Source of the DNA: Streptomyces roseochromogenus subsp. oscitans DS 12.976
GTDB taxonomy: Bacteria; Actinomycetota; Actinomycetes; Streptomycetales; Streptomycetaceae
Direction of reading: 5' to 3'
Length of the DNA: 64,000 bases
Assembly: GCF_000497445.1 (NCBI RefSeq)
Contig: NZ_CM002285.1
Span: 9,203,959-9,267,958 of the forward strand
In this document: piece by piece, positions 1 through 64,000 of the stretch
Position numbering within the stretch: the stretch's first letter is position 1
Layout: each line of letters begins with the position of its first letter
Notes under the pieces: model-generated
What the model saw: the letters and a program-made list of their open reading frames with translations, nothing else
Told to the model about the DNA's origin: nothing
The model's database searches: none
Program-made: the position numbers and the translations under genes

Positions 1-549
1 GCGGGCGTACCGCACTTCTTCAGCGACGTACGGGTCGTACGGCCCGACCTGACCCCGGTCGGCGTGGGCGAGACCGGCGAGGTCATGGTGCGCGGACCGC
101 ATGTCATGCCCGGCTACTGGGGGTTGCCCGAGGAGACGGAGGCCGCCTTCGCGGACGGCTGGTTCCGCAGCGGGGACGCGGCTCGGGTCGACGAGGACGG
201 TTATGTGCGCATCGTCGACCGGATCAAGGACGTCGTCATCTCCGGTGGCGAGAACATCTACCCCGCAGAGATCGAGGACCTCCTCCTCGCCCACCCCGGC
301 ATCACCGAGTGCGCGGTGATCGGTGTCCCCGACGGCACATGGGGCGAGGTGCCCTGCGCGGTCGTCGTGCCCGCCGCGGGCGCCGAACTGGACCCGGAAG
401 AAGTCCTGGCCTCACTGGCCGGGCGGCTCGCCAAGTACAAGATCCCCAAGTCGGTGGTGGTCACGGACGAACTCCCGCGCACCGCCTCCGGGAAACTCCT
501 CAAGTCCCGCGTACGGCACCTCTGCGGCACTCAACTCCCTGAAAAGTAG
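1..549 (+). CDS. Acyl-CoA synthetase (AMP-binding), C-terminal part
   Basis: The reading frame is open from the first base of the window, so the N-terminal half, including the P-loop, lies outside. What remains is the end of the large domain and the whole small C-terminal domain of an ANL-family adenylating enzyme. It has the hinge region (GYVRIVDRIKD), the GGENIYPAEIE motif typical of acyl-CoA ligases and the C-terminal PRTASGKLLK motif with the catalytic lysine. Such enzymes activate carboxylic acids as acyl-adenylates and transfer them to CoA. The stop is 8 bp before a MaoC-type hydratase gene, which suggests a shared operon for acyl-CoA metabolism. The exact substrate cannot be read from this fragment. 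Confidence 0.9.
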   Translation, partial: AGVPHFFSDVRVVRPDLTPVGVGETGEVMVRGPHVMPGYWGLPEETEAAFADGWFRSGDAARVDEDGYVRIVDRIKDVVISGGENIYPAEIEDLLLAHPGITECAVIGVPDGTWGEVPCAVVVPAAGAELDPEEVLASLAGRLAKYKIPKSVVVTDELPRTASGKLLKSRVRHLCGTQLPEK

Positions 550-557
550 GGCAACTT

Positions 558-1013
558 ATGAGCATCACCGTCAACGGCCTGGACGAACTGAGGTACCTCG
601 CCGGCAGTGACCTCGGCACCAGCGACTGGATCGAGGTGACCCAGGAGCGCATCGACACCTTCGCCGACGCCACCGGCGACCACCAGTGGATCCACACCGA
701 CCCGGAACGGGCGGCCCAGGGCCCCTTCGGCGCACCGATCGCACACGGCTACCTCACCCTGTCCCTGTTCATCCCGCTTTTCACCGGACTGCTGGACGTG
801 CGGGGCGTGACCACCAAGGTCAACTACGGCCTGAACAAGGTGCGTTTCCCCGCACCGGTGAAGGTGGGATCCCGCATCCGGCTCCTCGCCCGGCTCGCCT
901 CGGTCGAGGACGTGCCCGGCGGCGTTCAGATCACTGTCGACGGCACGGTCGAGGTGGACGGCGGCACGAAGCCCGCCGCCGTCCTGCAGAGCCTGTCCCG
1001 CTTCTGCGCCTGA
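558..1013 (+). CDS. MaoC-like (R)-specific enoyl-CoA hydratase
   Basis: A 151-residue single hotdog-fold protein. The hydratase signature near residues 38-70 (FADATGDHQWIHTDPERA, then GPFGAPIAHGYLTLSL) holds the Asp and His expected for the catalytic dyad of MaoC/PhaJ-type hydratases. These enzymes hydrate trans-2-enoyl-CoA to (R)-3-hydroxyacyl-CoA. The length is normal for stand-alone family members. It starts 8 bp after the acyl-CoA synthetase stop, with an AGGG ribosome site overlapping that stop, so the two genes are probably co-transcribed and act on the same acyl-CoA pool. Confidence 0.9.
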   Translation: MSITVNGLDELRYLAGSDLGTSDWIEVTQERIDTFADATGDHQWIHTDPERAAQGPFGAPIAHGYLTLSLFIPLFTGLLDVRGVTTKVNYGLNKVRFPAPVKVGSRIRLLARLASVEDVPGGVQITVDGTVEVDGGTKPAAVLQSLSRFCA

Positions 1014-1107
1014 CCCGCCACAGACAGGAAGCAGCTGACTGGGGGAAGACATAAGCCTTGTACGGAGTCACACGCGCGGCGTCGCGGCCGCGGTCTGCAC
1101 GCTCCTC

Positions 1108-1500
1108 ATGGCAGCCGGTCTCGGGGCCGCCGGCGCCGGAGCGTCCAGCGCCGACACCGCCGCACCGCGGACCCAGGTGATCGCCTCGTCCGTCCTCGGC
1201 AGCGACTACGAGGTCACGCCGACCGCGCTGCGCTCGACGCAGGACCAGTACGCCGCCCCCGTACGGTTGCAGGTCTACCAGCACACCGACGGCGGCTGGA
1301 AGGAGTCCGACCGGGTCACCGTGGGCGATGCCCACGGGTGGCGCTGGTACCCGCTCACCGGCAGCGGCGCCGTCTGCGAGTTCTCGACCGCGAGCACGCA
1401 GCCCGCGCCGCTCACCGTCAGCCTGCTGGTCACACCGTCCATCGGCTGCTCCGAGCCGGCCCACTACGTCGTGAAGCAGGGCAGGGTCTTCGCCGGCTGA
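1108..1500 (+). CDS. Secreted hypothetical protein
   Basis: A small protein with an alanine/glycine-rich signal-peptide core ending near an ASSA-D cleavage-like site, then about 105 residues of mature protein with two cysteines (in the GAVCEF and IGCSEP segments) that could pair. The ATG at 1108 is the first standard in-frame start, but it leaves a signal peptide without a basic N-region. The same frame upstream reads VRSHTRGVAAAVCTLLMAAG, an excellent signal peptide, and can be followed back to an ATA codon at 1051 preceded by a GGGGG run. The true start may therefore be a non-standard ATA or a mutated ATG. No known domain was recognised. Confidence 0.6.
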   Translation: MAAGLGAAGAGASSADTAAPRTQVIASSVLGSDYEVTPTALRSTQDQYAAPVRLQVYQHTDGGWKESDRVTVGDAHGWRWYPLTGSGAVCEFSTASTQPAPLTVSLLVTPSIGCSEPAHYVVKQGRVFAG

Positions 1501-1847
1501 TCCGCGACCGTCGCAAGCGCGGGCGGTGCGGGAACTCCGGGCGGGGGTCGGTCGCGCTGCCATTTCTTGTGGCGCGTCCGCTGGACGCATGAGGTGCGAT
1601 GCCGTCCCTGCCCCTTCATGAACGGTCGGCTCGCACATGGCTCAGCGCACCACCGCGCCACCGCACGATCGCACAGAGTGAAGTGCCGTACGAGCGGAGC
1701 CCGGTGGTCGGCTGGGCCGCCTGGTGGAGCGTGCCCGCGGACAGGCCTCGGGGCGCTGGCCGGGGGCGGCTGGTCCGCCGACAGTGCCGTACGGATCTCC
1801 CTCTGGACACCGGAGGAGCGGCGCGCACACCCGGCGAACGCACCGCC

Positions 1848-2000
1848 ATGACCGGCCCGTTCGCCTCGCTGCCGGCCCGCGCCCATCCGCTGGTCACCGC
1901 CCACTCGGCGCTGCTCAACGGCCTGGACGACGACGGGGAGTTCGACTTCGGTCTGCGATGCCTGCCGGACGGCATCGCCGCGACACTGGAGAGCCGCTGA
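1848..2000 (+). pseudogene. TetR-family regulator, C-terminal remnant
   Basis: The last 50 codons of this frame read like the ligand-binding C terminus of an actinobacterial TetR regulator (HPLVTAHSALLNGL, then FDFGLRCLPDGIAATLE). No helix-turn-helix can be found upstream in any frame. The preceding 300 bases are open in several frames but show no recognisable domain. It is therefore read as a remnant. It sits directly before a broken alpha/beta-hydrolase, a common partner of TetR regulators, so both may derive from one decayed operon. Confidence 0.45.
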
Positions 2001-2049
2001 TGTCCCGGAACGCCATGCCCACCACCGCGCACTGGGCCACCGGAGGAAG

Positions 2050-2513
2050 CAGAGTCACCGTTCAAGGGCGCACGGGGCCGCACACGGCGACACAGCGCTG
2101 GTCGCCCACGACTACGGCGTCAGCGTGGCCCAGGAACTGCTCGCCACGCCGTCACCGAACGCGGCTTCCGCACGACGATGCGCTAGGACGCCGACCTGCA
2201 CGCCATGTGAGAGAGCATCAGCCATGACGGAGGCCGCCTGCTGGCTCCGCGGCTGCTGCGCTACATCGACGAGCGGCGCACCCATGAGGCACGCTGGGTC
2301 CCGGCACTGGAGGGCTACTCGGGCCCCACCTTGTTCCTCTGGGGACCTGCCGACCCGATCAGCGGCGCCCATGTGCTGACCCGCATCAGACAGCGGTTGC
2401 CGTCCGCCACCGTCGCCGGACTCGCCGGGCCACCCGCCGTCGGCCACTACCCCCAGGTGGAGGCTCCGGACGAGGTCGCCGCACACCTCGTCCGCTTCCT
2501 CGACACCCGGTGA
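2050..2513 (+). pseudogene. Alpha/beta-hydrolase pseudogene
   Basis: Pieces of a haloalkane-dehalogenase/MEST-like alpha/beta hydrolase can be followed on the plus strand. The segment around the nucleophile elbow (DTALVAHDYGVSVAQELLA) is near 2080-2140. After it, in a different frame, comes the cap and C-terminal part (ISHDGGRLLAPRLLRYIDE, then LFLWGPADPISGAH and GHYPQVEAP). In the second part a TAG lies near 2187 and a TGA at 2208, the latter where a Trp codon would be expected. At least one frameshift joins the parts, and the N terminus is missing. An intact protein cannot be made from this copy. Confidence 0.7.
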
Positions 2514-2614
2514 TCCGCGGCTCCGCGTTCATTACCCGGCAGGTCATCGACCGTGGCGCACCCGGGCGGCAGGATCGTGCACATCAGCAGCCGACCAGCC
2601 GGAAGGACGCCACC

Positions 2615-2962
2615 ATGACCGCGTACGCGATAGCTCACCTGCAGGAAGCCGCCCCGCACCCCGAGATCGCCGAGTACATCGCGCGGATCACCGCCACCTT
2701 CGAACCGTACGGCGGCCGCTTCCTCGTCCACGGCACCGCACACGAGGTGAAGGAGGGCGCATGGCCCGGGCACGTCGTCGTGATCGGCTTCCCGTCGATC
2801 GTGAAGGCGCGCGCCTGGTGGGACTCCGACGCCTACCAGGCCATCGCGCCCCTGCGTGCACGGCACATCGAGGGCGACATCGTCCTGGTTCCGGGCGTGA
2901 GCGAGGACTACGACGCGACGGACACCGCACAGACGATGCTGGAAGCGCTCGCCGTCCGTTGA
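2615..2962 (+). CDS. DUF1330 family protein
   Basis: A 115-residue alpha/beta ferredoxin-like (dimeric alpha/beta barrel) protein. The pattern of a first strand with TAYAIAHL, a middle GGRFLVHG segment and the IGFPSIVKARAWWDSDAYQ motif is typical of DUF1330. The ATG at 2615 is chosen because GGAAGGA lies about 8 bases upstream; the frame stays open to 2510 but that part is not protein-like. The biochemical role of the family is not established. It converges with the large SpoIIE gene on the other strand, with only 18 bp between the stops. Confidence 0.85.
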   Translation: MTAYAIAHLQEAAPHPEIAEYIARITATFEPYGGRFLVHGTAHEVKEGAWPGHVVVIGFPSIVKARAWWDSDAYQAIAPLRARHIEGDIVLVPGVSEDYDATDTAQTMLEALAVR

Positions 2963-2980
2963 CGGGTGACCGGCCGGCCG

Positions 2981-5476
2981 TCAGCAGGGAGCCTTGGCCG
3001 GCAGCTGCTGCTCCGTCCAGATGGTCTTGCCCGTCTCGGTGTACCGCGTGCCCCAGCGCTGGGCGACCTGCGCGACCAGGAAGAGACCTCGCCCTCCCTC
3101 GTCGGTACTGCGGGCACGGCGCAGATGGGGCGAGGTGTTGCTGGCGTCCGACACCTCGCAGATGAGAGTCCGTTCGTGGATCAGACGCAGGCTGATCGGT
3201 CCGCAGGCATGCGTGATGGCGTTGGTGATCAGCTCGCTCACGATCAGCTCGGTGGTGAAGGCGATGTCCTCCAGACCCCACGCGGCCAACTGACGAGTGG
3301 CGTTGTCACGCGCTTCGTGCACCGCCTGGGGATCGGCGGGAACCTCCCAGGAGACGACGCGGTCCGGGGCCAGGGCGCGCGTCCGGGCGATGAGGAACGC
3401 GACGTCGTCGTGCGGATGGTCGGGCAGCAGGATGCGGACCATCGTGTCGCAGATCTCCTCCAGCGGCCGGTCGGGGTGGGCCAGGGCGAAGCACAGACGC
3501 TCGAAGCCGACGTCGACATCGCGGTCCGAGGCCTCGATCAGCCCGTCGGTGTAGAGGGCGACGACGCTGCCCTCCTCCAGCTCGATCTCGGCCGACTCGA
3601 AGGGCAGACCGCCCAGTCCCAGCGGGGGGCCGGCGGGGATGTCGGGCAGTTCGACCGGTTCGCTGAGGTGGGCGATGGCGGGGGTGGGGTGGCCGGCCCG
3701 GGCCACGTTGAGTTTCCGCGAGATCGGGTCGTAGACCGCGTAGACGCAGGTCGCCCCGATCACCACCGGTCCGTCCGTGGCCGCCTCCGCCTCGTCCGCC
3801 AGGCGCAGGACCAGGTCGTCGACATGGGCGAGCAGCTCGTCCGGGGGCAGGTCCAGGTCGGCGAGTGTCTGCACCGCCGCGCGCAGCCGGCCCATGCTGG
3901 CCGCGGCGTGGATTCCGTGGCCGACGACGTCCCCCACGACCAGGGCGACGCGGGCGCCGGACAGCGGGATGACGTCGAACCAGTCGCCGCCCACGCCGGC
4001 CTCGGCGTCGGTCGGCAGATAGCGGTAGGCGACCTCGACGGCGCAGTGATCGGGCAGATCCGGGGGCAGCAGACTGGTCTGGAGGGCGAGGGCCGCGTGG
4101 TGCTCACGGACGAATCGCCGGGCGTTGTCCACACACACCGCGGCCCGCGCCACCAGCTCCTCCACGAGCAGCAGGTCGTCCTCGTCGAACGGATTGGGGT
4201 TCTCCCAGCGCAGCAGGCTGACCACGCCCATGGTCGTGCCCCGCGCCCGCAGCGGCACCACCAGATGGGTGTGCACACCGAGACTGACGAGCTTGGCCAG
4301 GCGCTGTGGATCGTCGGCGACCCACCATGTCGTAGGGCCCAGCACCGGATCGAGGATCGGCCGGCCCGTGGTCAGGCAACGCCGCTGCGGAGACTTCGAC
4401 GGGTACTCGGTGGGCTCCCCGACCGGCACGATCGCCTCCGGCCGCTCCTCGTGGATCGACAGGTGTGCCGCCCGCTGCAGCGGGCCACCGGTGACCGGCC
4501 GCGGGGACAGGTCCCTGGCCGCGAGGACGCCCTGGAAGAGGTCGATCGCCACGAAGTCGGCGAGCTGCGGCACGAGGACCTCGGCCAGTTCCTGCACCGT
4601 GCGGTCCAGGTCCAGCGTGGTGCCTATACGCTGCGCCGCCTCGTTGACCAGCGCGAGCCGCTCGCGCGCCCGGTCCTGGGCGGTGAAGTCGACGGCGGTG
4701 TGACACACCCCGAGCGTCTTGCCGTCGCCGTCCCGCAGCGGGAACGACGAGCGGAGCCGGAGGCGGCCGTGTGAGTTCCGGCGGGACCTGCTCTGCGAGG
4801 GCGGCACATGCTCCACGGCCGGCGTGGCCTGACCCGACAGCAGGGCCTGGCGCGCCTGCCAGTCCACGGCCGACGGCACCTGTCCCGGTCCGGCGGCCCC
4901 GGCTGCGTGGTGGTCCCCGAGGTGCGCGGGCAGGCCCTCCATGGCAGCGAGCACCTGGTTCACCCACTGGAAGCGCAGCTCGCTGTCGAGGACGGCGATG
5001 CCGATCGGTGAGTCCTCCAGGAGGCCGCGCAGCACGGCCTGATCGAGTTCCCACCGGCGCGAGTCGGAGGCCTCACACGCCACGGCGAGCCAGACCGGGC
5101 CCTGCTCCGCGCGCAGCGGGCACACCCGTACCGCCAGCTCGACCGGGTGCCCCGCACGGTGACGCGCGGTGATCAGGCCCTCCCAGCCGTCCCCGATCCG
5201 CTCCGCCACGGACAGCGCGGACACCGGTGAGTCCTCGCTCGAGTCCTGGCCCGTGGCGCTCGTGAGGAGCGAGGCCGCGGGCCGTCCCAGCAGGCTGGGC
5301 GCCGGATACCCGAGAAGATCTTCCGCCCGCTGACTCCAGTACCGGATCAGGCCGTGTGCGTCCACGAGGGCGACGGCGGCAGACATGATGCCGAGCGGGT
5401 CGCCCCGGTCCTTGGCAGCCAGATCCCTGAGATCCATCGCGTCGGCCGCATCCGCAGGCGGGTTTCCTGACACCAC
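2981..5476 (-). CDS. PAS-GAF-PP2C (SpoIIE)-HATPase regulatory phosphatase
   Basis: A large multidomain signalling protein. From the N terminus it has two PAS-like sensor domains (about residues 10-130 and 155-280), a GAF domain (about 300-450), a SpoIIE-type PP2C Ser/Thr phosphatase domain (about 460-690; GGDWFDV, GDVVGHG, YTDGLIEA) and a C-terminal histidine-kinase-like ATPase of the RsbW/SpoIIAB type (SELITNAITHA, GGRGLFLV). This architecture is widespread in Streptomyces and is thought to control anti-sigma/anti-anti-sigma partner switching. The open frame extends to 5599, but residues before the PAS domain look non-coding; GTG 5476 or ATG 5437 are the likely starts. No sigma or antagonist gene is adjacent. 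Confidence 0.9.
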   Translation of the reverse strand: MVSGNPPADAADAMDLRDLAAKDRGDPLGIMSAAVALVDAHGLIRYWSQRAEDLLGYPAPSLLGRPAASLLTSATGQDSSEDSPVSALSVAERIGDGWEGLITARHRAGHPVELAVRVCPLRAEQGPVWLAVACEASDSRRWELDQAVLRGLLEDSPIGIAVLDSELRFQWVNQVLAAMEGLPAHLGDHHAAGAAGPGQVPSAVDWQARQALLSGQATPAVEHVPPSQSRSRRNSHGRLRLRSSFPLRDGDGKTLGVCHTAVDFTAQDRARERLALVNEAAQRIGTTLDLDRTVQELAEVLVPQLADFVAIDLFQGVLAARDLSPRPVTGGPLQRAAHLSIHEERPEAIVPVGEPTEYPSKSPQRRCLTTGRPILDPVLGPTTWWVADDPQRLAKLVSLGVHTHLVVPLRARGTTMGVVSLLRWENPNPFDEDDLLLVEELVARAAVCVDNARRFVREHHAALALQTSLLPPDLPDHCAVEVAYRYLPTDAEAGVGGDWFDVIPLSGARVALVVGDVVGHGIHAAASMGRLRAAVQTLADLDLPPDELLAHVDDLVLRLADEAEAATDGPVVIGATCVYAVYDPISRKLNVARAGHPTPAIAHLSEPVELPDIPAGPPLGLGGLPFESAEIELEEGSVVALYTDGLIEASDRDVDVGFERLCFALAHPDRPLEEICDTMVRILLPDHPHDDVAFLIARTRALAPDRVVSWEVPADPQAVHEARDNATRQLAAWGLEDIAFTTELIVSELITNAITHACGPISLRLIHERTLICEVSDASNTSPHLRRARSTDEGGRGLFLVAQVAQRWGTRYTETGKTIWTEQQLPAKAPC

Positions 5477-5618
5477 GGTCTCACATGCACCCGGGAGTGT
5501 CTTCGGGCCGACGGCCCGGGCATGTGCCCAGGCCGCAGGCGCCACGCGCCGGTATACGGGGCGCGGCGGCCGCCGGCCGACGGGGTGAGTGTCACCCACG
5601 CGGGCGGCGGCGCGAACG

Positions 5619-5693
5619 TCAGCCGCGCGGGCGCTCGAAGGTCAGCAGGAGACCCTCCACGGCTCCGGGCCCTATCGGGTAGCCGTTGCTCAT
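5619..5693 (-). CDS. Possible small protein (24 aa)
   Basis: A 24-codon reading frame (starting MSNGYPIGPG, ending FERPRG) begins with ATG at 5693 and has a strong AGGAGG ribosome site about 10 bases upstream. It lies between the glycosyltransferase and SpoIIE genes, in the same direction. Either it is a genuine short leader or regulatory peptide, or it is the preserved start of a longer gene lost through frameshift. Nothing about its function can be inferred. Confidence 0.35.
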   Translation of the reverse strand: MSNGYPIGPGAVEGLLLTFERPRG

Positions 5694-5831
5694 GGGGCGG
5701 AGTCCTCCTGACTGCCGGGCCGGGTGGTGGCGCGAAGGCCGGGGCAAGCCCATCATCATCGGGCTCCGCAACAGAAGGACGGACCCGGACCGTTGAGGAG
5801 TTCGGCGCCCTGGTGCCCGACGAGGCTGTCC

Positions 5832-8195
5832 TCACCGGCCGGGACGGCACTGGTAGAGAATCGGCTCGGTGGCCTTGGCGTCGCTACGGCCGCCGGTGGG
5901 GCGGGCGGTGGAACTGTAGGCGGCGTTCGGGATGCGACGGCAGGACGACTCGACCCATGCGGTGATCCGCGCGCTGACCGTGGTCCCGCTGCTCTCGCCG
6001 AACATGCCGTCCCCACCGCGCCCCGTGCCGCCCAGCACCACGTACTTCAGCTCGCCGGAGTCGATCAGCTGCCGGAACTGCGCCGTGCTCGGGAACGGCA
6101 CCCTGCCGCTGAAGCCGCCGAGCGGTAGCACATGGGCCCCGGTGGCGAGGATGTACGGAGCCGCGCCGCTCCAACTCGTGGTGGCGAAGACGTAGCTCGC
6201 CGATCCGCGGTGCGCGGAGGTGTAGGCGAGCAACTTGCGCTGATCTGCGGTGAGTTGGCCGCCCGCGCTGGAACCGCCGAAGCCGCCGAAGCCGCCGGGA
6301 CCGCCGATGCCACCGGCACCGGCGAAGTCGCCGAGGTCGCCGACGACGTGCGTCCCGTCGGCTTCTGCCGCCCGGCCGCGCTGTGTTCCGCCCGCCCACG
6401 ACACCTGCCCGGTACGACGACCCGCCGACGTCACAGAACCGTGGCCGCGGGTCATGCCGGACGGGCCCACCGCGCCCATCCCGGAGTCCCGGTACGAAGG
6501 ACTGAGCACCTGCGCCGCCCATGAACTCGGCGCGATGAGCATCGCCGCGAGGGACACGACCAGCCCGACCAGGGCGAGCCTGCCGCCGGACGCGGTACGA
6601 ACGGTCCTGGCCAGCACCAGCAGGACGACGGCGGCGAGACCGAGCAGGCCCACCACGGGCGCCAGCCACGGCAGGAACGACGGGAACCGGCCGGCGAGGT
6701 ACGCGCTCCACGCCGCCGTCGCCGCCACCGCACCGGGCAGTGCCCACGCACGGGGGCCGCCCGCCCGGTAGGCACGCCACATCAGAACGACGCCGCCGCC
6801 GGTGAGCGCGGCGAGGGGGACCGCGATCACACCCATGTAGTACGTGTGGCCGCCGACACTGCCCGCGCTGAAGACGAGGAAGTATGTGGCCAGCCACGTG
6901 CCCCACAGCACGAACCCGGCACGCAGGCGGTCGGTGCGCGGCTTGCCGCGGCGCCAGAGGAGACCACAGACTCCGGCGAGGGCACCCATCGGATACAGCC
7001 AGCCGGTCTGCGAGGCCAGCGAGGCGCCGAACATCTTCGACCAGCCGTTCTGGTCACCGCCCGACCCGCCACCGGCGCGGAACCTGCCCCCGGCGCCGGG
7101 CCCGAATCCTGCTGCCGGCCCCAGTGCCTGGCTCCCGGCGTTCTGCGCACCCTGGGCCCGGCTCGCCCCGGTAGGACGACGGTTGGCGGCCCCACGGCCT
7201 GCGGCACCGAGTGCACCATCGGCCCCGCTGGCCCCGCCGGCCCCGCCGGCCGAAGGCGACGCCTGGCCGTGCCGGCCGCCTCCGCCCTGCGTGGCGCTCA
7301 CGCTGCCGGTGGAGGCCGCGCTGATACCGAGCGAGGAGAAGCGGTTCAGGAAGTTATAGCCGACCACCATGCTGAACGCGGAGTTGTTCGTGGTGCCATC
7401 CACATAGGGCCGGTCCTTGGCCGGGACGAGCGTCACCGCGAGCATCCACGAAACCGACACGGCGGTCATCACCGCGGCGGACAGCGCGAGGTGCGTCAGC
7501 CGCTTCCGCAGGGCGATCGGCGCCGAAACGAGGTGGACGAGGGCGAGCGCCGGCAGCACCGCCCACGCTTCCAGCATCTTGGCCTGGAAGCCGACGCCGA
7601 CCCACACACCCGCGATCACCAGAGGGCGCAGTCGGCCGTTCACGGCGGCGCGCTGGGTGGCCTCGGCTGCCAGCAGCACGCAGAGTGTGAAGGCTGGGTC
7701 CTCGACGGCGGTGCGGAAGAGCCCCACGGCCACCGGGGTCACCAGGAACGCAGCGTCGGCGATCAGCGCCGCGTGGGCGCCGGCCCACCGGCTCACCACG
7801 CGGTGCAGCACCAGCAGGCTGGCCACTCCCTCGAGGACCTGGGGCAGGACCAGCGCCCACGGATGAAATCCGAAGATACGGGCAGAAATGGCTTGGGGCC
7901 ACAGGAATCCCGGCAACTTGTCCAGAGTGATGGAGTTTCCCGGGTCGAAAGAGCCGTATAGGAAAGCCTTCCAGCTCTCCGCCATGCTGCGTGCGGCGGT
8001 CGCATAAAACGTGTGGTATTGGCTGTGCTCGATACCCCACGTGTACAGCACGGCCGCAAGCATGGTGATGACCAGCAGTGTCGGACGCACATATCCGGGC
8101 TGGCCCGCCGGCGACCGCCACGGAGCGCGACGAACGGTGCGCAGGGAGTCGGCCGGCCTGAGAACTGTCGTAACCATGCCCGCATTCTTCGGCAC
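5832..8195 (-). CDS. GT39-like membrane mannosyltransferase family protein
   Basis: A polytopic membrane protein of up to 787 residues. The N-terminal part has the loop after the first membrane span (YATAARSMAESWKAFLYGSF, then SITLDKLPGFLWPQ) that marks the dolichyl-phosphate-mannose:protein mannosyltransferase/ArnT superfamily in actinobacteria, followed by about ten hydrophobic segments. Around residues 285-385 a low-complexity Gly/Ala/Ser/Gln-rich extracytoplasmic insert occurs, and a second Gly-rich linker precedes a soluble C-terminal domain. Such enzymes move a sugar from a polyprenyl-phosphate donor to an extracytoplasmic acceptor. Start could be ATG 8195 or the second ATG at 8177. It is monocistronic as far as seen. 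Confidence 0.85.
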   Translation of the reverse strand: MPKNAGMVTTVLRPADSLRTVRRAPWRSPAGQPGYVRPTLLVITMLAAVLYTWGIEHSQYHTFYATAARSMAESWKAFLYGSFDPGNSITLDKLPGFLWPQAISARIFGFHPWALVLPQVLEGVASLLVLHRVVSRWAGAHAALIADAAFLVTPVAVGLFRTAVEDPAFTLCVLLAAEATQRAAVNGRLRPLVIAGVWVGVGFQAKMLEAWAVLPALALVHLVSAPIALRKRLTHLALSAAVMTAVSVSWMLAVTLVPAKDRPYVDGTTNNSAFSMVVGYNFLNRFSSLGISAASTGSVSATQGGGGRHGQASPSAGGAGGASGADGALGAAGRGAANRRPTGASRAQGAQNAGSQALGPAAGFGPGAGGRFRAGGGSGGDQNGWSKMFGASLASQTGWLYPMGALAGVCGLLWRRGKPRTDRLRAGFVLWGTWLATYFLVFSAGSVGGHTYYMGVIAVPLAALTGGGVVLMWRAYRAGGPRAWALPGAVAATAAWSAYLAGRFPSFLPWLAPVVGLLGLAAVVLLVLARTVRTASGGRLALVGLVVSLAAMLIAPSSWAAQVLSPSYRDSGMGAVGPSGMTRGHGSVTSAGRRTGQVSWAGGTQRGRAAEADGTHVVGDLGDFAGAGGIGGPGGFGGFGGSSAGGQLTADQRKLLAYTSAHRGSASYVFATTSWSGAAPYILATGAHVLPLGGFSGRVPFPSTAQFRQLIDSGELKYVVLGGTGRGGDGMFGESSGTTVSARITAWVESSCRRIPNAAYSSTARPTGGRSDAKATEPILYQCRPGR

Positions 8196-8562
8196 TGTCC
8201 GAGCCCGTCATCGAGAACCAGCGACTTTCAAGGAGATTCTTGTGAGATCGAGGGAAAATCTTTACGGGCCTTGCCCGGCCTTAAATCTGGGAAGTGCTTT
8301 GCATTGCCTCCCGCACAATTAACCCGTACACAGGAATTCAACAGGTGGCACACAGCTGCCGGAAAAGGCGCCCGGCGGGTCGGTGCTCCCTCCGCAAGTG
8401 CACCTACGGCGCTCTGGTCCACGGCCGCCGCACGGGTCACGGGCGGCGGCCGCGTGCCTTGATGGTGGCCGGGCAACCGCTTGCAGCGGCTCCGTCGAGC
8501 CCTCAGCATGGCCCTTCCCACCGGTTGTTTGGTGTCCCGTGTCCTTTCGGAAGGGGCTGGAC
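8196..8562. other. Divergent intergenic region
   Basis: A 367-bp region between two divergent genes. Its left 150 bases are noticeably more AT-rich than the surroundings, as expected for promoters. Apart from one possible short reading frame near the left edge, no gene, repeat or clear hairpin was seen. Confidence 0.6.
8242..8322 (+). CDS. Possible leader peptide (26 aa)
   Basis: A GTG start with AAGGAG six bases upstream opens a 26-codon frame ending in TAA, an unusual stop in this GC-rich genome. It lies in the AT-rich promoter region of the divergent glycosyltransferase and 240 bp upstream of the carboxylate-amine ligase. The peptide has two cysteines and no similarity that I recognise. 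It may be a chance frame; only the good ribosome site argues for it. Confidence 0.25.
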   Translation: MRSRENLYGPCPALNLGSALHCLPHN

Positions 8563-9732
8563 GTGCCAGAGCCGTTCGATGCCATGACTCCTGCCGTCGC
8601 CGGCGGACCCGGGTTCCCGCCGGAGGCGCCCGCACCGCCGACGCTCGGGGTGGAGGAGGAGTTCGTCCTGGCCGACCGGAACAGCCGGTCGGCTGTCCAC
8701 AGATCCCTGTCCGTCGTGGCTGCCGCGCGCGCTCACCTCGGCGGGCCGCACGCCACTCCCGAGCTGTCGTTGTCGCAGGTGGAGACCGTCAGCGCGGTGT
8801 GTCGTACCGCCGTGGAACTGGAGGCGGAAATCGTGCGATTACGTACCGGCGCGGCCGTCGCCGCGGCCGAGTACGACTGCCTGCTGGTGCCCAGCGGCAT
8901 GGCGGTCCTCGGCCGTCCCGGGCCGCCGCCCGTCCTCGACCAGGCACGTTACCGCGCCCTCGCCCGCCGCTTCGGGCCCGTCGTCCATGGGCAGGGGGTG
9001 AACGCCTGCCACGTGCACGTCGGCGTGGCCGACCGGGAGGAAGCCGTACAGGCGGTCAACCACCTGCGCGGCTGGATGCCCCTGCTGCTGGCCCTCACCG
9101 CCAACTCCCCGTACAGCGACGGGGCGGACACCGGCTATGCGAGCTGGCGCTCGATGGTCTGGAGCCGCTGGCCCTCGGCGGGACCTCCGCCCTACCTGCG
9201 CGGTGTGGCCCACTACGCATGGGTCGTCGACCAACTCGTGGCCAGCGGAGCGGCGATGGATCCGGCCATGCTCTACTGGCACGTGCGGCCCTCGGCGCAC
9301 CTCCCCACCATCGAGGTGCGCGTCGCGGACGTGATGCCCGACGCCGGGACCACCACCGCGTACGCGCTGCTCGTCCGCGCCCTCGTCGCGCACGCCGTCG
9401 AGACAGTACGCGCCGGCGAACGCGCGCCCGAGGTCCCCGACCTGCTGTTGCGGGCGGCGTGCTGGCAGGCGGCCCGGCAGGGGCCGATCGGTGCGCTGCC
9501 CGGCACCCACACTCGCGACTGCACCGCCCTGGCCGTCGGCCGGCTGATCGAGGAGCTGTGGAAACGGGTCGAGCCACACCTCAGCCGGCACGGCGACGAC
9601 CAGCGCGTCGGCGACTGGCTGAGCGATGTCCAGTGCAAAGGGCCCGGCTCCGCGCGACAGAGGCGTGTGGCGCAACAGCACGAGGACGGCCTACGGGCCG
9701 TGGTGGACGACCTCGCCGTAGCGCTTCCGTGA
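8563..9732 (+). CDS. YbdK-type carboxylate-amine ligase (GCS2 family)
   Basis: A protein of about 390 residues of the glutamate-cysteine ligase family 2. Diagnostic segments are the N-terminal GVEEEFVLAD near residue 30, the HVHVGV motif in the middle, the NSPYSDGADTGYASWR segment and the C-terminal EVRVADV. YbdK proteins form gamma-glutamyl bonds with weak glutamate-cysteine ligase activity; actinobacterial relatives have diverse substrates. GTG 8563 is preferred because GGAAGGGG lies 6-8 bases upstream; ATG 8584 is the alternative. The next gene is convergent, so it appears monocistronic. Confidence 0.88.
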   Translation: MPEPFDAMTPAVAGGPGFPPEAPAPPTLGVEEEFVLADRNSRSAVHRSLSVVAAARAHLGGPHATPELSLSQVETVSAVCRTAVELEAEIVRLRTGAAVAAAEYDCLLVPSGMAVLGRPGPPPVLDQARYRALARRFGPVVHGQGVNACHVHVGVADREEAVQAVNHLRGWMPLLLALTANSPYSDGADTGYASWRSMVWSRWPSAGPPPYLRGVAHYAWVVDQLVASGAAMDPAMLYWHVRPSAHLPTIEVRVADVMPDAGTTTAYALLVRALVAHAVETVRAGERAPEVPDLLLRAACWQAARQGPIGALPGTHTRDCTALAVGRLIEELWKRVEPHLSRHGDDQRVGDWLSDVQCKGPGSARQRRVAQQHEDGLRAVVDDLAVALP

Positions 9733-9783
9733 ATCCGTCAGTTCCGCTCGGCGGAGATCGGACCGGCGGACATCAGAGCCGCA

Positions 9784-10626
9784 TCAGCCGATGACATCCG
9801 TGAAACCGTGTCCGGTGACGTCCGCTCCCGCGAGAGTGCCGGTCACGTGACATACGCCGGTGTAGGCGCCAGGGACGTCGGAGAGCGTGTGACGGGAGAC
9901 TTCGAGGGAGGCGTCGAGGGCGGGAATGGTGAGAACCCAGTCGCCGTTGTGGTCTGTTCGCTGAGCGTGGGTGATCAGGTGTGAGCCGTCGGCCGTGAGC
10001 TGGGTGAGCCAGGACGTGCCGTCTCCCGTGGCGTCCCAGACGCTCAGATACCGGCCCGCGCCGAGGTCGAGCCCGAGCCAGGTGAAGCGCGGCGGCTGGG
10101 TGATGCCGGCGACCCACTGGCGGTCGAACCAGGTGCGTCCGTCGACCTGATGCGTCACGCCTTGGATGGTGACGGTTCCTGACGTGATCAGGCCGGGCAG
10201 CGCGTACTGTCCGGTGGTCCCGCCGAAGAAGGGGAAGACTCCACCGCCGCCGTTGTAGAGGACGGGGTCCTCGCGTCGCAGGGTGAGCCGGATCGACGCG
10301 GTGTCTGTCGTACCCGAGATGTCGAGTTGGTCCAGGTCTCCGCTCACCGCGAGTACCGAAGTCTGCACATTGAGGGAATCCGCGGACACCTTCACATCGT
10401 CTACGGCTTCGCCGGCGTACTTGCCGTCGGCGTGGCTGTCGCCTTCCTCGAGCAGGGCGACCGTGCTGTGACAGACGCCTTGCATCGTCATCGTGTGGAT
10501 CTTCGCCCAAAAGACGTTCTCGGCGTTGTGCAGCTTGGCGCAGAACCACCAGGAGTCCGTGTTGTCGGGGGAGGTCGGGGCGAGGCCGTTGACGGCGTCG
10601 ATCAATGTGGGGCGAGTTGTGGTCAT
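9784..10626 (-). CDS. AttH/CrtC-like lipocalin-domain protein
   Basis: A 280-residue protein with the double beta-barrel (lipocalin-like) layout of the AttH/carotenoid 1,2-hydratase superfamily. The first half ends near the TDSWWFCAKL and VFPFFGGTTGQYALP segments. The second half begins with the hallmark GRTWFDRQWVAG and ends with the CHVTGTLAG strand. No signal peptide is visible, so a cytoplasmic role is likely. Relatives act on hydrophobic ligands or isoprenoids, but this gene has no carotenoid genes nearby and its substrate is unknown. ATG 10626 follows a good AAAGGAG site. Confidence 0.8.
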   Translation of the reverse strand: MTTTRPTLIDAVNGLAPTSPDNTDSWWFCAKLHNAENVFWAKIHTMTMQGVCHSTVALLEEGDSHADGKYAGEAVDDVKVSADSLNVQTSVLAVSGDLDQLDISGTTDTASIRLTLRREDPVLYNGGGGVFPFFGGTTGQYALPGLITSGTVTIQGVTHQVDGRTWFDRQWVAGITQPPRFTWLGLDLGAGRYLSVWDATGDGTSWLTQLTADGSHLITHAQRTDHNGDWVLTIPALDASLEVSRHTLSDVPGAYTGVCHVTGTLAGADVTGHGFTDVIG

Positions 10627-10775
10627 CGAAACTCCTTTTACCGGGCGGCAGTTGCCGCTTGATCCCATTGAACCAACGGCTCACCCTCGGTACTCCGTTG
10701 ACTCCGGCCGAACGGCCGTGCGACGGTGAGGACGCGCTCTTCTCGAGAATCACCGGGAACGGAAGGCTGGATGCT

Positions 10776-12137
10776 GTGACCTTCGGAAACGACGACTCCC
10801 GTCAGGCCATGGATCGCAGTCTGACACCAGATCAGCTCGAGGTCTTCGAGAAGGAGTTCGCCGCCCGGCCGGTGAACCGGCTGATGCAGAACGCCGTCAC
10901 CCAGACACCCGTGGACGATGTGGCCCTGGACCGCCGGATCCTCACCGGTATCGACCACTCCGTCTCCCACCACCTGGACGACTGGAAAGCCACCAACCAG
11001 AGGCAGAGCGGCCGCTGTTGGATGTTCGCCGGGCTCAACCTGCTCCGGGTCGGCGCCGCCCGGAAGCTGGGCGTGAAGGACTTCGAGTTCTCCCAGAACT
11101 ACCTGCTCTGGTGGGACAAGTTCGAGCGGGCCAACCATGTCCTCGAGGCGATCATCGAGACCTCGGACCGGGACGTGGACGACCGTACGGTCGCGCACCT
11201 GCTGGCGGACCCGATCGGTGACGGCGGGCAGTGGAACATGTTCGTGGCACTGGTCGCCAAGCACGGCCTGGTGCCCAAATCAGCCATGCCGGAGACCGAC
11301 AGCTCCTCCGCGACCCGTGCGATGAACCGGGCCCTGAAGACCCTCCTCCGCCAGGGCGCCCACGATCTGCGCGGGCGGGCCGCCGAGGGAGTCGAAGCGC
11401 AGCGGGAGCACAAGAGGGAGGTGCTGGCCGCAGTCCACCGGGTGCTCAGCATTCACCTCGGCACGCCTCCGCAGCGGTTCCTGTGGCAGTGGGAGGACAA
11501 GGACAAGGACTTCCACCGCGACGGCTGGCTCACCCCGGCGGAGTTCGCCGCCTCGTACGTCCAGCTCCCGCTGGACGAGTATGTCTGCCTGGTGCACGAC
11601 CCGCGGGAGTCGAGCCCGGTCGGCCGTACCTTCACCGTCGAGTACCTCGGCAACATCGTGGACGCCCCGCCGGTCGTCTATCTCAACGCGGAGATGGAGC
11701 TGCTGAAGCGGCTGGCGATGGACACGATCGTCGGCGGTGAGCCGGTGTGGTTCGGCTGTGACGTGACCAAGATGATGCGCTCGGACGCCGGCGTCTGGGA
11801 CGCCGGGCTCTTCGACTACGCGGCCGTCTACGACACCCCCTTCACCATGGACAAGGCCACCCGGCTGCTGTACCACGACACGCAGATGACCCACGCGATG
11901 CTGTTCACCGGCGTCGACGTGGTCGACGGGAGCCCGCGCCGCTGGCGGGTGGAGAACAGCTGGGGCGAGGAGAAGGCGGACAACGGCTTCTGGACCATGA
12001 ATGACTCCTGGTTCGGCGAGCATGTCTTCGAGATCGCGGTGCGGCGATCCGCGCTGCCGCCGGAGCTGGCCGCCGCCCTCGACCAGCCGCCGATCGTCCT
12101 CCCGGCCTGGGACCCGATGGGCGCCCTGGCGGACTGA
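10776..12137 (+). CDS. C1-family aminopeptidase (bleomycin hydrolase/PepC type)
   Basis: A papain-fold cysteine peptidase of about 453 residues. All three catalytic segments are present: Cys in QSGRCWMFAGLN (about residue 81), His in MTHAMLFTGV and Asn in VENSWG. The family forms barrel-shaped hexamers that trim peptides and inactivate bleomycin-like compounds; the C terminus (PAWDPMGALAD) acts as an internal ruler in characterised members. Start GTG 10776 has GGAAGG about 10 bases upstream; ATG 10809 lacks a nearby site. It is divergent from the AttH-like gene, with about 150 bp between the starts. Confidence 0.92.
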   Translation: MTFGNDDSRQAMDRSLTPDQLEVFEKEFAARPVNRLMQNAVTQTPVDDVALDRRILTGIDHSVSHHLDDWKATNQRQSGRCWMFAGLNLLRVGAARKLGVKDFEFSQNYLLWWDKFERANHVLEAIIETSDRDVDDRTVAHLLADPIGDGGQWNMFVALVAKHGLVPKSAMPETDSSSATRAMNRALKTLLRQGAHDLRGRAAEGVEAQREHKREVLAAVHRVLSIHLGTPPQRFLWQWEDKDKDFHRDGWLTPAEFAASYVQLPLDEYVCLVHDPRESSPVGRTFTVEYLGNIVDAPPVVYLNAEMELLKRLAMDTIVGGEPVWFGCDVTKMMRSDAGVWDAGLFDYAAVYDTPFTMDKATRLLYHDTQMTHAMLFTGVDVVDGSPRRWRVENSWGEEKADNGFWTMNDSWFGEHVFEIAVRRSALPPELAAALDQPPIVLPAWDPMGALAD

Positions 12138-12208
12138 GGAGATCGATGTGGCGTGCGCCGCAGCCGCGGCCTGAGCCGCATGGCGCAGGCTTCGATCAAG
12201 CCGCTGGC

Positions 12209-13104
12209 TCAGCTGCCTACGGCGTGCAAGTCGCGGTGCGCGGCGGCACGGCGGTGGGTGAGGACATCCGGGTCGGCGTCGAGGGTGTAGTCCATGTCGA
12301 GGCCGGCGAGGGTCTGGACGATGCGCGGCAGACAGTCGTCGCAGGCGTCGACGCGGCAGGTGCGCTCGTCGATGGGCTGCAGGCGGGTGCCCAGCCCGCG
12401 GCTGCGGGCGCGGACCCGGTCCGCGGAGGCGTGGACGGTGGCGACGGCGCGGTAGCGGGTGGGGGCGGCGGAGAGGCGGGTGGCGACGAAGGCGGCAGGG
12501 TCGTCGCCGGGCACGGGACGGGGCGCGACGCGGCGGCCGGTGGGCGTGACGCCGGCGATGCGGTCGAGACGGAAGAGACGCCAGGCCTCCTTGCCGGTTG
12601 CGCGCGCCAGGAGGTACCACAGCCCACCGGAATCGACCAGGTGGCAGGGCTCGGCCCGGCGTGAGCCGGTGGTGCCGTCGCGGGTGGTGTAGTCGAAGGT
12701 GACGATCTCGTGGTCGCGGCAGGCGACGGCGAGCCCGGCCAGGACCGCAGGGTCGACGCGCGGTCCCCGCTCCTCCCAGGTGATGCCGGCGAGGGACGTC
12801 CGGAGGGCGGTGACCTGCCCGTGCAGCCGCCGTGGGGGCACCTGTTCGAGCGCGGCCAGGGCCCGCAGGGCGCTCTCCTCGATCCTGGCCAGGCCACCGG
12901 CCGTGGTGCGCAGGGCGACGGCGATCGCGACGGCCTCTTCGTCGTCGAGGAGGAGTGGGGGCAGATCGCTGCCTGAGGTGAGGCGGTAGCCACCGGCGTG
13001 CCCGCGGGCGCCGGCCACGGGGAAGCCCGGTTCGCGCAGCGGGCCGATGTCGCGGCGGACGGTCCGGACGGTCACGTCGAGGCGTTCGGCGAGATCGGCA
13101 CCGG
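12209..13104 (-). pseudogene. WYL-domain transcriptional regulator, N-terminally truncated
   Basis: From about 13100 downward the frame reads as a YafY-type regulator. It has the second half of a DeoR-like helix-turn-helix (LAERLDVTVRTVRRDIGPLR), then a WYL domain with the LWYLLARATGKEAWRLFRLDRI segment, and a WCX-like C terminus ending near 12209. About 20 N-terminal residues, including helix 1 and the start codon, are missing. Immediately upstream the sequence switches to a fragment of an AlkZ-like gene on the opposite strand. The frame continues antisense through that fragment to 13519, so a chimeric protein is formally possible. Loss of function is more likely. Confidence 0.75.
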
Positions 13105-13106
13105 CG

Positions 13107-13507
13107 CGAGGACCTCCGCCCAGTTTCGCTGGGCTCCCGCCAACCCCCTGCCGTGTATCCCCGAGGCGGAGGCGAAGAGCACGCTCGCTTGGTGCTACAT
13201 CGCCGCGTTCGGCCCGGTGACGGCCGACGACCTGAAGTGGTGGACCGGGCGGACTGTCACCGACACCCGCAAGGCCCTCTTCGACCGCAACGGCGATATC
13301 GGCCCCACGATCTGGTGGAACGGCCGCGTCATCGGCACCTGGGCCCAGCACGCGGACGGGCACATCAACCACCACCTGCTGACCGACCCCGGCAGCCGAG
13401 CCCGTGCCGCCGTCGAAACCGAGATCGAACGCACCCTCGCGTTCCTCGACGGCACCGGAGTCACCCCCTGCTACCGAACCCCTCTCGAACGCCGCCTCGC
13501 CACATGA
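13107..13507 (+). pseudogene. AlkZ-like winged-helix DNA glycosylase remnant
   Basis: The translated frame resembles actinobacterial winged-helix DNA-binding/AlkZ (HTH_42, DNA glycosylase-like) proteins in two blocks. One covers the middle (AFGPVTADDLKWWTGRTVTD). The other covers the end (DRNGDIGPTIWWNGRVIG, then TPCYRTPLERRLAT). In intact members I would expect roughly 90-100 residues between DTRKAL and FDRNGDIGPT; here they are joined directly, an in-frame internal deletion. The N-terminal third is missing, ending exactly where the truncated WYL gene begins. This is a doubly deleted remnant. Confidence 0.7.
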
Positions 13508-13561
13508 CATGCCGTGCACGGGAGGACCGCCTCGGTCTCCGCGTCGTTCACGGCTCCGGGA

Positions 13562-14005
13562 TCAGCCGATGAGCGAGCGGAACTGCTCGATCGTACGGCG
13601 CCGCATGGTGAGGAAGGCGAGCCAGGAGCCGTCCGAGTAGTGCAGCCGGAAGCGGGCCATCAGCTGTGTCCGGGGCCGGCGTTCGACCCGGATCACCCAG
13701 GCACGCGGCACCTCCCACACCGGGGTGCCGTCCAGGGGCCGGACCAGTCCGACCCGTTGGTCGGTCACGCGCAGCAGCAGCGCGCCGGAGGTACGTGGCA
13801 TCCCCGCCGCGATGCTGCCGACCTGGCCGGACTGTGCCGCGACGTTGTTGACCAGCTGGTTCGCGATGGCCGCGCCGATGCCGACGCCTTTGGCGCTGTT
13901 GGCGGGAACGACGGAGCCGTACCCCAAGAGCTGTTCACCTGGGGCCAGTTGACTGTGTGCGGAACGCTCACGGAGGGCGGACATGCTCATGATCATAGTG
14001 ACCAT
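13562..14005 (-). CDS. Hypothetical protein (PH-like C-terminal region)
   Basis: About 147 residues from ATG 14005, or 140 from ATG 13984. The central part is hydrophobic and Gly/Ala/Asn-rich (GVGIGAAIANQLVNN). The C-terminal half looks like a small beta-barrel of the bacterial PH-like type (RVTDQRVGLVRPLDGTPVW, then FRLHYSDGSWLAFLTM). No ribosome site precedes any candidate ATG. The frame stays open upstream into a Nudix-like fragment, so this gene may have been fused in-frame to it by a deletion. Function unknown. Confidence 0.5.
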   Translation of the reverse strand: MVTMIMSMSALRERSAHSQLAPGEQLLGYGSVVPANSAKGVGIGAAIANQLVNNVAAQSGQVGSIAAGMPRTSGALLLRVTDQRVGLVRPLDGTPVWEVPRAWVIRVERRPRTQLMARFRLHYSDGSWLAFLTMRRRTIEQFRSLIG

Positions 14006-14160
14006 GGCGTCCAGGATCCAGGCCAGCTGCGGGGCGCCGGCCACGTCCGTGAGGTCCAGGCCCAGCTCCTCGTCCAGCTCGCGTGCCAGGGCCTGAAGGA
14101 CGGGTTCGCCGGGCTCGACGTTGCCGCCTGGCAGGGTGTACGGGTGGCGCGCGCAGATGC
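14006..14160 (-). pseudogene. Nudix-domain remnant fused in-frame to the downstream gene
   Basis: The segment codes for a complete Nudix box (GGNVEPGEPVLQALA, then RELDEELGL) with the expected Gly, Glu and REL-EE-G spacing, but only about 15 residues before it and no catalytic domain after it. The frame then runs without a stop into the PH-like protein. It looks like the middle of a Nudix hydrolase left behind by deletion. It lies just upstream of the divergent asparaginase promoter region. Confidence 0.55.
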
Positions 14161-14229
14161 GTGCGCAGGCGCTGTACGTTGGGGGCGCCCGGCGGGTCTC
14201 CGCTCGGTGGAATCGGTGTGAGGGGGCGG

Positions 14230-15210
14230 GTGTTGAGCGTCGTACTGCTGGCACTTGGGGGAACGATATCGGTGCGGGGCGCCGCGCGGGGAGCGCGGCT
14301 CAGTGGTGCCGAGATCACTTCGGCCGTACCGGGCCTGGCGGAGCTGGGGGTCCCTCTGGACGTACGGGACATGCACGCCGTGCCCAGCGGGAGTCTCACC
14401 TTCGCGCAGGTCCTCGATGTCATCGCCGTCGCCGCGCGGGCCGTGGCCGAGGGCGCGGACGGGGTCGTCGTCACGCAGGGCACGGACACCCTGGAGGAGA
14501 CGGCCTTCCTGGCCGACCTGGTGTGGCCGCACGATGCGCCGTTCGTGCTGACCGGCGCGATGCGGCAGCCGGCCATGGCGGGGGCGGACGGACCGGCCAA
14601 CGTACTCGCCGCTGTGCGCGTCGCCATGGCGCGGGAGGCGCGCGACGCGGGTGCGCTGGTCGTCCTCAACGACGAGGTGCACGCGGCGCGATGGGTGCGC
14701 AAGACACACAGCACGAGCACCGCGACCTTCGCCTCGCCGAGCACCGGTCCGCTCGGGCATGTCGTCGAGGACCGGGTACGGATGCTCCTCGCCCCGCCCC
14801 GGTACGAGCCGCTGTCGGCCGGGTTCGACCGGGAGCGGCTCGAGGCCGCGCGCGTCGCCCTGCACGTGGTCACCCTGGACGACGACGGCACACAGCTCCA
14901 GGGGCTCGAGACCACGCACAGGGGCCTGGTCGTCGCCGGCTTCGGCGTCGGGCACGTACCCGGTGTGCTCGCGCCCAGGCTCGGCGCGCTGGCCGAGCAC
15001 ATACCGGTCGTGCTGACCTCGCGCACCGGGACCGGCTCGGTCCTGCGGCACACCTACAGCGCACCCGGCTCGGAACAGGACCTGCGGCAGCGCGGGCTGA
15101 TCGACGGCGGATTCCTCGACCCGTACAAGGCCCGGGTGCTGCTCCGGCTGCTGCTGGCGGCCGGCGCCGGGCACGGCGACATCGCGGAGGCGTTCGCCCT
15201 CCGGGGCTGA
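14230..15210 (+). CDS. Asparaginase family protein
   Basis: A 326-residue protein of the bacterial type I/II asparaginase fold. The two catalytic threonine motifs are present: LALGGTIS near residue 10 and GVVVTQGTDTLEET near residue 80, with the Thr-Asp pair. GAMRQPAMAGADGPANVLAA continues the conserved core, and the VRKTHSTSTATFASP segment follows. No signal peptide is seen, so it is probably cytoplasmic, converting L-asparagine to aspartate and ammonia. GTG 14230 overlaps a GAGGGGG ribosome site; TTG 14233 is the alternative start. Confidence 0.9.
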   Translation: MLSVVLLALGGTISVRGAARGARLSGAEITSAVPGLAELGVPLDVRDMHAVPSGSLTFAQVLDVIAVAARAVAEGADGVVVTQGTDTLEETAFLADLVWPHDAPFVLTGAMRQPAMAGADGPANVLAAVRVAMAREARDAGALVVLNDEVHAARWVRKTHSTSTATFASPSTGPLGHVVEDRVRMLLAPPRYEPLSAGFDRERLEAARVALHVVTLDDDGTQLQGLETTHRGLVVAGFGVGHVPGVLAPRLGALAEHIPVVLTSRTGTGSVLRHTYSAPGSEQDLRQRGLIDGGFLDPYKARVLLRLLLAAGAGHGDIAEAFALRG

Positions 15211-15273
15211 GACCACGGCGGAACGGGATGCCGTCGGGCGCAGATGAGGTGCCCGCTCGTACGAGCCGTGACT

Positions 15274-16515
15274 TCAGTGGCCCAGAAGCAGTCCCGTCCC
15301 CGACACGTCGACGCGGATGCCGTCCTTGTCAACGGCCACGCGCTGGAGCTGCAGCGCGCCTCCCGGCGGCTTCGGCAGCTGGAAGGCGAAGGAGAAGCGG
15401 TCGGCGATCTGGGGGCGGGTGAGCTTGGTCAGCGTGGTGAGCAGGGACGGGTCGAGGCCCAGTCGCTTGAGGAGGCTGGGGTGGGCGAGCGCCACGTCCA
15501 CGAGGTTGATCCTGGTCAGATCGTGCAGGAAGCGCGGCGCGCCGGTGAGCTGATGGAGTTTGTCCTCGTCGTGGAGCGCGGCGCTCACCGTGCTGTCGGG
15601 GACACCCAGGCGGTGCACGATCGCCGGGATCGTCAGCATGGACTTGATCTGGTCAGCCTCGTGGGTGATACGGCGCGCTGAGGCGGGGGTGAGGTGGAGG
15701 CCCTCGGAGGGTCTGGTGCCGGGCCGGTACGTCGCGAGGTCGTCGATGTCGAGCCGGATGCCGTCCACGGAGGTGGCGATGCCGCGTTCTCCCTCGCGCC
15801 GGATCTCGGCATCGGCTCGTACGCTCAGGTCGCGGCCCGCGATGCGCAGGGTGCCATGGGCTTGCACGCGGTCGGGTCCTTGGGCCGTGAAGTCCACCTG
15901 CGAGGCGCCGAGTTCACGGTTCATGTCGGCGAACGACAGCAGAACCTGGCCGTGCACCTGGCGAACGAGCGCGCCGCGTACCGAGGTCGGTCCGTCACCG
16001 TCGATGCGTATGTCGTTGGCGGTCGCGGTGACCTGGGTGAGGGTGACTCGGTGGGCCGGGATGTCGGGGACGGTGACCTGGACCGAGTCCAGGCGCCCCG
16101 CGGCCACCTGCGTCAGGAAGGGGAACCCGCCGATCGAGACCTCGGGGGCCGCGGCGAGATGCATGGAGTCCTTGAGCCGTTGGGAAGCCTTGTGCTCGGC
16201 GTAGAGCAGCGCCCACCGGTCGGCCAGGACGACGAGGCAGACGAGGGTCAGCACCCAGACGAGGAATCGGGCGATGGTGGGCAGGCCGGTGGCGCGGTTA
16301 CGACGGCGGCTGCCGCGCCGGTGATTGGGCGGCTCCCAGGGCTCTTCGTGGTTGTCCTGCCGGGCCTCCGCGCCGTCCTCGGTCAGGAAGTCGTCCAGCG
16401 GATGGTCCGCCAGTGACGCCAATTCGTCGTATGGATTGCGGCCGGACGGAACCTGAGCGGTGGGTGGCCCGTCCGACTGGGCAGATTGATGCGTGTGTTT
16501 GTGGGGGGTACGCAT
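15274..16515 (-). CDS. LmeA-like phospholipid-binding protein (DUF2993)
   Basis: A 413-residue protein with about 80 hydrophilic N-terminal residues, then one membrane span (LVWVLTLVCLVVLADRWALLY) preceded by Arg-rich sequence, and an extracytoplasmic DUF2993 domain starting with the typical IGGFPFLTQVAAGRLDSVQV segment. DUF2993/LmeA proteins bind phospholipids in actinobacterial envelopes; mycobacterial LmeA affects lipomannan maturation. The long Pro/Asp/Glu-rich N terminus is likely cytosolic. The gene is flanked by the asparaginase (convergent) and the Gnt permease (same direction, about 95 bp). Confidence 0.85.
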   Translation of the reverse strand: MRTPHKHTHQSAQSDGPPTAQVPSGRNPYDELASLADHPLDDFLTEDGAEARQDNHEEPWEPPNHRRGSRRRNRATGLPTIARFLVWVLTLVCLVVLADRWALLYAEHKASQRLKDSMHLAAAPEVSIGGFPFLTQVAAGRLDSVQVTVPDIPAHRVTLTQVTATANDIRIDGDGPTSVRGALVRQVHGQVLLSFADMNRELGASQVDFTAQGPDRVQAHGTLRIAGRDLSVRADAEIRREGERGIATSVDGIRLDIDDLATYRPGTRPSEGLHLTPASARRITHEADQIKSMLTIPAIVHRLGVPDSTVSAALHDEDKLHQLTGAPRFLHDLTRINLVDVALAHPSLLKRLGLDPSLLTTLTKLTRPQIADRFSFAFQLPKPPGGALQLQRVAVDKDGIRVDVSGTGLLLGH

Positions 16516-16610
16516 CGCCAGATTTCATCACATAGTCACACCCGTTCCGCAAGTCCTACCTGAAGTAAGGGAAGATATGAGTCACTTCGCGCCCCGCCCC
16601 GTGACCGCAC

Positions 16611-17900
16611 TCACATGTTGAGGGCGTCCAGAATCGACTCCATGGCGAGGACACCGCCGAGGCCGAGGACCGCGAGCACGGTCGTATAGGTGGTGCGCGC
16701 CTTGATCGCGTCGATGACGGACAGATTGAAGTATTCCTTGAACATCCAGAATCCCGGGTCGTTGACATGTGAGAAGGCGATCGATCCGCACGAGATGGCG
16801 AGGACCATGATCTCCGGATGGACTCCGCTGCCGGCGAGCAGCGGCAGGGCCACGCCCGAGGCGGTGACGACGGCGACGGTCGCCGAGCCGAGGGCCACGC
16901 GGAGGTTGGCCGCGATGAGCCAAGCGAGGATGACCGGCGACAGCGACCAGCCGTGGGTGGTGTTCTTGATGTAGTCCGAGATCCCGCCGTCCACGAGGAC
17001 TTGCTTGAACGCGCCGCCCGCGCCGATCACGAGCAGGATCATCGCCATCGCCTGGGCGGCCGACCGGCAGGACACGCTGACCTCTTCCAGGCTGCGGCCG
17101 ATCCGCAAGCCGAACGCCCAGATCGCGACGGCCAGCGTGAGCAGCAGGGCGATGGGCGCGGAACCGATGAAAGCGATGAAGTGCAGGACGGGCCCCGACC
17201 CGGAGCCGACCAGGTCGGTCACCGCGGCTCCGGCGATGAGCACCACGGGCAGCAGGGCCACCGACAGTGACCAGCCCGTGCCCGGCATCTCCTCGTCGGT
17301 GAAGACGCGGTCACTGACCAGGCCGGTGGGTATGGAGGGGTCCATCCTCCGGATGAACGGAAGACGCGGCCAGATCAGAGCGATCAGCGCACCGGCCGGG
17401 ATGGCGATGAACAGGCCGTAGAACAGGGTCAGTCCGAGCGAGGCGTGGAAGGTCGCGGCGACCGAGGTCGGGCCGGGGTGCGGCGGCAGGAAGCTGTGCA
17501 TGGTGGACAGGGCGATCGACATCGGCAGCCCGACCCAGAGCAGATTCGCCCGGGTGACACGTACGAGGGTGAAGGCGACCGGCACGATGATGACGAAGGC
17601 GACCTCGTAGAACATGGTGACGCCGATCAGCATGGCGGACAGCACCATGGCGAGCTGAACCCAGCGCGGGCCGCACAGGTCGAGGAGTCGGCCGGCGATC
17701 CGCTGGGCGGCGCCGGAGTCGCCCATCACCCGGCCGACCATCGCGCCGAGCCCGATGGTGAGCATGGTGTCTCCGATCTGCCCGCCGATGCCCTCGGAGA
17801 GCACGTCGGGGATCTTCTCCAGCGGGATGCCCCGGACGAGGCCGACCCCCACGGCCACCAGCAGCAGGGCGGCGAAGCCGTTGAGTTTCAGGTTCGTCAT
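16611..17900 (-). CDS. Gluconate permease (GntP) family transporter, odd N terminus
   Basis: A polytopic membrane protein of the Gnt family, which carries gluconate or related hydroxy/keto acids with protons. Conserved blocks include IGLGAMVGRVMGDSGAAQRI, PHPGPTSVAATFHASLG and GSIAFSHVNDPGFWMFKEYF near the C terminus, which matches family length to the end. The N terminus is not normal: ATG 17900 lies inside what should be the first span, and the frame upstream (SSGEFSPWYQTSGRSVRSR) is not hydrophobic. No in-frame start with a ribosome site was found. The first 12-15 residues may have been lost by a deletion next to the upstream GNAT gene. Confidence 0.8.
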   Translation of the reverse strand: MTNLKLNGFAALLLVAVGVGLVRGIPLEKIPDVLSEGIGGQIGDTMLTIGLGAMVGRVMGDSGAAQRIAGRLLDLCGPRWVQLAMVLSAMLIGVTMFYEVAFVIIVPVAFTLVRVTRANLLWVGLPMSIALSTMHSFLPPHPGPTSVAATFHASLGLTLFYGLFIAIPAGALIALIWPRLPFIRRMDPSIPTGLVSDRVFTDEEMPGTGWSLSVALLPVVLIAGAAVTDLVGSGSGPVLHFIAFIGSAPIALLLTLAVAIWAFGLRIGRSLEEVSVSCRSAAQAMAMILLVIGAGGAFKQVLVDGGISDYIKNTTHGWSLSPVILAWLIAANLRVALGSATVAVVTASGVALPLLAGSGVHPEIMVLAISCGSIAFSHVNDPGFWMFKEYFNLSVIDAIKARTTYTTVLAVLGLGGVLAMESILDALNM

Positions 17901-17992
17901 CAGGAAGAGCAGGCGGGACCTGACACTCCGTCCGCTCGTCTGATACCAGGGGGAGAACTCGCCGCTGCTCGGCGCGCGCTGCCGCGCTGTCG

Positions 17993-18658
17993 TCAGCTGT
18001 CCGGCGAGTGGGTCAGGTTGCCGATGCCGCGAGGGCGGTCCGGGACACGGGCCAGTCGCCGTGCCAGGTGTGTACGGCAGTCGGGCCACTCTGCCGCGGT
18101 GATCGAGAAGATCGCGGAATCGCGGAGCAGACCGTCCTCACCCGGCACCCACGACCGTGACCAGTTCCGCAGCACGCCCTCGAACCGTGCTCCCACCTTC
18201 TCGATGGCCGCTCGCGAACGGCCGTTGCGTGCGTCCGTCTTCAAGTCGACGCGCGCCACGCCCCAGTTCTCGAATGCGTGCCGGAACAGCAGGAACTTGG
18301 CCTCGGTGTTCAACCCCGTGCCCAGGGCCGACGCCGCCAGCCAGGTGTAACCGACCTCGATCGCGCAGAGACCGTCCCCGGTGGGCCACAGGCGCGGATC
18401 CCAGTAGGCGGTGGCTCCCATGGCCCGCCCCGAAGACTTCTCGACCTGCGCATACGGAGCGAGTTTTCCGGCAGCGGCACGAGCGAGCTGTAGGTCGATG
18501 TACTCCTCGACCTCGCTCGCCCGAGGCACCCACGTGAACCGGTATACGCTCCGGTCCTCCTCCGCCGAAGCGGCCAGGTCTGCGGCATGGCGATGACCCA
18601 AGGGCTCCAGACGCACAAGCGCTCCTTCAAGAACCGGGCCCTCAAGCGTGAATCCCAC
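17993..18658 (-). CDS. GNAT-family N-acetyltransferase
   Basis: A 221-residue RimJ/RimL-like acetyltransferase. It starts with [22 protein letters not shown], typical of the ribosomal-protein N-acetyltransferase subgroup, and contains the acetyl-CoA binding region ([20 protein letters not shown]) and the [20 protein letters not shown] motif. It transfers acetyl from acetyl-CoA to an unknown amine. GTG 18658 has GGAGTG upstream. Its stop lies about 90 bp before the Gnt permease ATG and the two run in the same direction. Confidence 0.88.
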
Positions 18659-18913
18659 GGATCATCACTCCTTGCCGGTGCAGACCGTCCGCACCGCATC
18701 CGGGGCGTCAGCGTGCCAGAGTCATCACTCCATGTCGCGCGAATTCTGCCCCGTCATGCGATGACGCTCGCCTCGTGCGTCCCGTCGGACGCGATCCAGC
18801 GAAGGCAGGCCGCGAGCTTGCCGAGCGTGACCGTATGGTCACGTCACGCCTCCAAGTACCGACCCGGGTGGCGCGCAGCCGGGATCCGGGCCGGGCCGGG
18901 CCGACACATGCGA

Positions 18914-19637
18914 TCACAGGCTGAAGACCCGGCGGGCGTTCCCGGACAGGAACAGCTCGGTGGCCTCTTCGTCCACCTTCCCGCGGCCCCGGCCGCGCAG
19001 ATAGTCGACCAGTTCGCGCGGGTAGCGGCGGGCGGTGTAGGCACTGGTGTCGATGTAGACATTGGCGTGCTTGTCGGCTACGGCGATCATCTCCGTGGTC
19101 CGCGGACAGCCGATGTGGCCGCAGACGATGGTCAGTTCGGGGAAGTCGAGCGCGACCTGGTCGATGCAGGGGATGGGGCGTCCGGTTTCGGAGGGGCGCA
19201 GCGGGCCGGTGTGGCCGACCTGGGTGCAGAAGGGGATGCCGAGATCGACGCAGGCGGCGTGCAGCGGGTAGTACAGCCGGTCGGTGGGCGGCAGTTGCCA
19301 CAGCCAGGGCACGATCCGCAGGGCCAGGAAGCCGAGCTCCTCAACAGCGGCGCAGTTCGCGTACGGCCTGGACGGGCCGGGTGAGGTCCGCGCCGGCGGC
19401 CCCGCGCAGCCGTCCGTCGGACTGTGCGACGAACTCGGCCACCTCGTCGTTGCTGATCAGCGGGCCCTGAGGGCCGTACCAGGCCGCCGAGAGACCGATC
19501 TCCACGTCTGCTGCGGCCATGGCGGCCACAGTGGCCTTGACCGGCAACGGCTCCTCCAGGAGTCCCTGCCCCGTCCAGCGACGCAACGACTCGGACATCT
19601 CGTCGCTGTGGGTCACCAGTGGCCACCCAAGAGACAT
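18914..19637 (-). pseudogene. Amidohydrolase-2 family pseudogene
   Basis: A TIM-barrel metal-dependent hydrolase split by a frameshift near 19344: the frame ending RPVQAVRELRRC stops at TGA, and an offset frame continues with EELGFLALRIVPWLWQLPPT. Removing one T would restore the join. The second half keeps the metal-site strands (FCTQVGHTGPLR, IVCGHIGCP, NVYIDTSAYTARRYPRELVDY). However, GRGRGKV is joined straight to DEEATELFLSGNARRVFSL, where family members usually have about 25 further residues including a conserved G(T/S)-(N/D)-(Y/W)-P segment. The N terminus also lacks the usual start region. The copy is probably inactive. Confidence 0.75.
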
Positions 19638-20014
19638 GGGCGACGCGACTTCGGTTGGCTGCGTCCTCGCGTTCGATCTGTCACTGATCAGGAGAGAAGG
19701 GTGCCGCCGGACTGTGGCCCGGCCCGATGGTGTGTGCGGTTTTTGGCCCCCGCTGGTCCGCCGCCCCGGGACTGGCGGACCGGCGCCCTCAAGGACGCTC
19801 TCGCGGCCCTCAAGGACACTCTCGCGGGGTAAACGGAACCTACGCTTCCATCGGTCGTGACGGAAGACCTCCAGATGTGTGGTCCAGGTCACGTCGCCCC
19901 GGCAGCGTAGTGGGTCGGCCGTCGCGCGTGAAGCGCACATGCTCGCCGGACACGGCCTAGAAAGGCTTCGGGCCGTTCCCGTGGTTCTTCGAGCCGGAGA
20001 CATACGATGGCCGA
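19638..20014. other. Intergenic region with tandem repeat
   Basis: This stretch between the broken amidohydrolase and the cyclophilin gene holds a 21-bp tandem duplication but no gene that I can support. It likely contains the promoter of the cyclophilin gene; no clear -35/-10 pair was recognised. Confidence 0.5.
19785..19826. repeat. 21-bp tandem duplication
   Basis: Two head-to-tail copies of a 21-bp unit starting GCCCTCAAGGACG, at 19785-19805 and 19806-19826, differing by one base. It lies in non-coding sequence upstream of both flanking genes and is most simply explained by replication slippage. Confidence 0.85.
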
Positions 20015-20506
20015 ATGACCACAGTTTTGCTGAATACCTCCGCCGGGGACATCACCCTGGAGCTCGACGAGTCGAAGGCGCCGAAGACGGTGGCGAACTT
20101 CGTCGAATATGTGCAGTCCGGTCACTACGACGGCACCATCTTCCACCGGGTGATCTCCGGTTTCATGGTGCAGGGTGGCGGCATGACCGCGGACATGCAA
20201 CAGAAGGCGGCACCGCGGCGGGTGGAGAACGAAGCCAAGAACGGCCTGAGCAACGACAAGTACACGGTGGCGATGGCGCGGACGTCGGACCCGCACTCGG
20301 CGAGCGCGCAGTTCTTCATCAACACCAACGACAACGATTTTCTGAACTACCCGGGCCAGGACGGCTGGGGTTACGCGGTGTTCGGCAAGGTCGCCGCGGG
20401 TACCGAGGTGGTGGATGAGATCGAGGGCGTGCCCACCACGTCCCGTGCCGGGCACGGCGATGTGCCGGTGGAGCCCGTGACGATCGTGTCCGCACAGGTG
20501 GTCTGA
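20015..20506 (+). CDS. Peptidyl-prolyl cis-trans isomerase (cyclophilin)
   Basis: A compact 163-residue cyclophilin without signal peptide, of the bacterial PpiB type. Core motifs are present: TVANFVEYV, the catalytic arginine in GTIFHRVISGFMVQGGG, SNDKYTVAMART, SAQFFINTNDNDFLN and the C-terminal YAVFGKVAAGTEVVDEI. It catalyses cis-trans isomerisation of Xaa-Pro bonds in cytoplasmic folding. Two strong inverted repeats follow the stop and probably end transcription. It is a housekeeping gene, intact, next to a region of decayed genes. Confidence 0.95.
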   Translation: MTTVLLNTSAGDITLELDESKAPKTVANFVEYVQSGHYDGTIFHRVISGFMVQGGGMTADMQQKAAPRRVENEAKNGLSNDKYTVAMARTSDPHSASAQFFINTNDNDFLNYPGQDGWGYAVFGKVAAGTEVVDEIEGVPTTSRAGHGDVPVEPVTIVSAQVV

Positions 20507-20521
20507 GGTCGGTGACCTCAC

Positions 20522-20549
20522 CCGCGTGGCCCCCGGTGAGGCCACGCGG
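20522..20549. terminator. Hairpin terminator 1 after cyclophilin gene
   Basis: A perfect 10-bp stem (CCGCGTGGCC paired with GGCCACGCGG) around an 8-base loop, 16 bp after the cyclophilin stop. No T-run follows, which is common for actinomycete terminators. Confidence 0.7.
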
Positions 20550-20594
20550 TCACTCATCCGGGGCGCGACCAGCGCTCTTCTTCTGGATCACCAC

Positions 20595-20630
20595 GCCTGG
20601 CCGGGGTCCCTCTTCAGGGCCCGGCCAGGC
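20595..20630. terminator. Hairpin terminator 2 after cyclophilin gene
   Basis: A perfect 11-bp stem (GCCTGGCCGGG with CCCGGCCAGGC) whose 14-base loop contains a further CCCT/AGGG pairing. It is the second strong hairpin in about 110 bp and insulates the cyclophilin gene from the kinase gene downstream. Confidence 0.7.
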
Positions 20631-20829
20631 CTCCATGGGCGCAATCGCGGAGTCCACCGCGACCGCTCGGCCGCAGGTCACCCTCAGCGCCCCCGATCGA
20701 GCAGAGCGTCGGCCAACCGCCGTACGCCGTGCGGCAGTTCGGCGGCATCGGCCCGTGATCCGCTCCTGGGGGGATCCTGTGACGGTCGGCCCGATGGCTC
20801 CTGGGACTGATCGCCACTGAGTACACTCT

Positions 20830-22860
20830 GTGACCCGTACGGGACCAGGTGTGTCGGTGTGGGCAGGGAGTGGGGCGGTGCCGGTGACACCGGAGGCCGG
20901 TTACAGGGTCGGGGGTCGGTATCGGCTGCAGGAGCCCATCGGCCAGGGCGGGATGGGCGTCGTCTGGCAGGCCCGGGACGAACTGCTGGACCGGCGTGTC
21001 GCGGTCAAGTGCGCCCGCCCGGACGACGCCAAGGCCGCCCAGCGACTGAAGAAGGAAGCGCGGTACGCCGCGCGGCTGCACCACCCCAACGTCGTAGCCG
21101 TGTTCGACTATGTCGCCGAGGGCGACGCCTGCTGGATCGTCATGGAGTACGTGCCCTCGCGCAGCCTGGCCCAGCTGATGGCCGAGCGCGGACCGCTCTC
21201 CCCTCAGGAGGCCGGCTCGATCGGCGGCCAGATCGCGGCCGCGCTGGCGAAGTCCCACGGCGAGGGCGTGGTGCACGGCGATGTGACGCCGGAGAACATC
21301 CTGGTCACCGATGACGGCGTGGCCCGGCTGACGGACTTCGGGATCGCGCGGGCCCTGTGGAGCGAGGTCACCCAGACCGGCACGCACACCACGACAGGCA
21401 CGGTGCGCGGCAAGCCCCGCTATCTCGCCCCCGAGGTGGCCAAGGGCAAGGCGCCGGACGCGAAGGCCGATGTGTTCTCCCTCGGCGCCAGCCTGTTCGC
21501 GGCGGTCGAAGGCCGCTCGCCCTACGGGGAGTTCGAGCACGTCATGGGCTACCTCGCCAGGGCCCTCGAAGGACATGTGGACGCCCCGCAACAGGCGGGC
21601 CCGCTCACCGCACCGCTCACCGCGCTGCTGCAGGTCGAGCCCGGGAACCGCCCGGACGCCGGCGAGGCACGCAGCCTGCTCACGCGCGCCGCACCGCCGC
21701 CCGCGCACATCCAGGAATACGTCCAGGAGCACCAGCGCCGGAGCGGGCAGGGGGCCGCGCAGGCGACGCTTCGGCTCCGTCCTACGCTGGCCCTGCCGTC
21801 CCTCACGATGTGGCTGCCGCGGAAGCTGCGTGGCCGGCTGACTGGCCGGCGCCGCGCGCTGACGGTCACGGCGGCGGCCCTGGCCGTGGCAGGACTCGCG
21901 ATCGGACTGCTCGCTCTCTTCGGCGCTTGGCCGTTCGGGCACAAGGGCGGCACCGGGCACCGTTCCGACGCCAAGCCCTCGGCGACGGGGCAGGCTCAGG
22001 CCGGTGCCCTGGGCGACGCCCCGAGCGCCGACCCCTGCAAGGTGATGGACGCCGCGTCGCTGAGCCGTTTCGGTCACACCGAACTAGCCCCGGCCTACGG
22101 ACAGTTGAGCCGGTGTGACGTACTGGTGCTGAACTCCGGCGGGGACGAGATCGCCGACGCCGAGGTCGACTTCAGCAGTGATCTCCAACAGTTCGACAGT
22201 GACGTGGCCGTCAGGAAGGTCAGCAACGTCGAAGTCGCCTCCCTGAAGCGGGACGGGGACCAGTGCCTGCGGTTCATCACGACCCCCGACCGCAAGCAGA
22301 TCGTGGTCAACGGCAAGCGGGACGGAACCGGCGCGCCCGACCCTTGCGCCCTGTCCGACGCCGCCGTCGACTATGCGGTCACGGTGCTGGACAAGGGCCC
22401 GGTACCCCGGCGTTCGGCCGTGTGGCCCGCCGACTCCCTGGGCCGACTGGACGCCTGCGCCGTGCTGGACCCGGCCACGCTCAAGAAGGTCCCCGGCCTT
22501 GAGCTGCGGCCCAAGGATCACGGCTTTGCCGACTGGACCTGTGACTGGGCGAGCCCTGACGGTCAAAGCGCCTATGTGCAGCTGCAGTTCACGCAGGACA
22601 ACGACCTGTCCGACAATGGACGGCCCGCGCGGGTGGCCGGAACGACCAGCTATGTCTCCCCCAAGGAGGAGGGGGACGACAGCTGCGTCGTCTACACACC
22701 GCACCGTACGTTCACGGACTCCGTCGGCGAGCGGACCATCGAGCTGTTCCGGCTGACCCTCAAGGAACAGGGGCAGCAGAACGCCAAGGTGTGCGACGAC
22801 GCCAAGTCGGTCGCGGGCGCCGCCGTACAGAACATCGAGAAGAGGCTGCCCGCGAAATGA
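20830..22860 (+). CDS. Membrane Ser/Thr protein kinase
   Basis: A PknB-like kinase. The N-terminal domain has the glycine loop GQGGMG (about residues 38-43), VAVK with Lys60, a catalytic loop reading HGDVTPEN (Asp151, Asn156), DFGIA (Asp169) and the APE-like YLAPEV. The usual Arg before the catalytic Asp and the usual Lys after it are replaced by Gly and Thr. One membrane span (about residues 343-365) separates the kinase from an extracytoplasmic region with six or more cysteines and two DUF3558-like repeats. GTG 20830 gives the longest form; GTG 20878 has a better GGGAG ribosome site. An FHA-domain gene follows in the same direction. Confidence 0.9.
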   Translation: MTRTGPGVSVWAGSGAVPVTPEAGYRVGGRYRLQEPIGQGGMGVVWQARDELLDRRVAVKCARPDDAKAAQRLKKEARYAARLHHPNVVAVFDYVAEGDACWIVMEYVPSRSLAQLMAERGPLSPQEAGSIGGQIAAALAKSHGEGVVHGDVTPENILVTDDGVARLTDFGIARALWSEVTQTGTHTTTGTVRGKPRYLAPEVAKGKAPDAKADVFSLGASLFAAVEGRSPYGEFEHVMGYLARALEGHVDAPQQAGPLTAPLTALLQVEPGNRPDAGEARSLLTRAAPPPAHIQEYVQEHQRRSGQGAAQATLRLRPTLALPSLTMWLPRKLRGRLTGRRRALTVTAAALAVAGLAIGLLALFGAWPFGHKGGTGHRSDAKPSATGQAQAGALGDAPSADPCKVMDAASLSRFGHTELAPAYGQLSRCDVLVLNSGGDEIADAEVDFSSDLQQFDSDVAVRKVSNVEVASLKRDGDQCLRFITTPDRKQIVVNGKRDGTGAPDPCALSDAAVDYAVTVLDKGPVPRRSAVWPADSLGRLDACAVLDPATLKKVPGLELRPKDHGFADWTCDWASPDGQSAYVQLQFTQDNDLSDNGRPARVAGTTSYVSPKEEGDDSCVVYTPHRTFTDSVGERTIELFRLTLKEQGQQNAKVCDDAKSVAGAAVQNIEKRLPAK

Positions 22861-22931
22861 CCCGGCCCGCAAAATGACTCTGACCGGACAATGAGCCTGA
22901 CCGGACGACAGACCCGCCCCGGAATACGAAC

Positions 22932-23735
22932 ATGACACAGACGCCGACCGGCATGACACAGCCACCGACCCGAGTTCTCCCCGCCACCCACGGCAGCCTC
23001 GCGCGCGGCGTCTCGGCGCCGGTGACGGGCACGCTCTTCGCCCTCGCGCTCACCGGCGGCATCACACTCCGGCCGGGGGAGGGACGCGAGGTCCTGTTCG
23101 GCCGCAACAGGCCCGAGGTCCACGTCTGTCTGGGCGAGGACGATCCGCGCGTCAGCCGCCACCAGGGCACGCTCACGCATCGGGACGGCCGGTGGTGGCT
23201 GAGCACCAGCGGGCAGCTGCCGATCCGCTGCGCCGAGGGCCGTCTGCTCTTCCGCGGCGAGGAGCCGCTCCCGCTGTCCACCGGCTACACCCCGCTGTTC
23301 GTCCAGGGCTCGCGGGGACGCGAGCACCTGCTCGAGGTCTTCGTCACCGGCGCCGACGACGAGCCTCCGCGCCCCCGGCACGCGGACGTCACCCGCCCGC
23401 CGCGGGTGTGGGTGCTGACCGAACAGGAGAAACTGGCCCTCGTCGTACTCGGCCCGCGCTATCTGCTGCACGAGCCGAGGCCGCAGCCCCTGACCTGGAA
23501 GCAGACGGCAGCCCAGCTCGTCGACTTGCAACCGGGGGCGAGCTGGACGAACAAGCGCGTCGAGCACATCGTCAACGCCGTGCGCGCCCGGCTGTCCCGC
23601 GATGGAGTGCCGTATCTGACCCGCGAGGAGGTCGGCGAACCGGTCGGCAACGCCCTGAACGACCATCTCCTGTGCGCCCTGCTGACCTCCACGACTCTCG
23701 TCCCGATGGACCTGGCCCTCGTCGAGGCGACCTGA
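22932..23735 (+). CDS. FHA-domain protein
   Basis: A 267-residue cytoplasmic protein. Residues about 45-110 form an FHA phosphothreonine-binding domain (VLFGRNRPEVHV, DPRVSRHQG, WWLSTSGQLPIRC). The C-terminal half (LTEQEKLALVVLGPRYLL, then WKQTAAQLVDL and VEHIVNAVRARLSRDG) resembles a winged-helix region and could bind DNA or another partner. It lies 71 bp after the Ser/Thr kinase gene, so it is a probable substrate or partner of that kinase. The short gap between the genes contains an imperfect repeat of about 17 bp built on CTGACCGGAC. Confidence 0.8.
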   Translation: MTQTPTGMTQPPTRVLPATHGSLARGVSAPVTGTLFALALTGGITLRPGEGREVLFGRNRPEVHVCLGEDDPRVSRHQGTLTHRDGRWWLSTSGQLPIRCAEGRLLFRGEEPLPLSTGYTPLFVQGSRGREHLLEVFVTGADDEPPRPRHADVTRPPRVWVLTEQEKLALVVLGPRYLLHEPRPQPLTWKQTAAQLVDLQPGASWTNKRVEHIVNAVRARLSRDGVPYLTREEVGEPVGNALNDHLLCALLTSTTLVPMDLALVEAT

Positions 23736-23814
23736 CCCCGACGCCCCGCCCGCGAGCCACCGCGGACCACCGGGCCCGGGACCCCTCCCGACCGCTGCGC
23801 CTACGCTCCCCGCC

Positions 23815-24615
23815 ATGCCCACCTCATCACGATGTGCGCTCCGGACCGCCGTCCTGCTCGCCGCCGCAGCGGCCATGGGCGCGACCGCGTCGTACCCGTC
23901 CTCCGCCTCGGCCGCCGCGCACCCGCGGCTCGTCGTCACCCACGGCGGCACCACGGCACACCCGGCCGTGTACGACGGTCACGGTCACACCGTCGCCGGC
24001 ATCACGGTCGAGGCGAACCATGTGATCGTGGAGAACTACCGGGTCACCCGGCCCAAGGCGCCCGGCATCGAGATCACCGGCGACGACATCACCATACGGA
24101 ACAACACCGTCACCAGCCCGCACGGCGGCGACGGTGACGGGATGCGCTTCTTCGGAGACGACCTGAGGATCCAGCACAACACCGTCCGAGGCGCCTCCAA
24201 CCGCTACGGTCACGCCGACTGCATGCAGACCTTCGCCAGCGACACCCCGCCCAGTCGGCATGTGCTGATCGAGGGGAACCGCTGCGAGCACATCGACAAC
24301 ATGTGCGTGATGGCCGAGGGGCCCAATGACGGGGAGGGTGACGGTCACGGCCACACCTTCGGCTTCACGATCCGCGGCAACTACTGCGAGACCCTGAGGG
24401 CGTCCCAGGCCCTGATGTTCGAGGACGTGCAGCACGTCACCATCGTCGGCAACACCTTCGCCGCCCCCACCGACCACGCCATCGGCCTGGCCATCCACTC
24501 CATGAGCGCCCACGTCTGCGGCAACAGGACCAACCCCCGCGTCCGTTACGAGGTCGGCATCGACGCCTCCTCCCGGCCCGGCTACCGCGGCCCGAAGCCG
24601 GGCGGCCCTCCCTGA
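23815..24615 (+). CDS. Secreted right-handed beta-helix protein
   Basis: A 266-residue protein with a signal peptide (residues 1 to about 34, ending SASAAA). The mature part repeats the pattern of parallel beta-helix coils: GITVEANHVIVENYRV, ITGDDITIRNNTVTS, FFGDDLRIQHNTVRG, VLIEGNRCEHIDN and VTIVGNTFAAP. Such folds occur in pectate lyases and other carbohydrate-active or surface proteins. It has a GHADCMQTF segment often seen in actinobacterial parallel beta-helix proteins. It is probably extracellular; the substrate is unknown. Confidence 0.8.
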   Translation: MPTSSRCALRTAVLLAAAAAMGATASYPSSASAAAHPRLVVTHGGTTAHPAVYDGHGHTVAGITVEANHVIVENYRVTRPKAPGIEITGDDITIRNNTVTSPHGGDGDGMRFFGDDLRIQHNTVRGASNRYGHADCMQTFASDTPPSRHVLIEGNRCEHIDNMCVMAEGPNDGEGDGHGHTFGFTIRGNYCETLRASQALMFEDVQHVTIVGNTFAAPTDHAIGLAIHSMSAHVCGNRTNPRVRYEVGIDASSRPGYRGPKPGGPP

Positions 24616-24984
24616 TCGCTCCCGGCCCGGACCGGCGTCAGTGCGATCCGGCCCTGCGCAGGCGCGAGGTCCTGTGATCCTTCGCTCGACCAACCGGCCG
24701 GTTTGGGCTCCTCGCCGAAGACCCAGGGCGCCAGGCGAAGCGGACCGCTCCGACGTCGAGGTGGCCAGGCCGGGAGTGTGCCAGGGGGCGATCCTGCCAG
24801 GCGCCCACCGGGAGCCGAATCGGGCTTTGGACCTACGACAGGAGACCGGAGCTTCGGTTGTTCGGCCGAAGCCGCTGTCTGGTGGGGGCCGAGCAAGGTG
24901 GACACAGGAAACCGGTCGGGGCCGCTGAGCGTCATCTGAGTGAGAGAGCGACCCAATCGGCGAAGAAGCTCGGGGGACGCGGCG
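24616..24984. other. Intergenic region, no gene recognised
   Basis: About 370 bp follow the beta-helix gene. Several frames stay open, but none has a ribosome site or protein-like composition. No repeat or strong hairpin was noticed. It should contain the promoter of the membrane protein gene. Confidence 0.5.
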
Positions 24985-25647
24985 ATGACTTCCTGGCGCG
25001 AGCCGCTGTGGCCGTGGCTGCGCGTGCTGATCTTCCTGGCGGCGGCGGGCGGGATCGCCGCCTGTGCGTTATGGGCGGCCGGGCGGTACGACGACGTCAT
25101 GGCCTTCCGGCAGGCGTCCGTCTGCCACGGCACGGCCCACCACGGCTGTCTGGTGCAGGCGTCGGGCACGGTAGTCGACCGGCGCACCAGTGAGTCCTGC
25201 ACCACCGACAGCAACGGCGTCGAGCACTGCACCACCAGCTACGAGCTTCGGGTGCGCCGCCCGGATCGCACGCAGTGGCTCGGCGTCGACGCGGGCACGT
25301 ACGACGATGCGCACCGGGGCGACCCCGCGGAACTGCGGATCTGGCACGGTGCGGTCGTGCGCATGACGGTGGACGGCCACACCGAGACCTACTCTCCGCC
25401 CTCCTCGGACTCGATGGCCTGGCGGCTGAGCGGGGCCTGGCTGTTCCTGGGCCTGGGGTCTTGGGCGGTCGTGAGCGGGCGGCCCTCGGAACTGATCGCG
25501 TTCCCGAACTTCGGATGGCTGTGGCTGACCATCCCGTTCGTCATGGTGGTCCATGGCGTCCTGCTCGGCGACGTCCCGGAGCTGGCCTGGGCCGGGCTGA
25601 TGGGCGCCTTCGGCGTCGCGTGGATGGTCTTCGCCTGGCGGATGTGA
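24985..25647 (+). CDS. Hypothetical membrane protein
   Basis: A 220-residue protein with one N-terminal span (WLRVLIFLAAAGGIAACALW), an extracytoplasmic domain of about 110 residues with four cysteines (including SESCTTD and EHCTTS), and three further hydrophobic segments at the C terminus. Its layout resembles a family of actinobacterial membrane proteins in which a surface loop is followed by DUF3592-like features, but I cannot assign a domain with certainty. ATG 24985 is chosen because GGGGGAC precedes it. Confidence 0.65.
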   Translation: MTSWREPLWPWLRVLIFLAAAGGIAACALWAAGRYDDVMAFRQASVCHGTAHHGCLVQASGTVVDRRTSESCTTDSNGVEHCTTSYELRVRRPDRTQWLGVDAGTYDDAHRGDPAELRIWHGAVVRMTVDGHTETYSPPSSDSMAWRLSGAWLFLGLGSWAVVSGRPSELIAFPNFGWLWLTIPFVMVVHGVLLGDVPELAWAGLMGAFGVAWMVFAWRM

Positions 25648-25709
25648 CCGGCGGACACGGAACGTGGAACAGCGTGCCGCCGGCCACGCCCGCCTGTGAG
25701 GTGGCCTGA

Positions 25710-25985
25710 TCAGAAGTCGACGATCTCGGTGTCGTCGATGCGGGCCACGGATTCCTGCCGGAAGCGCTTGTCGTAGGCGGCGCGGATCTTCTCGATCTTG
25801 CCGCTGTCGGCGGTGGCGGGCACCCGGCCCGCGCCTCGGCGACCGGCAGGTCAGGCCGGCCGGGAAGCGCGGGGTGACGAACTCGTCGACGAAAGCGTGG
25901 AACTGTCTGCCGGTCACCGGAGGGCCGCCGTCCGGCTTGGGCGTTCCGAACAGAAGCTCGGTCTGCGTCGGCCCCGCCGGACTCC
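25710..25985 (-). pseudogene. DUF3574 protein remnant
   Basis: On the minus strand the frame starting near 25985 gives [18 protein letters not shown] and [17 protein letters not shown], the N-terminal half of DUF3574 proteins. After a frame change the sequence continues with [19 protein letters not shown] and ends at TGA 25710, which is the family's C terminus. About 30-40 residues expected between the halves are missing and the signal peptide is absent. The gene is broken by an internal deletion with frameshift. Confidence 0.65.
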
Positions 25986-26049
25986 AGCTCGGGTGTCAGC
26001 TTCAGGCGGTAGGGCACACCTACCGGATCCTGGAGGCCGGCTCGGCCCC

Positions 26050-26264
26050 CGGCACCCCACCCTCATCTCGATCAACAAGGTGTACAACGGAACGTCCGAT
26101 CTGGAGCTCAACCTGCGGATGGACGGGAACTCCCTGTTGTCACCGGATCCCGAGTTGTTGTTCAGCCGCTACAGCAAGCGTTACTTCCCGACCGCCGACG
26201 ACGGCACCTTCACCGTCACCGATCAGCACGGCGGCCGGCACCGCGCCCGCACCCGGTCGTCGTG
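26050..26264 (+). other. Unidentified protein-like fragment
   Basis: The plus-strand frame in this stretch has good protein character ([20 protein letters not shown], then [19 protein letters not shown]) but starts and ends abruptly between two broken genes on the other strand. I do not recognise the family. It is probably another piece of a lost gene in this decay zone. Confidence 0.35.
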
Positions 26265-26547
26265 TCAGGCGTTGACCGTGCTGCGGTCGATGATCTCCTG
26301 ACCGGCCGGCAGTGCCTGGACCAGTTCGGGGGTGGTCGGCCCCCCATGCTTTCGGCGGCGGTGGTGGTGGTCACGACCAGCGGGATGCCCAGCACGGTCG
26401 CCGCCCGCGCCAGTGCCACCACGTTGTGCTTCAGCTCGCCGACGGGATGTGCCGGACGCCGGACAGGAGGCCAACCTGCTGATCCACGAGCACCACGACG
26501 GCGTTCTCCCGGGTGACCGGCTCCAGCAACGCGCTGCGCTCGCTCAT
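26265..26547 (-). pseudogene. Isochorismatase-family hydrolase pseudogene
   Basis: An ATG at 26547 starts a normal isochorismatase-like N terminus (MSERSALLEPVTRENAVVVL, then VDQQVGLLSGVRHIP). One base out of frame it continues with VGELKHNVVALARAATVLG and IPLVVTTTTAAESM. A second shift leads to [20 protein letters not shown] and RSTVNA, ended by TGA where a Trp codon is usual. Only about 90 of some 200 residues remain. Two frameshifts, one nonsense change and a 3' truncation make it inactive. It abuts the truncated MarR gene at its 5' end, where the divergent regulator would normally be read. Confidence 0.75.
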
Positions 26548-26555
26548 CTTTCACT

Positions 26556-26973
26556 CCTTCGAGGTCGAGTCACCGCCCTCGCCGAGCAGGGCTTCGACGA
26601 CATCCAGCCCCGCGCCGGTGCCGTCCTGGCCTGCCTGCGCCCCGGCGGCATCCGGGCCAGCGAACTCGCCCGCGCCTCGGGACAGCACAAGCAGGTCATC
26701 GGCTCCCTCATCGACGGCCTCGAACGTCTCGGCTACGTCGGACGCACACCCGACCCCGCGGACCGCCGTGCCAAACTGATCTGCCCCACCGAACGCGGCC
26801 TCCTCCAGATGCAGGCCGCCGCCTCCATCATGCGCGCGATCGAGGAGCGCCACGCGAGGGCACTGGGCGATCAGGAGTACGCCGCCTTCAAGACGGCTCT
26901 GCGCCGAGTGGCCGACCTCCAGTGCGAGGCCATCGCCACAGGCCCCGCACCGTCGCGCGGCCAGGGCAGCTGA
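26556..26973 (+). pseudogene. MarR-family regulator, N-terminally truncated
   Basis: From about 26556 the frame codes for a MarR winged helix: GFDDIQPRAGAVLACLRPGG, the recognition region ASELARASGQHKQVIGSLID, and the wing YVGRTPDPADRRAKL, then helices to the C terminus. The first 20-30 residues, which form dimer helix 1, and a start codon are missing; the frame runs back antisense through the broken isochorismatase gene. MarR regulators often control divergent hydrolase genes, so both probably decayed together after a deletion at their shared promoter. Confidence 0.65.
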
Positions 26974-27089
26974 AGCGAACGCGACGATCGTATCCCCGGA
27001 AACGGATGGTGATCCGGCCCTGGGGGGTGGCTCACCCGCTCGGATGCGCTCGGCGCGACAGCGGTCGCGAGGGTGTGCATGGTGAGTTC

Positions 27090-27326
27090 ATGATCACTAC
27101 ACCTCACCCCAAGAAGACCGTTTCCCGGATGCCGCGAGTTTTCGCGGTGAGTGCCGCCCTGGGCATCGCTTGTGCGGCGGGGGTGGCGACTGCCACATCC
27201 GCCGTGGCCGCGACGCCCGTCACGCACGTCGCCACAAAGGCCGCCCCGGCCTACGGCGGTGGCGGAGGAGGGGAGGAAAACAAGTGCGGCAACGGCCTCC
27301 TCGACCTCCTCAACTTCTGTAACTGA
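27090..27326 (+). CDS. Small secreted Cys-loop peptide
   Basis: A 78-residue precursor. A basic N-region and hydrophobic core (VFAVSAALGIACAAGVATAT) form a signal peptide ending near AVAA. The mature part has a Gly6-7 run followed by a tail of about 16 residues, EENKCGNGLLDLLNFCN, with two cysteines 11 residues apart. The tail loosely recalls chaplin segments (a CGN start, a hydrophobic core, a C-terminal CxN), but is far shorter. It could be a small surface-active or signalling peptide. The ribosome site GGTGAG is weak; the start could also be ATG 27129. Confidence 0.6.
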   Translation: MITTPHPKKTVSRMPRVFAVSAALGIACAAGVATATSAVAATPVTHVATKAAPAYGGGGGGEENKCGNGLLDLLNFCN

Positions 27327-27368
27327 TGTGCAACTGACGGACAACCGGCGGTAGTTCCTGTCCGCCGA

Positions 27369-27392
27369 CCGCACAACCGCACAACCGCACAT
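27369..27392. repeat. Three 8-bp tandem repeats
   Basis: The unit CCGCACAA occurs twice, followed by CCGCACAT, head to tail, just after the small secreted peptide gene. It is non-coding and probably a slippage product. Confidence 0.7.
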
Positions 27393-27581
27393 GGAAGAAG
27401 TCCACCCACCCCCGGGGCGGTCAGGAGCAGGGGCACGATCCCTGTCCCTGACCGCCCTGCCGACCACAACCGACGATTCCGTGCCGCCGGCGCGGAGCCC
27501 GCTGAGGTCGGCGGCGAAAGCGAATGCCGGGCTCTGTTCGACCGCGTGCCCCTCCCGGCAGACAGCCGAGCGGGACCTCGT

Positions 27582-28709
27582 TCAGGCGGAGCCGAGCTGA
27601 CCGCGGGCGGCGCCCCGGTCGTCGCGGAGTGGGCCGGCGGGACGGTCCGGGGCGCGGTCGGCGCTCGGGCCGGTGAGGTGCGGGAATCGCCGGGCGGCCA
27701 GCAGGAAGCCGAGGGCGGTGAGCACGAACGGCCACGTGAACGCGTGGCCGCCGGACGGGGCGAGGAGAGCGGCGACGGCCGGCGTGAGGGCGGTCGCCGT
27801 CGCGGCACCGAGCAGCGCGTACAGCAGTGTCGCCCGGGTGACCGCCAGGAACACCCCGCACAGTGCCAATGCGACGAGCACGGCGTTGTAGCCCATCGTG
27901 CCGTCGGCGATCCGTGCGGCCGGTGCCCCGAGCGCCCAGGCCGTCAGGATGCCCGTCGCGCTGCCGCAACAGGCCACCCAACCCGCTGCCCGGCTCGCCA
28001 GGAAGAGGCCCGCGAGCAGCAGAGCCCCCGCGTACCACTGATCCATGAAGAAGACCTGGGACAGATTGCGCAAGAACGCTCCTGCCACGTCGAAGGGTCT
28101 CAGGCCGGTAGGTCCGGATGCCGCGTGGGGCAGCGCGGCGACGCTCCCGCCATGGGCCCAGATCCGTTGGAAGGCGGGCGCGGCCACGGTGACGGCGCCC
28201 GCCAGCAGGCAGTAGGGCAGGGTCAGCGTCGGCATGTCCCAGACGTGCAGCAGCTGGGCGACGGCCGCCGTGACGACGGTGACCACGAGGCAGGCCGCGG
28301 CGGCGAGCAGTGCCGTGGCCGGCCTCCGCGCATCGAGGAACACGGCGAAGCACAGCGCGATCAGACAGGAGTTGAAGCCTTCCAGTCCCGCCCGCACCCG
28401 GTCGGGGGCCACGCCCAGCAGACATGCGGCACCGGTGCCGAGGGCGGCGCCGCCCACACCGTAGGCGCCGTAGCGCCAGTCAGCGGTGAACAGCGCGAGG
28501 CCGAAGACAGCGCCCGACCAGGCGCTGTCCAGGAACATGACCTGGGCGAGGCCGCGCAGCACCCGCAGCCCGAACTCCAGACCGCGTCTCGGCTCCCCCC
28601 GACGGGGCCGAGCCGGCAATCGCCCGTCCCACCCTTTCCCGGACACATCTCCGCAGGCGTGCACATTCATCCGCATACGGCGCCGCATACCCAAGCCCCC
28701 CAAGGCCAT
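27582..28709 (-). CDS. Urea transporter (UT family)
   Basis: A polytopic membrane protein of about 340-375 residues. It shows the two-fold internal repeat of UT channels: LRGLAQVMFLDSAWSGAVF in repeat one and LRNLSQVFFMDQWYAGALLL in repeat two. It also carries the urea-selectivity region GLEGFNSCLIALCFAVFLD and its partner GTMGYNAVLVALALCGVFLA, plus a LPYCLL segment. It would pass urea down its gradient into the cell. No urease gene is in this window. The start is uncertain between several ATGs (28709, 28688, 28667); the first about 45 residues are not conserved in the family. Confidence 0.9.
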   Translation of the reverse strand: MALGGLGMRRRMRMNVHACGDVSGKGWDGRLPARPRRGEPRRGLEFGLRVLRGLAQVMFLDSAWSGAVFGLALFTADWRYGAYGVGGAALGTGAACLLGVAPDRVRAGLEGFNSCLIALCFAVFLDARRPATALLAAAACLVVTVVTAAVAQLLHVWDMPTLTLPYCLLAGAVTVAAPAFQRIWAHGGSVAALPHAASGPTGLRPFDVAGAFLRNLSQVFFMDQWYAGALLLAGLFLASRAAGWVACCGSATGILTAWALGAPAARIADGTMGYNAVLVALALCGVFLAVTRATLLYALLGAATATALTPAVAALLAPSGGHAFTWPFVLTALGFLLAARRFPHLTGPSADRAPDRPAGPLRDDRGAARGQLGSA

Positions 28710-28868
28710 CTTTTCCGCTTCGCGGCATCATATTTCCACAATGCGACATTGCACCACTGTGGAGGCAGGCGCACCGAAGCAGGGAGGCGTGGAGGCAAAG
28801 GGCCCCTCTCGCATGGCAGGCTCTACGGCGGTGACTCTCGCCCGTGCCGCATCGCCAGGAGGCTCCGC

Positions 28869-29114
28869 ATGTTGTCGCTCGATCTCCACCCGATCTTCCG
28901 CAACAACCGCGACATCGAGCTGGCGCTGCGTCAGTTCCTCTTCAGGGCGAACCACTCGGGCGAGCGGGTCGTGGAGATCATTCCGGGCAAGGGTTCCGGG
29001 CGGCTGAAGGCCCGCGTTCTGGCGTTCCTGGACCAGAAGCACATCAGGAGGCTGTACGTCCGGCGTGAGGTCGACGCGGGCAACACCGGACGCATTCTCA
29101 TCTACTTCCAGTGA
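28869..29114 (+). CDS. Stand-alone Smr-domain protein
   Basis: An 81-residue protein that is little more than one Smr (small MutS-related) domain: SLDLHPIF at the N terminus corresponds to the LDLHG motif, and IIPGKGSGRLKARVLAFL to the HGKGTG loop. Smr domains bind or nick nucleic acids; the usual His-Gly in both motifs is partly replaced (His-Pro and Pro-Gly), so nuclease activity is uncertain. ATG 28869 has a strong AGGAGG seven bases upstream. A very strong hairpin follows the stop. Confidence 0.85.
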   Translation: MLSLDLHPIFRNNRDIELALRQFLFRANHSGERVVEIIPGKGSGRLKARVLAFLDQKHIRRLYVRREVDAGNTGRILIYFQ

Positions 29115-29162
29115 TCAGGAGCAGGTGTCGTACCTGATGAGAGAGCTGTTCCGGCACTGAAG

Positions 29163-29202
29163 AGCACTTCGCCCCGCCGGATGACCGGCGGGGCGAAGTG
29201 CT
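29163..29202. terminator. Strong bidirectional terminator
   Basis: A perfect 18-bp stem (starting AGCACTTCGCCCC) with a four-base ATGA loop lies between the converging Smr and S53 peptidase genes. Its strength and position fit a terminator serving both strands. Confidence 0.88.
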
Positions 29203-29273
29203 GCGGAGCCGTGAGCGAGGGGCGGTGGCCGTTGGTGTCGGCTCAGGCCTGCCGCGTGGGACTCATGTGCTGC

Positions 29274-30524
29274 TTACTTGGTGAAGGCCGCGACACCGTT
29301 CGGGGTACCCAGGCCCGTCGGACCGTCGTAACCCTTGCCCGCCTTGCACAGGTAATTGCTGCAGGACCCGTTGGAGCCCTCGGTGACGTCGTTCAGCTTG
29401 TCCGGGTGGGCGTAGGGGTACGAGGCCGGAACGTCACCGGCGCCCGGGGTGCCCGCGAGGGCGTAGACACCGGCGATGAACGGCGAGGAGGCACTGGTGC
29501 CGCCGTACACGTTCCAGCCGCTTGCCTGGTAGGTGTCGTAGACGGCGAGCCCGGTGGCCGGGTCGGCGACGGCCGCGACGTCGGCGACGCTGCGCTTGCC
29601 GCAGTCGGTGTCCTTCTGCCAGGACGGCTTGGCGTCGTACTGGGAGCAACCCGAGCCCGCTCCCTCGCCACCGGCGGACGTGCCCCAGACGGACTCGGAG
29701 TAGCCGCGGGTGCTGTTGTCCTTCTTGAGCGAGGTGCCCCCGACGGCGGTCACGTACTGGGAGGCGGCCGGGTACTCGACGCCGTATCCGCTGTCGCCGG
29801 AGCTGACGGTGATGGCGACGCCGGGGTGCTTGAAGTACTTGTCGTCCGCCTGGGTGTCGGCGGCCTCCTCGCCGCCGCCGTAGCTGTTGGAGACGTACTT
29901 GGCGCCCTGCTTGACGGCCTGGTTCACGGCCGCACCGAGGTCGTCCATGTTCGCGGACTTGGCCTCGACGAGCAGGATGTGGCACTGCGGGCAGGCCGCG
30001 CTGACCATGTCCACGTCGAGGGAGATCTCCCCGGCCCAACCGGCGTCGGGCGCCGGGTAGTTCGAGCCGCCGTCCTGGTCGATCTTCTTGAAGCAGCCGT
30101 TGCCGGTGCTGCACTCCGGCAGGCCGTACTGGGACCGGTAGGCCGCCAGGTCCTTCTCGGCGTTCGGGTCGTCGTTCGCGTCGACGATCGCGACGGTGGC
30201 GCCCTTGCCGCCGTCCTTGGGGAGGTTGTACGCGGTCTGCAGGTCGGCCGGTCCGAAGCCCTTGGGGGTGTCGTGCCGGCCGAGGGACTTCTGCGGCGCG
30301 AGGTCGGTGCGGACCTCTGCCTGGCAGGCCATGTAACCGGGCTTGCTCGGCTGGGAACAGAGCCGGTGCGTCTGCACCGTCGAGGCCGTGGATGCTGCGG
30401 GGGCCGTCGTCGCGAAGGCCGACGACTGAGTGGCGATGGCCACACCGCCGGTGATCAGAGCCGCTGCAGACAGGAGTGCGGGCGCGCCGCGACGTATGGA
30501 GTTCCTTCTGCGATGAGAATGCAA
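29274..30524 (-). CDS. Secreted S53 (sedolisin-like) serine carboxyl peptidase
   Basis: A 416-residue secreted peptidase. A twin-Arg-like basic N-region (RRRNSIRRG) and hydrophobic core form the signal peptide. The catalytic Glu and Asp lie in AGEISLDVDM, the oxyanion Asp region in SSGDSGYG and the nucleophilic serine in YGGTSASSPF. The long N-terminal prodomain of classical kumamolisins is absent; only about 70 residues lie between the signal peptide and the catalytic core. TTG 30524 is favoured because GGAGGG lies seven bases upstream; ATG 30590 has no such site and adds non-conserved residues. Divergent from a TrmB-like regulator. Confidence 0.9.
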   Translation of the reverse strand: MHSHRRRNSIRRGAPALLSAAALITGGVAIATQSSAFATTAPAASTASTVQTHRLCSQPSKPGYMACQAEVRTDLAPQKSLGRHDTPKGFGPADLQTAYNLPKDGGKGATVAIVDANDDPNAEKDLAAYRSQYGLPECSTGNGCFKKIDQDGGSNYPAPDAGWAGEISLDVDMVSAACPQCHILLVEAKSANMDDLGAAVNQAVKQGAKYVSNSYGGGEEAADTQADDKYFKHPGVAITVSSGDSGYGVEYPAASQYVTAVGGTSLKKDNSTRGYSESVWGTSAGGEGAGSGCSQYDAKPSWQKDTDCGKRSVADVAAVADPATGLAVYDTYQASGWNVYGGTSASSPFIAGVYALAGTPGAGDVPASYPYAHPDKLNDVTEGSNGSCSNYLCKAGKGYDGPTGLGTPNGVAAFTK

Positions 30525-30653
30525 TGAACTGCCCTCCGTGGGGGGATGGGTGGTTCCACGACGGCGGCCGGGCAGCGATGTCACGTACATGACAAGCGCT
30601 TTCCGTTGGGGGTAGCCGTGCGGAACCTGCTTCCGGGCATACTGCTGGTTGCT

Positions 30654-30674
30654 GCCACCACGGTCAGTGGTGGC
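30654..30674. promoter_or_regulatory. 8-bp palindrome in divergent promoter region
   Basis: A perfect inverted repeat, GCCACCAC and GTGGTGGC with a five-base spacer, sits between the S53 peptidase and the TrmB regulator, about 110 bp upstream of the regulator start. It is a candidate operator for that regulator; its place near the centre of the region makes a terminator unlikely. Confidence 0.5.
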
Positions 30675-30716
30675 TATGGATGAGGCTATTGACTGTTTGC
30701 CGAAGAGAACAGAGGC

Positions 30717-30741
30717 AGTTGGAAAAACTTTGCCTCCAACT
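30717..30741. promoter_or_regulatory. Second inverted repeat upstream of TrmB gene
   Basis: Arms AGTTGGA and TCCAACT (7 bp, perfect) separated by 11 bases lie 31 bp before the regulator start, in an AT-richer stretch. The position between likely promoter and start fits autoregulation by the gene that follows. Confidence 0.45.
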
Positions 30742-30771
30742 TCTCAGTGCGGGCATATACCTTGTGCAGCC

Positions 30772-31593
30772 ATGGAGCTGGAAGATGGAACCATCAACGA
30801 ACTCATGTCGCTGGGGCTGCCCCGGTACGAGGCACGGGTCTACCTGTCACTCATCAGGCGTGGTTCCTACACGGCGGCCGAGGTGGCACGGAAAGCCGAC
30901 GTGCCGCGCCAGCGCGTGTACGACGTGCTGGACGCGCTCGTACGGCGGCAGTTGGTCACCGCCCACCCCGGACGGGTGGCCACATACTCCGCCGTCACGC
31001 CCGAGTTGGCCCTCGCCCGGCTGATGACCGTGCAACGGGAGTCCGTCGACCGGCTGGAGCGGGTCTCGCAGGAGCTGGCCGGTGTCCTGCAGCCGCTCTG
31101 GTCCCAGGGGCGGGAACACACCGATCCGCTGGACTACATCGAGATCCTGCGCGACCCCAAAGCGATCTCCGAGCGCTTCGCCGACATCCAGCGGCAGGCG
31201 CGACATGAGCTGCTCACCTTCTGCAAGCCGCCGTTCGTCGCCCCCGCCGAGAACACGGAGGGCCTGGCGGTGGTCCACCGACTCCACCGTGCGGGCGGCA
31301 CCGTCCGGGCGCTCTACCTCGACGACGCCCTGGACGACCCCGAGACGGTCGAGCACGTACGGCGTTTCGCCGCCGCGGGGGAGGAGGCCCGCTTCGCCCC
31401 CGAACTGCCCCTGAAACTCGTCATCGCCGACGCCTCCCTCGTCCTGTGCGACATGCCCGACCCGGTGGCCGGCGCGGGCACGACCACCACCCTCTTCATC
31501 GAGCATCCGGCCCTCGCAGGCTGCCTGCGGCTGGCCTTCCACACCGTCTGGAGGGACGCTGCGCCGGCTCCGGAGTCCAGCGTGGCGCCGTAA
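30772..31593 (+). CDS. TrmB-family transcriptional regulator
   Basis: A 273-residue protein. Residues about 8-75 are the TrmB winged helix (LMSLGLPRYEARVYLSLIRR, then TAAEVARKADVPRQRVYDVL), followed by a coiled-coil linker (VDRLERVSQELAGVLQPLW) and a C-terminal domain with TrmB/PLD-like character that might bind an effector. It is divergent from the S53 peptidase with two palindromes between them, so it is a likely regulator of that peptidase and of itself. ATG 30772 is the first codon of the conserved part; the frame upstream is not protein-like. Confidence 0.88.
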   Translation: MELEDGTINELMSLGLPRYEARVYLSLIRRGSYTAAEVARKADVPRQRVYDVLDALVRRQLVTAHPGRVATYSAVTPELALARLMTVQRESVDRLERVSQELAGVLQPLWSQGREHTDPLDYIEILRDPKAISERFADIQRQARHELLTFCKPPFVAPAENTEGLAVVHRLHRAGGTVRALYLDDALDDPETVEHVRRFAAAGEEARFAPELPLKLVIADASLVLCDMPDPVAGAGTTTTLFIEHPALAGCLRLAFHTVWRDAAPAPESSVAP

Positions 31594-31635
31594 TCCTCGG
31601 CGTGTCCTGGGCGCCGAGGTCCCCCGTCGGTCCCG

Positions 31636-32325
31636 TCAGCCCCGCCCGTGTCGGCTCGGGGCGGCCTCAGCGGGGCCCCCGAGGAGATGGTCGGCCATTT
31701 CCTGGTGGCTCGGGGGAGGGGGCAGGGTGACGGAGTGGCCGGGGCGCAGCCCGTCGAGGAAGACGCCGAGGTGACGTGCCGTCAGTGCAGCGGCCTGCTG
31801 GGGAGGAAGGTGGGGGAGGGGGCGGCACAGCAGCGCGGCGGTGGTGATCAGGTCCACTGCGGTCACGTCCGCACGGATCACGTGGTGCCGGCGCCCCTGC
31901 TCGAGGACCTCTTCCAAGGCGGCGGCGATGTCCCGTTGCAGCTCGCGTGCCTCCAGGGCGTCGGTCTGGGGGCCGCCGATCAGGGGCAGGACCAGCATGT
32001 CCCGGCTGTCGACCACGCTCTGCAGGAATGCCTGGACGGCAGCGGGAGGATCCGTCCGCGCTGACGTCGCCGCCGCCCGGGCGGCTTCCAGCACGATGCA
32101 GAATCCGTCGACGACGACCTGCGCGATGAGCGCCTCGCGGTTGGGGAAGCGCCGGTAGAGAGTGGCGATGTTCACGCCTGCGCGACGGGCGATCTCTTCC
32201 AGCGGAACGGCGGTCCCCGCCTCCAGAAAGGCGCTGCGGGCGGCACTCAGGATCTGGGCGCGGTTGCGAGCCGCGTCGGTACGCAATCGCGCTGCCGCGC
32301 GCCCTTGGGCCGGTCGGGCGGTCAC
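31636..32325 (-). CDS. TetR-family transcriptional regulator
   Basis: A 229-residue regulator with a classical TetR helix-turn-helix (AFLEAGTAVPLEEIARRAGV, NIATLYRRFPNREALIAQV) and a C-terminal ligand domain resembling the actinobacterial type that ends in ARHLGVFLDGLRPGH. GTG 32325 has AGGGGTGA upstream; the frame is open much further but antisense to the next gene. It is divergent from the SDR/ABC-2 genes and probably represses them, which is a usual arrangement for SDR and efflux genes. Confidence 0.9.
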   Translation of the reverse strand: MTARPAQGRAAARLRTDAARNRAQILSAARSAFLEAGTAVPLEEIARRAGVNIATLYRRFPNREALIAQVVVDGFCIVLEAARAAATSARTDPPAAVQAFLQSVVDSRDMLVLPLIGGPQTDALEARELQRDIAAALEEVLEQGRRHHVIRADVTAVDLITTAALLCRPLPHLPPQQAAALTARHLGVFLDGLRPGHSVTLPPPPSHQEMADHLLGGPAEAAPSRHGRG

Positions 32326-32458
32326 TGGTTCACCCCTGCTGTCGTCGTGTCCTGCCAGCCGAGAGACTACGACACCCCTGTAAGTGAAGGAAAGCCTGCG
32401 GTTAGTGTTAGCCTCGCCGTGTCGCCACAGCGGAGCCGTGGCGCTCGCTGCCACAGTC

Positions 32459-32530
32459 ACGCCTGCGCGGTGCAGGTCAGCCCCGCGTACGCGCTGCACG
32501 TCAGCCACGCCTACGCGGTGCACCTCGGCA
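32459..32530. repeat. Three 24-bp imperfect tandem repeats
   Basis: Three 24-bp units (32459-32482, 32483-32506, 32507-32530) share the core ACGCNNNCGCGGTGCA with a few changes each. They lie in the intergenic region between the TetR gene and the SDR gene. In one frame, open to the SDR gene, they would encode octapeptide repeats like HAYAVHVS. They could be regulatory or a slippage product. Confidence 0.75.
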
Positions 32531-32586
32531 CCCAGCGGATGCCGGCGCGCGGCGCGGCGCACCACCAGTGGAAAGGAACACATCCG

Positions 32587-33372
32587 ATGACCGCAGGGCA
32601 CTGCTCGCGATTCACAGGCAAAGTCGCCGTCGTCACCGGCGGTAGCCGGGGTATCGGGGCGGCGGTCGCGACGCGGCTGGCCGCCGAGGGGGCCTCCGTC
32701 GTGATCGGCTACCGGGGCAACGAGCAGGCGGCACAGGCAGTCGTCACCGCGCTCAGCGCCGAGGGCGCCCGCGTCGTCGCACTGTGCGCCGACGTCGCCG
32801 AACCCCACCAGACCAGGGCCCTGTTCGAGCGAACCATGGACCAGTTCGGCCGACTTGACGTCCTGGCCTCGTGCGCGGGCGTCGAGCACTTCGACGCGCT
32901 GGAGAACATCTCTCCGGCCGACTTCGACCGTGTCTTCGCCGTCAACACCCGCGGTCAGCTGTTCGCCGCCCAGTACGCGGCCGCCCACATGGGCGCCGGC
33001 GGCAGGATCGTGCTCACCTCGTCCGTCAGCGCCTCCCGCGCGGTCTTCGGCCACACTCTGTACGCCGCGTCCAAGGCGGCCGTGGAGGCGATGGTCCTCA
33101 ACCTGTCCGCCGAACTCGGACAGCGTGGCATCACCATGAACGCCATCGCCCCGGGCGGCACCGCGACCGACATGGCTGCCGAACACGCCCCCGGCTACCA
33201 GCACCCCGCACTCCGCGGCACCATGCCCCTGTCCCGGTGGCTCGAGGTCCACGGTGCGCTCGGCCGCCTCGCCGAGCCTCGGGAAGTCGCCGCCGGATAC
33301 GCCTTCCTCGCCTCCGACGACGCCGCCTATCTCACCGGCCGCACCCTCCCCCTCGACGGCGGCTTCTTCTAG
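32587..33372 (+). CDS. Short-chain dehydrogenase/reductase
   Basis: A 261-residue classical SDR. It has the nucleotide-binding TGGSRGIG near residue 17, the CAG motif, the catalytic Ser in VLTSSVSASRA, YAASK with the catalytic Tyr/Lys, and NAIAPGGTATDM. The preference for NADPH is suggested by the basic residue in the first motif and the R of GYRGNEQ. It starts with ATG 32587 behind an AGGA site. A membrane protein gene follows after 157 bp and a divergent TetR gene precedes it. Confidence 0.95.
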   Translation: MTAGHCSRFTGKVAVVTGGSRGIGAAVATRLAAEGASVVIGYRGNEQAAQAVVTALSAEGARVVALCADVAEPHQTRALFERTMDQFGRLDVLASCAGVEHFDALENISPADFDRVFAVNTRGQLFAAQYAAAHMGAGGRIVLTSSVSASRAVFGHTLYAASKAAVEAMVLNLSAELGQRGITMNAIAPGGTATDMAAEHAPGYQHPALRGTMPLSRWLEVHGALGRLAEPREVAAGYAFLASDDAAYLTGRTLPLDGGFF

Positions 33373-33529
33373 ACCGTCCCGAGCATCCGAAGCCTCCCCG
33401 TGCCCTGCTGCGCAGACCAGCATCCGCCGGCCCCGGCCCGCGCCGGTTTCCGCGACCACCCACGCGACCACCACGCGACCCCCCACGCAATCACCCGGTC
33501 GACCCAGTCGACCTCGACAAGAAGAGACC

Positions 33530-34651
33530 ATGCCCTCCTCGAACTCCCCGGCAGCCGTCGAGCCCAGCCGGCCGCGCCACCGCGCGGCCCACGCCGACCG
33601 GCAGCCCCACCACCTGGACGACACCGAGCACGGGATACCCGCCCCGGTCCTCGCCTCCGGTGCCCCACCCCGCAAAGCGATCCTCGTCCCGGTGATCACC
33701 TCGCTGCTCGTCGGCGCCGCGTTCATAGCCGTGTTCCTCGCGGCGTTCCACGCGCCGACCTCCCACGGGCTGCCCCTGGGCGTAGCCGCGTCCGACAGCG
33801 CCGCAGCCCGCGTCGAACTGGAGATCAACGACCTCGACCGCCAGGCCATGACCTTCCACCGCTACCCCACGGCAGCGGCCGCCCGTACCGCGATCAGACA
33901 TGACGAGGTCCCCGCCGCCCTCGTCACCGATGCACGCCAGCACCTGAAGCTGCTGGTGGCCGGCGCCCAGGGACCCTCCGCCACCGGCTCGGTCCAGGCC
34001 GCACTGACCGCCGCGCTCGGCCACCCGATCCCCGTGGCCGATGTCGTACCGCTGGCCCCCGAAGACTCCCGCGGACTGTCGATCTTCTACTCCTGCTTCG
34101 GAGTCGTCCTGGCCGGCTACCTGTTCGCCGTGTCCTCGTACCAGATCGCCCCCCGCATGGCCCTCACGGCACGCATGGCCAGCATGGCCGCCTTCTCCGC
34201 CGCCTCCGGCGTGACCGTGGCCGCGATCGCCTGCCTCGGCCTCGACGCGATCCCCGCCCCCTTCGCCACCACCGCGGCCGTGACCGCACTGCTCGCTTTC
34301 GCCCTGGCCGCCTCTGCCGGCCTGATCATGCGCGCCTGCGGACCTGCCGGGGTCCCGCTGGCCTCCATCGCCCTGCTCATCCTCGGCAACGCATCCAGCG
34401 GCGGCATTCTGCCCCCGCAGTACCTGCCCACCTGGCTGGCCCCCCTCGCCTACGCCATGCCACCCGGCATCGCCGTCCGCGCCCTGCGCGGAGCGTCGTA
34501 CTTCCACGAAGCACACCTCACAGCCGGGCTGACCCTCCTCGTCTGCTGGACCGCCGCCTGCCTCACCGCCCAGTACGCACTGGACCGCGCGGCCCGCCAC
34601 CGCGCCAAGCCGAAGGCAACGACGCCGGCGCCCACCTGGGCGACCACGTGA
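33530..34651 (+). CDS. ABC-2/YhgE-Pip-like membrane protein
   Basis: A 373-residue protein with a hydrophilic N terminus, a first span (ILVPVITSLLVGAAFIAVFL), a soluble loop of about 110 residues with a small alpha/beta domain (LPLGVAASDSAAARVELEIN), and five hydrophobic segments at the C terminus with the LPTWLAPLAYAMPPG motif. This layout is that of the ABC-2/YhgE-Pip (DUF3533) membrane family, often linked to TetR genes and export. No ATPase gene is nearby. The transported compound is unknown. Confidence 0.75.
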   Translation: MPSSNSPAAVEPSRPRHRAAHADRQPHHLDDTEHGIPAPVLASGAPPRKAILVPVITSLLVGAAFIAVFLAAFHAPTSHGLPLGVAASDSAAARVELEINDLDRQAMTFHRYPTAAAARTAIRHDEVPAALVTDARQHLKLLVAGAQGPSATGSVQAALTAALGHPIPVADVVPLAPEDSRGLSIFYSCFGVVLAGYLFAVSSYQIAPRMALTARMASMAAFSAASGVTVAAIACLGLDAIPAPFATTAAVTALLAFALAASAGLIMRACGPAGVPLASIALLILGNASSGGILPPQYLPTWLAPLAYAMPPGIAVRALRGASYFHEAHLTAGLTLLVCWTAACLTAQYALDRAARHRAKPKATTPAPTWATT

Positions 34652-34691
34652 GCCTGATCTGCCCGCGTGTGGGTGGATGTGGTGCGGTGCC

Positions 34692-35657
34692 TCAGGCGTC
34701 GGCGGCCCATAGGTCGGTGGAGAGGTACTTGAGCCCGGAGTCGCAGACGATGATGGCGAGGGTCTTTCCCCGCATCCGGCCGTCGAGCAGTTTCAGGGCC
34801 GCGGCGAGGTTGGCGCCGGAGGAGTAACCGCCGAAGATGCCTTCCCGGGTGGCCAGTTGGCGGGCGGCGTCTCTCGCCTCGTCGCCGGTGACCTGGACGA
34901 AGCCGTCGACCGGCACACCGGCCAGGAAGTTCAGGTCGCTCATGGCGTAGCCGCCTCCCTGGATCGGGTGATCGGGGTGGGTGAGGGGCCGGCCGGCCAC
35001 GACCGCGGCGCCGGCCGGTTCGACGACGTAGCAGTGCACGGCCGGGTTGTGTTCCTTGAGGGCTTTGGTGACGCCCGCGTACGTCCCGCCGGAGCCGAGG
35101 AAGTCGACGAAGCCGTCGAGGCCGCCGCCTGTCTGCTGCCACAGTTCCTGGCCTGTGCCGTGGTAGTGGGCGAGCCAGTTGCCGTCGCGATGGAACTGGT
35201 CGGCGCGGAACGCGCCCCGGCTCCGGGTGATCTCCTGCGCGGCGGCGTCCACGAGTTCCAGGTCCCCGCCCGAAACCTGCCCTGGTACGGAGTCGGGCTG
35301 TTGGTCGACGAGGACCACCTCGGCGCCGAGCGCGGCCATCATCCGGGCCCGTTCCGGTGAGTTTCCCCTGGACATCACCGCGATGAACGGATACCCCTTG
35401 ACGGCACACACGATGGCCAGTCCGGTGCCCATGTTGCCGCTGGTCAGCTCTACGACGGGTTGCCCAGGCCCGAGCAGTCCGGAGCGTTCGGCCTCCTCGA
35501 TGATCCCTTTCGCGGCGCGGTCCTTCTTGGACCCGCCCGGGTTGAGGTAGTCGAGCTTGGCCAGAATGGTCCCGTCGAACCCGCTCGTGATCCGGTCGAG
35601 CCGCACCAGCGGGGTCGCCCCGATGGCTTCCACGGCGGAGGGCAGGACGTCGTTCAT
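34692..35657 (-). CDS. PLP-dependent cysteine-synthase-like enzyme
   Basis: A 321-residue fold-type II PLP enzyme of the cysteine synthase/cystathionine beta-synthase family. The Schiff-base lysine lies in NPGGSKKDRAAKG, the substrate loop is TSGNMGTGLAI (family: TSGNTGIG), and the phosphate-binding loop is LGSGGTYAGV. C-terminal EGIFGGYSSGANLAAAL matches the family end. It lacks CBS regulatory domains. The altered loop suggests a cysteine-synthase paralogue, perhaps with another substrate. The leader carries a duplicated 15-bp segment that includes the ribosome site; ATG 35657 follows AAAGGA. Confidence 0.88.
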   Translation of the reverse strand: MNDVLPSAVEAIGATPLVRLDRITSGFDGTILAKLDYLNPGGSKKDRAAKGIIEEAERSGLLGPGQPVVELTSGNMGTGLAIVCAVKGYPFIAVMSRGNSPERARMMAALGAEVVLVDQQPDSVPGQVSGGDLELVDAAAQEITRSRGAFRADQFHRDGNWLAHYHGTGQELWQQTGGGLDGFVDFLGSGGTYAGVTKALKEHNPAVHCYVVEPAGAAVVAGRPLTHPDHPIQGGGYAMSDLNFLAGVPVDGFVQVTGDEARDAARQLATREGIFGGYSSGANLAAALKLLDGRMRGKTLAIIVCDSGLKYLSTDLWAADA

Positions 35658-35664
35658 CGTCAGT

Positions 35665-35694
35665 CCTTTACTGATCGGACCTTTACTGATCGGA
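35665..35694. repeat. 15-bp perfect tandem duplication in the leader of the cysteine-synthase-like gene
   Basis: Two perfect copies of CCTTTACTGATCGGA (plus-strand sense) lie at 35665-35679 and 35680-35694. On the minus strand each copy ends in AAAGG, so the ribosome-binding sequence of the gene is present twice, 15 bp apart. The duplicated segment is immediately upstream of the start, with only seven bases between. Confidence 0.88.
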
Positions 35695-35868
35695 TCACTG
35701 CGAAGCGCTGTTCGCGATGTCGAACGATCATACTTCCATGCCGAACGTTGGGGGTCATCCACGAGAGCCCGAAATACTTCCGACGGTGATGTCGAGAACC
35801 CGTGACCGGCTCCGTCCTCGTGGTGAACGCGACCACAATGGATCGCACCAGCACCGAGGAGAACGACG

Positions 35869-36288
35869 ATGGCCAAGTACTTGCTGCTCAAGCACTACCG
35901 TGGCGCTCCGGCTCCGGTCAACGACGTGCCCATGGACCAGTGGACGCCGGAGGAGATCTCGGCGCACCTGCAGTACATGAACGACTTCGCGGCCCGGCTC
36001 GAGAAGACCGGAGAGTTCGTCGACGGCCAGGCACTCGCCCCCGAGGGGATGTGGGTCCGGTACGACGGTGAGGGGCGCCCGCCGGTCACCGACGGCCCGT
36101 TCGCCGAGACCAAGGACCTCATCGCCGGCTGGATGGTGATCGACGTCGACACCTACGAGCGCGCCGTCGAGCTGGCCGGGGAGCTGTCGGCCGCCCCCGG
36201 GGCGGGCGGGAAGCCGATCCACGAGTGGCTGGAGGTGCGCCCGTTCCTGACCGCGACGCCCACCATCACGGAGTGCCCTCATCGATGA
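35869..36288 (+). CDS. YCII/DGPF family protein
   Basis: A 139-residue YCII-fold protein (dimeric alpha/beta) with the motif VTDGPFAETKDLIAGWMVID near residues 63-82, the sequence that gives the DGPF family its name. DGPF proteins are regularly encoded next to ECF42-type sigma factors and are proposed as their functional partners, without a proven catalytic role. The stop codon overlaps the ATG of the sigma factor gene (ATGA), so they are translationally coupled. Confidence 0.92.
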   Translation: MAKYLLLKHYRGAPAPVNDVPMDQWTPEEISAHLQYMNDFAARLEKTGEFVDGQALAPEGMWVRYDGEGRPPVTDGPFAETKDLIAGWMVIDVDTYERAVELAGELSAAPGAGGKPIHEWLEVRPFLTATPTITECPHR

Positions 36289-37442
36289 ACGAGGCCCTGC
36301 TGAGGAGCCTCACGCCGAGCGTGCTCGCCATCCTCGTCCGCCGCGGAGCCGACTTCGCGGCGGCCGAGGACGCCGTACAGGACGCACTGGTCGAGGCGCT
36401 GCGCGTGTGGCCGGCCGACCCGCCGCGGGATCCGAAGGGCTGGCTGGTCACCGTGGCCTGGCGCCGGTTCCTCGACGCGACCCGGGCGGACGCCGCCCGC
36501 CGCCGGCGTGAGGACCTCGTCGACGAGGAGCCGGCGCCCGGTCCCACGCCCGCGGTGGACGACACGCTCCAGCTCTACTTCCTGTGCGCCCACCCGTCGC
36601 TGACGCCGGCGTCCGCGGTCGCGCTCACACTGCGCGCCGTCGGCGGTCTGACCACCCGCCAGATCGCCCAGGCCTACCTCGTGCCCGAAGCGACCATGGC
36701 GCAGCGCATCAGCCGGGCCAAGCGCACCGTCTCCGGTGTGCGATTCGACCAGCCCGGCGACGTCGCGACCGTGCTGCGTGTCCTCTACCTCGTCTTCAAC
36801 GAGGGCTACTCCGGAGACGTCGACCTCTCCGCCGAGGCCATCCGGCTCACCCGGCAGCTCACGGCCGCGATCGACCACCCCGAGGTGGCCGGGCTGCTCG
36901 CCCTCATGCTGCTCCACCACGCCCGACGCGCGGCCCGGACCGCGCCCGACGGCAGTCTGGTGCCGCTGGCCGAGCAGGACCGCGGCCGGTGGGACACGAA
37001 CGCGATCGCCGAGGGCGTCGAGATCCTGCAGGCGGCCCTCGCCCGCGACCGGCTGGGCGAGTTCCAGGCCCAGGCCGCCATCGCGGCACTCCACGCGGAC
37101 GCGCCCACCGCCGAGGAGACCGACTGGGTGCAGATCGTCGAGTGGTACGACGAGCTCACGCGCCTGACCGACAGCCCGGTCGTACGGCTCAACCGCGCGG
37201 TGGCTGTAGGCGAGGCCGACGGCCCACGCGCCGGCCTGGCGGCGCTCGCGGAGTTGGACGACTCACTGCCCCGCCACACCGCGGTGGCGGCCTACCTCCA
37301 CGAACGCGCGGGCAACCTGACAACGGCGGCCAAGCTGTACGCCGAGGCGGCCCGAAAGGCACCCAACCTCGCCGAACGCGACCACCTGACCCGCCAGGCC
37401 GCTCGACTCAACTCCCCTCGCTCATCCACGTCCAGCCCCTGA
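36285..37442 (+). CDS. ECF42-like RNA polymerase sigma factor with TPR-like C-terminal extension
   Basis: A 385-residue ECF sigma factor. Region 2 (FAAAEDAVQDALVEALRVWP, then PKGWLVTVAWRRFLD) and region 4 (GGLTTRQIAQAYLVPEATMA) are followed by a C-terminal domain of about 200 residues with helical repeats (DUF6596-like). The extension and the DGPF neighbour are the hallmarks of ECF42 sigma factors. No anti-sigma gene is present, so control probably acts through the extension or the DGPF protein. ATG 36285 overlaps the upstream stop by four bases. Confidence 0.9.
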   Translation: MNEALLRSLTPSVLAILVRRGADFAAAEDAVQDALVEALRVWPADPPRDPKGWLVTVAWRRFLDATRADAARRRREDLVDEEPAPGPTPAVDDTLQLYFLCAHPSLTPASAVALTLRAVGGLTTRQIAQAYLVPEATMAQRISRAKRTVSGVRFDQPGDVATVLRVLYLVFNEGYSGDVDLSAEAIRLTRQLTAAIDHPEVAGLLALMLLHHARRAARTAPDGSLVPLAEQDRGRWDTNAIAEGVEILQAALARDRLGEFQAQAAIAALHADAPTAEETDWVQIVEWYDELTRLTDSPVVRLNRAVAVGEADGPRAGLAALAELDDSLPRHTAVAAYLHERAGNLTTAAKLYAEAARKAPNLAERDHLTRQAARLNSPRSSTSSP

Positions 37443-37572
37443 GCTTGGCCATGACGATCACGAATGTGGCCCGGCATGAGGTGAGTGAGCAACGGATTGG
37501 GCAGGCCCTGGAGGACATCGCGCGGTGGGCTCATCGCCGCTGGCACAAAGCGGGCCGGGGGCCGGAAAGCCG

Positions 37573-38463
37573 TCAGTGTTGAGGCGTTCCCGGCGGTGGG
37601 TTGGCGTCGTTGAGTTGCTCGCGGACCTGGGCGTTCACCGCGGGATGCGTGTCACCCCTGTCCGCGCCCAGGCCCGCGAGCAGGCGCAGCCCGTCCTCGG
37701 CGGGGCTGCCGGGGGCCGCGGACAGCACCAGCAGCTCCATGCCCGACTCGTCAGGTAGCGCGAAGTTCTCCTGATGCAGTTCCAGCAGTCCGACCAGCGG
37801 GTGCCGGTACGCCTTGCGTCCATGTGTGCGGGCGCGTACGTCCGCGCGGGCCCAGAGGCGGCGGAAGCGCTCGCTGCCCATCGCCAGCTCGCCGATGAGC
37901 GAGGCCAGGCGGGGATCCTCGGGGTATTTGCCGGCGGCCAGGCGCAGGTGCCCGACCACGTCGAGGGTGCAGTTCTCCCAGTCCGCGTAAAGGCCGCGCT
38001 CAGCCTCCTCGAGGAAGATGTGCCGGGCGGTGTTCAGGCCCGGCATCGGCCGGCCGAAGAGGAGCCCGGCGAGGCGGTTTCCGGCGAGCACGTCCAGGCG
38101 GTGGTCCATGATCAGCGCGGGTGCGTCGGCGATCAGGTCGAGGACGCGCAGCAGCTCCGGCCGGACCCGCCCGCCCGGCGCCTTCGCGCGGCGGCGGCGC
38201 TGCCGGGCGAGCCGGTAGAGGTGCCCGCGTTCGGTCTCGTCGAGCCCGAGGACGCGGGCGAGCGCGTCAACGACCTGCTCGGATGGCTGGGTCGCGCGGC
38301 CCTGCTCCAGGCGTACGTAGTAGTCGACGCTGACTCCGGACAGGTGCGCGACCTCTTCGCGGCGCAGCCCTTCGACCCGGCGGCGGCTGTCGGTGGGGAT
38401 GCCGACGGCCGCCGGGTCGACGCGGGAACGCCGGGTCCGCAGGAAGCCCGCAAGATCGTCCAT
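37573..38463 (-). CDS. XRE regulator with MmyB-like ligand domain
   Basis: A 296-residue regulator. The N-terminal half has an XRE helix-turn-helix (RREEVAHLSGVSVDYYVRLE, QGRATQPSEQVVDALARVLG). The C-terminal half has a PAS-fold MmyB-like domain (LIADAPALIMDHRLDVLAGN, NTARHIFLEEAERGLYADW) that binds small ligands, in one studied case a fatty acid. It is divergent from a quinone-reductase gene with 138 bp between the starts. This is the most common context of these regulators and implies that it controls that gene. The last about 30 residues are Gly/Asp-rich. Confidence 0.92.
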   Translation of the reverse strand: MDDLAGFLRTRRSRVDPAAVGIPTDSRRRVEGLRREEVAHLSGVSVDYYVRLEQGRATQPSEQVVDALARVLGLDETERGHLYRLARQRRRRAKAPGGRVRPELLRVLDLIADAPALIMDHRLDVLAGNRLAGLLFGRPMPGLNTARHIFLEEAERGLYADWENCTLDVVGHLRLAAGKYPEDPRLASLIGELAMGSERFRRLWARADVRARTHGRKAYRHPLVGLLELHQENFALPDESGMELLVLSAAPGSPAEDGLRLLAGLGADRGDTHPAVNAQVREQLNDANPPPGTPQH

Positions 38464-38601
38464 GCCCCCAGTATGGCCTCGGTGGTGCCCGTGAAGGTGG
38501 TCCTGCTGTTACCAGGAAGTCCCGTCCGACGGAAGAGGCGCCCCTGAACGCCGGGCGCCGCGGCGCCCAGTATCGAAGGCACCCGATCCGAAGGAGTTCC
38601 C

Positions 38602-39381
38602 ATGAAGACGCTGATCGTCTACGCCCACCCGGAGCCGAAGTCGCTCAACAGCTCGCTGAAGGACCTCGCGGTGTCCACATTGGAGACCGCCGGGCACGAG
38701 GTACGGGTGAGCGATCTGTACGCGATGAACTGGAAGGCGGTCGTGGACGCCGCGGACTACGGCCCCAACGCCTCAAGTCCGCTGAAGGTCGCCCTGGACT
38801 CGGGCCGAGCCTTCGACGCCGGGACGCTCACCCCGGACGTCCTCGCCGAGCAGGAGAAGCTGCTGTGGGCCGACACGATCATCTTCCAGTTCCCGCTGTG
38901 GTGGTACACGATGCCCGCGATCCTCAAAGGCTGGGTGGACCGGGTGTTCACCTACCACTTCGCGTACGGCGTCGGCGAGCACAGCGACACCAGGTACGGC
39001 GAGCGCTTCGGCGAAGGCACCCTCGCGGGCAGGAAGGCTCTGCTGTCGGTGACCGCCGGCGGCCCGGAGTCGCATTACGCCGCTCGCGGGATCAACGGCC
39101 CCATCGACGATCTGCTGTTCCCGATCCACCACGGCATCCTCTACTACCCGGGCATCGAGGTGCTGCCGCCGTTCGTGCTGTACGGCACCGACCGGATGAC
39201 CGGCGAGGACTACCAGGACATCGCCAAAGCCTGGGAGCAGCGCCTGCTCACCCTGGAGTCGACCGAGCCGATCGCGTTCCGGCGGCAGAACTTCGGCGAC
39301 TACGAGATCCCCTCGCTGCACCTGAGGGAGGGACTGGAGCCCGCGGGCCGCACGGGGTTCGGGCTGCACGTGCGCGGCTGA
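38602..39381 (+). CDS. Flavodoxin-fold NAD(P)H:quinone oxidoreductase
   Basis: A 259-residue protein of the NQO1/MdaB group. Typical features are the FMN/FAD-binding start (VYAHPEPKSLNSSLKDLAV), LLWADTIIFQFPLWWYTMPA, the GWVDRVFTYHFAYGVG segment and TAGGPESHYAARG. Enzymes of this family reduce quinones by two electrons using NAD(P)H. It is divergent from an XRE/MmyB-type regulator that likely controls it. ATG 38602 has a GGAGTT site upstream. Confidence 0.93.
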   Translation: MKTLIVYAHPEPKSLNSSLKDLAVSTLETAGHEVRVSDLYAMNWKAVVDAADYGPNASSPLKVALDSGRAFDAGTLTPDVLAEQEKLLWADTIIFQFPLWWYTMPAILKGWVDRVFTYHFAYGVGEHSDTRYGERFGEGTLAGRKALLSVTAGGPESHYAARGINGPIDDLLFPIHHGILYYPGIEVLPPFVLYGTDRMTGEDYQDIAKAWEQRLLTLESTEPIAFRRQNFGDYEIPSLHLREGLEPAGRTGFGLHVRG

Positions 39382-39482
39382 CCGCCGGCGATGGACAGGG
39401 GATGTCGCCGAGATACACGACGAAGGGGCATTGAGTCGATCAGCGCCGGGCGTCGGCCGCGGGAAGGAAGTCCGGCCTCCGG

Positions 39483-39697
39483 GACTGCTGGGCTCGCATG
39501 TTGAAGTGCCGCTTATTCGGTGTGCGGGTTCGGCGGCTGCTTACCGACTGTCGCCGGTGGCGGTGGTACAACGCGGGTCGATGCGGCCCGCGTCGACGTC
39601 TACGACAGCCGACACGCTCCCGGAGACCACACACGGTGACAGGTCCCCCGACATCCCAGAGGAATACGCGGCACCTCAATATGCGGGCCTGCCAGTC
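39483..39697. mobile_element. MITE-like element with 36-bp terminal inverted repeats
   Basis: The left end (39483-39518, starting GACTGCTGGGCTCGCATG) and the reverse complement of the right end (39662-39697, starting GACTGGCAGGCCCGCATA) match at 29 of 36 positions. The similarity appears to continue inward at lower level: translated, both ends give related peptides (KCRLFGVRVRR and RCRVFLWDVGG). The inside has no gene. No target-site duplication was seen. This is consistent with a small non-autonomous transposable element or the ends of a decayed insertion sequence. Confidence 0.5.
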
Positions 39698-39732
39698 TCA
39701 ACCCCCGAATAGCGCACCTCAGGAATACCGCC

Positions 39733-42700
39733 TCACTGGGTGCCGTCTGTGGGACCGTACCCGCCTCCGCCGGGTGTGCGGATCACCAGTACGTCGCCCT
39801 CGGTGACGTCCGCGGTGTCGCAGCCGCGCAGCTGCTGGGTGTGGCCGTCGGCGTGTTCGATCAGGTTCTCGCCGAGGGCGCCGGGTTCGCCGCCGGCCAT
39901 GCCGTAGGGCGGCACGCGGCGGTGGCTGGAGACGACCGCGACTGTCATCGGCTCGGTGAATCGGATCCGGCGTTCCACCCCGCATCCGCCGTGCTGGCGG
40001 CCTGCTCCGCCGCTGCCCTCGCGGATGCGGAACTCTTCTACGCGCACCGGGTAGCGCCATTCCAGGATCTCTGGGTCGGTGAGGCGGGAGTTGGTCATGT
40101 GGGTCTGCACGGCGTCCGCCCCGTCGAAGCCCTCGCCCGCGCCGGAGCCGGAGGCGACGGTCTCGTAGTACTGGACACGGTCGTTGCCGAAGGAGACGTT
40201 GTTCATCGTGCCGGACCCCTCGGCCTGAGCGCCCAGGACGGCGTAGAGGGCGCCGGTGACGGCCTGGGAGGTCTCCACGTTTCCGGCCACGGTGGCGGCA
40301 GGACAGGCGGGGGAGAGCATGGACCCGGCGGGGATGCGCACGTCGAGGGGTTTCAGGCAGCCGCTGTTGAGCGGGATGTCGTCGGCGACCAGGGTGCGGA
40401 ACACATACAGCACGGCCGCCATGACCACGGACGTCGGCGCGTTCAGATTGCCGGGCTGCTGAGGCGAGGTGCCGGTGAAGTCCAGGACGGCGCCGCGCCG
40501 TTCGCGGTCGACGCGCAGGGCGACCTGGATGACGGCGCCGTTGTCGGTCTCGTAGCGGTGTTCGCCGTCGTCGAGGGTGGCGATGATGCGGCGTACGCAT
40601 TCCTCGGCGTTGTCCTGGACGTGCCGCATGTAGGCGTGGACGACGTCGAGGCCGAACTGGTCGATGACGCGGCGCAGTTCGTGGATGCCCTTCTCGTTGG
40701 CGGCGATCTGCGCGCGCAGGTCGGCGAGGTTGGTGTCCGGGTCGCGCGAGGGGTATCGGGCGCTCGTCAGCAGATGGCGGGTCTCGTCCTCGCGGAAGTG
40801 TCCCTCGCGCACCAGGAGCCAGTTGTCGAAGAGCACGCCCTCCTCGTCGATGGTGGTGCTGAACGCGGGCATGGATCCGGGGCTGATGCCGCCGATCTCG
40901 GCGTGGTGCCCGCGCGAGGCGACCAGGAAGAGCAGCCGCTCGTCCGCCTCGTCGAAGACCGGGGTGACCACGGTGATGTCGGGCAGGTGGGTGCCGCCGT
41001 GGTACGGGTCGTTGATGGCGTAGACGTCGCCGGGCCGGAGCGAGCCCTCGTTGCGGTGCAGAACCTCCTTGATGGATTCGCCCATCGAGCCGAGGTGTAC
41101 GGGGATGTGGGGTGCGTTGGCGATGAGATTGCCGTCCGGGTCGAACAGCGCGCAGGAGAAGTCGAGGCGCTCCTTGATGTTGACCGAGTGGGCGGTGCTC
41201 TCCAGCCGCACACCCATCTGCTCTGCGACGGACATGAACAGGTTGTTGAAGACTTCCAGCATCACCGGATCGACCGTCGTACCGACCGCCGTACGGGCCG
41301 GGCGGGGCCTTGAGCGTGTCAGGGCGAGGTCGCCGTGCTCGTCAGCCGTGGCGCGCCACCCGGGGTCGACGACCGTCGTCGCATCCGCCTCGGAGAGGAT
41401 CGCCGGGCCCTCGACACTGTCCCCGGGGCGCAGGTCCTCGCGTCGGAAGAGCAGGGTGGGCTGCCAGCGACCGTCGGTGAACGTCCGCACGGTGGCGGCG
41501 GGTTGCAGCGTTCCGGTCCGCGGCGGCAGCACGGTGGTGGTGGCGGTGCGCGGACCGGAGGAACCGGTCGCCTCGACCGCGAGGGCCTCTACGACCAGCG
41601 GCTTGCTCATGATGAAGCCGTAACGGTCGCGGTGGTCGCGTGCGAAAGCGGCTCGCATGTCCTCGGCCGGGCCCAGCGGCACGGGCAGCGAGAAGTCGGT
41701 GCCCTCGTAGCGCAGCAGGGCGCGGGCGGCCGTGCGGACGGTGGCGTCCGGCACGCCGTCCTCACGCAGCTGGGTGCGTGCCCGCTCCTCCAGCTCGGCG
41801 CGGACAGCCTCGACGCGGGCCGCCGTCTCCGGCCGGTCGAGGGCGGCCTCGATCGAGCGTTCACGCAGCGCCACCGCCTCCGCCATCCCGATGCCGTACG
41901 CGGACAGCACCCCGGCGAGTGGCGGGATCAGGGCGGTGTCGATGCCGAGCCGGTCGGCGACCGCGCAGGCGTGCTGGCCGCCCGCGCCGCCGAAGGCGAC
42001 CAGTGCGTAGCGGGTGATGTCGCGGCCGCGCTGGACGGAGATCTTCTTCACCGCGTTCGCGATGTTGAGCACGGCGATGTCGAGGAAGCCCGCCGCGACC
42101 TCTTCCGGGCTGCGGCGCCGCCCGGTCGCGGCGGCAGTCTGCTCGGCGAGCTCGGTGAAGCGCGCACGGACCGCGGCCTCGTCCAGCGGCTGGTCGCCGT
42201 CCGTGCCGAACACCCTTGGGAAGAAGGCGGGTTGGACGCGGCCGAGCATGACGTTGGCGTCGGTGACGGTCAGCGGCCCGCCGCGCCGGTAGCAGACCGG
42301 GCCGGGGTCGGCGCCGGCCGAGTCCGGGCCGACGCGGTAGCGCATCCCGTCGAAGTGCAGGATCGAGCCACCGCCCGCGGCGACGGTGTGGATGTCGGTC
42401 ATCGGCGTCCGCATCCGTACCCCGGCAACTTGGGTGCCCAGGACTCGTTCGATCTCGCCCGCGTAGTGGGACACGTCGGTCGAGGTGCCACCCATGTCGA
42501 AGCCGATCGCCCTGGTGTGGCCGGCGAGCCTCGCGGCGCGGGCCATACCGACGACGCCGCCCGCCGGGCCGGAGAGCACGGCGTCCTTGCCCCTGAAGTG
42601 GCCCGCCTCGCGCAGGCCGCCCCCGGACTGCATGAACATCAGCCGTACGCCGCTCAGTTCGCTCGCCACCTGGTCGACATAGCGCTGCAGGATGGGCGAG

Positions 42701-43344
42701 AGATAGGCGTCGACCACGGTCGTGTCGCCCCGCGGCACCAGCTTGATCAGCGGGCTCACCTCGTGCGAGCAGCTGACCTGCCGATAGCCGATCGCGCGGG
42801 CCGCCTTGGCGACTGCGGCCTCGTGATCCGGGTGACGGTAGCCGTGGAGGAAGACGACCGCGACGCTGCGGAACCCGTCCGCGTACGCCGCCGCCAGTGC
42901 CTCGCGCGTGGCGTCCAGGTCGAGTGGGCGGACTGGCTCGCCGCGTGCACCCACCCGTTCCTCCACCTCGACCACCCGGTCGTACAGGGCCTCCGGAAGC
43001 AGGATGCGGCGGTCGAAGATGTGCGGGCGGTTCTGGTATGCGATACGCAGGGCATCCCGGAAACCCCGGGTGATGACGAGAACGGTCGGCTCGCCGGTAT
43101 GCGTCAGCAGCGCGTTGGTGGCGACGGTGGTGCCCATCTTCACCACCTCGATCCGGCCGGCCGGAATCGGCTCGTCCGCCTCCAGGCCCAGCACCAGCCG
43201 GATCCCGGCGACGGCCGCGTCCCGGTACGCCTCCGGCCGCTCCGACAGCAGCTTGCGGCTGACCACTTCGGAATCCGGCGACACCGCCACGACATCGGTG
43301 AAAGTGCCTCCACGGTCGATCCAGAACTGCCAGCGACCAGTCAT
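39733..43344 (-). CDS. Hydantoinase/5-oxoprolinase (fused A and B subunits)
   Basis: A 1203-residue protein in which the HyuA-like half (residues about 1-690) and the HyuB-like half (about 700-1200) are fused, as in 5-oxoprolinases. The A half starts with FWIDRGGTFTDVVA, has MGTTVATNALLTHTG and the ATPase-like AIGFDMGGTSTDVS. The B half has ESIKEVLHRNEGSLRPGDVY and AINDPYHGGTHLPDI, then GHHAEIGGISPGSMP. The enzymes hydrolyse cyclic amides such as 5-oxoproline or hydantoins using ATP. The substrate cannot be told from sequence. ATG 43344 begins the conserved part. Confidence 0.92.
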   Translation of the reverse strand: MTGRWQFWIDRGGTFTDVVAVSPDSEVVSRKLLSERPEAYRDAAVAGIRLVLGLEADEPIPAGRIEVVKMGTTVATNALLTHTGEPTVLVITRGFRDALRIAYQNRPHIFDRRILLPEALYDRVVEVEERVGARGEPVRPLDLDATREALAAAYADGFRSVAVVFLHGYRHPDHEAAVAKAARAIGYRQVSCSHEVSPLIKLVPRGDTTVVDAYLSPILQRYVDQVASELSGVRLMFMQSGGGLREAGHFRGKDAVLSGPAGGVVGMARAARLAGHTRAIGFDMGGTSTDVSHYAGEIERVLGTQVAGVRMRTPMTDIHTVAAGGGSILHFDGMRYRVGPDSAGADPGPVCYRRGGPLTVTDANVMLGRVQPAFFPRVFGTDGDQPLDEAAVRARFTELAEQTAAATGRRRSPEEVAAGFLDIAVLNIANAVKKISVQRGRDITRYALVAFGGAGGQHACAVADRLGIDTALIPPLAGVLSAYGIGMAEAVALRERSIEAALDRPETAARVEAVRAELEERARTQLREDGVPDATVRTAARALLRYEGTDFSLPVPLGPAEDMRAAFARDHRDRYGFIMSKPLVVEALAVEATGSSGPRTATTTVLPPRTGTLQPAATVRTFTDGRWQPTLLFRREDLRPGDSVEGPAILSEADATTVVDPGWRATADEHGDLALTRSRPRPARTAVGTTVDPVMLEVFNNLFMSVAEQMGVRLESTAHSVNIKERLDFSCALFDPDGNLIANAPHIPVHLGSMGESIKEVLHRNEGSLRPGDVYAINDPYHGGTHLPDITVVTPVFDEADERLLFLVASRGHHAEIGGISPGSMPAFSTTIDEEGVLFDNWLLVREGHFREDETRHLLTSARYPSRDPDTNLADLRAQIAANEKGIHELRRVIDQFGLDVVHAYMRHVQDNAEECVRRIIATLDDGEHRYETDNGAVIQVALRVDRERRGAVLDFTGTSPQQPGNLNAPTSVVMAAVLYVFRTLVADDIPLNSGCLKPLDVRIPAGSMLSPACPAATVAGNVETSQAVTGALYAVLGAQAEGSGTMNNVSFGNDRVQYYETVASGSGAGEGFDGADAVQTHMTNSRLTDPEILEWRYPVRVEEFRIREGSGGAGRQHGGCGVERRIRFTEPMTVAVVSSHRRVPPYGMAGGEPGALGENLIEHADGHTQQLRGCDTADVTEGDVLVIRTPGGGGYGPTDGTQ

Positions 43345-43701
43345 GCACTTATTGTGCGCCCTCGGCCGGTGACCGGACGGTCGGAGACGGGTCGTGGCGC
43401 TCGGACAAGCGGCAGGGCGGAAGGCCGGAGATGTGTGTGCCAGCCGCCCTCGTGCGCGACCATGAACTGCAAACCGGTCCGGTGCCGCTGCCGAGCGAGC
43501 CAGGTGAAGCGGGACCGGCTGCGAGCCCGGAACCGGCTCATGTCCCGGTCGTCGTTCGTCAGCTGTCTTCGACGGCGGCAATCTGGAACATGTGGAGGCC
43601 GAGCACGGCTTGGCTGGGGTGCGGCAGCTGTGGCAGTCGAGTCATGCGCTGGGGTTCCTGGCCGTGGCGGCGCAGGCGCGTACATCGGCTGGCACTTCGG
43701 C
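43345..43701. other. Intergenic region, no intact gene
   Basis: The stretch upstream of the oxoprolinase and of the truncated phosphatase has no supported gene. One plus-strand frame has a short protein-like segment (GNLEHVEAEHGLAGVRQLWQ) near 43600 without start or family assignment, probably a remnant. Confidence 0.4.
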
Positions 43702-44349
43702 GTGCTGTTCTCGCGTAACGCGCTGGTGCAGATCCTCGCCCTGACAGTGCTGTCAGCCATGATCGTGTTCTTCGGCGTGGTGCGTGAGCGGCACCGAAGC
43801 CAGCTGGCCCGGATACGGTCGGTCGCGGAGGCCGCGCAGCATGTCCTGCTGTGGCCGCTGCCGGAGCGGATCGGCGCCCTGCGGATTGCCTGCCTGTACC
43901 TGGCCGCCGAGGACGAGGCGCAGATCGGCGGTGACCTCTACGCGGCCACCCGCATCATCGGAGGTGTGCGCACCATGATCGGCGATGTGCGGGGCAAGGG
44001 GCTGTCCGCCATCGGCGAGGCCGCCCTCCTGCTCGGAGCCTTCCGTGAAGCCGCCCACCGGCACACCTCCCTGCCTGATCTGGCCGCTTCCCTGGAACAG
44101 AGCGTCACCCGATACTTGGCCGACTTCGAGCCGGCCGAGGGATCCGGCGAACGCTTCGCCACCACCCTGCTGCTGGAGCTCCCCGACGACGACCCCATCA
44201 CCCGAATCGTCAGCTGCGGGCACGCGTACACCCGCGGACGCCTTGACGACGACGCGGCTCTCGTCGCGCTCCGCCGCGAGCCCGGCGTCCATCGACGCCG
44301 CCATCACAGGCGCGTCACCCACGCGAGCGGGTTCGGCGGAAGCTCCTGA
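43702..44349 (+). pseudogene. SpoIIE/PP2C phosphatase, truncated at both ends
   Basis: The frame codes for one hydrophobic segment (ILALTVLSAMIVFFGVV), a linker helix and the first half of a SpoIIE-type phosphatase domain (IGGDLYAATRIIGGVRTMIG, DVRGKGLSA, ALLLGAFREAAHRH, then IVSCGHAYTRG). Family members of this type usually have several membrane spans before it and another 70-90 residues with the second metal-binding motifs (YTDGV type) after it; here the frame ends after an Arg-rich, unrelated tail. The start is uncertain (GTG 43702 or upstream). It is most likely inactive. Confidence 0.65.
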
Positions 44350-44440
44350 AATGGATGTGAGTGAGGTCGATCTGACCCCATCGGGCCATGCCGTCGATGG
44401 CACATGCTCGGCCTCGGGTGACACGGGACAGCTGTGCCGA

Positions 44441-44459
44441 GAACTGAGTGCCTCAGTTC
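44441..44459. promoter_or_regulatory. 8-bp palindrome upstream of phoU
   Basis: GAACTGAG and CTCAGTTC form a perfect inverted repeat with a three-base spacer, 94 bp upstream of the phoU start. It may be an operator or the terminator of the truncated phosphatase gene. A PHO-box-like direct repeat was not found. Confidence 0.4.
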
Positions 44460-44552
44460 GGCCGCCTTGGCACTCGGTGTCGACCTGGGCGCGAGGTGTG
44501 CAATTCCGGTAGTCGGCGGAGGCTGGGAAACGAGCGACGAAGCGGGAGGCAC

Positions 44553-45230
44553 ATGATGCGGGAGCATTACCACGAAGAGCTGGAATCGATCACTGATGGC
44601 CTGGTGGAGATGGCGAACCTGGTCGGCTCGGCCATCGGCCGAGCCACCACCGCACTCCTCGATGCCGATCTACACCTTGCCGAGAACGTGATCTCAGGTG
44701 ACGAGAAGGTCGATGATCTGCAGCGTGACCTGGAGGAACGGGCGATCACGCTGCTGGCACGGCAGCAGCCGGTCGCCACGGACCTGCGGATCGTGGTCAC
44801 CTCACTGCGCATGAGCGCCGATCTGGAACGGTCGGGAGATCTCGCCCATCACGTGGCCAGGCTGGCCAGGCTGCGCTATCCCGGCCATGCGATTCCGCGC
44901 GACCTGCGCCGCACGATCCTGGAAATGGGCCAGCTCGCGCAGCGCCTGATGGCCCAGGCCGCCGAGGTGCTCACCACCCACGACGTCGACGCGGCACTCC
45001 AGCTGGACAAGGACGACGACCGCATGGACGAACTGCACCGTACGATCTTCCAGCACCTCATGGACGAGCAGTGGCACCACGGAGTCGAGACGGCCGTGGA
45101 TGCCACGCTCGTCGGCCGCTACTACGAGCGCTTCGCCGACCATGCCGTGGCGGTGGCCCGGCACGTGGTCTTCCTCGTCACCGGACAGCACGCGGACGAC
45201 CTGCTCACCGAGCCGCCCACGACCACTTGA
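44553..45230 (+). CDS. phoU: Phosphate-uptake regulator PhoU
   Basis: A 225-residue protein with two PhoU three-helix repeats. The first contains SAIGRATTALLDADLHLAEN and the metal-binding acidic helix VISGDEKVDDLQRDLEERA; the second contains DVDAALQLDKDDDRMDELHR and RYYERFADHAVAVARHVVF. The length is standard. PhoU restrains the PhoR/PhoP response and Pst uptake when phosphate is sufficient. No pst or phoRP gene lies next to it here. ATG 44553 (or 44556) follows a GGGAGG site. Confidence 0.94.
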   Translation: MMREHYHEELESITDGLVEMANLVGSAIGRATTALLDADLHLAENVISGDEKVDDLQRDLEERAITLLARQQPVATDLRIVVTSLRMSADLERSGDLAHHVARLARLRYPGHAIPRDLRRTILEMGQLAQRLMAQAAEVLTTHDVDAALQLDKDDDRMDELHRTIFQHLMDEQWHHGVETAVDATLVGRYYERFADHAVAVARHVVFLVTGQHADDLLTEPPTTT

Positions 45231-45285
45231 CCCACCCTGCGGCCGACTGTGGCGCGCACCTGCAGCGGCGGCTGCCCGGACGTAG

Positions 45286-45384
45286 TCAACGCGAATCCCG
45301 GTGCCAGCGAGTCAGGGCTTGTTCCGCAGTGGTGACCTCGGCGCGGGTGGTGTCAGGGGCCAGGGGCCGCCCGTCGTCCGTCAT
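45286..45384 (-). CDS. Possible small protein (32 aa)
   Basis: A 32-codon frame from ATG 45384 to TGA 45286 with a hydrophilic, helical-looking sequence (TTRAEVTTAEQALTRWHRDS). No ribosome site is visible. It may be the end of a lost gene. The rest of the 340-bp stretch between phoU and the GNAT remnant holds nothing recognisable. Confidence 0.25.
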   Translation of the reverse strand: MTDDGRPLAPDTTRAEVTTAEQALTRWHRDSR

Positions 45385-45568
45385 GGGCCGAGGAGTGTGC
45401 GTCGGCGGTGCGCTGGCACCCGTAGTGCTCTGCGGCGGCTGTCCAGCGTGCGCGGCGGCGGCTTCATGGACTGTACCCGCGTGCTGAGTTGGCCAGTGGT
45501 CACGGCAGGTGCCGTTGAAGTACTCGTGCGCCCCGGTGAATGGCCCGCGCCAGACGTCTCGGCGGCGG

Positions 45569-45775
45569 TCAGTCCGACGGCGGACCGTCGTGCAGAATCC
45601 GCTCCGCGAATTCCCTCAAGCGCTCGGCTATGCGCTCGGCCTGCCCCGCGACCGTGAAGAAGCTGTCCGGACGGTGAGGTTCCCAAGGAGCCAGATACTC
45701 CCGGTTCGCCACATACGCGGCGTGCACGAGTGGGACGAGTAGGACGCCGACGGACGCAGTCCCGATCGTGGAAGA
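45569..45775 (-). pseudogene. GNAT acetyltransferase N-terminal fragment
   Basis: The minus-strand frame reads LVHAAYVANREYLAPWEPHR, PDSFFTVAGQAERIAERLRE and then stops. This is the characteristic first 50-60 residues of RimJ/RimL-type acetyltransferases, lacking the start codon region and the whole acetyl-CoA-binding domain. It is a truncated remnant lying just downstream of the LCP operon. Confidence 0.55.
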
Positions 45776-45864
45776 CACTGGCTTCCCGGAGAAGGGGCTG
45801 CGGTCGGCCGGCGTGCAGTGTCCATCGGCAACTCCATCTACGACCCCAACCGGATCCGCGCCGG

Positions 45865-47361
45865 TCAGTTGACGCAGGGCACCCCGCCCGCCTTCACGGC
45901 CGGGCCCGAGTCGGCGTCCGGGGCTCCGCTGGACGGAGGAGCTGTCGCGGACGACGTCGGGGCGTCGGGGTGTGTGTAGTCCGCGCCGAGGGTGACGACG
46001 ACGTGGCCCGCGGGCACGGCCGGACCGGGCGCGGCGGTGCCGCCGTGGAGCCGGCCGGCGATCTGCTGGGCCGCCCGCTGTGCCCCGGCGCCGTAGCGGA
46101 CGGTGGTCGCGGACTGCGTGGCGGTGTTGCCCGTCGTACCGGCGCTGTAGCCGAGTTTGACCAGGGACGACAGCACGTCGGAAGCGGCCCCCCGAGCGCC
46201 GTTGCCGTTGATGACGTCCACGGTGGTGGAGGAAACCGCGGTGGTGCCGGCCGAGGGGGAGGCGGAACCGGGCGCACCGAAGGCCTGCTGCACGATCGAC
46301 TTGATCTTCTCCGGGTCGACGAGGTTGACGTCCTCGCGGTTGCGGATGCCGAAGCCCTCGATGGGCAGGGTGTGGAACACGACGTTGCCGCCGGTGAGGT
46401 CGGGCGCCTGCTGCGCGAAGTCGAGCACGTTCCAGCTGCTGTCGAGGACGACGTCCTTCTTCACCACGTCGAACAGACCCTGCAGCTTGGCTGGGCTGCC
46501 CCATACGCCCGCGCTCTTGAGCTGATGCGTGACCGTGGAGATGAACGCCTGCTGTCGGCGCGTGCGGTCCAGGTCCCCGGCGTCCAGTCCGTGCCGCTGG
46601 CGTACGAAGGCCAGCGCCTGACGGGCATTCAGCTGCTGTACGCCGACGGGGAAGTCGGCGCCCGAATAGCGGTCCTTGACCGGGTGCTTGAGGCAGACCG
46701 TGATGGGCTGCAGAACCTTGGCGATGTCGTAGAAGCCGAGGAGATTGACCTCGGCGAAGTGGTCGATGGGCACACCGGTGAACTGCTGCACCGTCGACAG
46801 CGTCGCCTCCCGGCCGGCCTCACGGCTCCTGGCCTCCAGATCCGCGCCCTTGACGCCCTGTGCCGCGTACTTGTCGTGGGCGGTGGTGTACGCGTTGGCG
46901 TACGCCTCCTTGATCTTGTAGTGGCCCTGTGCCGAGCCGTCCCCGTTCAGGGTCTGCACGTAGTCGTCGCGCGGAATGGAGAACGCCTGTACCTTGCCGC
47001 CGCCGGCGGGGATGTGCATGAGGATCAGGGTGTTGGTGTTGTAGTAGCCGATGTCGCTCGACCCGGCGTGCAGTTCGGTCTGCACGAACTGCCGCGGCAG
47101 GTCGTTGCCGTTCATGTCCTTGCGTGAGTCCAGGCCGATGAGCAGCAGGTTGACCGAGTTGTCCAGGTGCCGGGGCGCCTTGCCGCGCACCGCGTCGAGC
47201 GCGTCGGAGGTAGTGAGGCCCCGGGTCAGGGACCGGTACACGTACCAGGTCGCACCGCAGCCGAGCAGCAGGGCGGCCGACACCCCCCACACCGCCACGC
47301 GCAGGGCGAGCAGCAAAGGAGCCTTTCGGGGTCGCGGGCGGTGTCGCATCGTCTCAGGCAC
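45865..47361 (-). CDS. LytR-CpsA-Psr (LCP) cell-wall glycopolymer ligase
   Basis: A 498-residue membrane-anchored protein: a basic N terminus, one span (ALRVAVWGVSAALLLGCGA), the LCP catalytic domain (LLLIGLDSRKDMNGNDL, FSIPRDDYVQTL, HYKIKEAYANAY, VRQRHGLDAGDLDRTRRQQA) and a C-terminal LytR_C domain after a linker (TVDVINGNGARGAA). Catalytic Arg and Asp residues typical of LCP phosphotransferases are present. These enzymes attach teichoic acids or other glycopolymers to peptidoglycan. The GTG start overlaps the stop of the preceding membrane-protein gene by eight bases, so translation is coupled. Confidence 0.93.
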   Translation of the reverse strand: MPETMRHRPRPRKAPLLLALRVAVWGVSAALLLGCGATWYVYRSLTRGLTTSDALDAVRGKAPRHLDNSVNLLLIGLDSRKDMNGNDLPRQFVQTELHAGSSDIGYYNTNTLILMHIPAGGGKVQAFSIPRDDYVQTLNGDGSAQGHYKIKEAYANAYTTAHDKYAAQGVKGADLEARSREAGREATLSTVQQFTGVPIDHFAEVNLLGFYDIAKVLQPITVCLKHPVKDRYSGADFPVGVQQLNARQALAFVRQRHGLDAGDLDRTRRQQAFISTVTHQLKSAGVWGSPAKLQGLFDVVKKDVVLDSSWNVLDFAQQAPDLTGGNVVFHTLPIEGFGIRNREDVNLVDPEKIKSIVQQAFGAPGSASPSAGTTAVSSTTVDVINGNGARGAASDVLSSLVKLGYSAGTTGNTATQSATTVRYGAGAQRAAQQIAGRLHGGTAAPGPAVPAGHVVVTLGADYTHPDAPTSSATAPPSSGAPDADSGPAVKAGGVPCVN

Positions 47362-47938
47362 GGCCCCTCCGCGTCATCCCGAACCGGAGCCCGGCTGCCG
47401 CCAGGGCCACGACGGCGATCGCACATTCCGCGGCGGCCATGGCCGGGAACACCGCCACGGCCCACCGCACCAGTCGTGTGACCAGCGGACCGTGGGACGT
47501 CAGCATCGCCCCCGCCGTGACGACGGCCACGGCCAGGACCGGTAGCGGCGCCACCAGTCCCAGGCTGCGGCAACGAACCGCCGCCACGGCCGCGAGCAAG
47601 GCTCCCGCGGTCGCACCGACCGCCACACCCCAGCCCGGCTCCCGGCCGACCAGGGCATCCACCCCGGCTCCCAGCGCCAACGGCCCCAACAGCAGCACGG
47701 CGATGGCACCGACCCCGGGTCGACGCGCGGCCCGCCCGCCACCCCCGTCCCGATGTGAGCGTCGTACGCGGGTCGCACCGGCGGACGGCATCCGCTCTTC
47801 GGCCTGGCCCTGCGGCACCACCCGCCCGTGCATGACAGGGCTGTGCCGCCCCTGCGGGCCGATGGCGCCGGTGATGCGTTCCTGCTGATGGCGCATACGC
47901 TCGCTCTCGCTCGTCTCGACGCAAGGCGACGTGGTCAC
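47354..47938 (-). CDS. Membrane protein, DUF6542-like
   Basis: A 194-residue protein with about 75 hydrophilic N-terminal residues and four hydrophobic segments (VGAIAVLLLGPLALGAGVDA, WGVAVGATAGALLAAVAAV, LVAPLPVLAVAVVTAGAML, AVFPAMAAAECAIAVVALA). This matches the layout of actinobacterial DUF6542 proteins, which are often next to LCP genes. Function unknown; the overlap with the LCP gene suggests a role in the same envelope process. Confidence 0.75.
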   Translation of the reverse strand: MTTSPCVETSESERMRHQQERITGAIGPQGRHSPVMHGRVVPQGQAEERMPSAGATRVRRSHRDGGGGRAARRPGVGAIAVLLLGPLALGAGVDALVGREPGWGVAVGATAGALLAAVAAVRCRSLGLVAPLPVLAVAVVTAGAMLTSHGPLVTRLVRWAVAVFPAMAAAECAIAVVALAAAGLRFGMTRRGRA

Positions 47939-47994
47939 ATCCGACCGGCGTCGCCCCGACTGCTACCAGTGAGACGAAGAAACGACCCCTATAG

Positions 47995-48010
47995 TTGCAC
48001 GGTCGCGCAA
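47995..48010. promoter_or_regulatory. Imperfect palindrome in promoter region of the LCP operon
   Basis: TTGCACG and CGCGCAA form an inverted repeat with a two-base spacer and one mismatch, within an AT-richer region 57 bp upstream of the LCP operon. A TATAG-like -10 element on the minus strand lies beside it. It is a possible operator; evidence is limited to symmetry and location. Confidence 0.3.
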
Positions 48011-48149
48011 TCGAGCAAGTGCGGAGTCTCGCAATCCTCGTGATTCCAGCCAGGGAAGGGAGCTGCGGTCCACGCGGCCCGGAGTTTTCCGAGGGCGTGA
48101 CAGGAATGCGTTGATCGCAAGGCTGAGGCCGGGCCCGCAGCCCGCGCTG

Positions 48150-48548
48150 TCACGCGCGAGTACTGCTGAACGGCCGTTCCCCAACGGTGGGCTGGAGGAA
48201 TTCGAGGCGGTTGCCGACGGGATCCTGGCTGTGGAAGCGACGGTGGCCGGGGAGGGCGTCGTCCCAGATCACCGGGGCGCCGAAGGCTTCGAGGCGGGCG
48301 GCGAGCGAGTCGATGGCCTCGACGCGCAGGCCGGGGTGGGCTTTTGCGGAGGCCCGGTACGGGGTCTCGATGCCCAGGTGGATCCGGACACGGCCGTCGT
48401 CGTCGCTGAACCAGCAGCCTCCGCGGGTGGCGAGGCGGGCAGGCCTTGGGACTTCGACCAGCCCGAGGGCGTCGACGTAGTAGGCGCGCAGCAACTCCTC
48501 GCTGCCCGGCGGGGCGGACAGCTGGATGTGGTCGACTGCGGTGATCAT
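48150..48548 (-). CDS. VOC-superfamily (glyoxalase/bleomycin resistance) protein
   Basis: A 132-residue paired beta-alpha-beta-beta-beta protein of the vicinal oxygen chelate superfamily. It starts with VDHIQLSAPPGSEELLRAYY, whose His is a typical metal ligand, and ends HSQDPVGNRLEFLQPT with the metal-binding Glu. Members include isomerases, dioxygenases and antibiotic-binding proteins; this one cannot be assigned further. ATG 48548 has GGAGG upstream. Two small genes precede it in the same direction with short gaps. Confidence 0.9.
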   Translation of the reverse strand: MITAVDHIQLSAPPGSEELLRAYYVDALGLVEVPRPARLATRGGCWFSDDDGRVRIHLGIETPYRASAKAHPGLRVEAIDSLAARLEAFGAPVIWDDALPGHRRFHSQDPVGNRLEFLQPTVGERPFSSTRA

Positions 48549-48577
48549 GCCGGACCTCCGTTCATGGGTCGGTGACG

Positions 48578-48841
48578 TCAGTGACGGGCGTGCCAGGTCG
48601 CTTCGAGGTGCCGCCCGCCGTCCGGGCCGCCGGTCACGTGCCAGTGGGCGTGCGGCCGCCACCGGGCGGCACCGGCCGCCGACCGGCGGGCCGGGGCTTC
48701 GAGGGCGTGGAGCACGGGCTGCTCCAGGGGGCTGTCGGCGATACGACGGACGAAGCCGATGAGGAGCGCATACGCGGACTGCAGGGTGCTGTGCGAGCGG
48801 GTGCCGGTGTGGCGCAGAGGGTGGTGGGCGAAGACGGACAT
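48578..48841 (-). CDS. Hypothetical protein (87 aa)
   Basis: An 87-residue protein with a basic, His-rich composition (FAHHPLRHTGTRSHSTLQSA, then AGAARWRPHAHWHVTGG). It has a strong GGAGG ribosome site at the right distance and ends 29 bp before the VOC gene, so it is probably translated and in the same operon. No domain was recognised. Confidence 0.6.
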   Translation of the reverse strand: MSVFAHHPLRHTGTRSHSTLQSAYALLIGFVRRIADSPLEQPVLHALEAPARRSAAGAARWRPHAHWHVTGGPDGGRHLEATWHARH

Positions 48842-48952
48842 GAGCGGTTGCCTCCGGTGGAGTGTGCGCAGGGTGCGATGTCGGCCCTCCGGGAACGCGG
48901 GGGAGGGCCGGGCGGGTCGGCGAGGGGTATGGACGGTGCGCGGGTCCGTGGG

Positions 48953-49222
48953 TCAGGGGTGTGCCGCGACGTCGGCGATGCACCGTGCGGCAGTCGGCGG
49001 GAGGCCGGTGAACTCGGCCAGCCAGTCGGGGCGGTGGCCCTGCCGGGCGAGGATGTGGGCCAGATGAACGCGCGGCTCATACGTCCCGCATCGGGTCCCG
49101 GTGCAGGCGAGGAGATCGAGCAGGTACGCGCGTTCGACGCCGTCGTCCAGGGTCAGCCGGACGCTGGGGCAGATCCTGCCGGGCGGGCAGGGCGCGGGGG
49201 TGAGGTTTCCGGGGAGGCGCAT
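48953..49222 (-). CDS. Hypothetical protein (89 aa)
   Basis: An 89-residue protein with three or four cysteines in its first half and a well-formed helical C terminus (HLAHILARQGHRPDWLAEFT, GLPPTAARCIADVAAHP). GGAGGA precedes the ATG by about eight bases. It is the first gene of a short minus-strand group with the 87-residue protein and the VOC protein. No family was recognised. Confidence 0.6.
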   Translation of the reverse strand: MRLPGNLTPAPCPPGRICPSVRLTLDDGVERAYLLDLLACTGTRCGTYEPRVHLAHILARQGHRPDWLAEFTGLPPTAARCIADVAAHP

Positions 49223-49960
49223 GGCGGTGTCCTCCTTCGCAGGGGGTCGGGCGCCGGCCGGTACGGTGGCAGCGCGGTCGGCGGCGGCAGAGCGGACATG
49301 CCGCAGCGGGATCAGCGCGACGCTGAAGGGACAGCAAGGAGGGCATGGGTCAAGACGCCATGCCCCAGGACGGTTCGGACCTGTCGGCGACGTTCATGAG
49401 GTACGGGGTACCAGGCGCGACATCCGACGCGCCGCCTGACAGCGCGCGGTCTTGGCCGGCGTGGCCCCCGTGCCGTGGACGCCCTGAATGCTCACGGGCA
49501 TGAGGTGATCTTCCTGGACGCCCTCGACAACCGCCCGTCAGGCGGTGATACGGCTCCGGTCAGGCACGCGGGAGCGCGTCCGGACACCGGGCCGGACTAT
49601 GGCCGGGACTGCAACCGCTGTCCATGTCCGCCCCCTTCCGGTCCGAGCGCGGGGAGAGGCCCGCGCTGTTCACTGGTCGGCCGCCCGGGATTCGTCACGG
49701 CCTGGCACTCCGGCACAGGCCGCCTCCAGGCTGGCGAAGCTCATACTTGCACATCGACGCAACAAGGGCAACACCGTCCTCGGCCGGCCGGCGGCAACCG
49801 CAGACCGCGGGCTGCCTTCGCGGGGGCCGGGTCGCTGCGCCAAGTCACGCGCGTACGACGCCCCAGGCGCCGAGCGCCAGGAGGACGCCGGTGACAGTTG
49901 CAGCGGATCCGGTGGAGACCGGGCAGGCCATGCCCGGTCTCTCTGCAGATGGAACGTGGC
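49223..49960. other. 740-bp region without recognised gene
   Basis: Several frames remain open because of the high GC content, but none combines a ribosome site with protein-like sequence. A short segment near 49475 (VDALNAHGHEVIFLDALD) has protein character and may be a remnant. The right edge contains the downstream region of the cold-shock gene. Confidence 0.45.
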
Positions 49961-50170
49961 CTACTGCTCGATGACCACTACATTCTCGGCCTGTGGCCCC
50001 TTCGCGCCCTGCACCACGTCGTATTCGACTCTGTCGTTGTCCATGAGGGACTTGAAGCCGGACGACTGAATCGCGGAGAAGTGCACGAAGACGTCCGGCC
50101 CGCCGTCGTCTTGCGAGATGAATCCAAACCCCTTGTCCGCGTTGAACCACTTCACGGTTCCCGTAGCCAT
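49961..50170 (-). CDS. Cold-shock protein (CspA family)
   Basis: A 69-residue cold-shock domain protein. Both RNA-binding motifs are intact: [11 protein letters not shown] (RNP1) and DVFVHFSAI (RNP2), with the GTVKWFNAD start. It binds single-stranded RNA/DNA as an RNA chaperone. ATG 50170 follows GAGGGACG; a GTG codon six bases upstream (50176) is not used in family members. Confidence 0.95.
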
Positions 50171-50335
50171 CACACGTCCCTCACGCTTGGTGTTCTCTGC
50201 TCGACCTATGTTCCCCCGGCAGGACCTGCGACGAACCTGGTGGTCACGTGAGATGAATCAGTGGGGTGACGCGGGCGCCGGAGAAGGGGGCGGAATCCTT
50301 CAGTTGGCCAGTCAAGTCGGCCGGGCAGGATTGCG

Positions 50336-50878
50336 CTACGGGCCGCTCGGGCCGCTGGTGAGGCTGCCGGTGTTCTTGACGATCACCGTGTCGCCGGTCC
50401 GGCTGAAATCGTAGAAGCGGTGGGCGTCCGCCGTGCTCAGGTGGATACAGCCGTGGGAGGTGTCGGCCCGGCCGATGGCGTGGTCCCAGGGCGCCGCGTG
50501 GACGAACACGCCGGAGCCGGTCAGGCGCACCGCCCAGTGGACGGCGAGGACGTAGTAGTTGGGATTGCGCGGATTACACGTGATGTTCGCGCTGCACGAG
50601 GTCATCGTGATGACCGCGTCCTTGCCCAGCACGTGGAACGTTCCGGACGGGGTGCGGAAGCCGGGCTTTCCGAAGCCCGCGGTGAAGGTCATCACCGTCC
50701 GGCCGTGATCCGTGACGGTCATCTGGTGGGTGGCCGCGTCGATCGTCGAAACGTGGCCCGCGGAGGCCGCCCGGACAGGACCGGCACCCAGCGTCAGGAC
50801 GGCCGCCAGAGCACCGACCAGCACGAGCCGGGTGGCGCCTCGAAGCCGTGGGCGTAGGACCAGGCGTTGGTGGGACAC
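50336..50878 (-). CDS. L,D-transpeptidase (YkuD domain)
   Basis: A 180-residue secreted protein with an N-terminal signal peptide (LVLVGALAAVLTLGAGPVRA) and a single YkuD domain. The signature is intact: His in VFVHAAPWDHAIGRADTSHG with the following Cys-Ile-His, giving the catalytic His, Ser-His-Gly-Cys set. Such enzymes make 3-3 peptidoglycan cross-links or attach proteins. It lacks the Ig-like domains of the larger actinobacterial L,D-transpeptidases, so it is a minimal form. GTG start, weak ribosome site. Confidence 0.92.
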   Translation of the reverse strand: MSHQRLVLRPRLRGATRLVLVGALAAVLTLGAGPVRAASAGHVSTIDAATHQMTVTDHGRTVMTFTAGFGKPGFRTPSGTFHVLGKDAVITMTSCSANITCNPRNPNYYVLAVHWAVRLTGSGVFVHAAPWDHAIGRADTSHGCIHLSTADAHRFYDFSRTGDTVIVKNTGSLTSGPSGP

Positions 50879-50953
50879 TTCTGATCACCGTCGCTCTCCC
50901 TGCAAACCCATTCTGCCTCCGCCCTCGCATCGAAGCAGCTTCGCCCTGTCTTC

Positions 50954-50989
50954 GCGGGTTTCCACGCGGGTTTCCACGCGGGCTTCCGC
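50954..50989. repeat. Three 12-bp tandem repeats
   Basis: GCGGGTTTCCAC occurs twice perfectly head to tail, then a third copy with two changes. It lies about 75 bp upstream of the L,D-transpeptidase gene in non-coding sequence. Confidence 0.75.
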
Positions 50990-51098
50990 CGGCTGAAGCG
51001 CTCAGCCGGTCGGTCGAGCCCTCAGCTGGCCGGCCAAAGCGCTCAATGGCCAACTGGCGGGTTGTGGCTGCGCTTTCGTGATGACTACGGCTGCAGGA

Positions 51099-52091
51099 CT
51101 ACGCGGGCTCTGAGCGAGGTGGAGGAGGCTCGGCCGTACGTCTGCCGCTTGATCGTCTTGATTCTGTTGACATGGTCTTCAACGAGGCCGGCGGGGTGTA
51201 TCCGCGTGTGCGGACGAGGTCGTGGGTGAGCCGGGTGAAGGCGCGGCCGGCGGCGCTGCGGTAGGCGCCCTCGCGCAGTAGGAGGGTGACCGTGCGGGTG
51301 GGCAGGGGTGGGTCGAGGGGGATGGGAGTGAGGTGGGGGTGGTCGTGGGTGATGGCGTCGGGCAGGACTGTGGCCAGCGTGGTGCGCCGGACGATTTCGG
51401 TGAGGGCTTGGATGGAGTTGGCTTCGACCGCGATACGGGGAGCGACCCGGTGGTCGGCGAGGTAGGCGTCGATGTGGCCGCGGGTGGCGAAGTCGCTGCT
51501 GAGCAGAGCGAGTTGCTTTTCTTGCAGGCCTCGGACGCTTAGGGGTTCAGGCGGTGTCTGGTTCTGCTGGGCGGCGGTGACCAGGCTGAGGGTTTCGGTG
51601 AACAGCGGTGTGGCGGTGATGCCGGGCAGGTGGGGACCGGCGAAGGCGATGCCGAGGTCGAGGTCGTCGGCGAGCAGGGCCGCTTCGATCCGGTCCTGTG
51701 TCGTCTCCGTCACGGTCAGATCGATGCCGGCGTGGCGGGCGTGGAGTTCGGCGGTGAGCGGGCCGATGAGGTAGGCGGTGAACGTGGGGGTGACGCCCAG
51801 GCGCAGGTGGCCGCGGGAGAGATCGTGCACGTCGTGGATGGCGCGTTCGGCGGCGGCCAGGTCGCGCAGTGCGCGCCGGGCATGGTCGGTGTAGGCGGCG
51901 CCGGCGTCGGTGAGCCGTACCGCGCGGCCGGTGCGATCCAGCAGCTGCACTCCGAGGGCGCGTTCGAGCTGTTTGATCTGCTGGGACAACGTGGGCTGGG
52001 AGATGTGCAGCTCTTCGGCGGCGCGGGTGAAGTTGCCGTTCTCGGCCACGGCGAGCAGGTAGCGCAGGTGACGCAGTTCCAGAGTGGCCAT
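51099..52091 (-). CDS. cynR: LysR-family regulator of the cyanate genes (CynR-like)
   Basis: A 330-residue LysR regulator: winged helix at the N terminus (LRHLRYLLAVAENGNFTRAA, LHISQPTLSQQIKQLE) and a two-lobed effector domain. It is divergent from carbonic anhydrase and cyanase genes, exactly the place of CynR in other bacteria, where it activates cynTS in response to cyanate. The assignment rests on this context plus family membership. The start is ATG 52091; the frame open to 52121 is not conserved. A short Arg/Pro-rich tail is present at the C terminus. Confidence 0.85.
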   Translation of the reverse strand: MATLELRHLRYLLAVAENGNFTRAAEELHISQPTLSQQIKQLERALGVQLLDRTGRAVRLTDAGAAYTDHARRALRDLAAAERAIHDVHDLSRGHLRLGVTPTFTAYLIGPLTAELHARHAGIDLTVTETTQDRIEAALLADDLDLGIAFAGPHLPGITATPLFTETLSLVTAAQQNQTPPEPLSVRGLQEKQLALLSSDFATRGHIDAYLADHRVAPRIAVEANSIQALTEIVRRTTLATVLPDAITHDHPHLTPIPLDPPLPTRTVTLLLREGAYRSAAGRAFTRLTHDLVRTRGYTPPASLKTMSTESRRSSGRRTAEPPPPRSEPA

Positions 52092-52110
52092 GGACGCAAC
52101 TATAGATGAG

Positions 52111-52128
52111 ATCAATAGCAATCATGAT
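52111..52128. promoter_or_regulatory. Candidate LysR-type operator between cynR and cynT
   Basis: The AT-rich divergent region holds ATCA-N10-TGAT, which includes a T-N11-A element as expected for LysR-type regulators. It lies 20 bp upstream of the cynR start and 90 bp from cynT. Confidence 0.45.
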
Positions 52129-52217
52129 GACTAGTTCTTGGACACTATATGTGCAGGTCATGCAAGGTGGATCTCGCCAGCCCACGGCGGCCGGCTGCCA
52201 CCGAAGGGAGTGACCCC

Positions 52218-52823
52218 ATGCCCGACCTCGCCGATGGCGTCGCGCGTTTCCAGCGGGACGTCTTCCCGGCCAAGGCGGACCTCTTCGCCCGCCTGGCCAC
52301 GCATCACACGCCGCACACACTGTTCATCGGCTGCTCGGACGCCCGTGTCGTACCAGAGCTGATCACCCAGGGCGAGCCGGGCGAACTGTTCGTCGTCCGC
52401 ACCGCCGGCAACCTCGTCCCCGCCTACACCCCCGGCGCCAACGGGGTCACCGCGAGCATCGAGTACGCCGTCGCCGTGCTCGGCGTGAGCGACATCGTCG
52501 TCTGCGGGCACTCCGCCTGTGGCGCGATGACGGCTCTGGCCGAGGGCCACGACCTCAGCGGCGCACCCGTGGTCGCCGACTGGCTCCGGCACGCGGACGC
52601 CGCCCTGGCCCGCACTGCCGGCATGGCGGCGGGCCCGCAGAAGACGGCGGCCCTGGTGCGCCAGAACGTGTATGCGCAACTGGCGAACCTGGCCACCCAC
52701 CCCTCTGTCGCCCGGGCGTTCGCGGAGGGCGGGGTGACACTGCACGGCTGGGTCTTCGACATCGCCGGTGGGCGCATCGAACGACTCGACGCCGCCGGCG
52801 CGGGTGCCGCCCTCGTGTCCTGA
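52218..52823 (+). CDS. cynT: Beta-class carbonic anhydrase (CynT)
   Basis: A 201-residue beta-carbonic anhydrase. Zinc ligands and catalytic dyad are intact: Cys39-Ser-Asp41-Ala-Arg43 (CSDAR) and His98-Ser-Ala-Cys101 (HSACGA). In the cyanate pathway the enzyme keeps bicarbonate available, since cyanase consumes bicarbonate and releases CO2. It precedes cynS and follows the divergent LysR gene. ATG 52218 has GAAGGGAG eight bases upstream. The 168-bp gap to cynS is longer than usual within an operon. Confidence 0.94.
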
Positions 52824-52942
52824 CCAGGGCCCGGTCCGCACCCTGCCCGCGAGCCGTTGACACGGTCCCGCACGCAACGTGGCGCCCGAGACCACCGTCC
52901 CCCAAAACCCGCCGTTCCGCTTCTTCCGCTTCATCCGCGCGG

Positions 52943-52978
52943 ATCGGCACCCTCAGAAAAATCGGCACCCTCAGAAAA
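52943..52978. repeat. 18-bp perfect tandem duplication before cynS
   Basis: Two perfect copies of ATCGGCACCCTCAGAAAA lie at 52943-52960 and 52961-52978. The second runs directly into the AAAAGGAG ribosome site of cynS. The stretch before it also has three imperfect TTCCGCTTC units. Confidence 0.88.
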
Positions 52979-52990
52979 GGAGCCCCTCCC

Positions 52991-53461
52991 ATGGCGCACG
53001 CCCAGTTCGACCCCACCGCCCGCCAGGCCCTGGCCACTCAGGCCGTGGCGGCCAAGACCCGCGAGAACCTCTCCTGGCAGCAGATCGCCGACGCCTCCGG
53101 GCTGTCGGTGGCCTTCACCACCGCGGCCGTCCTCGGCCAGCACGCCCTGCCCGAGGCGTCTGCGAAGGCCGTCGCCGAGCTGCTGGGCCTGGACGAGGAC
53201 GCGGCACTCCTGCTGCAGACGATCCCCACCCGCGGTTCGATCCCCGGCGGCATCCCCACCGACCCGACCGTCTACCGCTTCTACGAGATGCTCCAGGTCT
53301 ACGGCACCACCCTGAAGGCGCTGGTCCACGAGCAGTTCGGGGACGGCATCATCTCCGCGATCAACTTCAAGCTGGACGTGAAGAAGGTCGCCGACCCCGA
53401 GGGCGGCGAGCGCGCCGTCATCACCCTGGACGGCAAGTACCTGCCGACCAAGCCCTTCTGA
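52991..53461 (+). CDS. cynS: Cyanase (cyanate hydratase)
   Basis: A 156-residue cyanase. The catalytic residues fall at the same numbers as in the Escherichia coli enzyme: Arg96 and Glu99 in YRFYEML and Ser122 in GIISAINFK. The C-terminal 60 residues follow the family consensus almost without change. The enzyme forms a decamer and converts cyanate plus bicarbonate to ammonia and CO2. AAAAGGAG lies eight bases upstream of ATG 52991. Confidence 0.97.
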
Positions 53462-53614
53462 CCCACGCGGCATCACGTGTGACACCGAGGAAATCAACCA
53501 GTCACGTCACTACCTGACGGTCATGGAGCCTTGACAGGTACGTGCGCCGAGCGTGTGGTGGGAGCAGGGCACGGTGCTCGTGGCACGGGCGCGAGGACCG
53601 GGGTGGCGAGGGTG

Positions 53615-53908
53615 GTGACGCGGCAGTATGTGGCCGGGGAGCTGTCCCAGCTGATCGCCGAGCTCGGGACGGCGACCCAGGCAGAGGAGACGGACGTCGC
53701 CCGCGAGCTGCGCGGGCTACGCCGGCAGGCGGAGACGCGGCCGCTCGACTCCCTGGGAGCGGTTGCCGCGCGGGCGCTGGCGGCGGGGGACCAGCTGTGC
53801 TGGCTGTCCCTGTCCCGGGGGGACACGGCCGGATTCCAGTGGCAGGCTGGCATTGTCGGCCGACTGTACGAGTTCGGTGTCTGTGCCGGGCTGGTGTACG
53901 AGGAGTGA
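53615..53908 (+). CDS. Conserved hypothetical protein
   Basis: A 97-residue helical protein (YVAGELSQLIAELGTATQAE, LRGLRRQAETRPLDSLGAVA, GFQWQAGIVGRLYEFGVCAG). It looks like a small cytoplasmic family that I have the impression of being widespread in Streptomyces, without known function. GTG 53615 is preferred because the preceding GAGGG fits; GTG 53612 is possible. It ends 36 bp before the acetyl-CoA synthetase gene and may be co-transcribed with it. Confidence 0.65.
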   Translation: MTRQYVAGELSQLIAELGTATQAEETDVARELRGLRRQAETRPLDSLGAVAARALAAGDQLCWLSLSRGDTAGFQWQAGIVGRLYEFGVCAGLVYEE

Positions 53909-53944
53909 CCCCGCCGGAGCCCGGATCATCGGGAGGTTGGGCAG

Positions 53945-56035
53945 ATGAGTACCGAGTCCCAGATCGCCGTCCACTGGCGCGAGGAGGAGTACTACCAGCC
54001 CCCGGCAGCCTTCATCGGCCAGGCGAACGCCGCCGACCCGGCCCTGCTCGAACAGTTCCGTGAGGAGAACTTCCCGGACTGCTTCCGCGCCTACGCGGAC
54101 CTGCTGACCTGGGACACGTACTGGCACACGACACTGGACACCAGCGATCCGCCGTTCTGGAAGTGGTTCGCCGGCGGGCGGCTGAACGCCTGCTTCAACT
54201 GCGTCGACCGCCACCTGGCCGCGAACCGCGACAAGGCGGCTTTCATCTGGGTCCCCGAACCGGAGGACGAGCCCACCCGCCCCCTCACCTACCAGGAGCT
54301 GTACGCGCAGGTCAACGAGGTGGCCGCGCTGCTGCACGACGTGGGTGTACAGGCCGGTGACCGGGTCACCCTGCACCTGCCGATGGTGCCCGAGCTGCCG
54401 GTGTGCATGCTGGCCTGCGCCCGCCTCGGCATCGTGCACTCGCAGGTGTTCGGAGGGTTCTCCGGAACGGCGTGCGGCGACCGGATCGCCGACTCGGGCA
54501 GCCGGATCCTGATCACCATGGACGGCTACCACCGGGCCGGGAAGATCTCCGACCACAAGACGAAGGCAGACGAGGCCGTGGAAGCGGCGGCCAAGCTGGG
54601 CCAGCAGGTCGACAAGGTGCTGGTGTGGCGGCGCTACCCGGACCGCTACCTGTCCGACAGCACCATGGTCGAGGGCCGCGACATCTTCGTCGACGACCTG
54701 CTGCCCCGCTATCGCGGACACCGCGTCGAGCCGAGGTCGATGCCCGCCGAGGCGCCGCTGTTCCTGATGTACTCAAGCGGCACCACCGGACGCCCCAAGG
54801 GATGCCAGCACTCCACCGGCGGCTATCTGGCGTACGTGGCCGGCACGTCGAAGTACTACCAGGACATCCACCCCACCGACACCTACTGGTGCGCCGCGGA
54901 CATCGGCTGGATCACCGGCCACTCGTACATCGTTTACGGACCGCTCGCGCTCGGTGCGACGAGCGTGCTGTATGAGGGCGTCCCCACCTACCCGGACGCG
55001 GGCCGCTGCTGGCGCATCGCCGAGCGGCTCGGGGTGAACATCTTCCACACCGCCCCCACCACCATCCGTATGCTGCGCAAGCTGGGCCCGGACGAACCGG
55101 CCAGGTACGCCTACCACTTCAAGCACATGACCACGGTCGGCGAGCCGATCGAGCCGGAGGTGTGGCGCTGGTATCACGACGTGGTCGGCAAGGGCGAGGC
55201 CGTCGTGGTCGACACCTGGTGGATGACGGAGACCGGCGGTTTCCTGGGCGCCACCCTGCCCGCCCTGCAGCCGATGAAGCCCGGCAGCTGCGGCCCCGGT
55301 GTGCTCGGCATCTATCCGGTCATCTACGACGACGAGGGCAACACGGTCGACCCGGGCAGCGGCCGCGCCGGCAACGTATGCATCCGCAACCCCTGGCCCG
55401 GAGTGCTGCAGACCATCTGGGGCCAGCCCGACCGCTTCAAGCAGCTGTACTACGGCCGCTATTGCCGCGACGAGAAGAGCACCGACTGGCACGACTGGCC
55501 GTTCCTGTGCGGCGACGGCGCGGTCCAGGCAGCCGACGGCTACCTGCGCATCCTCGGCCGTATCGACGACGTGATCAATGTGGCCGGGCACCGGCTGGGC
55601 ACCAAGGAACTGGAGTCCGCCGCCCTGACCGTGCCCGAGGTCGCCGAGGCGGCGGCGGTCCCGGTCGTCGACGAGCTGCGGGGCCGGGTCGTGGAGATGT
55701 ATGTCGCCCTCAACCCCGGCGAGGAGCCCAGCGAGGAGATCGAGAACAAGGTCACCCACGCCATCGACCAGCAGATCGGCAAGATCGCCCGCCCCCACGC
55801 GGTGTGGATCGTTCCCGACATGCCCAAGACCCGCTCCGGCAAGATCATGCGCCGGGTCATCGCAGCCGTCTCCAACTTCGCCGACGTCGGCGACGTCACC
55901 ACCCTGGCCAACCCCGAGATCGTCGAGGACATCCGCCACCACGTGCAGAGCAGCAAGATGGCGAGCGGGGACGTCCCGCGCGACCTCAGCGAGCAGGAGG
56001 CCGCCGAGATCCGTGCTTTCGGCGACGCGAGCTGA
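53945..56035 (+). CDS. acs: Acetyl-CoA synthetase-type acyl-CoA ligase
   Basis: A 696-residue ACS-type enzyme: the ACAS N-terminal region with DPPFWKWFAGGRLNACFNC, the P-loop MYSSGTTGRPKG, the WWMTETGG motif, the GRIDDVINVAGHRLGT hinge and a C-terminal PKTRSGKIMRR with the catalytic, acetylatable lysine. It converts acetate (or propionate) with ATP and CoA into the acyl-CoA. It starts with ATG 53945 behind GGGAGG. The sequence is somewhat longer than typical Acs (about 650), with the extra length at the C terminus. Confidence 0.92.
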   Translation: MSTESQIAVHWREEEYYQPPAAFIGQANAADPALLEQFREENFPDCFRAYADLLTWDTYWHTTLDTSDPPFWKWFAGGRLNACFNCVDRHLAANRDKAAFIWVPEPEDEPTRPLTYQELYAQVNEVAALLHDVGVQAGDRVTLHLPMVPELPVCMLACARLGIVHSQVFGGFSGTACGDRIADSGSRILITMDGYHRAGKISDHKTKADEAVEAAAKLGQQVDKVLVWRRYPDRYLSDSTMVEGRDIFVDDLLPRYRGHRVEPRSMPAEAPLFLMYSSGTTGRPKGCQHSTGGYLAYVAGTSKYYQDIHPTDTYWCAADIGWITGHSYIVYGPLALGATSVLYEGVPTYPDAGRCWRIAERLGVNIFHTAPTTIRMLRKLGPDEPARYAYHFKHMTTVGEPIEPEVWRWYHDVVGKGEAVVVDTWWMTETGGFLGATLPALQPMKPGSCGPGVLGIYPVIYDDEGNTVDPGSGRAGNVCIRNPWPGVLQTIWGQPDRFKQLYYGRYCRDEKSTDWHDWPFLCGDGAVQAADGYLRILGRIDDVINVAGHRLGTKELESAALTVPEVAEAAAVPVVDELRGRVVEMYVALNPGEEPSEEIENKVTHAIDQQIGKIARPHAVWIVPDMPKTRSGKIMRRVIAAVSNFADVGDVTTLANPEIVEDIRHHVQSSKMASGDVPRDLSEQEAAEIRAFGDAS

Positions 56036-56293
56036 GAGCGGGTCGCGGTTACGCGGGGCTGTTCCAGTCGTACGGTCCGCCACCGCGCCAGTCGGTCAGC
56101 TCAGCGTCGCCCACCGACAACCACGCATCGTGAACCGGCGGCACCAGGCCGGAGCCACCCGGACACACCGCGTACCTCCGCAGCGACGAACCGGTGGTCA
56201 GGCCCGTCGGCGATTGCGGTATCGGACAAGCTGGGTATATGCCCCCTGGATGCCAGCAGCGGGACGAGCGCGGTCGATGCTGCCCCAGGAGAC

Positions 56294-57529
56294 ATGATGA
56301 GCCAGCAGCCAGTCCTTCTTCCTTACGGCGACCCGGCTTTCGTGGCCGATCCCTTCCCGCTCTACCGACGGCTGCGCGAGGACGGCCCGGTCCGGCGAGC
56401 GGTCATCGCCGGCGGCCTGGACGCCTGGTTGGTCACACGCTACGAGGACGGGCTCGCCGCCCTGTTCGACCCGAGGCTGAGCAGCGATGTGCGGGATGCC
56501 TCGGATCCCCGCCTCATCGAGCAGCTGCCCGAGTTCGAGCGTGACTCGATGATGAGCAACATGCTGCGTTCCGACCCGCCCGACCACACCCGGCTGCGCC
56601 GCCTGGTCTCGAAGGCGTTCACCGCACGCCGCGTCGCCGAGCTGCGGCCCCGTATCCAGGAGATCACCGACCGCCTGCTCGACGCCGTGGTGCCGGCCGG
56701 CCGGGCCGATCTCGTGGCGGACTTCGCCTTGCCGCTGCCGGTCACCGTCATCAGCGAGCTGCTCGGTGTGCCGGTGGACGACCGGCACGACTTCCAGCGG
56801 TGGACCGACGCCATGCTCATGCGCGGGGAGAGGATGCCCGACCCGGCCGTCGTCAACGAGGCGTGGCAACGCATGCACGCGTACGTGACGAAGCACCTTG
56901 AAACCAAGCGCGCCCAGCCGGGGGACGATCTTCTCAGCGCGCTGATCAGCGCCCACGACGACGAGCAGCGGCTGAACGACGACGAGCTGATAGCCATGAC
57001 CTTCCTGCTGCTGGTGGCCGGGTACGTCACGACGGTCAACCTGATCGGCGGTGGCATCGCCGCGCTGCTCGCCCACCCCGACCAGCTGGCCCTGCTGCGA
57101 GATCGTCCGGAACTGCTGCCCGACGCGATCGAGGAGTTCCTCCGCTACGACGGCCCGGTCAGTCCGGGCATCGCCCGGTTCGCCCGCGAAGACGTCGAGA
57201 TCGCGGGCGTGACCGTCCCGCGCGGAGCCACCGTGCTGGTCGCGTCGGCGATCGCCGACCGTGATCCGGCACGGTTCCCCGACCCCGACAGGCTGGACAT
57301 CACCCGGCGCGACAACGGTCACCTGGCCTTCGGGCATGGCATCCGCTACTGCCTGGGCGCGCCACTCGCGCGGCTGGAGGGACAGATCGCCATCGGGACG
57401 GTGCTGCGCCGCCTTCCGGACCTGGCCCTGGCCGTCCCGCCGGCCGAGCTGCGCTGGCGGCCCGGCGGTCTCCGCGGCCCGGTGCGGCTTCCGGTCACGT
57501 TCACCTCCTTCGGCGCCCCGGCAGCCTGA
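56294..57529 (+). CDS. Cytochrome P450
   Basis: A 411-residue soluble bacterial P450. The heme-binding loop FGHGIRYCLGAPLAR places the Cys ligand at residue 353; the K-helix ExxR is EEFLR; the NMLRSDPPDHTRLRRLVSKA segment is the C-helix. The I-helix reads LLLVAGYVTTVNLIG, where most P450s have AG-(x)-(E/D)-T-T: the acidic residue before the Thr is Val here, so the usual acid-alcohol pair for O2 activation is incomplete. No ferredoxin gene is adjacent. Substrate unknown. ATG 56294 follows AGGAG. Confidence 0.92.
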   Translation: MMSQQPVLLPYGDPAFVADPFPLYRRLREDGPVRRAVIAGGLDAWLVTRYEDGLAALFDPRLSSDVRDASDPRLIEQLPEFERDSMMSNMLRSDPPDHTRLRRLVSKAFTARRVAELRPRIQEITDRLLDAVVPAGRADLVADFALPLPVTVISELLGVPVDDRHDFQRWTDAMLMRGERMPDPAVVNEAWQRMHAYVTKHLETKRAQPGDDLLSALISAHDDEQRLNDDELIAMTFLLLVAGYVTTVNLIGGGIAALLAHPDQLALLRDRPELLPDAIEEFLRYDGPVSPGIARFAREDVEIAGVTVPRGATVLVASAIADRDPARFPDPDRLDITRRDNGHLAFGHGIRYCLGAPLARLEGQIAIGTVLRRLPDLALAVPPAELRWRPGGLRGPVRLPVTFTSFGAPAA

Positions 57530-57625
57530 AGCCGGTCGTGCCCCGGGCCCGGCGGGAAAGCATCGCAGCGACGCCGGGTCAGATGTCACCCCTGCACGAA
57601 GCATCGGCAGACGAACCCCTATGCC

Positions 57626-57651
57626 ATTCAGGTGTCCGATTCAGGTGTCCG
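57626..57651. repeat. 13-bp perfect tandem duplication
   Basis: ATTCAGGTGTCCG occurs twice head to tail. It is non-coding and lies about 340 bp upstream of the secreted lysozyme-fold gene. Confidence 0.85.
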
Positions 57652-57770
57652 AAAGAGCTTCCAAGGGGCTTAGGGGAGTGACGCGACCCATAGGGCGCGA
57701 ATCACATCCGAAGCGGGATAGTAGGTACAGAATTGCCTGAACAGCGAAGAAACCCGTCATAAGGGCTTAT

Positions 57771-57798
57771 TTCAGACATTACTCCGAAGTGGTATAGT
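57771..57798 (+). promoter_or_regulatory. Promoter candidate for the lysozyme-fold gene
   Basis: TTCAGA and TATAGT with a 16-base spacer form a plausible -35/-10 pair in the AT-rich stretch. It would give a leader of about 190 bases, long enough for a structured regulatory RNA. Confidence 0.35.
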
Positions 57799-57992
57799 AC
57801 GTCACATCATTGCGCCCCGCCTGGGCCACCGCTAAACATTGCTGTCGTTGCTGGGAGCCCGGCGACGGACCGAGCGGAATTCGGATTCCCGCAAAGTCTG
57901 TCCACTCCCGCTCGCAGCGCGGGGCTCCGCCCCACGCCGCCGCCGGCAGCAGTCGGCAATGACGACGTCCCCCACCGGAGAGTCCCTTTCGC

Positions 57993-58517
57993 ATGACCAT
58001 GACCACTCGCACCCGCATCGCTCGTCTCCGCACCCTCGGCCTCACCGGCATCGCCACCACCGGTGCCGCAGCCGCCGCAATCACCCTGATGCCGACGAAC
58101 GCACAGGCCGCCGAAATGACGCAGGTGCATGCCACCTCCGTGGTCAAGGCCTCCGGCAGCGACACCCGCACCACCTCCGGGCAGCAGACCGGCTACGGCA
58201 ACAACCTCGACGGCTGGATCAAGCAGTCTCTGCAGATCATGAAGGCCAAGGGCATTCCCGGCAGCTACGAGGGCCTCAAGCGCAACATCATGCGCGAGTC
58301 CGGCGGTAACCCCAACGCCCAGAACAACTGGGACGTCAACGCCAGGCAGGGCACCCCGTCCAAGGGGCTCCTCCAGGTCATCGACCCCACCTTCAACGCC
58401 TACCACGTCGCCGGCACCGCTCAGAGCGTCACCGACCCGGTGGCCAACATCACCGCGGCCGCCAACTACGCCGCCCACCGCTACGGCTCCATCGACAACG
58501 TCAACTCCGCCTACTGA
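57993..58517 (+). CDS. Secreted transglycosylase SLT/lysozyme-like protein
   Basis: A 174-residue secreted protein. The signal peptide (RTRIARLRTLGLTGIATTGA then AAAAITLMPTNAQA) precedes a linker and a GEWL/SLT domain: the catalytic Glu in RNIMRESGGNPNAQNNWDVN, the GTPSKGLLQVIDPTFNAYHV segment and the C-terminal AAANYAAHRYG. The family cleaves peptidoglycan glycan strands and in actinomycetes helps spore germination and growth. GGAGAG lies about 12 bases upstream. A long leader precedes the gene; related genes are often under riboswitch control. Confidence 0.9.
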   Translation: MTMTTRTRIARLRTLGLTGIATTGAAAAAITLMPTNAQAAEMTQVHATSVVKASGSDTRTTSGQQTGYGNNLDGWIKQSLQIMKAKGIPGSYEGLKRNIMRESGGNPNAQNNWDVNARQGTPSKGLLQVIDPTFNAYHVAGTAQSVTDPVANITAAANYAAHRYGSIDNVNSAY

Positions 58518-58650
58518 CCCGGCTCCAGGCGACCGCCCACCGCGCGCACGTGATGCGCGAGGCCTGACAGCCACCACAACTCGCCACATACGGCGACCAC
58601 TTGGGGGCGACCCCCGTTGCCAGGAGCCGCCCCGCGCGTGCTCGGGTAGG

Positions 58651-59745
58651 TCAGTGTGTCAGGGACAGGAGCGGGAAGGCGTCCAGGCCGGGACGGTGCT
58701 TGGTCAGCAGGTCGCGGACCTGTTCGGTCAGGCGCCAGTCGTAGCCCAGGGACTCGACGGCGCAGCGGACGCTCACGTACCGGGCGCCGGGGTGGCCGGC
58801 GCGCTGGACGTGGAGCCAGGTGTCCAGTTCGCTCAGGAAGGTCTCGTCGTCGAGGAGGTCGCGCGCGGTGTGCCGCCGGATCGCGCGTCGGCGCTCCCGT
58901 TCGACCTCGTTGAATCCGTACAGCCGCAGGCTGACGTCCTCCGCGTCGGCCAGGGTGTGGGGACGAGCTGCCAGCAGGCCTTGAGCGAGGCGGTTGTGGT
59001 CCAGGGCCCGTGCGAGTGGCAGGTCCCAGACGCGGCCGCTGTGGCCGGTGAGCGGGATCGGGCCCGCGCCTTCCCTCGTGAGGCAGGGGCCGCGCAGCCC
59101 CGCAGCGGCTGCGGCGAGCAGGGTGCTGGCTTCGGACGGGTGCCAGCGGAAGATGTTCGCCGCCCACTCGGGGATGGTGCGGCCGAGGTCATTGCCGTCG
59201 TCGGCGAAGCGGGTCAGCAGGGTCGCCTCGGGTACCTCGCCGTCGAGGCCGGGGCCGGCTATGTGGACGGTGGCGGGAATGCCCGCCAGCCGGCAGGACG
59301 CCAGGACGAGCGCGTCGGGCAGGGGACTGACGAGCGTGGGTTCGTCGCCGTGGGCGAGGATGTCGCCGCCCATGTCCACGACGCTGATGTGGCCGGCGCC
59401 GAGCGCGCGGGCGGTCCGCCCGATCTGATCGGCCAGCCCTTCGACACCGGCGTAGGGGTCGAGGAGCCCGAGCCTCGTCGGCAGGTCGCCGGCCAGCCGC
59501 GGCAGGGTCGATCCGCGCTGCCCGACCGGCTTCGATCCGGCGGTGACGAGCGGCACCGGCAGGGTGTCGCGGTCGAGGCCGGCGAAGTCATGCGGGGCGA
59601 GGGGGCCGGGAAGCGGATCCACCGTGAGGCGTTCCCAGGCGTAGGTGAGGACCACGGCATCGGCGTCGGAGCCCAGGCTCGCGTGGGTGAGGGCCGTGCC
59701 GATCGGGTCACCGCCGCCGCCCGCCGCGATGAACAGCTCGGTCAC
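58651..59745 (-). CDS. DUF1152 domain protein
   Basis: A 364-residue protein with the DUF1152 start (ELFIAAGGGGDPIGTALTHA) and conserved VVDMGGDILAHGDEPTLVSP and FRWHPSEASTLLAAAAAGL segments. The Gly-rich N-terminal loop and the alternating alpha/beta pattern suggest a nucleotide-binding Rossmann-like fold; the function of the family is unknown. GTG 59745 overlaps the stop of the radical SAM gene by four bases (GTGA), so both are translated together. Confidence 0.85.
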   Translation of the reverse strand: MTELFIAAGGGGDPIGTALTHASLGSDADAVVLTYAWERLTVDPLPGPLAPHDFAGLDRDTLPVPLVTAGSKPVGQRGSTLPRLAGDLPTRLGLLDPYAGVEGLADQIGRTARALGAGHISVVDMGGDILAHGDEPTLVSPLPDALVLASCRLAGIPATVHIAGPGLDGEVPEATLLTRFADDGNDLGRTIPEWAANIFRWHPSEASTLLAAAAAGLRGPCLTREGAGPIPLTGHSGRVWDLPLARALDHNRLAQGLLAARPHTLADAEDVSLRLYGFNEVERERRRAIRRHTARDLLDDETFLSELDTWLHVQRAGHPGARYVSVRCAVESLGYDWRLTEQVRDLLTKHRPGLDAFPLLSLTH

Positions 59746-61175
59746 GAAGCCGCTCGCGCCGTGCGGATCCCCGAGATGCCGACCGGCGTACCCATGTGCT
59801 TCCGGGCTCGCTTGTTCTGCTCGTGCAGGCGTTCGTAGTAGTCACGGTCGAGCTGCACCACGGTGTCGGAGAAGAACATCCAGGACAGGATGTCGCGGTA
59901 TTTGAAGCCCTCGGGAGTGAGCTGGGCGCGGCGGCCGAGGCGGCGCAGGAGCCCGGTCTCCTCGGCGGCGTCCAGGATCGGCTCGAACAGGTGAGCCTTG
60001 TCCTGGTAGCCGAAGCGGTCCAGTTCGGCGAGGTCCAGGTCGAAGGTGTCCAGGACGAGGCGCTTGCGGATGATCTCCTCGTCATCGAGGACGAAGCCGG
60101 TGACCGGCCGCAGCACGTGGGCCTCGGCCTCGGCGATGTAGTCGGCCACTTCGGACATGGACGGTTTGACGGAACCCACCATGTAGTCGAGGACGCCGGT
60201 GTAGGAGCGGGCGCCGACACCGAGCCCGAGCAGCGGCACGCCGTGGAAGGTGAGGACCTTCTGTTTGTAGCCGCCGCGGCCGAGTTTCTTGTAGCGGACG
60301 GAGCCCTCCTGGACGTAGCCGTGGTCGGTGAAGACCTGACGGGCGTAGTCGTAGCGCTCGTACAGGTTCGGGGACTGCGCGTACTGGTAGGCACCGGTCT
60401 TGGAGAACCAGGCGTCCGGGCGCACGGTGAGGAAGTACGTGCTGATCGTGGCCGGGTCGAGCCGCGCGAGTTCGTCGACGGAGTGCCGCCAGGTCTCGTC
60501 GGTCTGGCCGGCGAAGCCCATGATGAGGTCGGTCGACAGGTCCGGCAGGCCCTTGTCGTGCGCGATCTCGATGGCCCTGCGGATGACCTGTTCGCCCGCC
60601 TGGCCGCGTCCGGCTTCGCGGATCTCCTTCGGCACCAGGGACTGGATCCCGATGTTGGCCCGGGTCAGGCCGAGTTGCAGCAGACCTTCGAGAGTGGCGG
60701 GCTCGTTGACGATCGAGTCCGGCGTGGCCTCGATCGCCACTTCCTCCACGGTGGAGCGCCAGTTGGGGTACACCTCGTCCAGCGTGCTGAACAACTGCTC
60801 GAAGTGGCGCAGGGACAGCAGGCTCGGGGTGCCGCCGCCGAGGTAGACGGTACGCAGCCGGCGGGCGCGGATGATGTCGGCGTGGTCCCGCAGCTGGGTG
60901 CACAGCGCGTTCATGTACGCCGTGTAGACGTCCGTGTCCTCGCTGATGACGGTGTACAGATTGCAGAAGCCGCATTTGTAGCGACAGAACGGCACGTGCA
61001 GGTACAGGTTGAGCTCGGGTACCTGATACAGGGTCAGGTCCCGCTTCCAGGCCTCCTCGACGGTCCAGGAACCGTCGAGCGGCCGGTAGGTGGAGCGTGA
61101 CGGATAGGAGTAGTTGTACGGCGGGATGACGCCCTGCCGGATGTATTCGGTGAGCTGTGCGGCGTAGCCGGTCAC
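59742..61175 (-). CDS. HemW/HemN-like radical SAM protein
   Basis: A 477-residue radical SAM enzyme. Cys64, Cys68 and Cys71 (CRYKCGFC) bind the 4Fe-4S cluster; the YLGGGTPSLLS segment and EATPDSI, NIGIQSL and DLIMGFAGQTDETWRHSV follow the HemN order. The C-terminal region (LDLAELDRFGYQDKAHLFEP, TPEGFKYRDILSWMF) is the HemN_C type. An N-terminal extension of about 50 residues is present. Besides coproporphyrinogen dehydrogenases and heme chaperones, this group includes class C radical SAM methylases and cyclopropanases of natural-product pathways. The neighbours favour the latter; no other heme gene is present. Confidence 0.88.
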   Translation of the reverse strand: MTGYAAQLTEYIRQGVIPPYNYSYPSRSTYRPLDGSWTVEEAWKRDLTLYQVPELNLYLHVPFCRYKCGFCNLYTVISEDTDVYTAYMNALCTQLRDHADIIRARRLRTVYLGGGTPSLLSLRHFEQLFSTLDEVYPNWRSTVEEVAIEATPDSIVNEPATLEGLLQLGLTRANIGIQSLVPKEIREAGRGQAGEQVIRRAIEIAHDKGLPDLSTDLIMGFAGQTDETWRHSVDELARLDPATISTYFLTVRPDAWFSKTGAYQYAQSPNLYERYDYARQVFTDHGYVQEGSVRYKKLGRGGYKQKVLTFHGVPLLGLGVGARSYTGVLDYMVGSVKPSMSEVADYIAEAEAHVLRPVTGFVLDDEEIIRKRLVLDTFDLDLAELDRFGYQDKAHLFEPILDAAEETGLLRRLGRRAQLTPEGFKYRDILSWMFFSDTVVQLDRDYYERLHEQNKRARKHMGTPVGISGIRTARAAS

Positions 61176-61384
61176 GCGAAAGTGCCCCTCTCGTACATGT
61201 GTGACGGGTGGGTCGTCGATGAGTCAATCCGCGATCGGTGGCCGGGACCCAGGTCCGGTATCCACGAACCCCGGCCCGCTGGGAGCGTGCACTCCTGTGC
61301 GATGACCCGAACTCCACCGGAAAGGTCGCTTCCGCAAAGCCGAACCCCTAGGATCCGTGCCCCGGCGGGCGGCTGGAGCTTGCT

Positions 61385-61395
61385 ACAACCGTTGT
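61385..61395. promoter_or_regulatory. Palindrome in divergent promoter region
   Basis: ACAAC-C-GTTGT is a perfect 11-bp palindrome, followed 25 bp later by a related GGTTGTTA half-site. It lies in the 290-bp region between the radical SAM and ATP-grasp genes, 73 bp upstream of the latter, and may be a shared operator. The rest of this region has no gene. Confidence 0.4.
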
Positions 61396-61467
61396 CGCGA
61401 AATCGCTGTCCTGCTCTGGTTGTTACGTTGATGGCCCCGGCCCTGCCGGTGCGGTCTACTGCGCGGC

Positions 61468-62700
61468 GTGAAGAAGATCCTGCTGATCGAAGCGCTCGCA
61501 AACTCGGGCCCCTATGTGCTGGATGCCGCCCGCGCACTCGGCGCGCGCGTCTTCGTCGCCACCCACGAGGACGTTTACGAGAGCTACCCCGGCGCTCTGC
61601 GCGACAAGATCCACGGCGCGGTGTTCACCGACCTCACCGACCCGGACCGGGCGCTGGCGGACCTGGCCGCGTTCGCCGAGGCGACGGGGATCGACGCGGT
61701 GGCCGGCTGCTGGGAGTTCTTCACCCCGCTCGTCGCCCACCTGGCCGAGCGCCTGGGGTTGCCCGGCAACGACCCCCGGCTCGCCCAGGCGTGCCGGAAC
61801 AAAGCGGTGATGGCCCAGGCCTTCTACGCGGGCCAGGTACCCGCGCCGAGAACGATCAGTGTGCGCACGGCCGGGGAGGCGGCACGCGCCCTCGGCCGCA
61901 TCGGCATCGGATTCCCGGTCGTCGTCAAACCCGCCGAGCAGGGCGGCTCCTGGGGTGTCAGCGTGGTCGAGAGCCCCGAACAGCTCGACGCCGGCGTACA
62001 GCACGCCCAGTCCTGGCCGATCGCCGCCCCGCACGGCCTGCCCATGGACCAGCGTGTCATCGTCCAGGAGTACGTCGCCGGACCCGAGTTCAGCCTCGAC
62101 ACCGTGGTCTGGCGTGACGAGTACTTCCACCTGCCCCCGGTCGAGAAGCACACCACCGCCGGTGCCTACCGGGCCGAGACCGGTCACACCTGCCCCGCCG
62201 CTCTGCCGGCCGCCGAACTGAGCGCCTTGCGGGCCGCCACCGAACGGGCGCTGCGGGCCCTCGGCATCCGCAACGGCGTCGCCCACACCGAACTCAAGAT
62301 CTCACCCGACGCGGGCCCCGTCGTCATCGAGGTCGGCGCCCGCCTGCCGGGAGACCACCTCGTGGACGTCATACGCCGGGCCTCCGGCATCGACGAGGCC
62401 CGCGCCTACCTCCAGGCCGTCCTCGACGAGAAGCCGGACGTGCCGGCGCCCCGGGAGGGGGCGTGCGCGATCCGCTTCCTCACCCCGCCGCGCGCCGGCA
62501 CCTTCCACGGGGTGACCATCGACGGCCGGCACGACGGCCTGGTCGACGGGGACATCACCACGCCGACCGGCGCCGTCGTCGGGAGCGCACACGACAACTC
62601 GGCCCGCATCGGCCATCTGGTCTTCACCGCGCCCACGGCCGCACAGGTCAACGCCGACGCCGCCCACGCACTCGCCCACACCCGCATAGAAGTGAGCTGA
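61468..62700 (+). CDS. ATP-grasp carboxylate-amine ligase 1
   Basis: A 410-residue ATP-grasp protein of the type used for amino-acid ligation. The N-terminal Rossmann-like part starts KKILLIEALANSGPYVLDAA. The ATP-binding core has PVVVKPAEQGGSWGV, QEYVAGPEFSLDTV and the magnesium-binding GVAHTELKISPDAGPVVIEV, then GARLPGDHLVDVI. A C-terminal domain (REGACAIRFLTPPRAGTF) resembles that of L-amino-acid ligases and carnosine-synthase-like enzymes. It would couple a carboxylate with an amine through an acyl phosphate. GTG 61468; the ribosome site is weak. The next gene starts one base after its stop. Confidence 0.9.
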   Translation: MKKILLIEALANSGPYVLDAARALGARVFVATHEDVYESYPGALRDKIHGAVFTDLTDPDRALADLAAFAEATGIDAVAGCWEFFTPLVAHLAERLGLPGNDPRLAQACRNKAVMAQAFYAGQVPAPRTISVRTAGEAARALGRIGIGFPVVVKPAEQGGSWGVSVVESPEQLDAGVQHAQSWPIAAPHGLPMDQRVIVQEYVAGPEFSLDTVVWRDEYFHLPPVEKHTTAGAYRAETGHTCPAALPAAELSALRAATERALRALGIRNGVAHTELKISPDAGPVVIEVGARLPGDHLVDVIRRASGIDEARAYLQAVLDEKPDVPAPREGACAIRFLTPPRAGTFHGVTIDGRHDGLVDGDITTPTGAVVGSAHDNSARIGHLVFTAPTAAQVNADAAHALAHTRIEVS

Positions 62701-62701
62701 C

Positions 62702-63952
62702 ATGCAGCGCATCGCCTTCCTCCGGTCCGTCGACATCCAGCGCGCCGACCCGTACATCCACGGCATCGCCCCTGCCCTGGCGCGGCTCGGCGCCGAGGCC
62801 CGCCTCTTCCACACCCACGGCGAGTGCGGCCCGGACATGTTCCCGGGCACGAGTGAACGGCTCGACCCGGCCGCGACGCCGGACGAGTTCGTCGAGCGGG
62901 TGCGTGCCTGGGGGGCCGACGCCGCCGTGGCGATCTCCCTGCCGGACGAGAACGCACTGCGGGACGCCGTCGTCAAGACCAAGCTCGAAGCCCTCGGCAT
63001 CCGCACCGTCATGACTCCCCTCGCCGCCACGCGCGTCCTGTGCGACAAGTGGGAGACCAAGCGGGCCCTCGGCACGCACGGCCTCACCACCCCGCCCGCC
63101 GTCCTGGTCGACAGCGACCTGCTCAACGACCGGGCGCTGCCCGTCCCGGCCTACCCGGACGCCGTCCGCCTCGCCGCCCAGGACCTCGGCTACCCCCTCA
63201 TGGCCAAGCCGCTGTGGGACTCCACCAGCATGGGCATCGAGTTCATCCCCGACCCGGCCGCCCTCGACCGTCATCTCGCCGCCCCGCCCGCGGCGCACGC
63301 GGTCCTGGAGAAGTGCGTCAGCGGACGGCTCTGCTCGGTCGACATCGTCGGCGCCGGCGGCCACTACACCGTCATGCCGCTCATCTGGACCGGCACCGCG
63401 GGCGGCCCTCCCGCCTTCACCTTCGAAGACCTCCGCTACGTCGACCCCGCCCGGGGCGCCGACTTCGGGCCCACCGCGCAACGCCTCGTGGACCTGTGTA
63501 CGGCGCTCGGTGTCGAGGGTTCCGTGAACGTCGACATGATCTACGCCGACGGCGTGTACCACGTCCTGGAGATCAACCCCCGGATCGGCGGCGCCACCAC
63601 CCTGTCCATCGCCGCCGGCGGACTCAACACTTTCGCCGCCCTTCTCGACATCCTCACGGGCACCTGGCCGACCCGCAGCGGCGCTCCGGCCGAGCGATTC
63701 GCGATCGAGTGCCTCACCGCGAACCCCACACCCACGCTGCTCGCCGAACTCCGCGCCCGCATCGACCTCGTCACCTGCCACGACCTGATCATCGACGGCC
63801 ACAACCACGGCGGCATCCTCACGTTCACCGTGAACCCGGGCGACGAGCAGCGGGCCGTGAAGGAACTCACCGAGTTGTACGAGCGGACCGGCTTCATCGC
63901 AGTCCCCAGGCTCGACAAGATCCGCCGTCTGCTGACCCCCGCGGGCCAGTGA
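62702..63952 (+). CDS. ATP-grasp carboxylate-amine ligase 2
   Basis: A 416-residue ATP-grasp protein, only distantly similar to its neighbour. Features are QRIAFLRSVDIQRADPYIHG at the start, PLMAKPLWDSTSMGIEFIP, then EKCVSGRLCSVDIVG, and the metal-binding VEGSVNVDMIYADGVYHVLE with INPRIGGATTLS. The last motif is a typical D-x-x-x-x-x-x-x-x-E-x-N pattern of ATP-grasp ligases. ATG 62702 follows the previous stop after one base (TGACATG), so the two ligases are made together and probably act in sequence, forming two amide bonds or adding two building blocks. Confidence 0.9.
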   Translation: MQRIAFLRSVDIQRADPYIHGIAPALARLGAEARLFHTHGECGPDMFPGTSERLDPAATPDEFVERVRAWGADAAVAISLPDENALRDAVVKTKLEALGIRTVMTPLAATRVLCDKWETKRALGTHGLTTPPAVLVDSDLLNDRALPVPAYPDAVRLAAQDLGYPLMAKPLWDSTSMGIEFIPDPAALDRHLAAPPAAHAVLEKCVSGRLCSVDIVGAGGHYTVMPLIWTGTAGGPPAFTFEDLRYVDPARGADFGPTAQRLVDLCTALGVEGSVNVDMIYADGVYHVLEINPRIGGATTLSIAAGGLNTFAALLDILTGTWPTRSGAPAERFAIECLTANPTPTLLAELRARIDLVTCHDLIIDGHNHGGILTFTVNPGDEQRAVKELTELYERTGFIAVPRLDKIRRLLTPAGQ

Positions 63953-64000
63953 GCGTCCCCGCCGGCAGGCGGTCGGCACGCAGCGGCGCGCCGCCGGGCC

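Follow-up and report, generated by a model that had tools for sequence, protein, structure and literature searches.

A six-gene Streptomyces cassette with a HemN-fold radical SAM protein, a DUF1152 protein and two ATP-grasp enzymes, probably for a small peptide-like metabolite

HemN converts propionate to vinyl. HNxxYW is the heme-binding motif of HemW, according to the available part of PMC11834973. In the accessible text of PMC6050322, C10P and C10Q form the two-component cyclopropanase of CC-1065, in which the HemN-like C10P requires its partner C10Q. NocN and NosN are class C radical SAM methylases, and NocN has no N-terminal arm, as far as the available text of PMC12871812 goes. For phosphonoalamide, the excerpt of PMC11867202 at hand describes a two-ligase tripeptide pathway in Streptomyces. 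In our searches, genes of the STM4012 family (NCBIfam NF006067) lay in plasmid-borne STM4011-STM4015 operons. We found no open-licence PMC article on STM4012, on DUF1152 or on the gene combination described below; the one article matching ATP-grasp, radical SAM and amino acid ligase in Streptomyces concerns the Pbo cluster of phaseolotoxin.

We analysed a 64,000-nucleotide stretch of DNA (the window), at the right end of which two gene arms diverge. The minus-strand arm encodes a radical SAM protein of 477 amino acids (59742..61175; PF04055, 74.7 bits, cut-off 29.5), with a HemN-type fold predicted by sequence, and a DUF1152 protein of 364 amino acids (58651..59745; PF06626, 252.5 bits, cut-off 27), the two genes overlapping by 4 bp (GTGA). 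Between the arms, the gap separating the divergent open reading frames measures 292 bp (61176..61467) and presumably carries the promoters. On the plus strand, ATP-grasp 1 (410 amino acids; 61468..62700) is followed after a single base by ATP-grasp 2 (416 amino acids; 62702..63952; PF02655, 36.9 bits, cut-off 23.2), probably another carboxylate ligase with an ATP-grasp fold. These four genes, described in a first-pass annotation together with the overlap and the one-base spacing, are real, and both junctions can be read directly in the sequence. The locus also runs past the right edge, as had been suspected. A GTG in a 4-bp overlap with the stop of ATP-grasp 2 opens an MFS exporter gene (63949..64000, plus strand, 5' start only), as judged from its translation against the N-terminus of relatives, and a FemAB/GNAT-like gene comes next, outside the window. 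The unit is a cassette of six genes rather than the four first proposed, in the order DUF1152 ← radical SAM, then divergently ATP-grasp 1 → ATP-grasp 2 → MFS → FemAB/GNAT-like.

The radical SAM gene was found in 20 of 391 sampled Streptomycetales genomes and is full length in 18, of which 16 carry all six genes in one order; the search for the families as neighbours that the first-pass annotation had suggested thus revealed a conserved neighbourhood. Comparing the distance matrices gene against gene gave r of 0.93-0.98 for the six genes (15 loci, values not corrected for the species tree). Given the common order and the correlated matrices, the recurrence of the cassette is beyond chance. The 4-bp overlap between the DUF1152 and radical SAM genes is kept in most loci. 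With L034 and L134 set aside for a miscalled start, the gap between the radical SAM and ATP-grasp 1 genes measures 170-295 bp in all but one of the 16 loci with a stated value, the exception (L148) having an extra gene there. In one genome (L141) the two ATP-grasp genes are fused in frame. Another (G369) has a radical SAM gene without its first 296 residues and keeps the other five genes.

The first-pass description of a HemW/HemN-like radical SAM protein with cysteines at 64, 68 and 71 holds, the Pfam score lying above the cut-off and C64, C68 and C71 being invariant in a 30-row alignment. HemW shares the HemN-type radical SAM domain and the CxxxCxxC motif. However, the protein scores 135.5 bits on the HemW model (TIGR00539, cut-off 205.4), and HNxxYW occurs in none of 120 relatives and none of 19 cassette rows, against 71 of 74 HemW-type rows. 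The same genome encodes a separate HemW elsewhere (L002), with HNxxYW. The best NCBIfam match is the STM4012 family, at 268 bits, and the motif PFCxxxCGFCNL is common to both. In the tree, the cassette proteins form a clade of their own (100/100) that joins STM4012-named proteins (100/98) and not HemW; the branch parting HemW from the radical SAM protein has a support of 94 in one tree and 94/96 in the other. The phylogenetic placement proposed earlier thus puts the protein outside the HemW clade, while its HemN part relies on a single row of branch length 3.84, located beside HemW. By sequence, the protein is not HemW and belongs with the STM4012 branch, whose genes likewise have partner genes nearby. 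It differs from that family in falling below the 380-bit cut-off, in forming its own clade and in being accompanied by six-gene, peptide-type content instead of the STM4011-4015 genes. The radical SAM clade reaches other phyla, with members in Streptosporangium, Myxococcaceae, Desulfovibrio and Chloroflexota.

The DUF1152 protein yielded a confident AF2 model (pLDDT 94.2) and has an invariant glycine-rich loop, AAGGGGD. A Foldseek search of this fold against the PDB returned nothing at E ≤ 0.001. Matches to methyltransferase folds in the PDB had E of 0.1 or worse, with none among 50 further matches listed. Alignment by hhalign with a single LmbE-type protein gave no backing to a PIG-L-like fold match. 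When 68 members were scanned with Pfam, DUF1152 matched all 68, the next family being sCache_3_2 (16 of 68, best E 0.0006). Among 19 other inspected loci, nine have DUF1152 head-to-head with STM4012-like radical SAM genes, all in Streptomyces, which suggests that the two genes form a module that recurs; three such paired Streptomyces radical SAM proteins score 525-592 bits on NF006067. In the remaining 10 loci DUF1152 stands alone, so that pairing with a radical SAM enzyme need not be inherent to it. We infer that in the cassette DUF1152 and the radical SAM enzyme are partners. A wider proposal, tentative and at less than even odds, would place DUF1152, as a dedicated partner protein, in a two-component radical SAM system of a new kind, shared by two related Streptomyces radical SAM families and, in about 1 in 20 sampled Streptomycetales genomes, supplying a new amino-acid building block for an exported peptide natural product.

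ATP-grasp 1 scored above the cut-offs for ATPgrasp_N (74.2 bits, cut-off 27), LAL_C2 (51.6 bits, cut-off 29.4) and ATP-grasp_4, and by sequence it lies closest in the PDB to the L-amino acid ligase BL00235 and to BacD, the top entry being 3vot at 5e-22. Among the best 25 of 34 NCBIfam matches, all ligase models stayed below their cut-offs. From these similarities, ATP-grasp 1 is classed as an L-amino acid ligase type. Residues K112, K154, E275 and E288 are conserved in ATP-grasp 1, and K116, K169, E290 and N292 in ATP-grasp 2; we take these to be catalytic. For ATP-grasp 2 the fold comparison ended in a tie among L-amino acid ligases, PurK and biotin carboxylase, so that amide formation is a putative activity of this enzyme. 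The stepwise amide formation proposed for the pair hence fits ATP-grasp 1, whereas for ATP-grasp 2 the assignment extends to the general fold. An anti-phage system was considered and dropped, as at E ≤ 0.1 PADLOC models matched neither the four proteins encoded in the window nor the GNAT-like one.

We read the locus as a gene set that by itself directs the biosynthesis of a small, peptide-like metabolite, with a probability of roughly 0.6. This reading draws on the shared gene order with mostly differing flanks, the gene overlaps, the correlated divergence, the ATP-grasp fusion in L141, the type of ATP-grasp 1 and the conserved residues of both ligases, the charged residues unchanged in 120 of 120 radical SAM relatives, the nine DUF1152 pairs and the precedent of a two-ligase tripeptide pathway. 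The combination of a radical enzyme, DUF1152, two probable peptide-bond ligases, an exporter and an acyltransferase indicates that the product is probably a small, peptide-like and so far undescribed compound. The radical SAM enzyme, of HemN fold and outside HemW, would make a 5'-deoxyadenosyl radical and, with DUF1152, modify a substrate that is small and charged (an amino acid being the likeliest), perhaps with the help of a second SAM, as class C enzymes do. ATP-grasp 1 would link amino acids in the manner of an L-amino acid ligase; the second amide bond, to the radical-modified residue, would be made by ATP-grasp 2. The MFS protein would export the product, and the FemAB/GNAT-like enzyme might add a last acyl or aminoacyl group or protect the producer. 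The radical SAM reaction and the role of DUF1152 are the least certain parts. By analogy with phosphonoalamide assembly, our best reading is that an unusual amino acid from the radical SAM/DUF1152 pair may be built into a small peptide by the two ligases. The cassette and the phosphonoalamide pathway are both small Streptomyces clusters in which one of two ATP-grasp ligases belongs to the L-amino acid ligase type, a likeness to PnaB and PnaC drawn at the level of enzyme type (available text of PMC11867202). The predicted warhead enzymes of the cassette are instead the radical SAM and DUF1152 proteins, and no phosphonate gene was assigned among the six. If correct, this would provide a first functional handle on DUF1152, an opening to a branch of HemN-fold radical SAM enzymes with relatives in several phyla under heme-enzyme names, and a compact, fairly frequent and apparently undescribed class of Streptomyces peptide metabolites, with a cassette expressible from less than 9 kb of DNA. 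The earlier interpretation is partly supported overall.

Several observations weigh against this reading, namely the fold tie of ATP-grasp 2, the stand-alone DUF1152 copies, the spread of the radical SAM clade to other phyla, the five genes that G369 keeps beside a shortened radical SAM gene, and the lack of a regulator or PKS/NRPS gene marking the cassette. A heme or porphyrin function with incidental neighbours would agree with the database names of the relatives (coproporphyrinogen-III oxidase or heme chaperone HemW). We dropped it, the first-pass annotation having argued against it as well, and consider it barely credible in view of the missing HNxxYW, a HemN-model score (TIGR00538) of 122 bits against a cut-off of 324.95 beside a HemW score that is also below its cut-off, the position outside HemW in both trees, the separate HemW of the genome and the conserved neighbours. 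It is only slightly less improbable that a precursor peptide of ribosomal origin is the substrate of the radical SAM and ATP-grasp enzymes, as in RiPP or graspetide pathways; both enzyme classes are known from RiPP pathways. The gap between the radical SAM and ATP-grasp 1 genes, the only one searched, has no small ORF common to the loci, most remaining gaps are overlaps or short, and ATP-grasp 1 is typed as an L-amino acid ligase.

A sharper form of our best reading would have the radical SAM and DUF1152 proteins perform a two-component methylene transfer like C10P/C10Q, in which the radical SAM enzyme would attach a SAM-derived methylene to the substrate. DUF1152 would then take the role of the methyltransferase and resolve the SAM adduct, for example to a cyclopropane or other ring. 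The likeness to C10P and C10Q lies in a HemN-like enzyme with a dedicated second protein, as judged from their description (accessible text of PMC6050322). A superclade relative has an overlapping class I methyltransferase gene in Rhizobium tropici and Cupriavidus, and the invariant DUF1152 loop would also suit this chemistry. NocN matches the radical SAM protein at 3.7e-29, and the residues that hold its second SAM, in the available text of PMC12871812, are conserved here and in the relatives (Y58, Y111, R172, D216, S245). However, HemW rows keep these residues too, those rows coming from a scan with patterns favouring Y at one such site, and we dropped the residues as proof of class C chemistry for that reason. 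The methylase/cyclopropanase class suggested earlier thus retains its conserved residues, which do not discriminate, and the placement is in the STM4012 branch. With no significant methyltransferase fold match for DUF1152 and many stand-alone copies, we regard methylene transfer as unlikely. Less likely again is a HemN-like decarboxylation, in which a hydrogen would be removed beside the carboxylate of a small acid to give an alkene, and the resulting unsaturated amino acid would be masked in a peptide by the ligases. Its appeal lies in the best PDB match, which is HemN itself over positions 19-390 with the N-terminal arm, compared with 53-288 only for NocN, and in charged residues, unchanged in 120 of 120 relatives, that might suit a small acid. 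Against it stands the HemN model score, far under its cut-off.

Beyond the Streptomycetales sample, a phylum-wide genome draw gave 3 matches in 396 genomes and a class-wide draw 5 in 394, all in the window's own genus. A search with P0098 through 271 genomes from the phylum of the locus L052 matched none, a result that carries no weight. A contig scan gave at least 80 loci; among the matches listed, one carries the cassette (Streptomyces filipinensis, L034) and 79 are far relatives. Within Streptomycetaceae, the cassette sits at different chromosomal places, and its flanks mostly differ between genomes. To the left of the cassette in the window lie genes for a P450 (56294-57529) and an SLT protein (57993-58517), which we read as flank because they recur only in the sister locus L150 among 22 loci compared.

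The four genes of the locus were confirmed as read in the first-pass annotation: the DUF1152 gene (58651-59745, reverse strand) and the radical SAM gene (59742-61175, reverse strand) overlap by GTGA, the divergent ATP-grasp 1 and 2 genes (61468-62700 and 62702-63952, forward strand) are separated by one base, and the radical SAM protein carries the cysteine motif. The suspicion that the locus extends beyond the right edge also proved correct. An MFS gene starting at 63949 shares 4 bp with the end of ATP-grasp 2 and runs rightward past the window edge, and it overlaps by 4 bp a further gene outside the window, whose product matches FemAB_like (67.9 bits) and Acetyltransf_6 (44.8 bits), both above cut-off. 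To the left of DUF1152 lie a P450 gene and an SLT gene, which among 22 loci compared recurred only in the near sister locus L150. Right of the cassette, L003 harbors at 11224-16368 two tandem genes that we take to be phospholipase-C-like.

We searched 391 Streptomycetales genomes, one per species, for the radical SAM protein (E <= 1e-60). It was matched in 20 genomes, at full length in 18 and partially in two (G369 and G269). Neighborhoods of up to 20 kb were compared for 19 of the 20, together with the own locus and one further DUF1152 locus; two stretches were short (G318, a 4.3-kb contig; G062, 14.3 kb, ended by the contig end). Gene calls placed all six genes in a single order in 15 of the 18 genomes, including L141, where a single ORF stands for both ATP-grasp genes, and tblastn revealed the GNAT-like gene of a 16th, G212, so that the six-gene arrangement holds in 16 of 18. 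G062 has five of the six genes up to its contig end; the G318 contig carries no more than the radical SAM gene and a relative of ATP-grasp 2. In L150, the nearest sister locus (G369), the radical SAM gene lacks residues 1-296 and hence the cysteine motif, and the other five genes are kept at 82-94% identity. G269 has a radical SAM remnant (L151, 9031-9492; 67% identity over the C-terminal third) with none of the other cassette genes beside it. L148, from another genus of the family, has an additional MFS gene between the two arms. ATP-grasp 2 had 145 relatives among 7993 scored candidates; in the 120 listed, the named organisms were Streptomyces or Kitasatospora.

Flanking genes were mostly singletons (clustering at >40% identity), indicating that the cassette is located at different chromosomal places. 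Near relatives shared flanks (L003/L150, L034/L134 and L137/L138), and three families of three members each extended also to L139, L140 or L135. Across 15 six-gene loci, including Streptomyces filipinensis L034 but excluding its same-species twin L134 and L139, the six distance matrices correlated at 0.93-0.98, without species-tree control. The radical SAM protein diverged most slowly (mean distance, 0.21 versus 0.37-0.45 for the others). In L141 the ATP-grasp genes form a single in-frame ORF of 838 aa, possibly through a sequencing error, in which residues 11-416 correspond to ATP-grasp 1 and residues 423-838 to ATP-grasp 2.

We tested the radical SAM protein for a HemW or HemN identity. Its PDB profile matches included HemN (1.7e-34, positions 19-390) and NocN (3.7e-29, positions 53-288), and public records name members of its clade coproporphyrinogen-III oxidase family protein or heme chaperone HemW. 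NCBIfam scores all fell below cut-off: 268 bits (cut-off 380) for the top match, the STM4012 family, 135.5 (205.4) for HemW and 122 (325) for HemN. HNxxYW, given as the heme-binding motif of HemW in PMC11834973, was present in 71 of 74 HemW-type rows extracted from 80 loci (L035-L113 and L002) and in the own-genome HemW, which lies outside those rows; it was found in 0/120 listed relatives of the radical SAM protein, 0/19 cassette rows and 0/9 STM4012-like rows. A quick tree of 188 rows split HemW (SH-aLRT, 94) from the window clade plus STM4012, at a point where long branches meet. A careful 52-row tree that contained five plasmid-borne STM4012 proteins, the HemW of this genome and both HemN and HemW from E. 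coli supported the window clade at 100/100, that clade plus all STM4012-named rows at 100/98, and HemW at 94/96; HemN was one row on a long branch. Both trees thus place the protein outside HemW, as anticipated, and together with the motif they contradict the heme-type names. The STM4012-named rows fell into two rhizobial-type rows and twelve others and came together as a single clade in 28% of the bootstrap trees; the sister of the window clade is therefore not fixed to one STM4012 group. Two far relatives, P0107 (603 aa) and P0109 (654 aa), have N-terminal extensions of about 130 residues or more.

The residues binding the second SAM in NocN, as described in PMC12871812, are kept in the radical SAM protein and its relatives and likewise in HemW rows; they therefore indicate a HemN-type fold and nothing further. 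R252, D254, R294, Q305, K306, R323 and K371 were identical in 120/120 listed relatives, and the commonest HemW residue differs at all seven positions (D254 is D in 4/74). R252 and R323 are common to the nine STM4012-like rows. From these residues we infer that the protein probably has a charged ligand.

Gene content, order, conservation and family placement are established. By analogy with the phosphonoalamides, in which PnaB couples dipeptides formed by PnaC to a special residue (PMC11867202), we propose that the radical SAM and DUF1152 proteins would make a special residue and that ATP-grasp 1 and 2 would build a peptide from it. The MFS protein would export the peptide, and the FemAB/GNAT-like protein may add a last group or protect the host. 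A radical SAM step with ATP-grasp peptide assembly is of a kind already known in outline, and C10P/C10Q (PMC6050322) offer a precedent for a second protein acting alongside an enzyme of the HemN fold. Searches of open-licence PMC literature returned no paper on the six-gene combination, the window radical SAM clade or the DUF1152 partnership, and the pairing of the radical SAM protein with DUF1152 has a fair chance of being a new enzyme system.

On plasmids of Rhizobium tropici and Cupriavidus taiwanensis (L185, 12001-14318; L186, 9938-12273), a radical SAM gene belonging to the superclade of the window protein overlaps by 4 bp a class I methyltransferase gene, which occupies the place of DUF1152; in R. 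tropici the pair adjoins cco genes. A second recurrent Streptomyces pair consists of DUF1152 and an STM4012-like radical SAM gene in head-to-head orientation (L152-L158, L167 and L168), with a transporter-like gene close by in 5/9 loci and FolE-like, TIGR00725-like and Nudix genes in 2/9.
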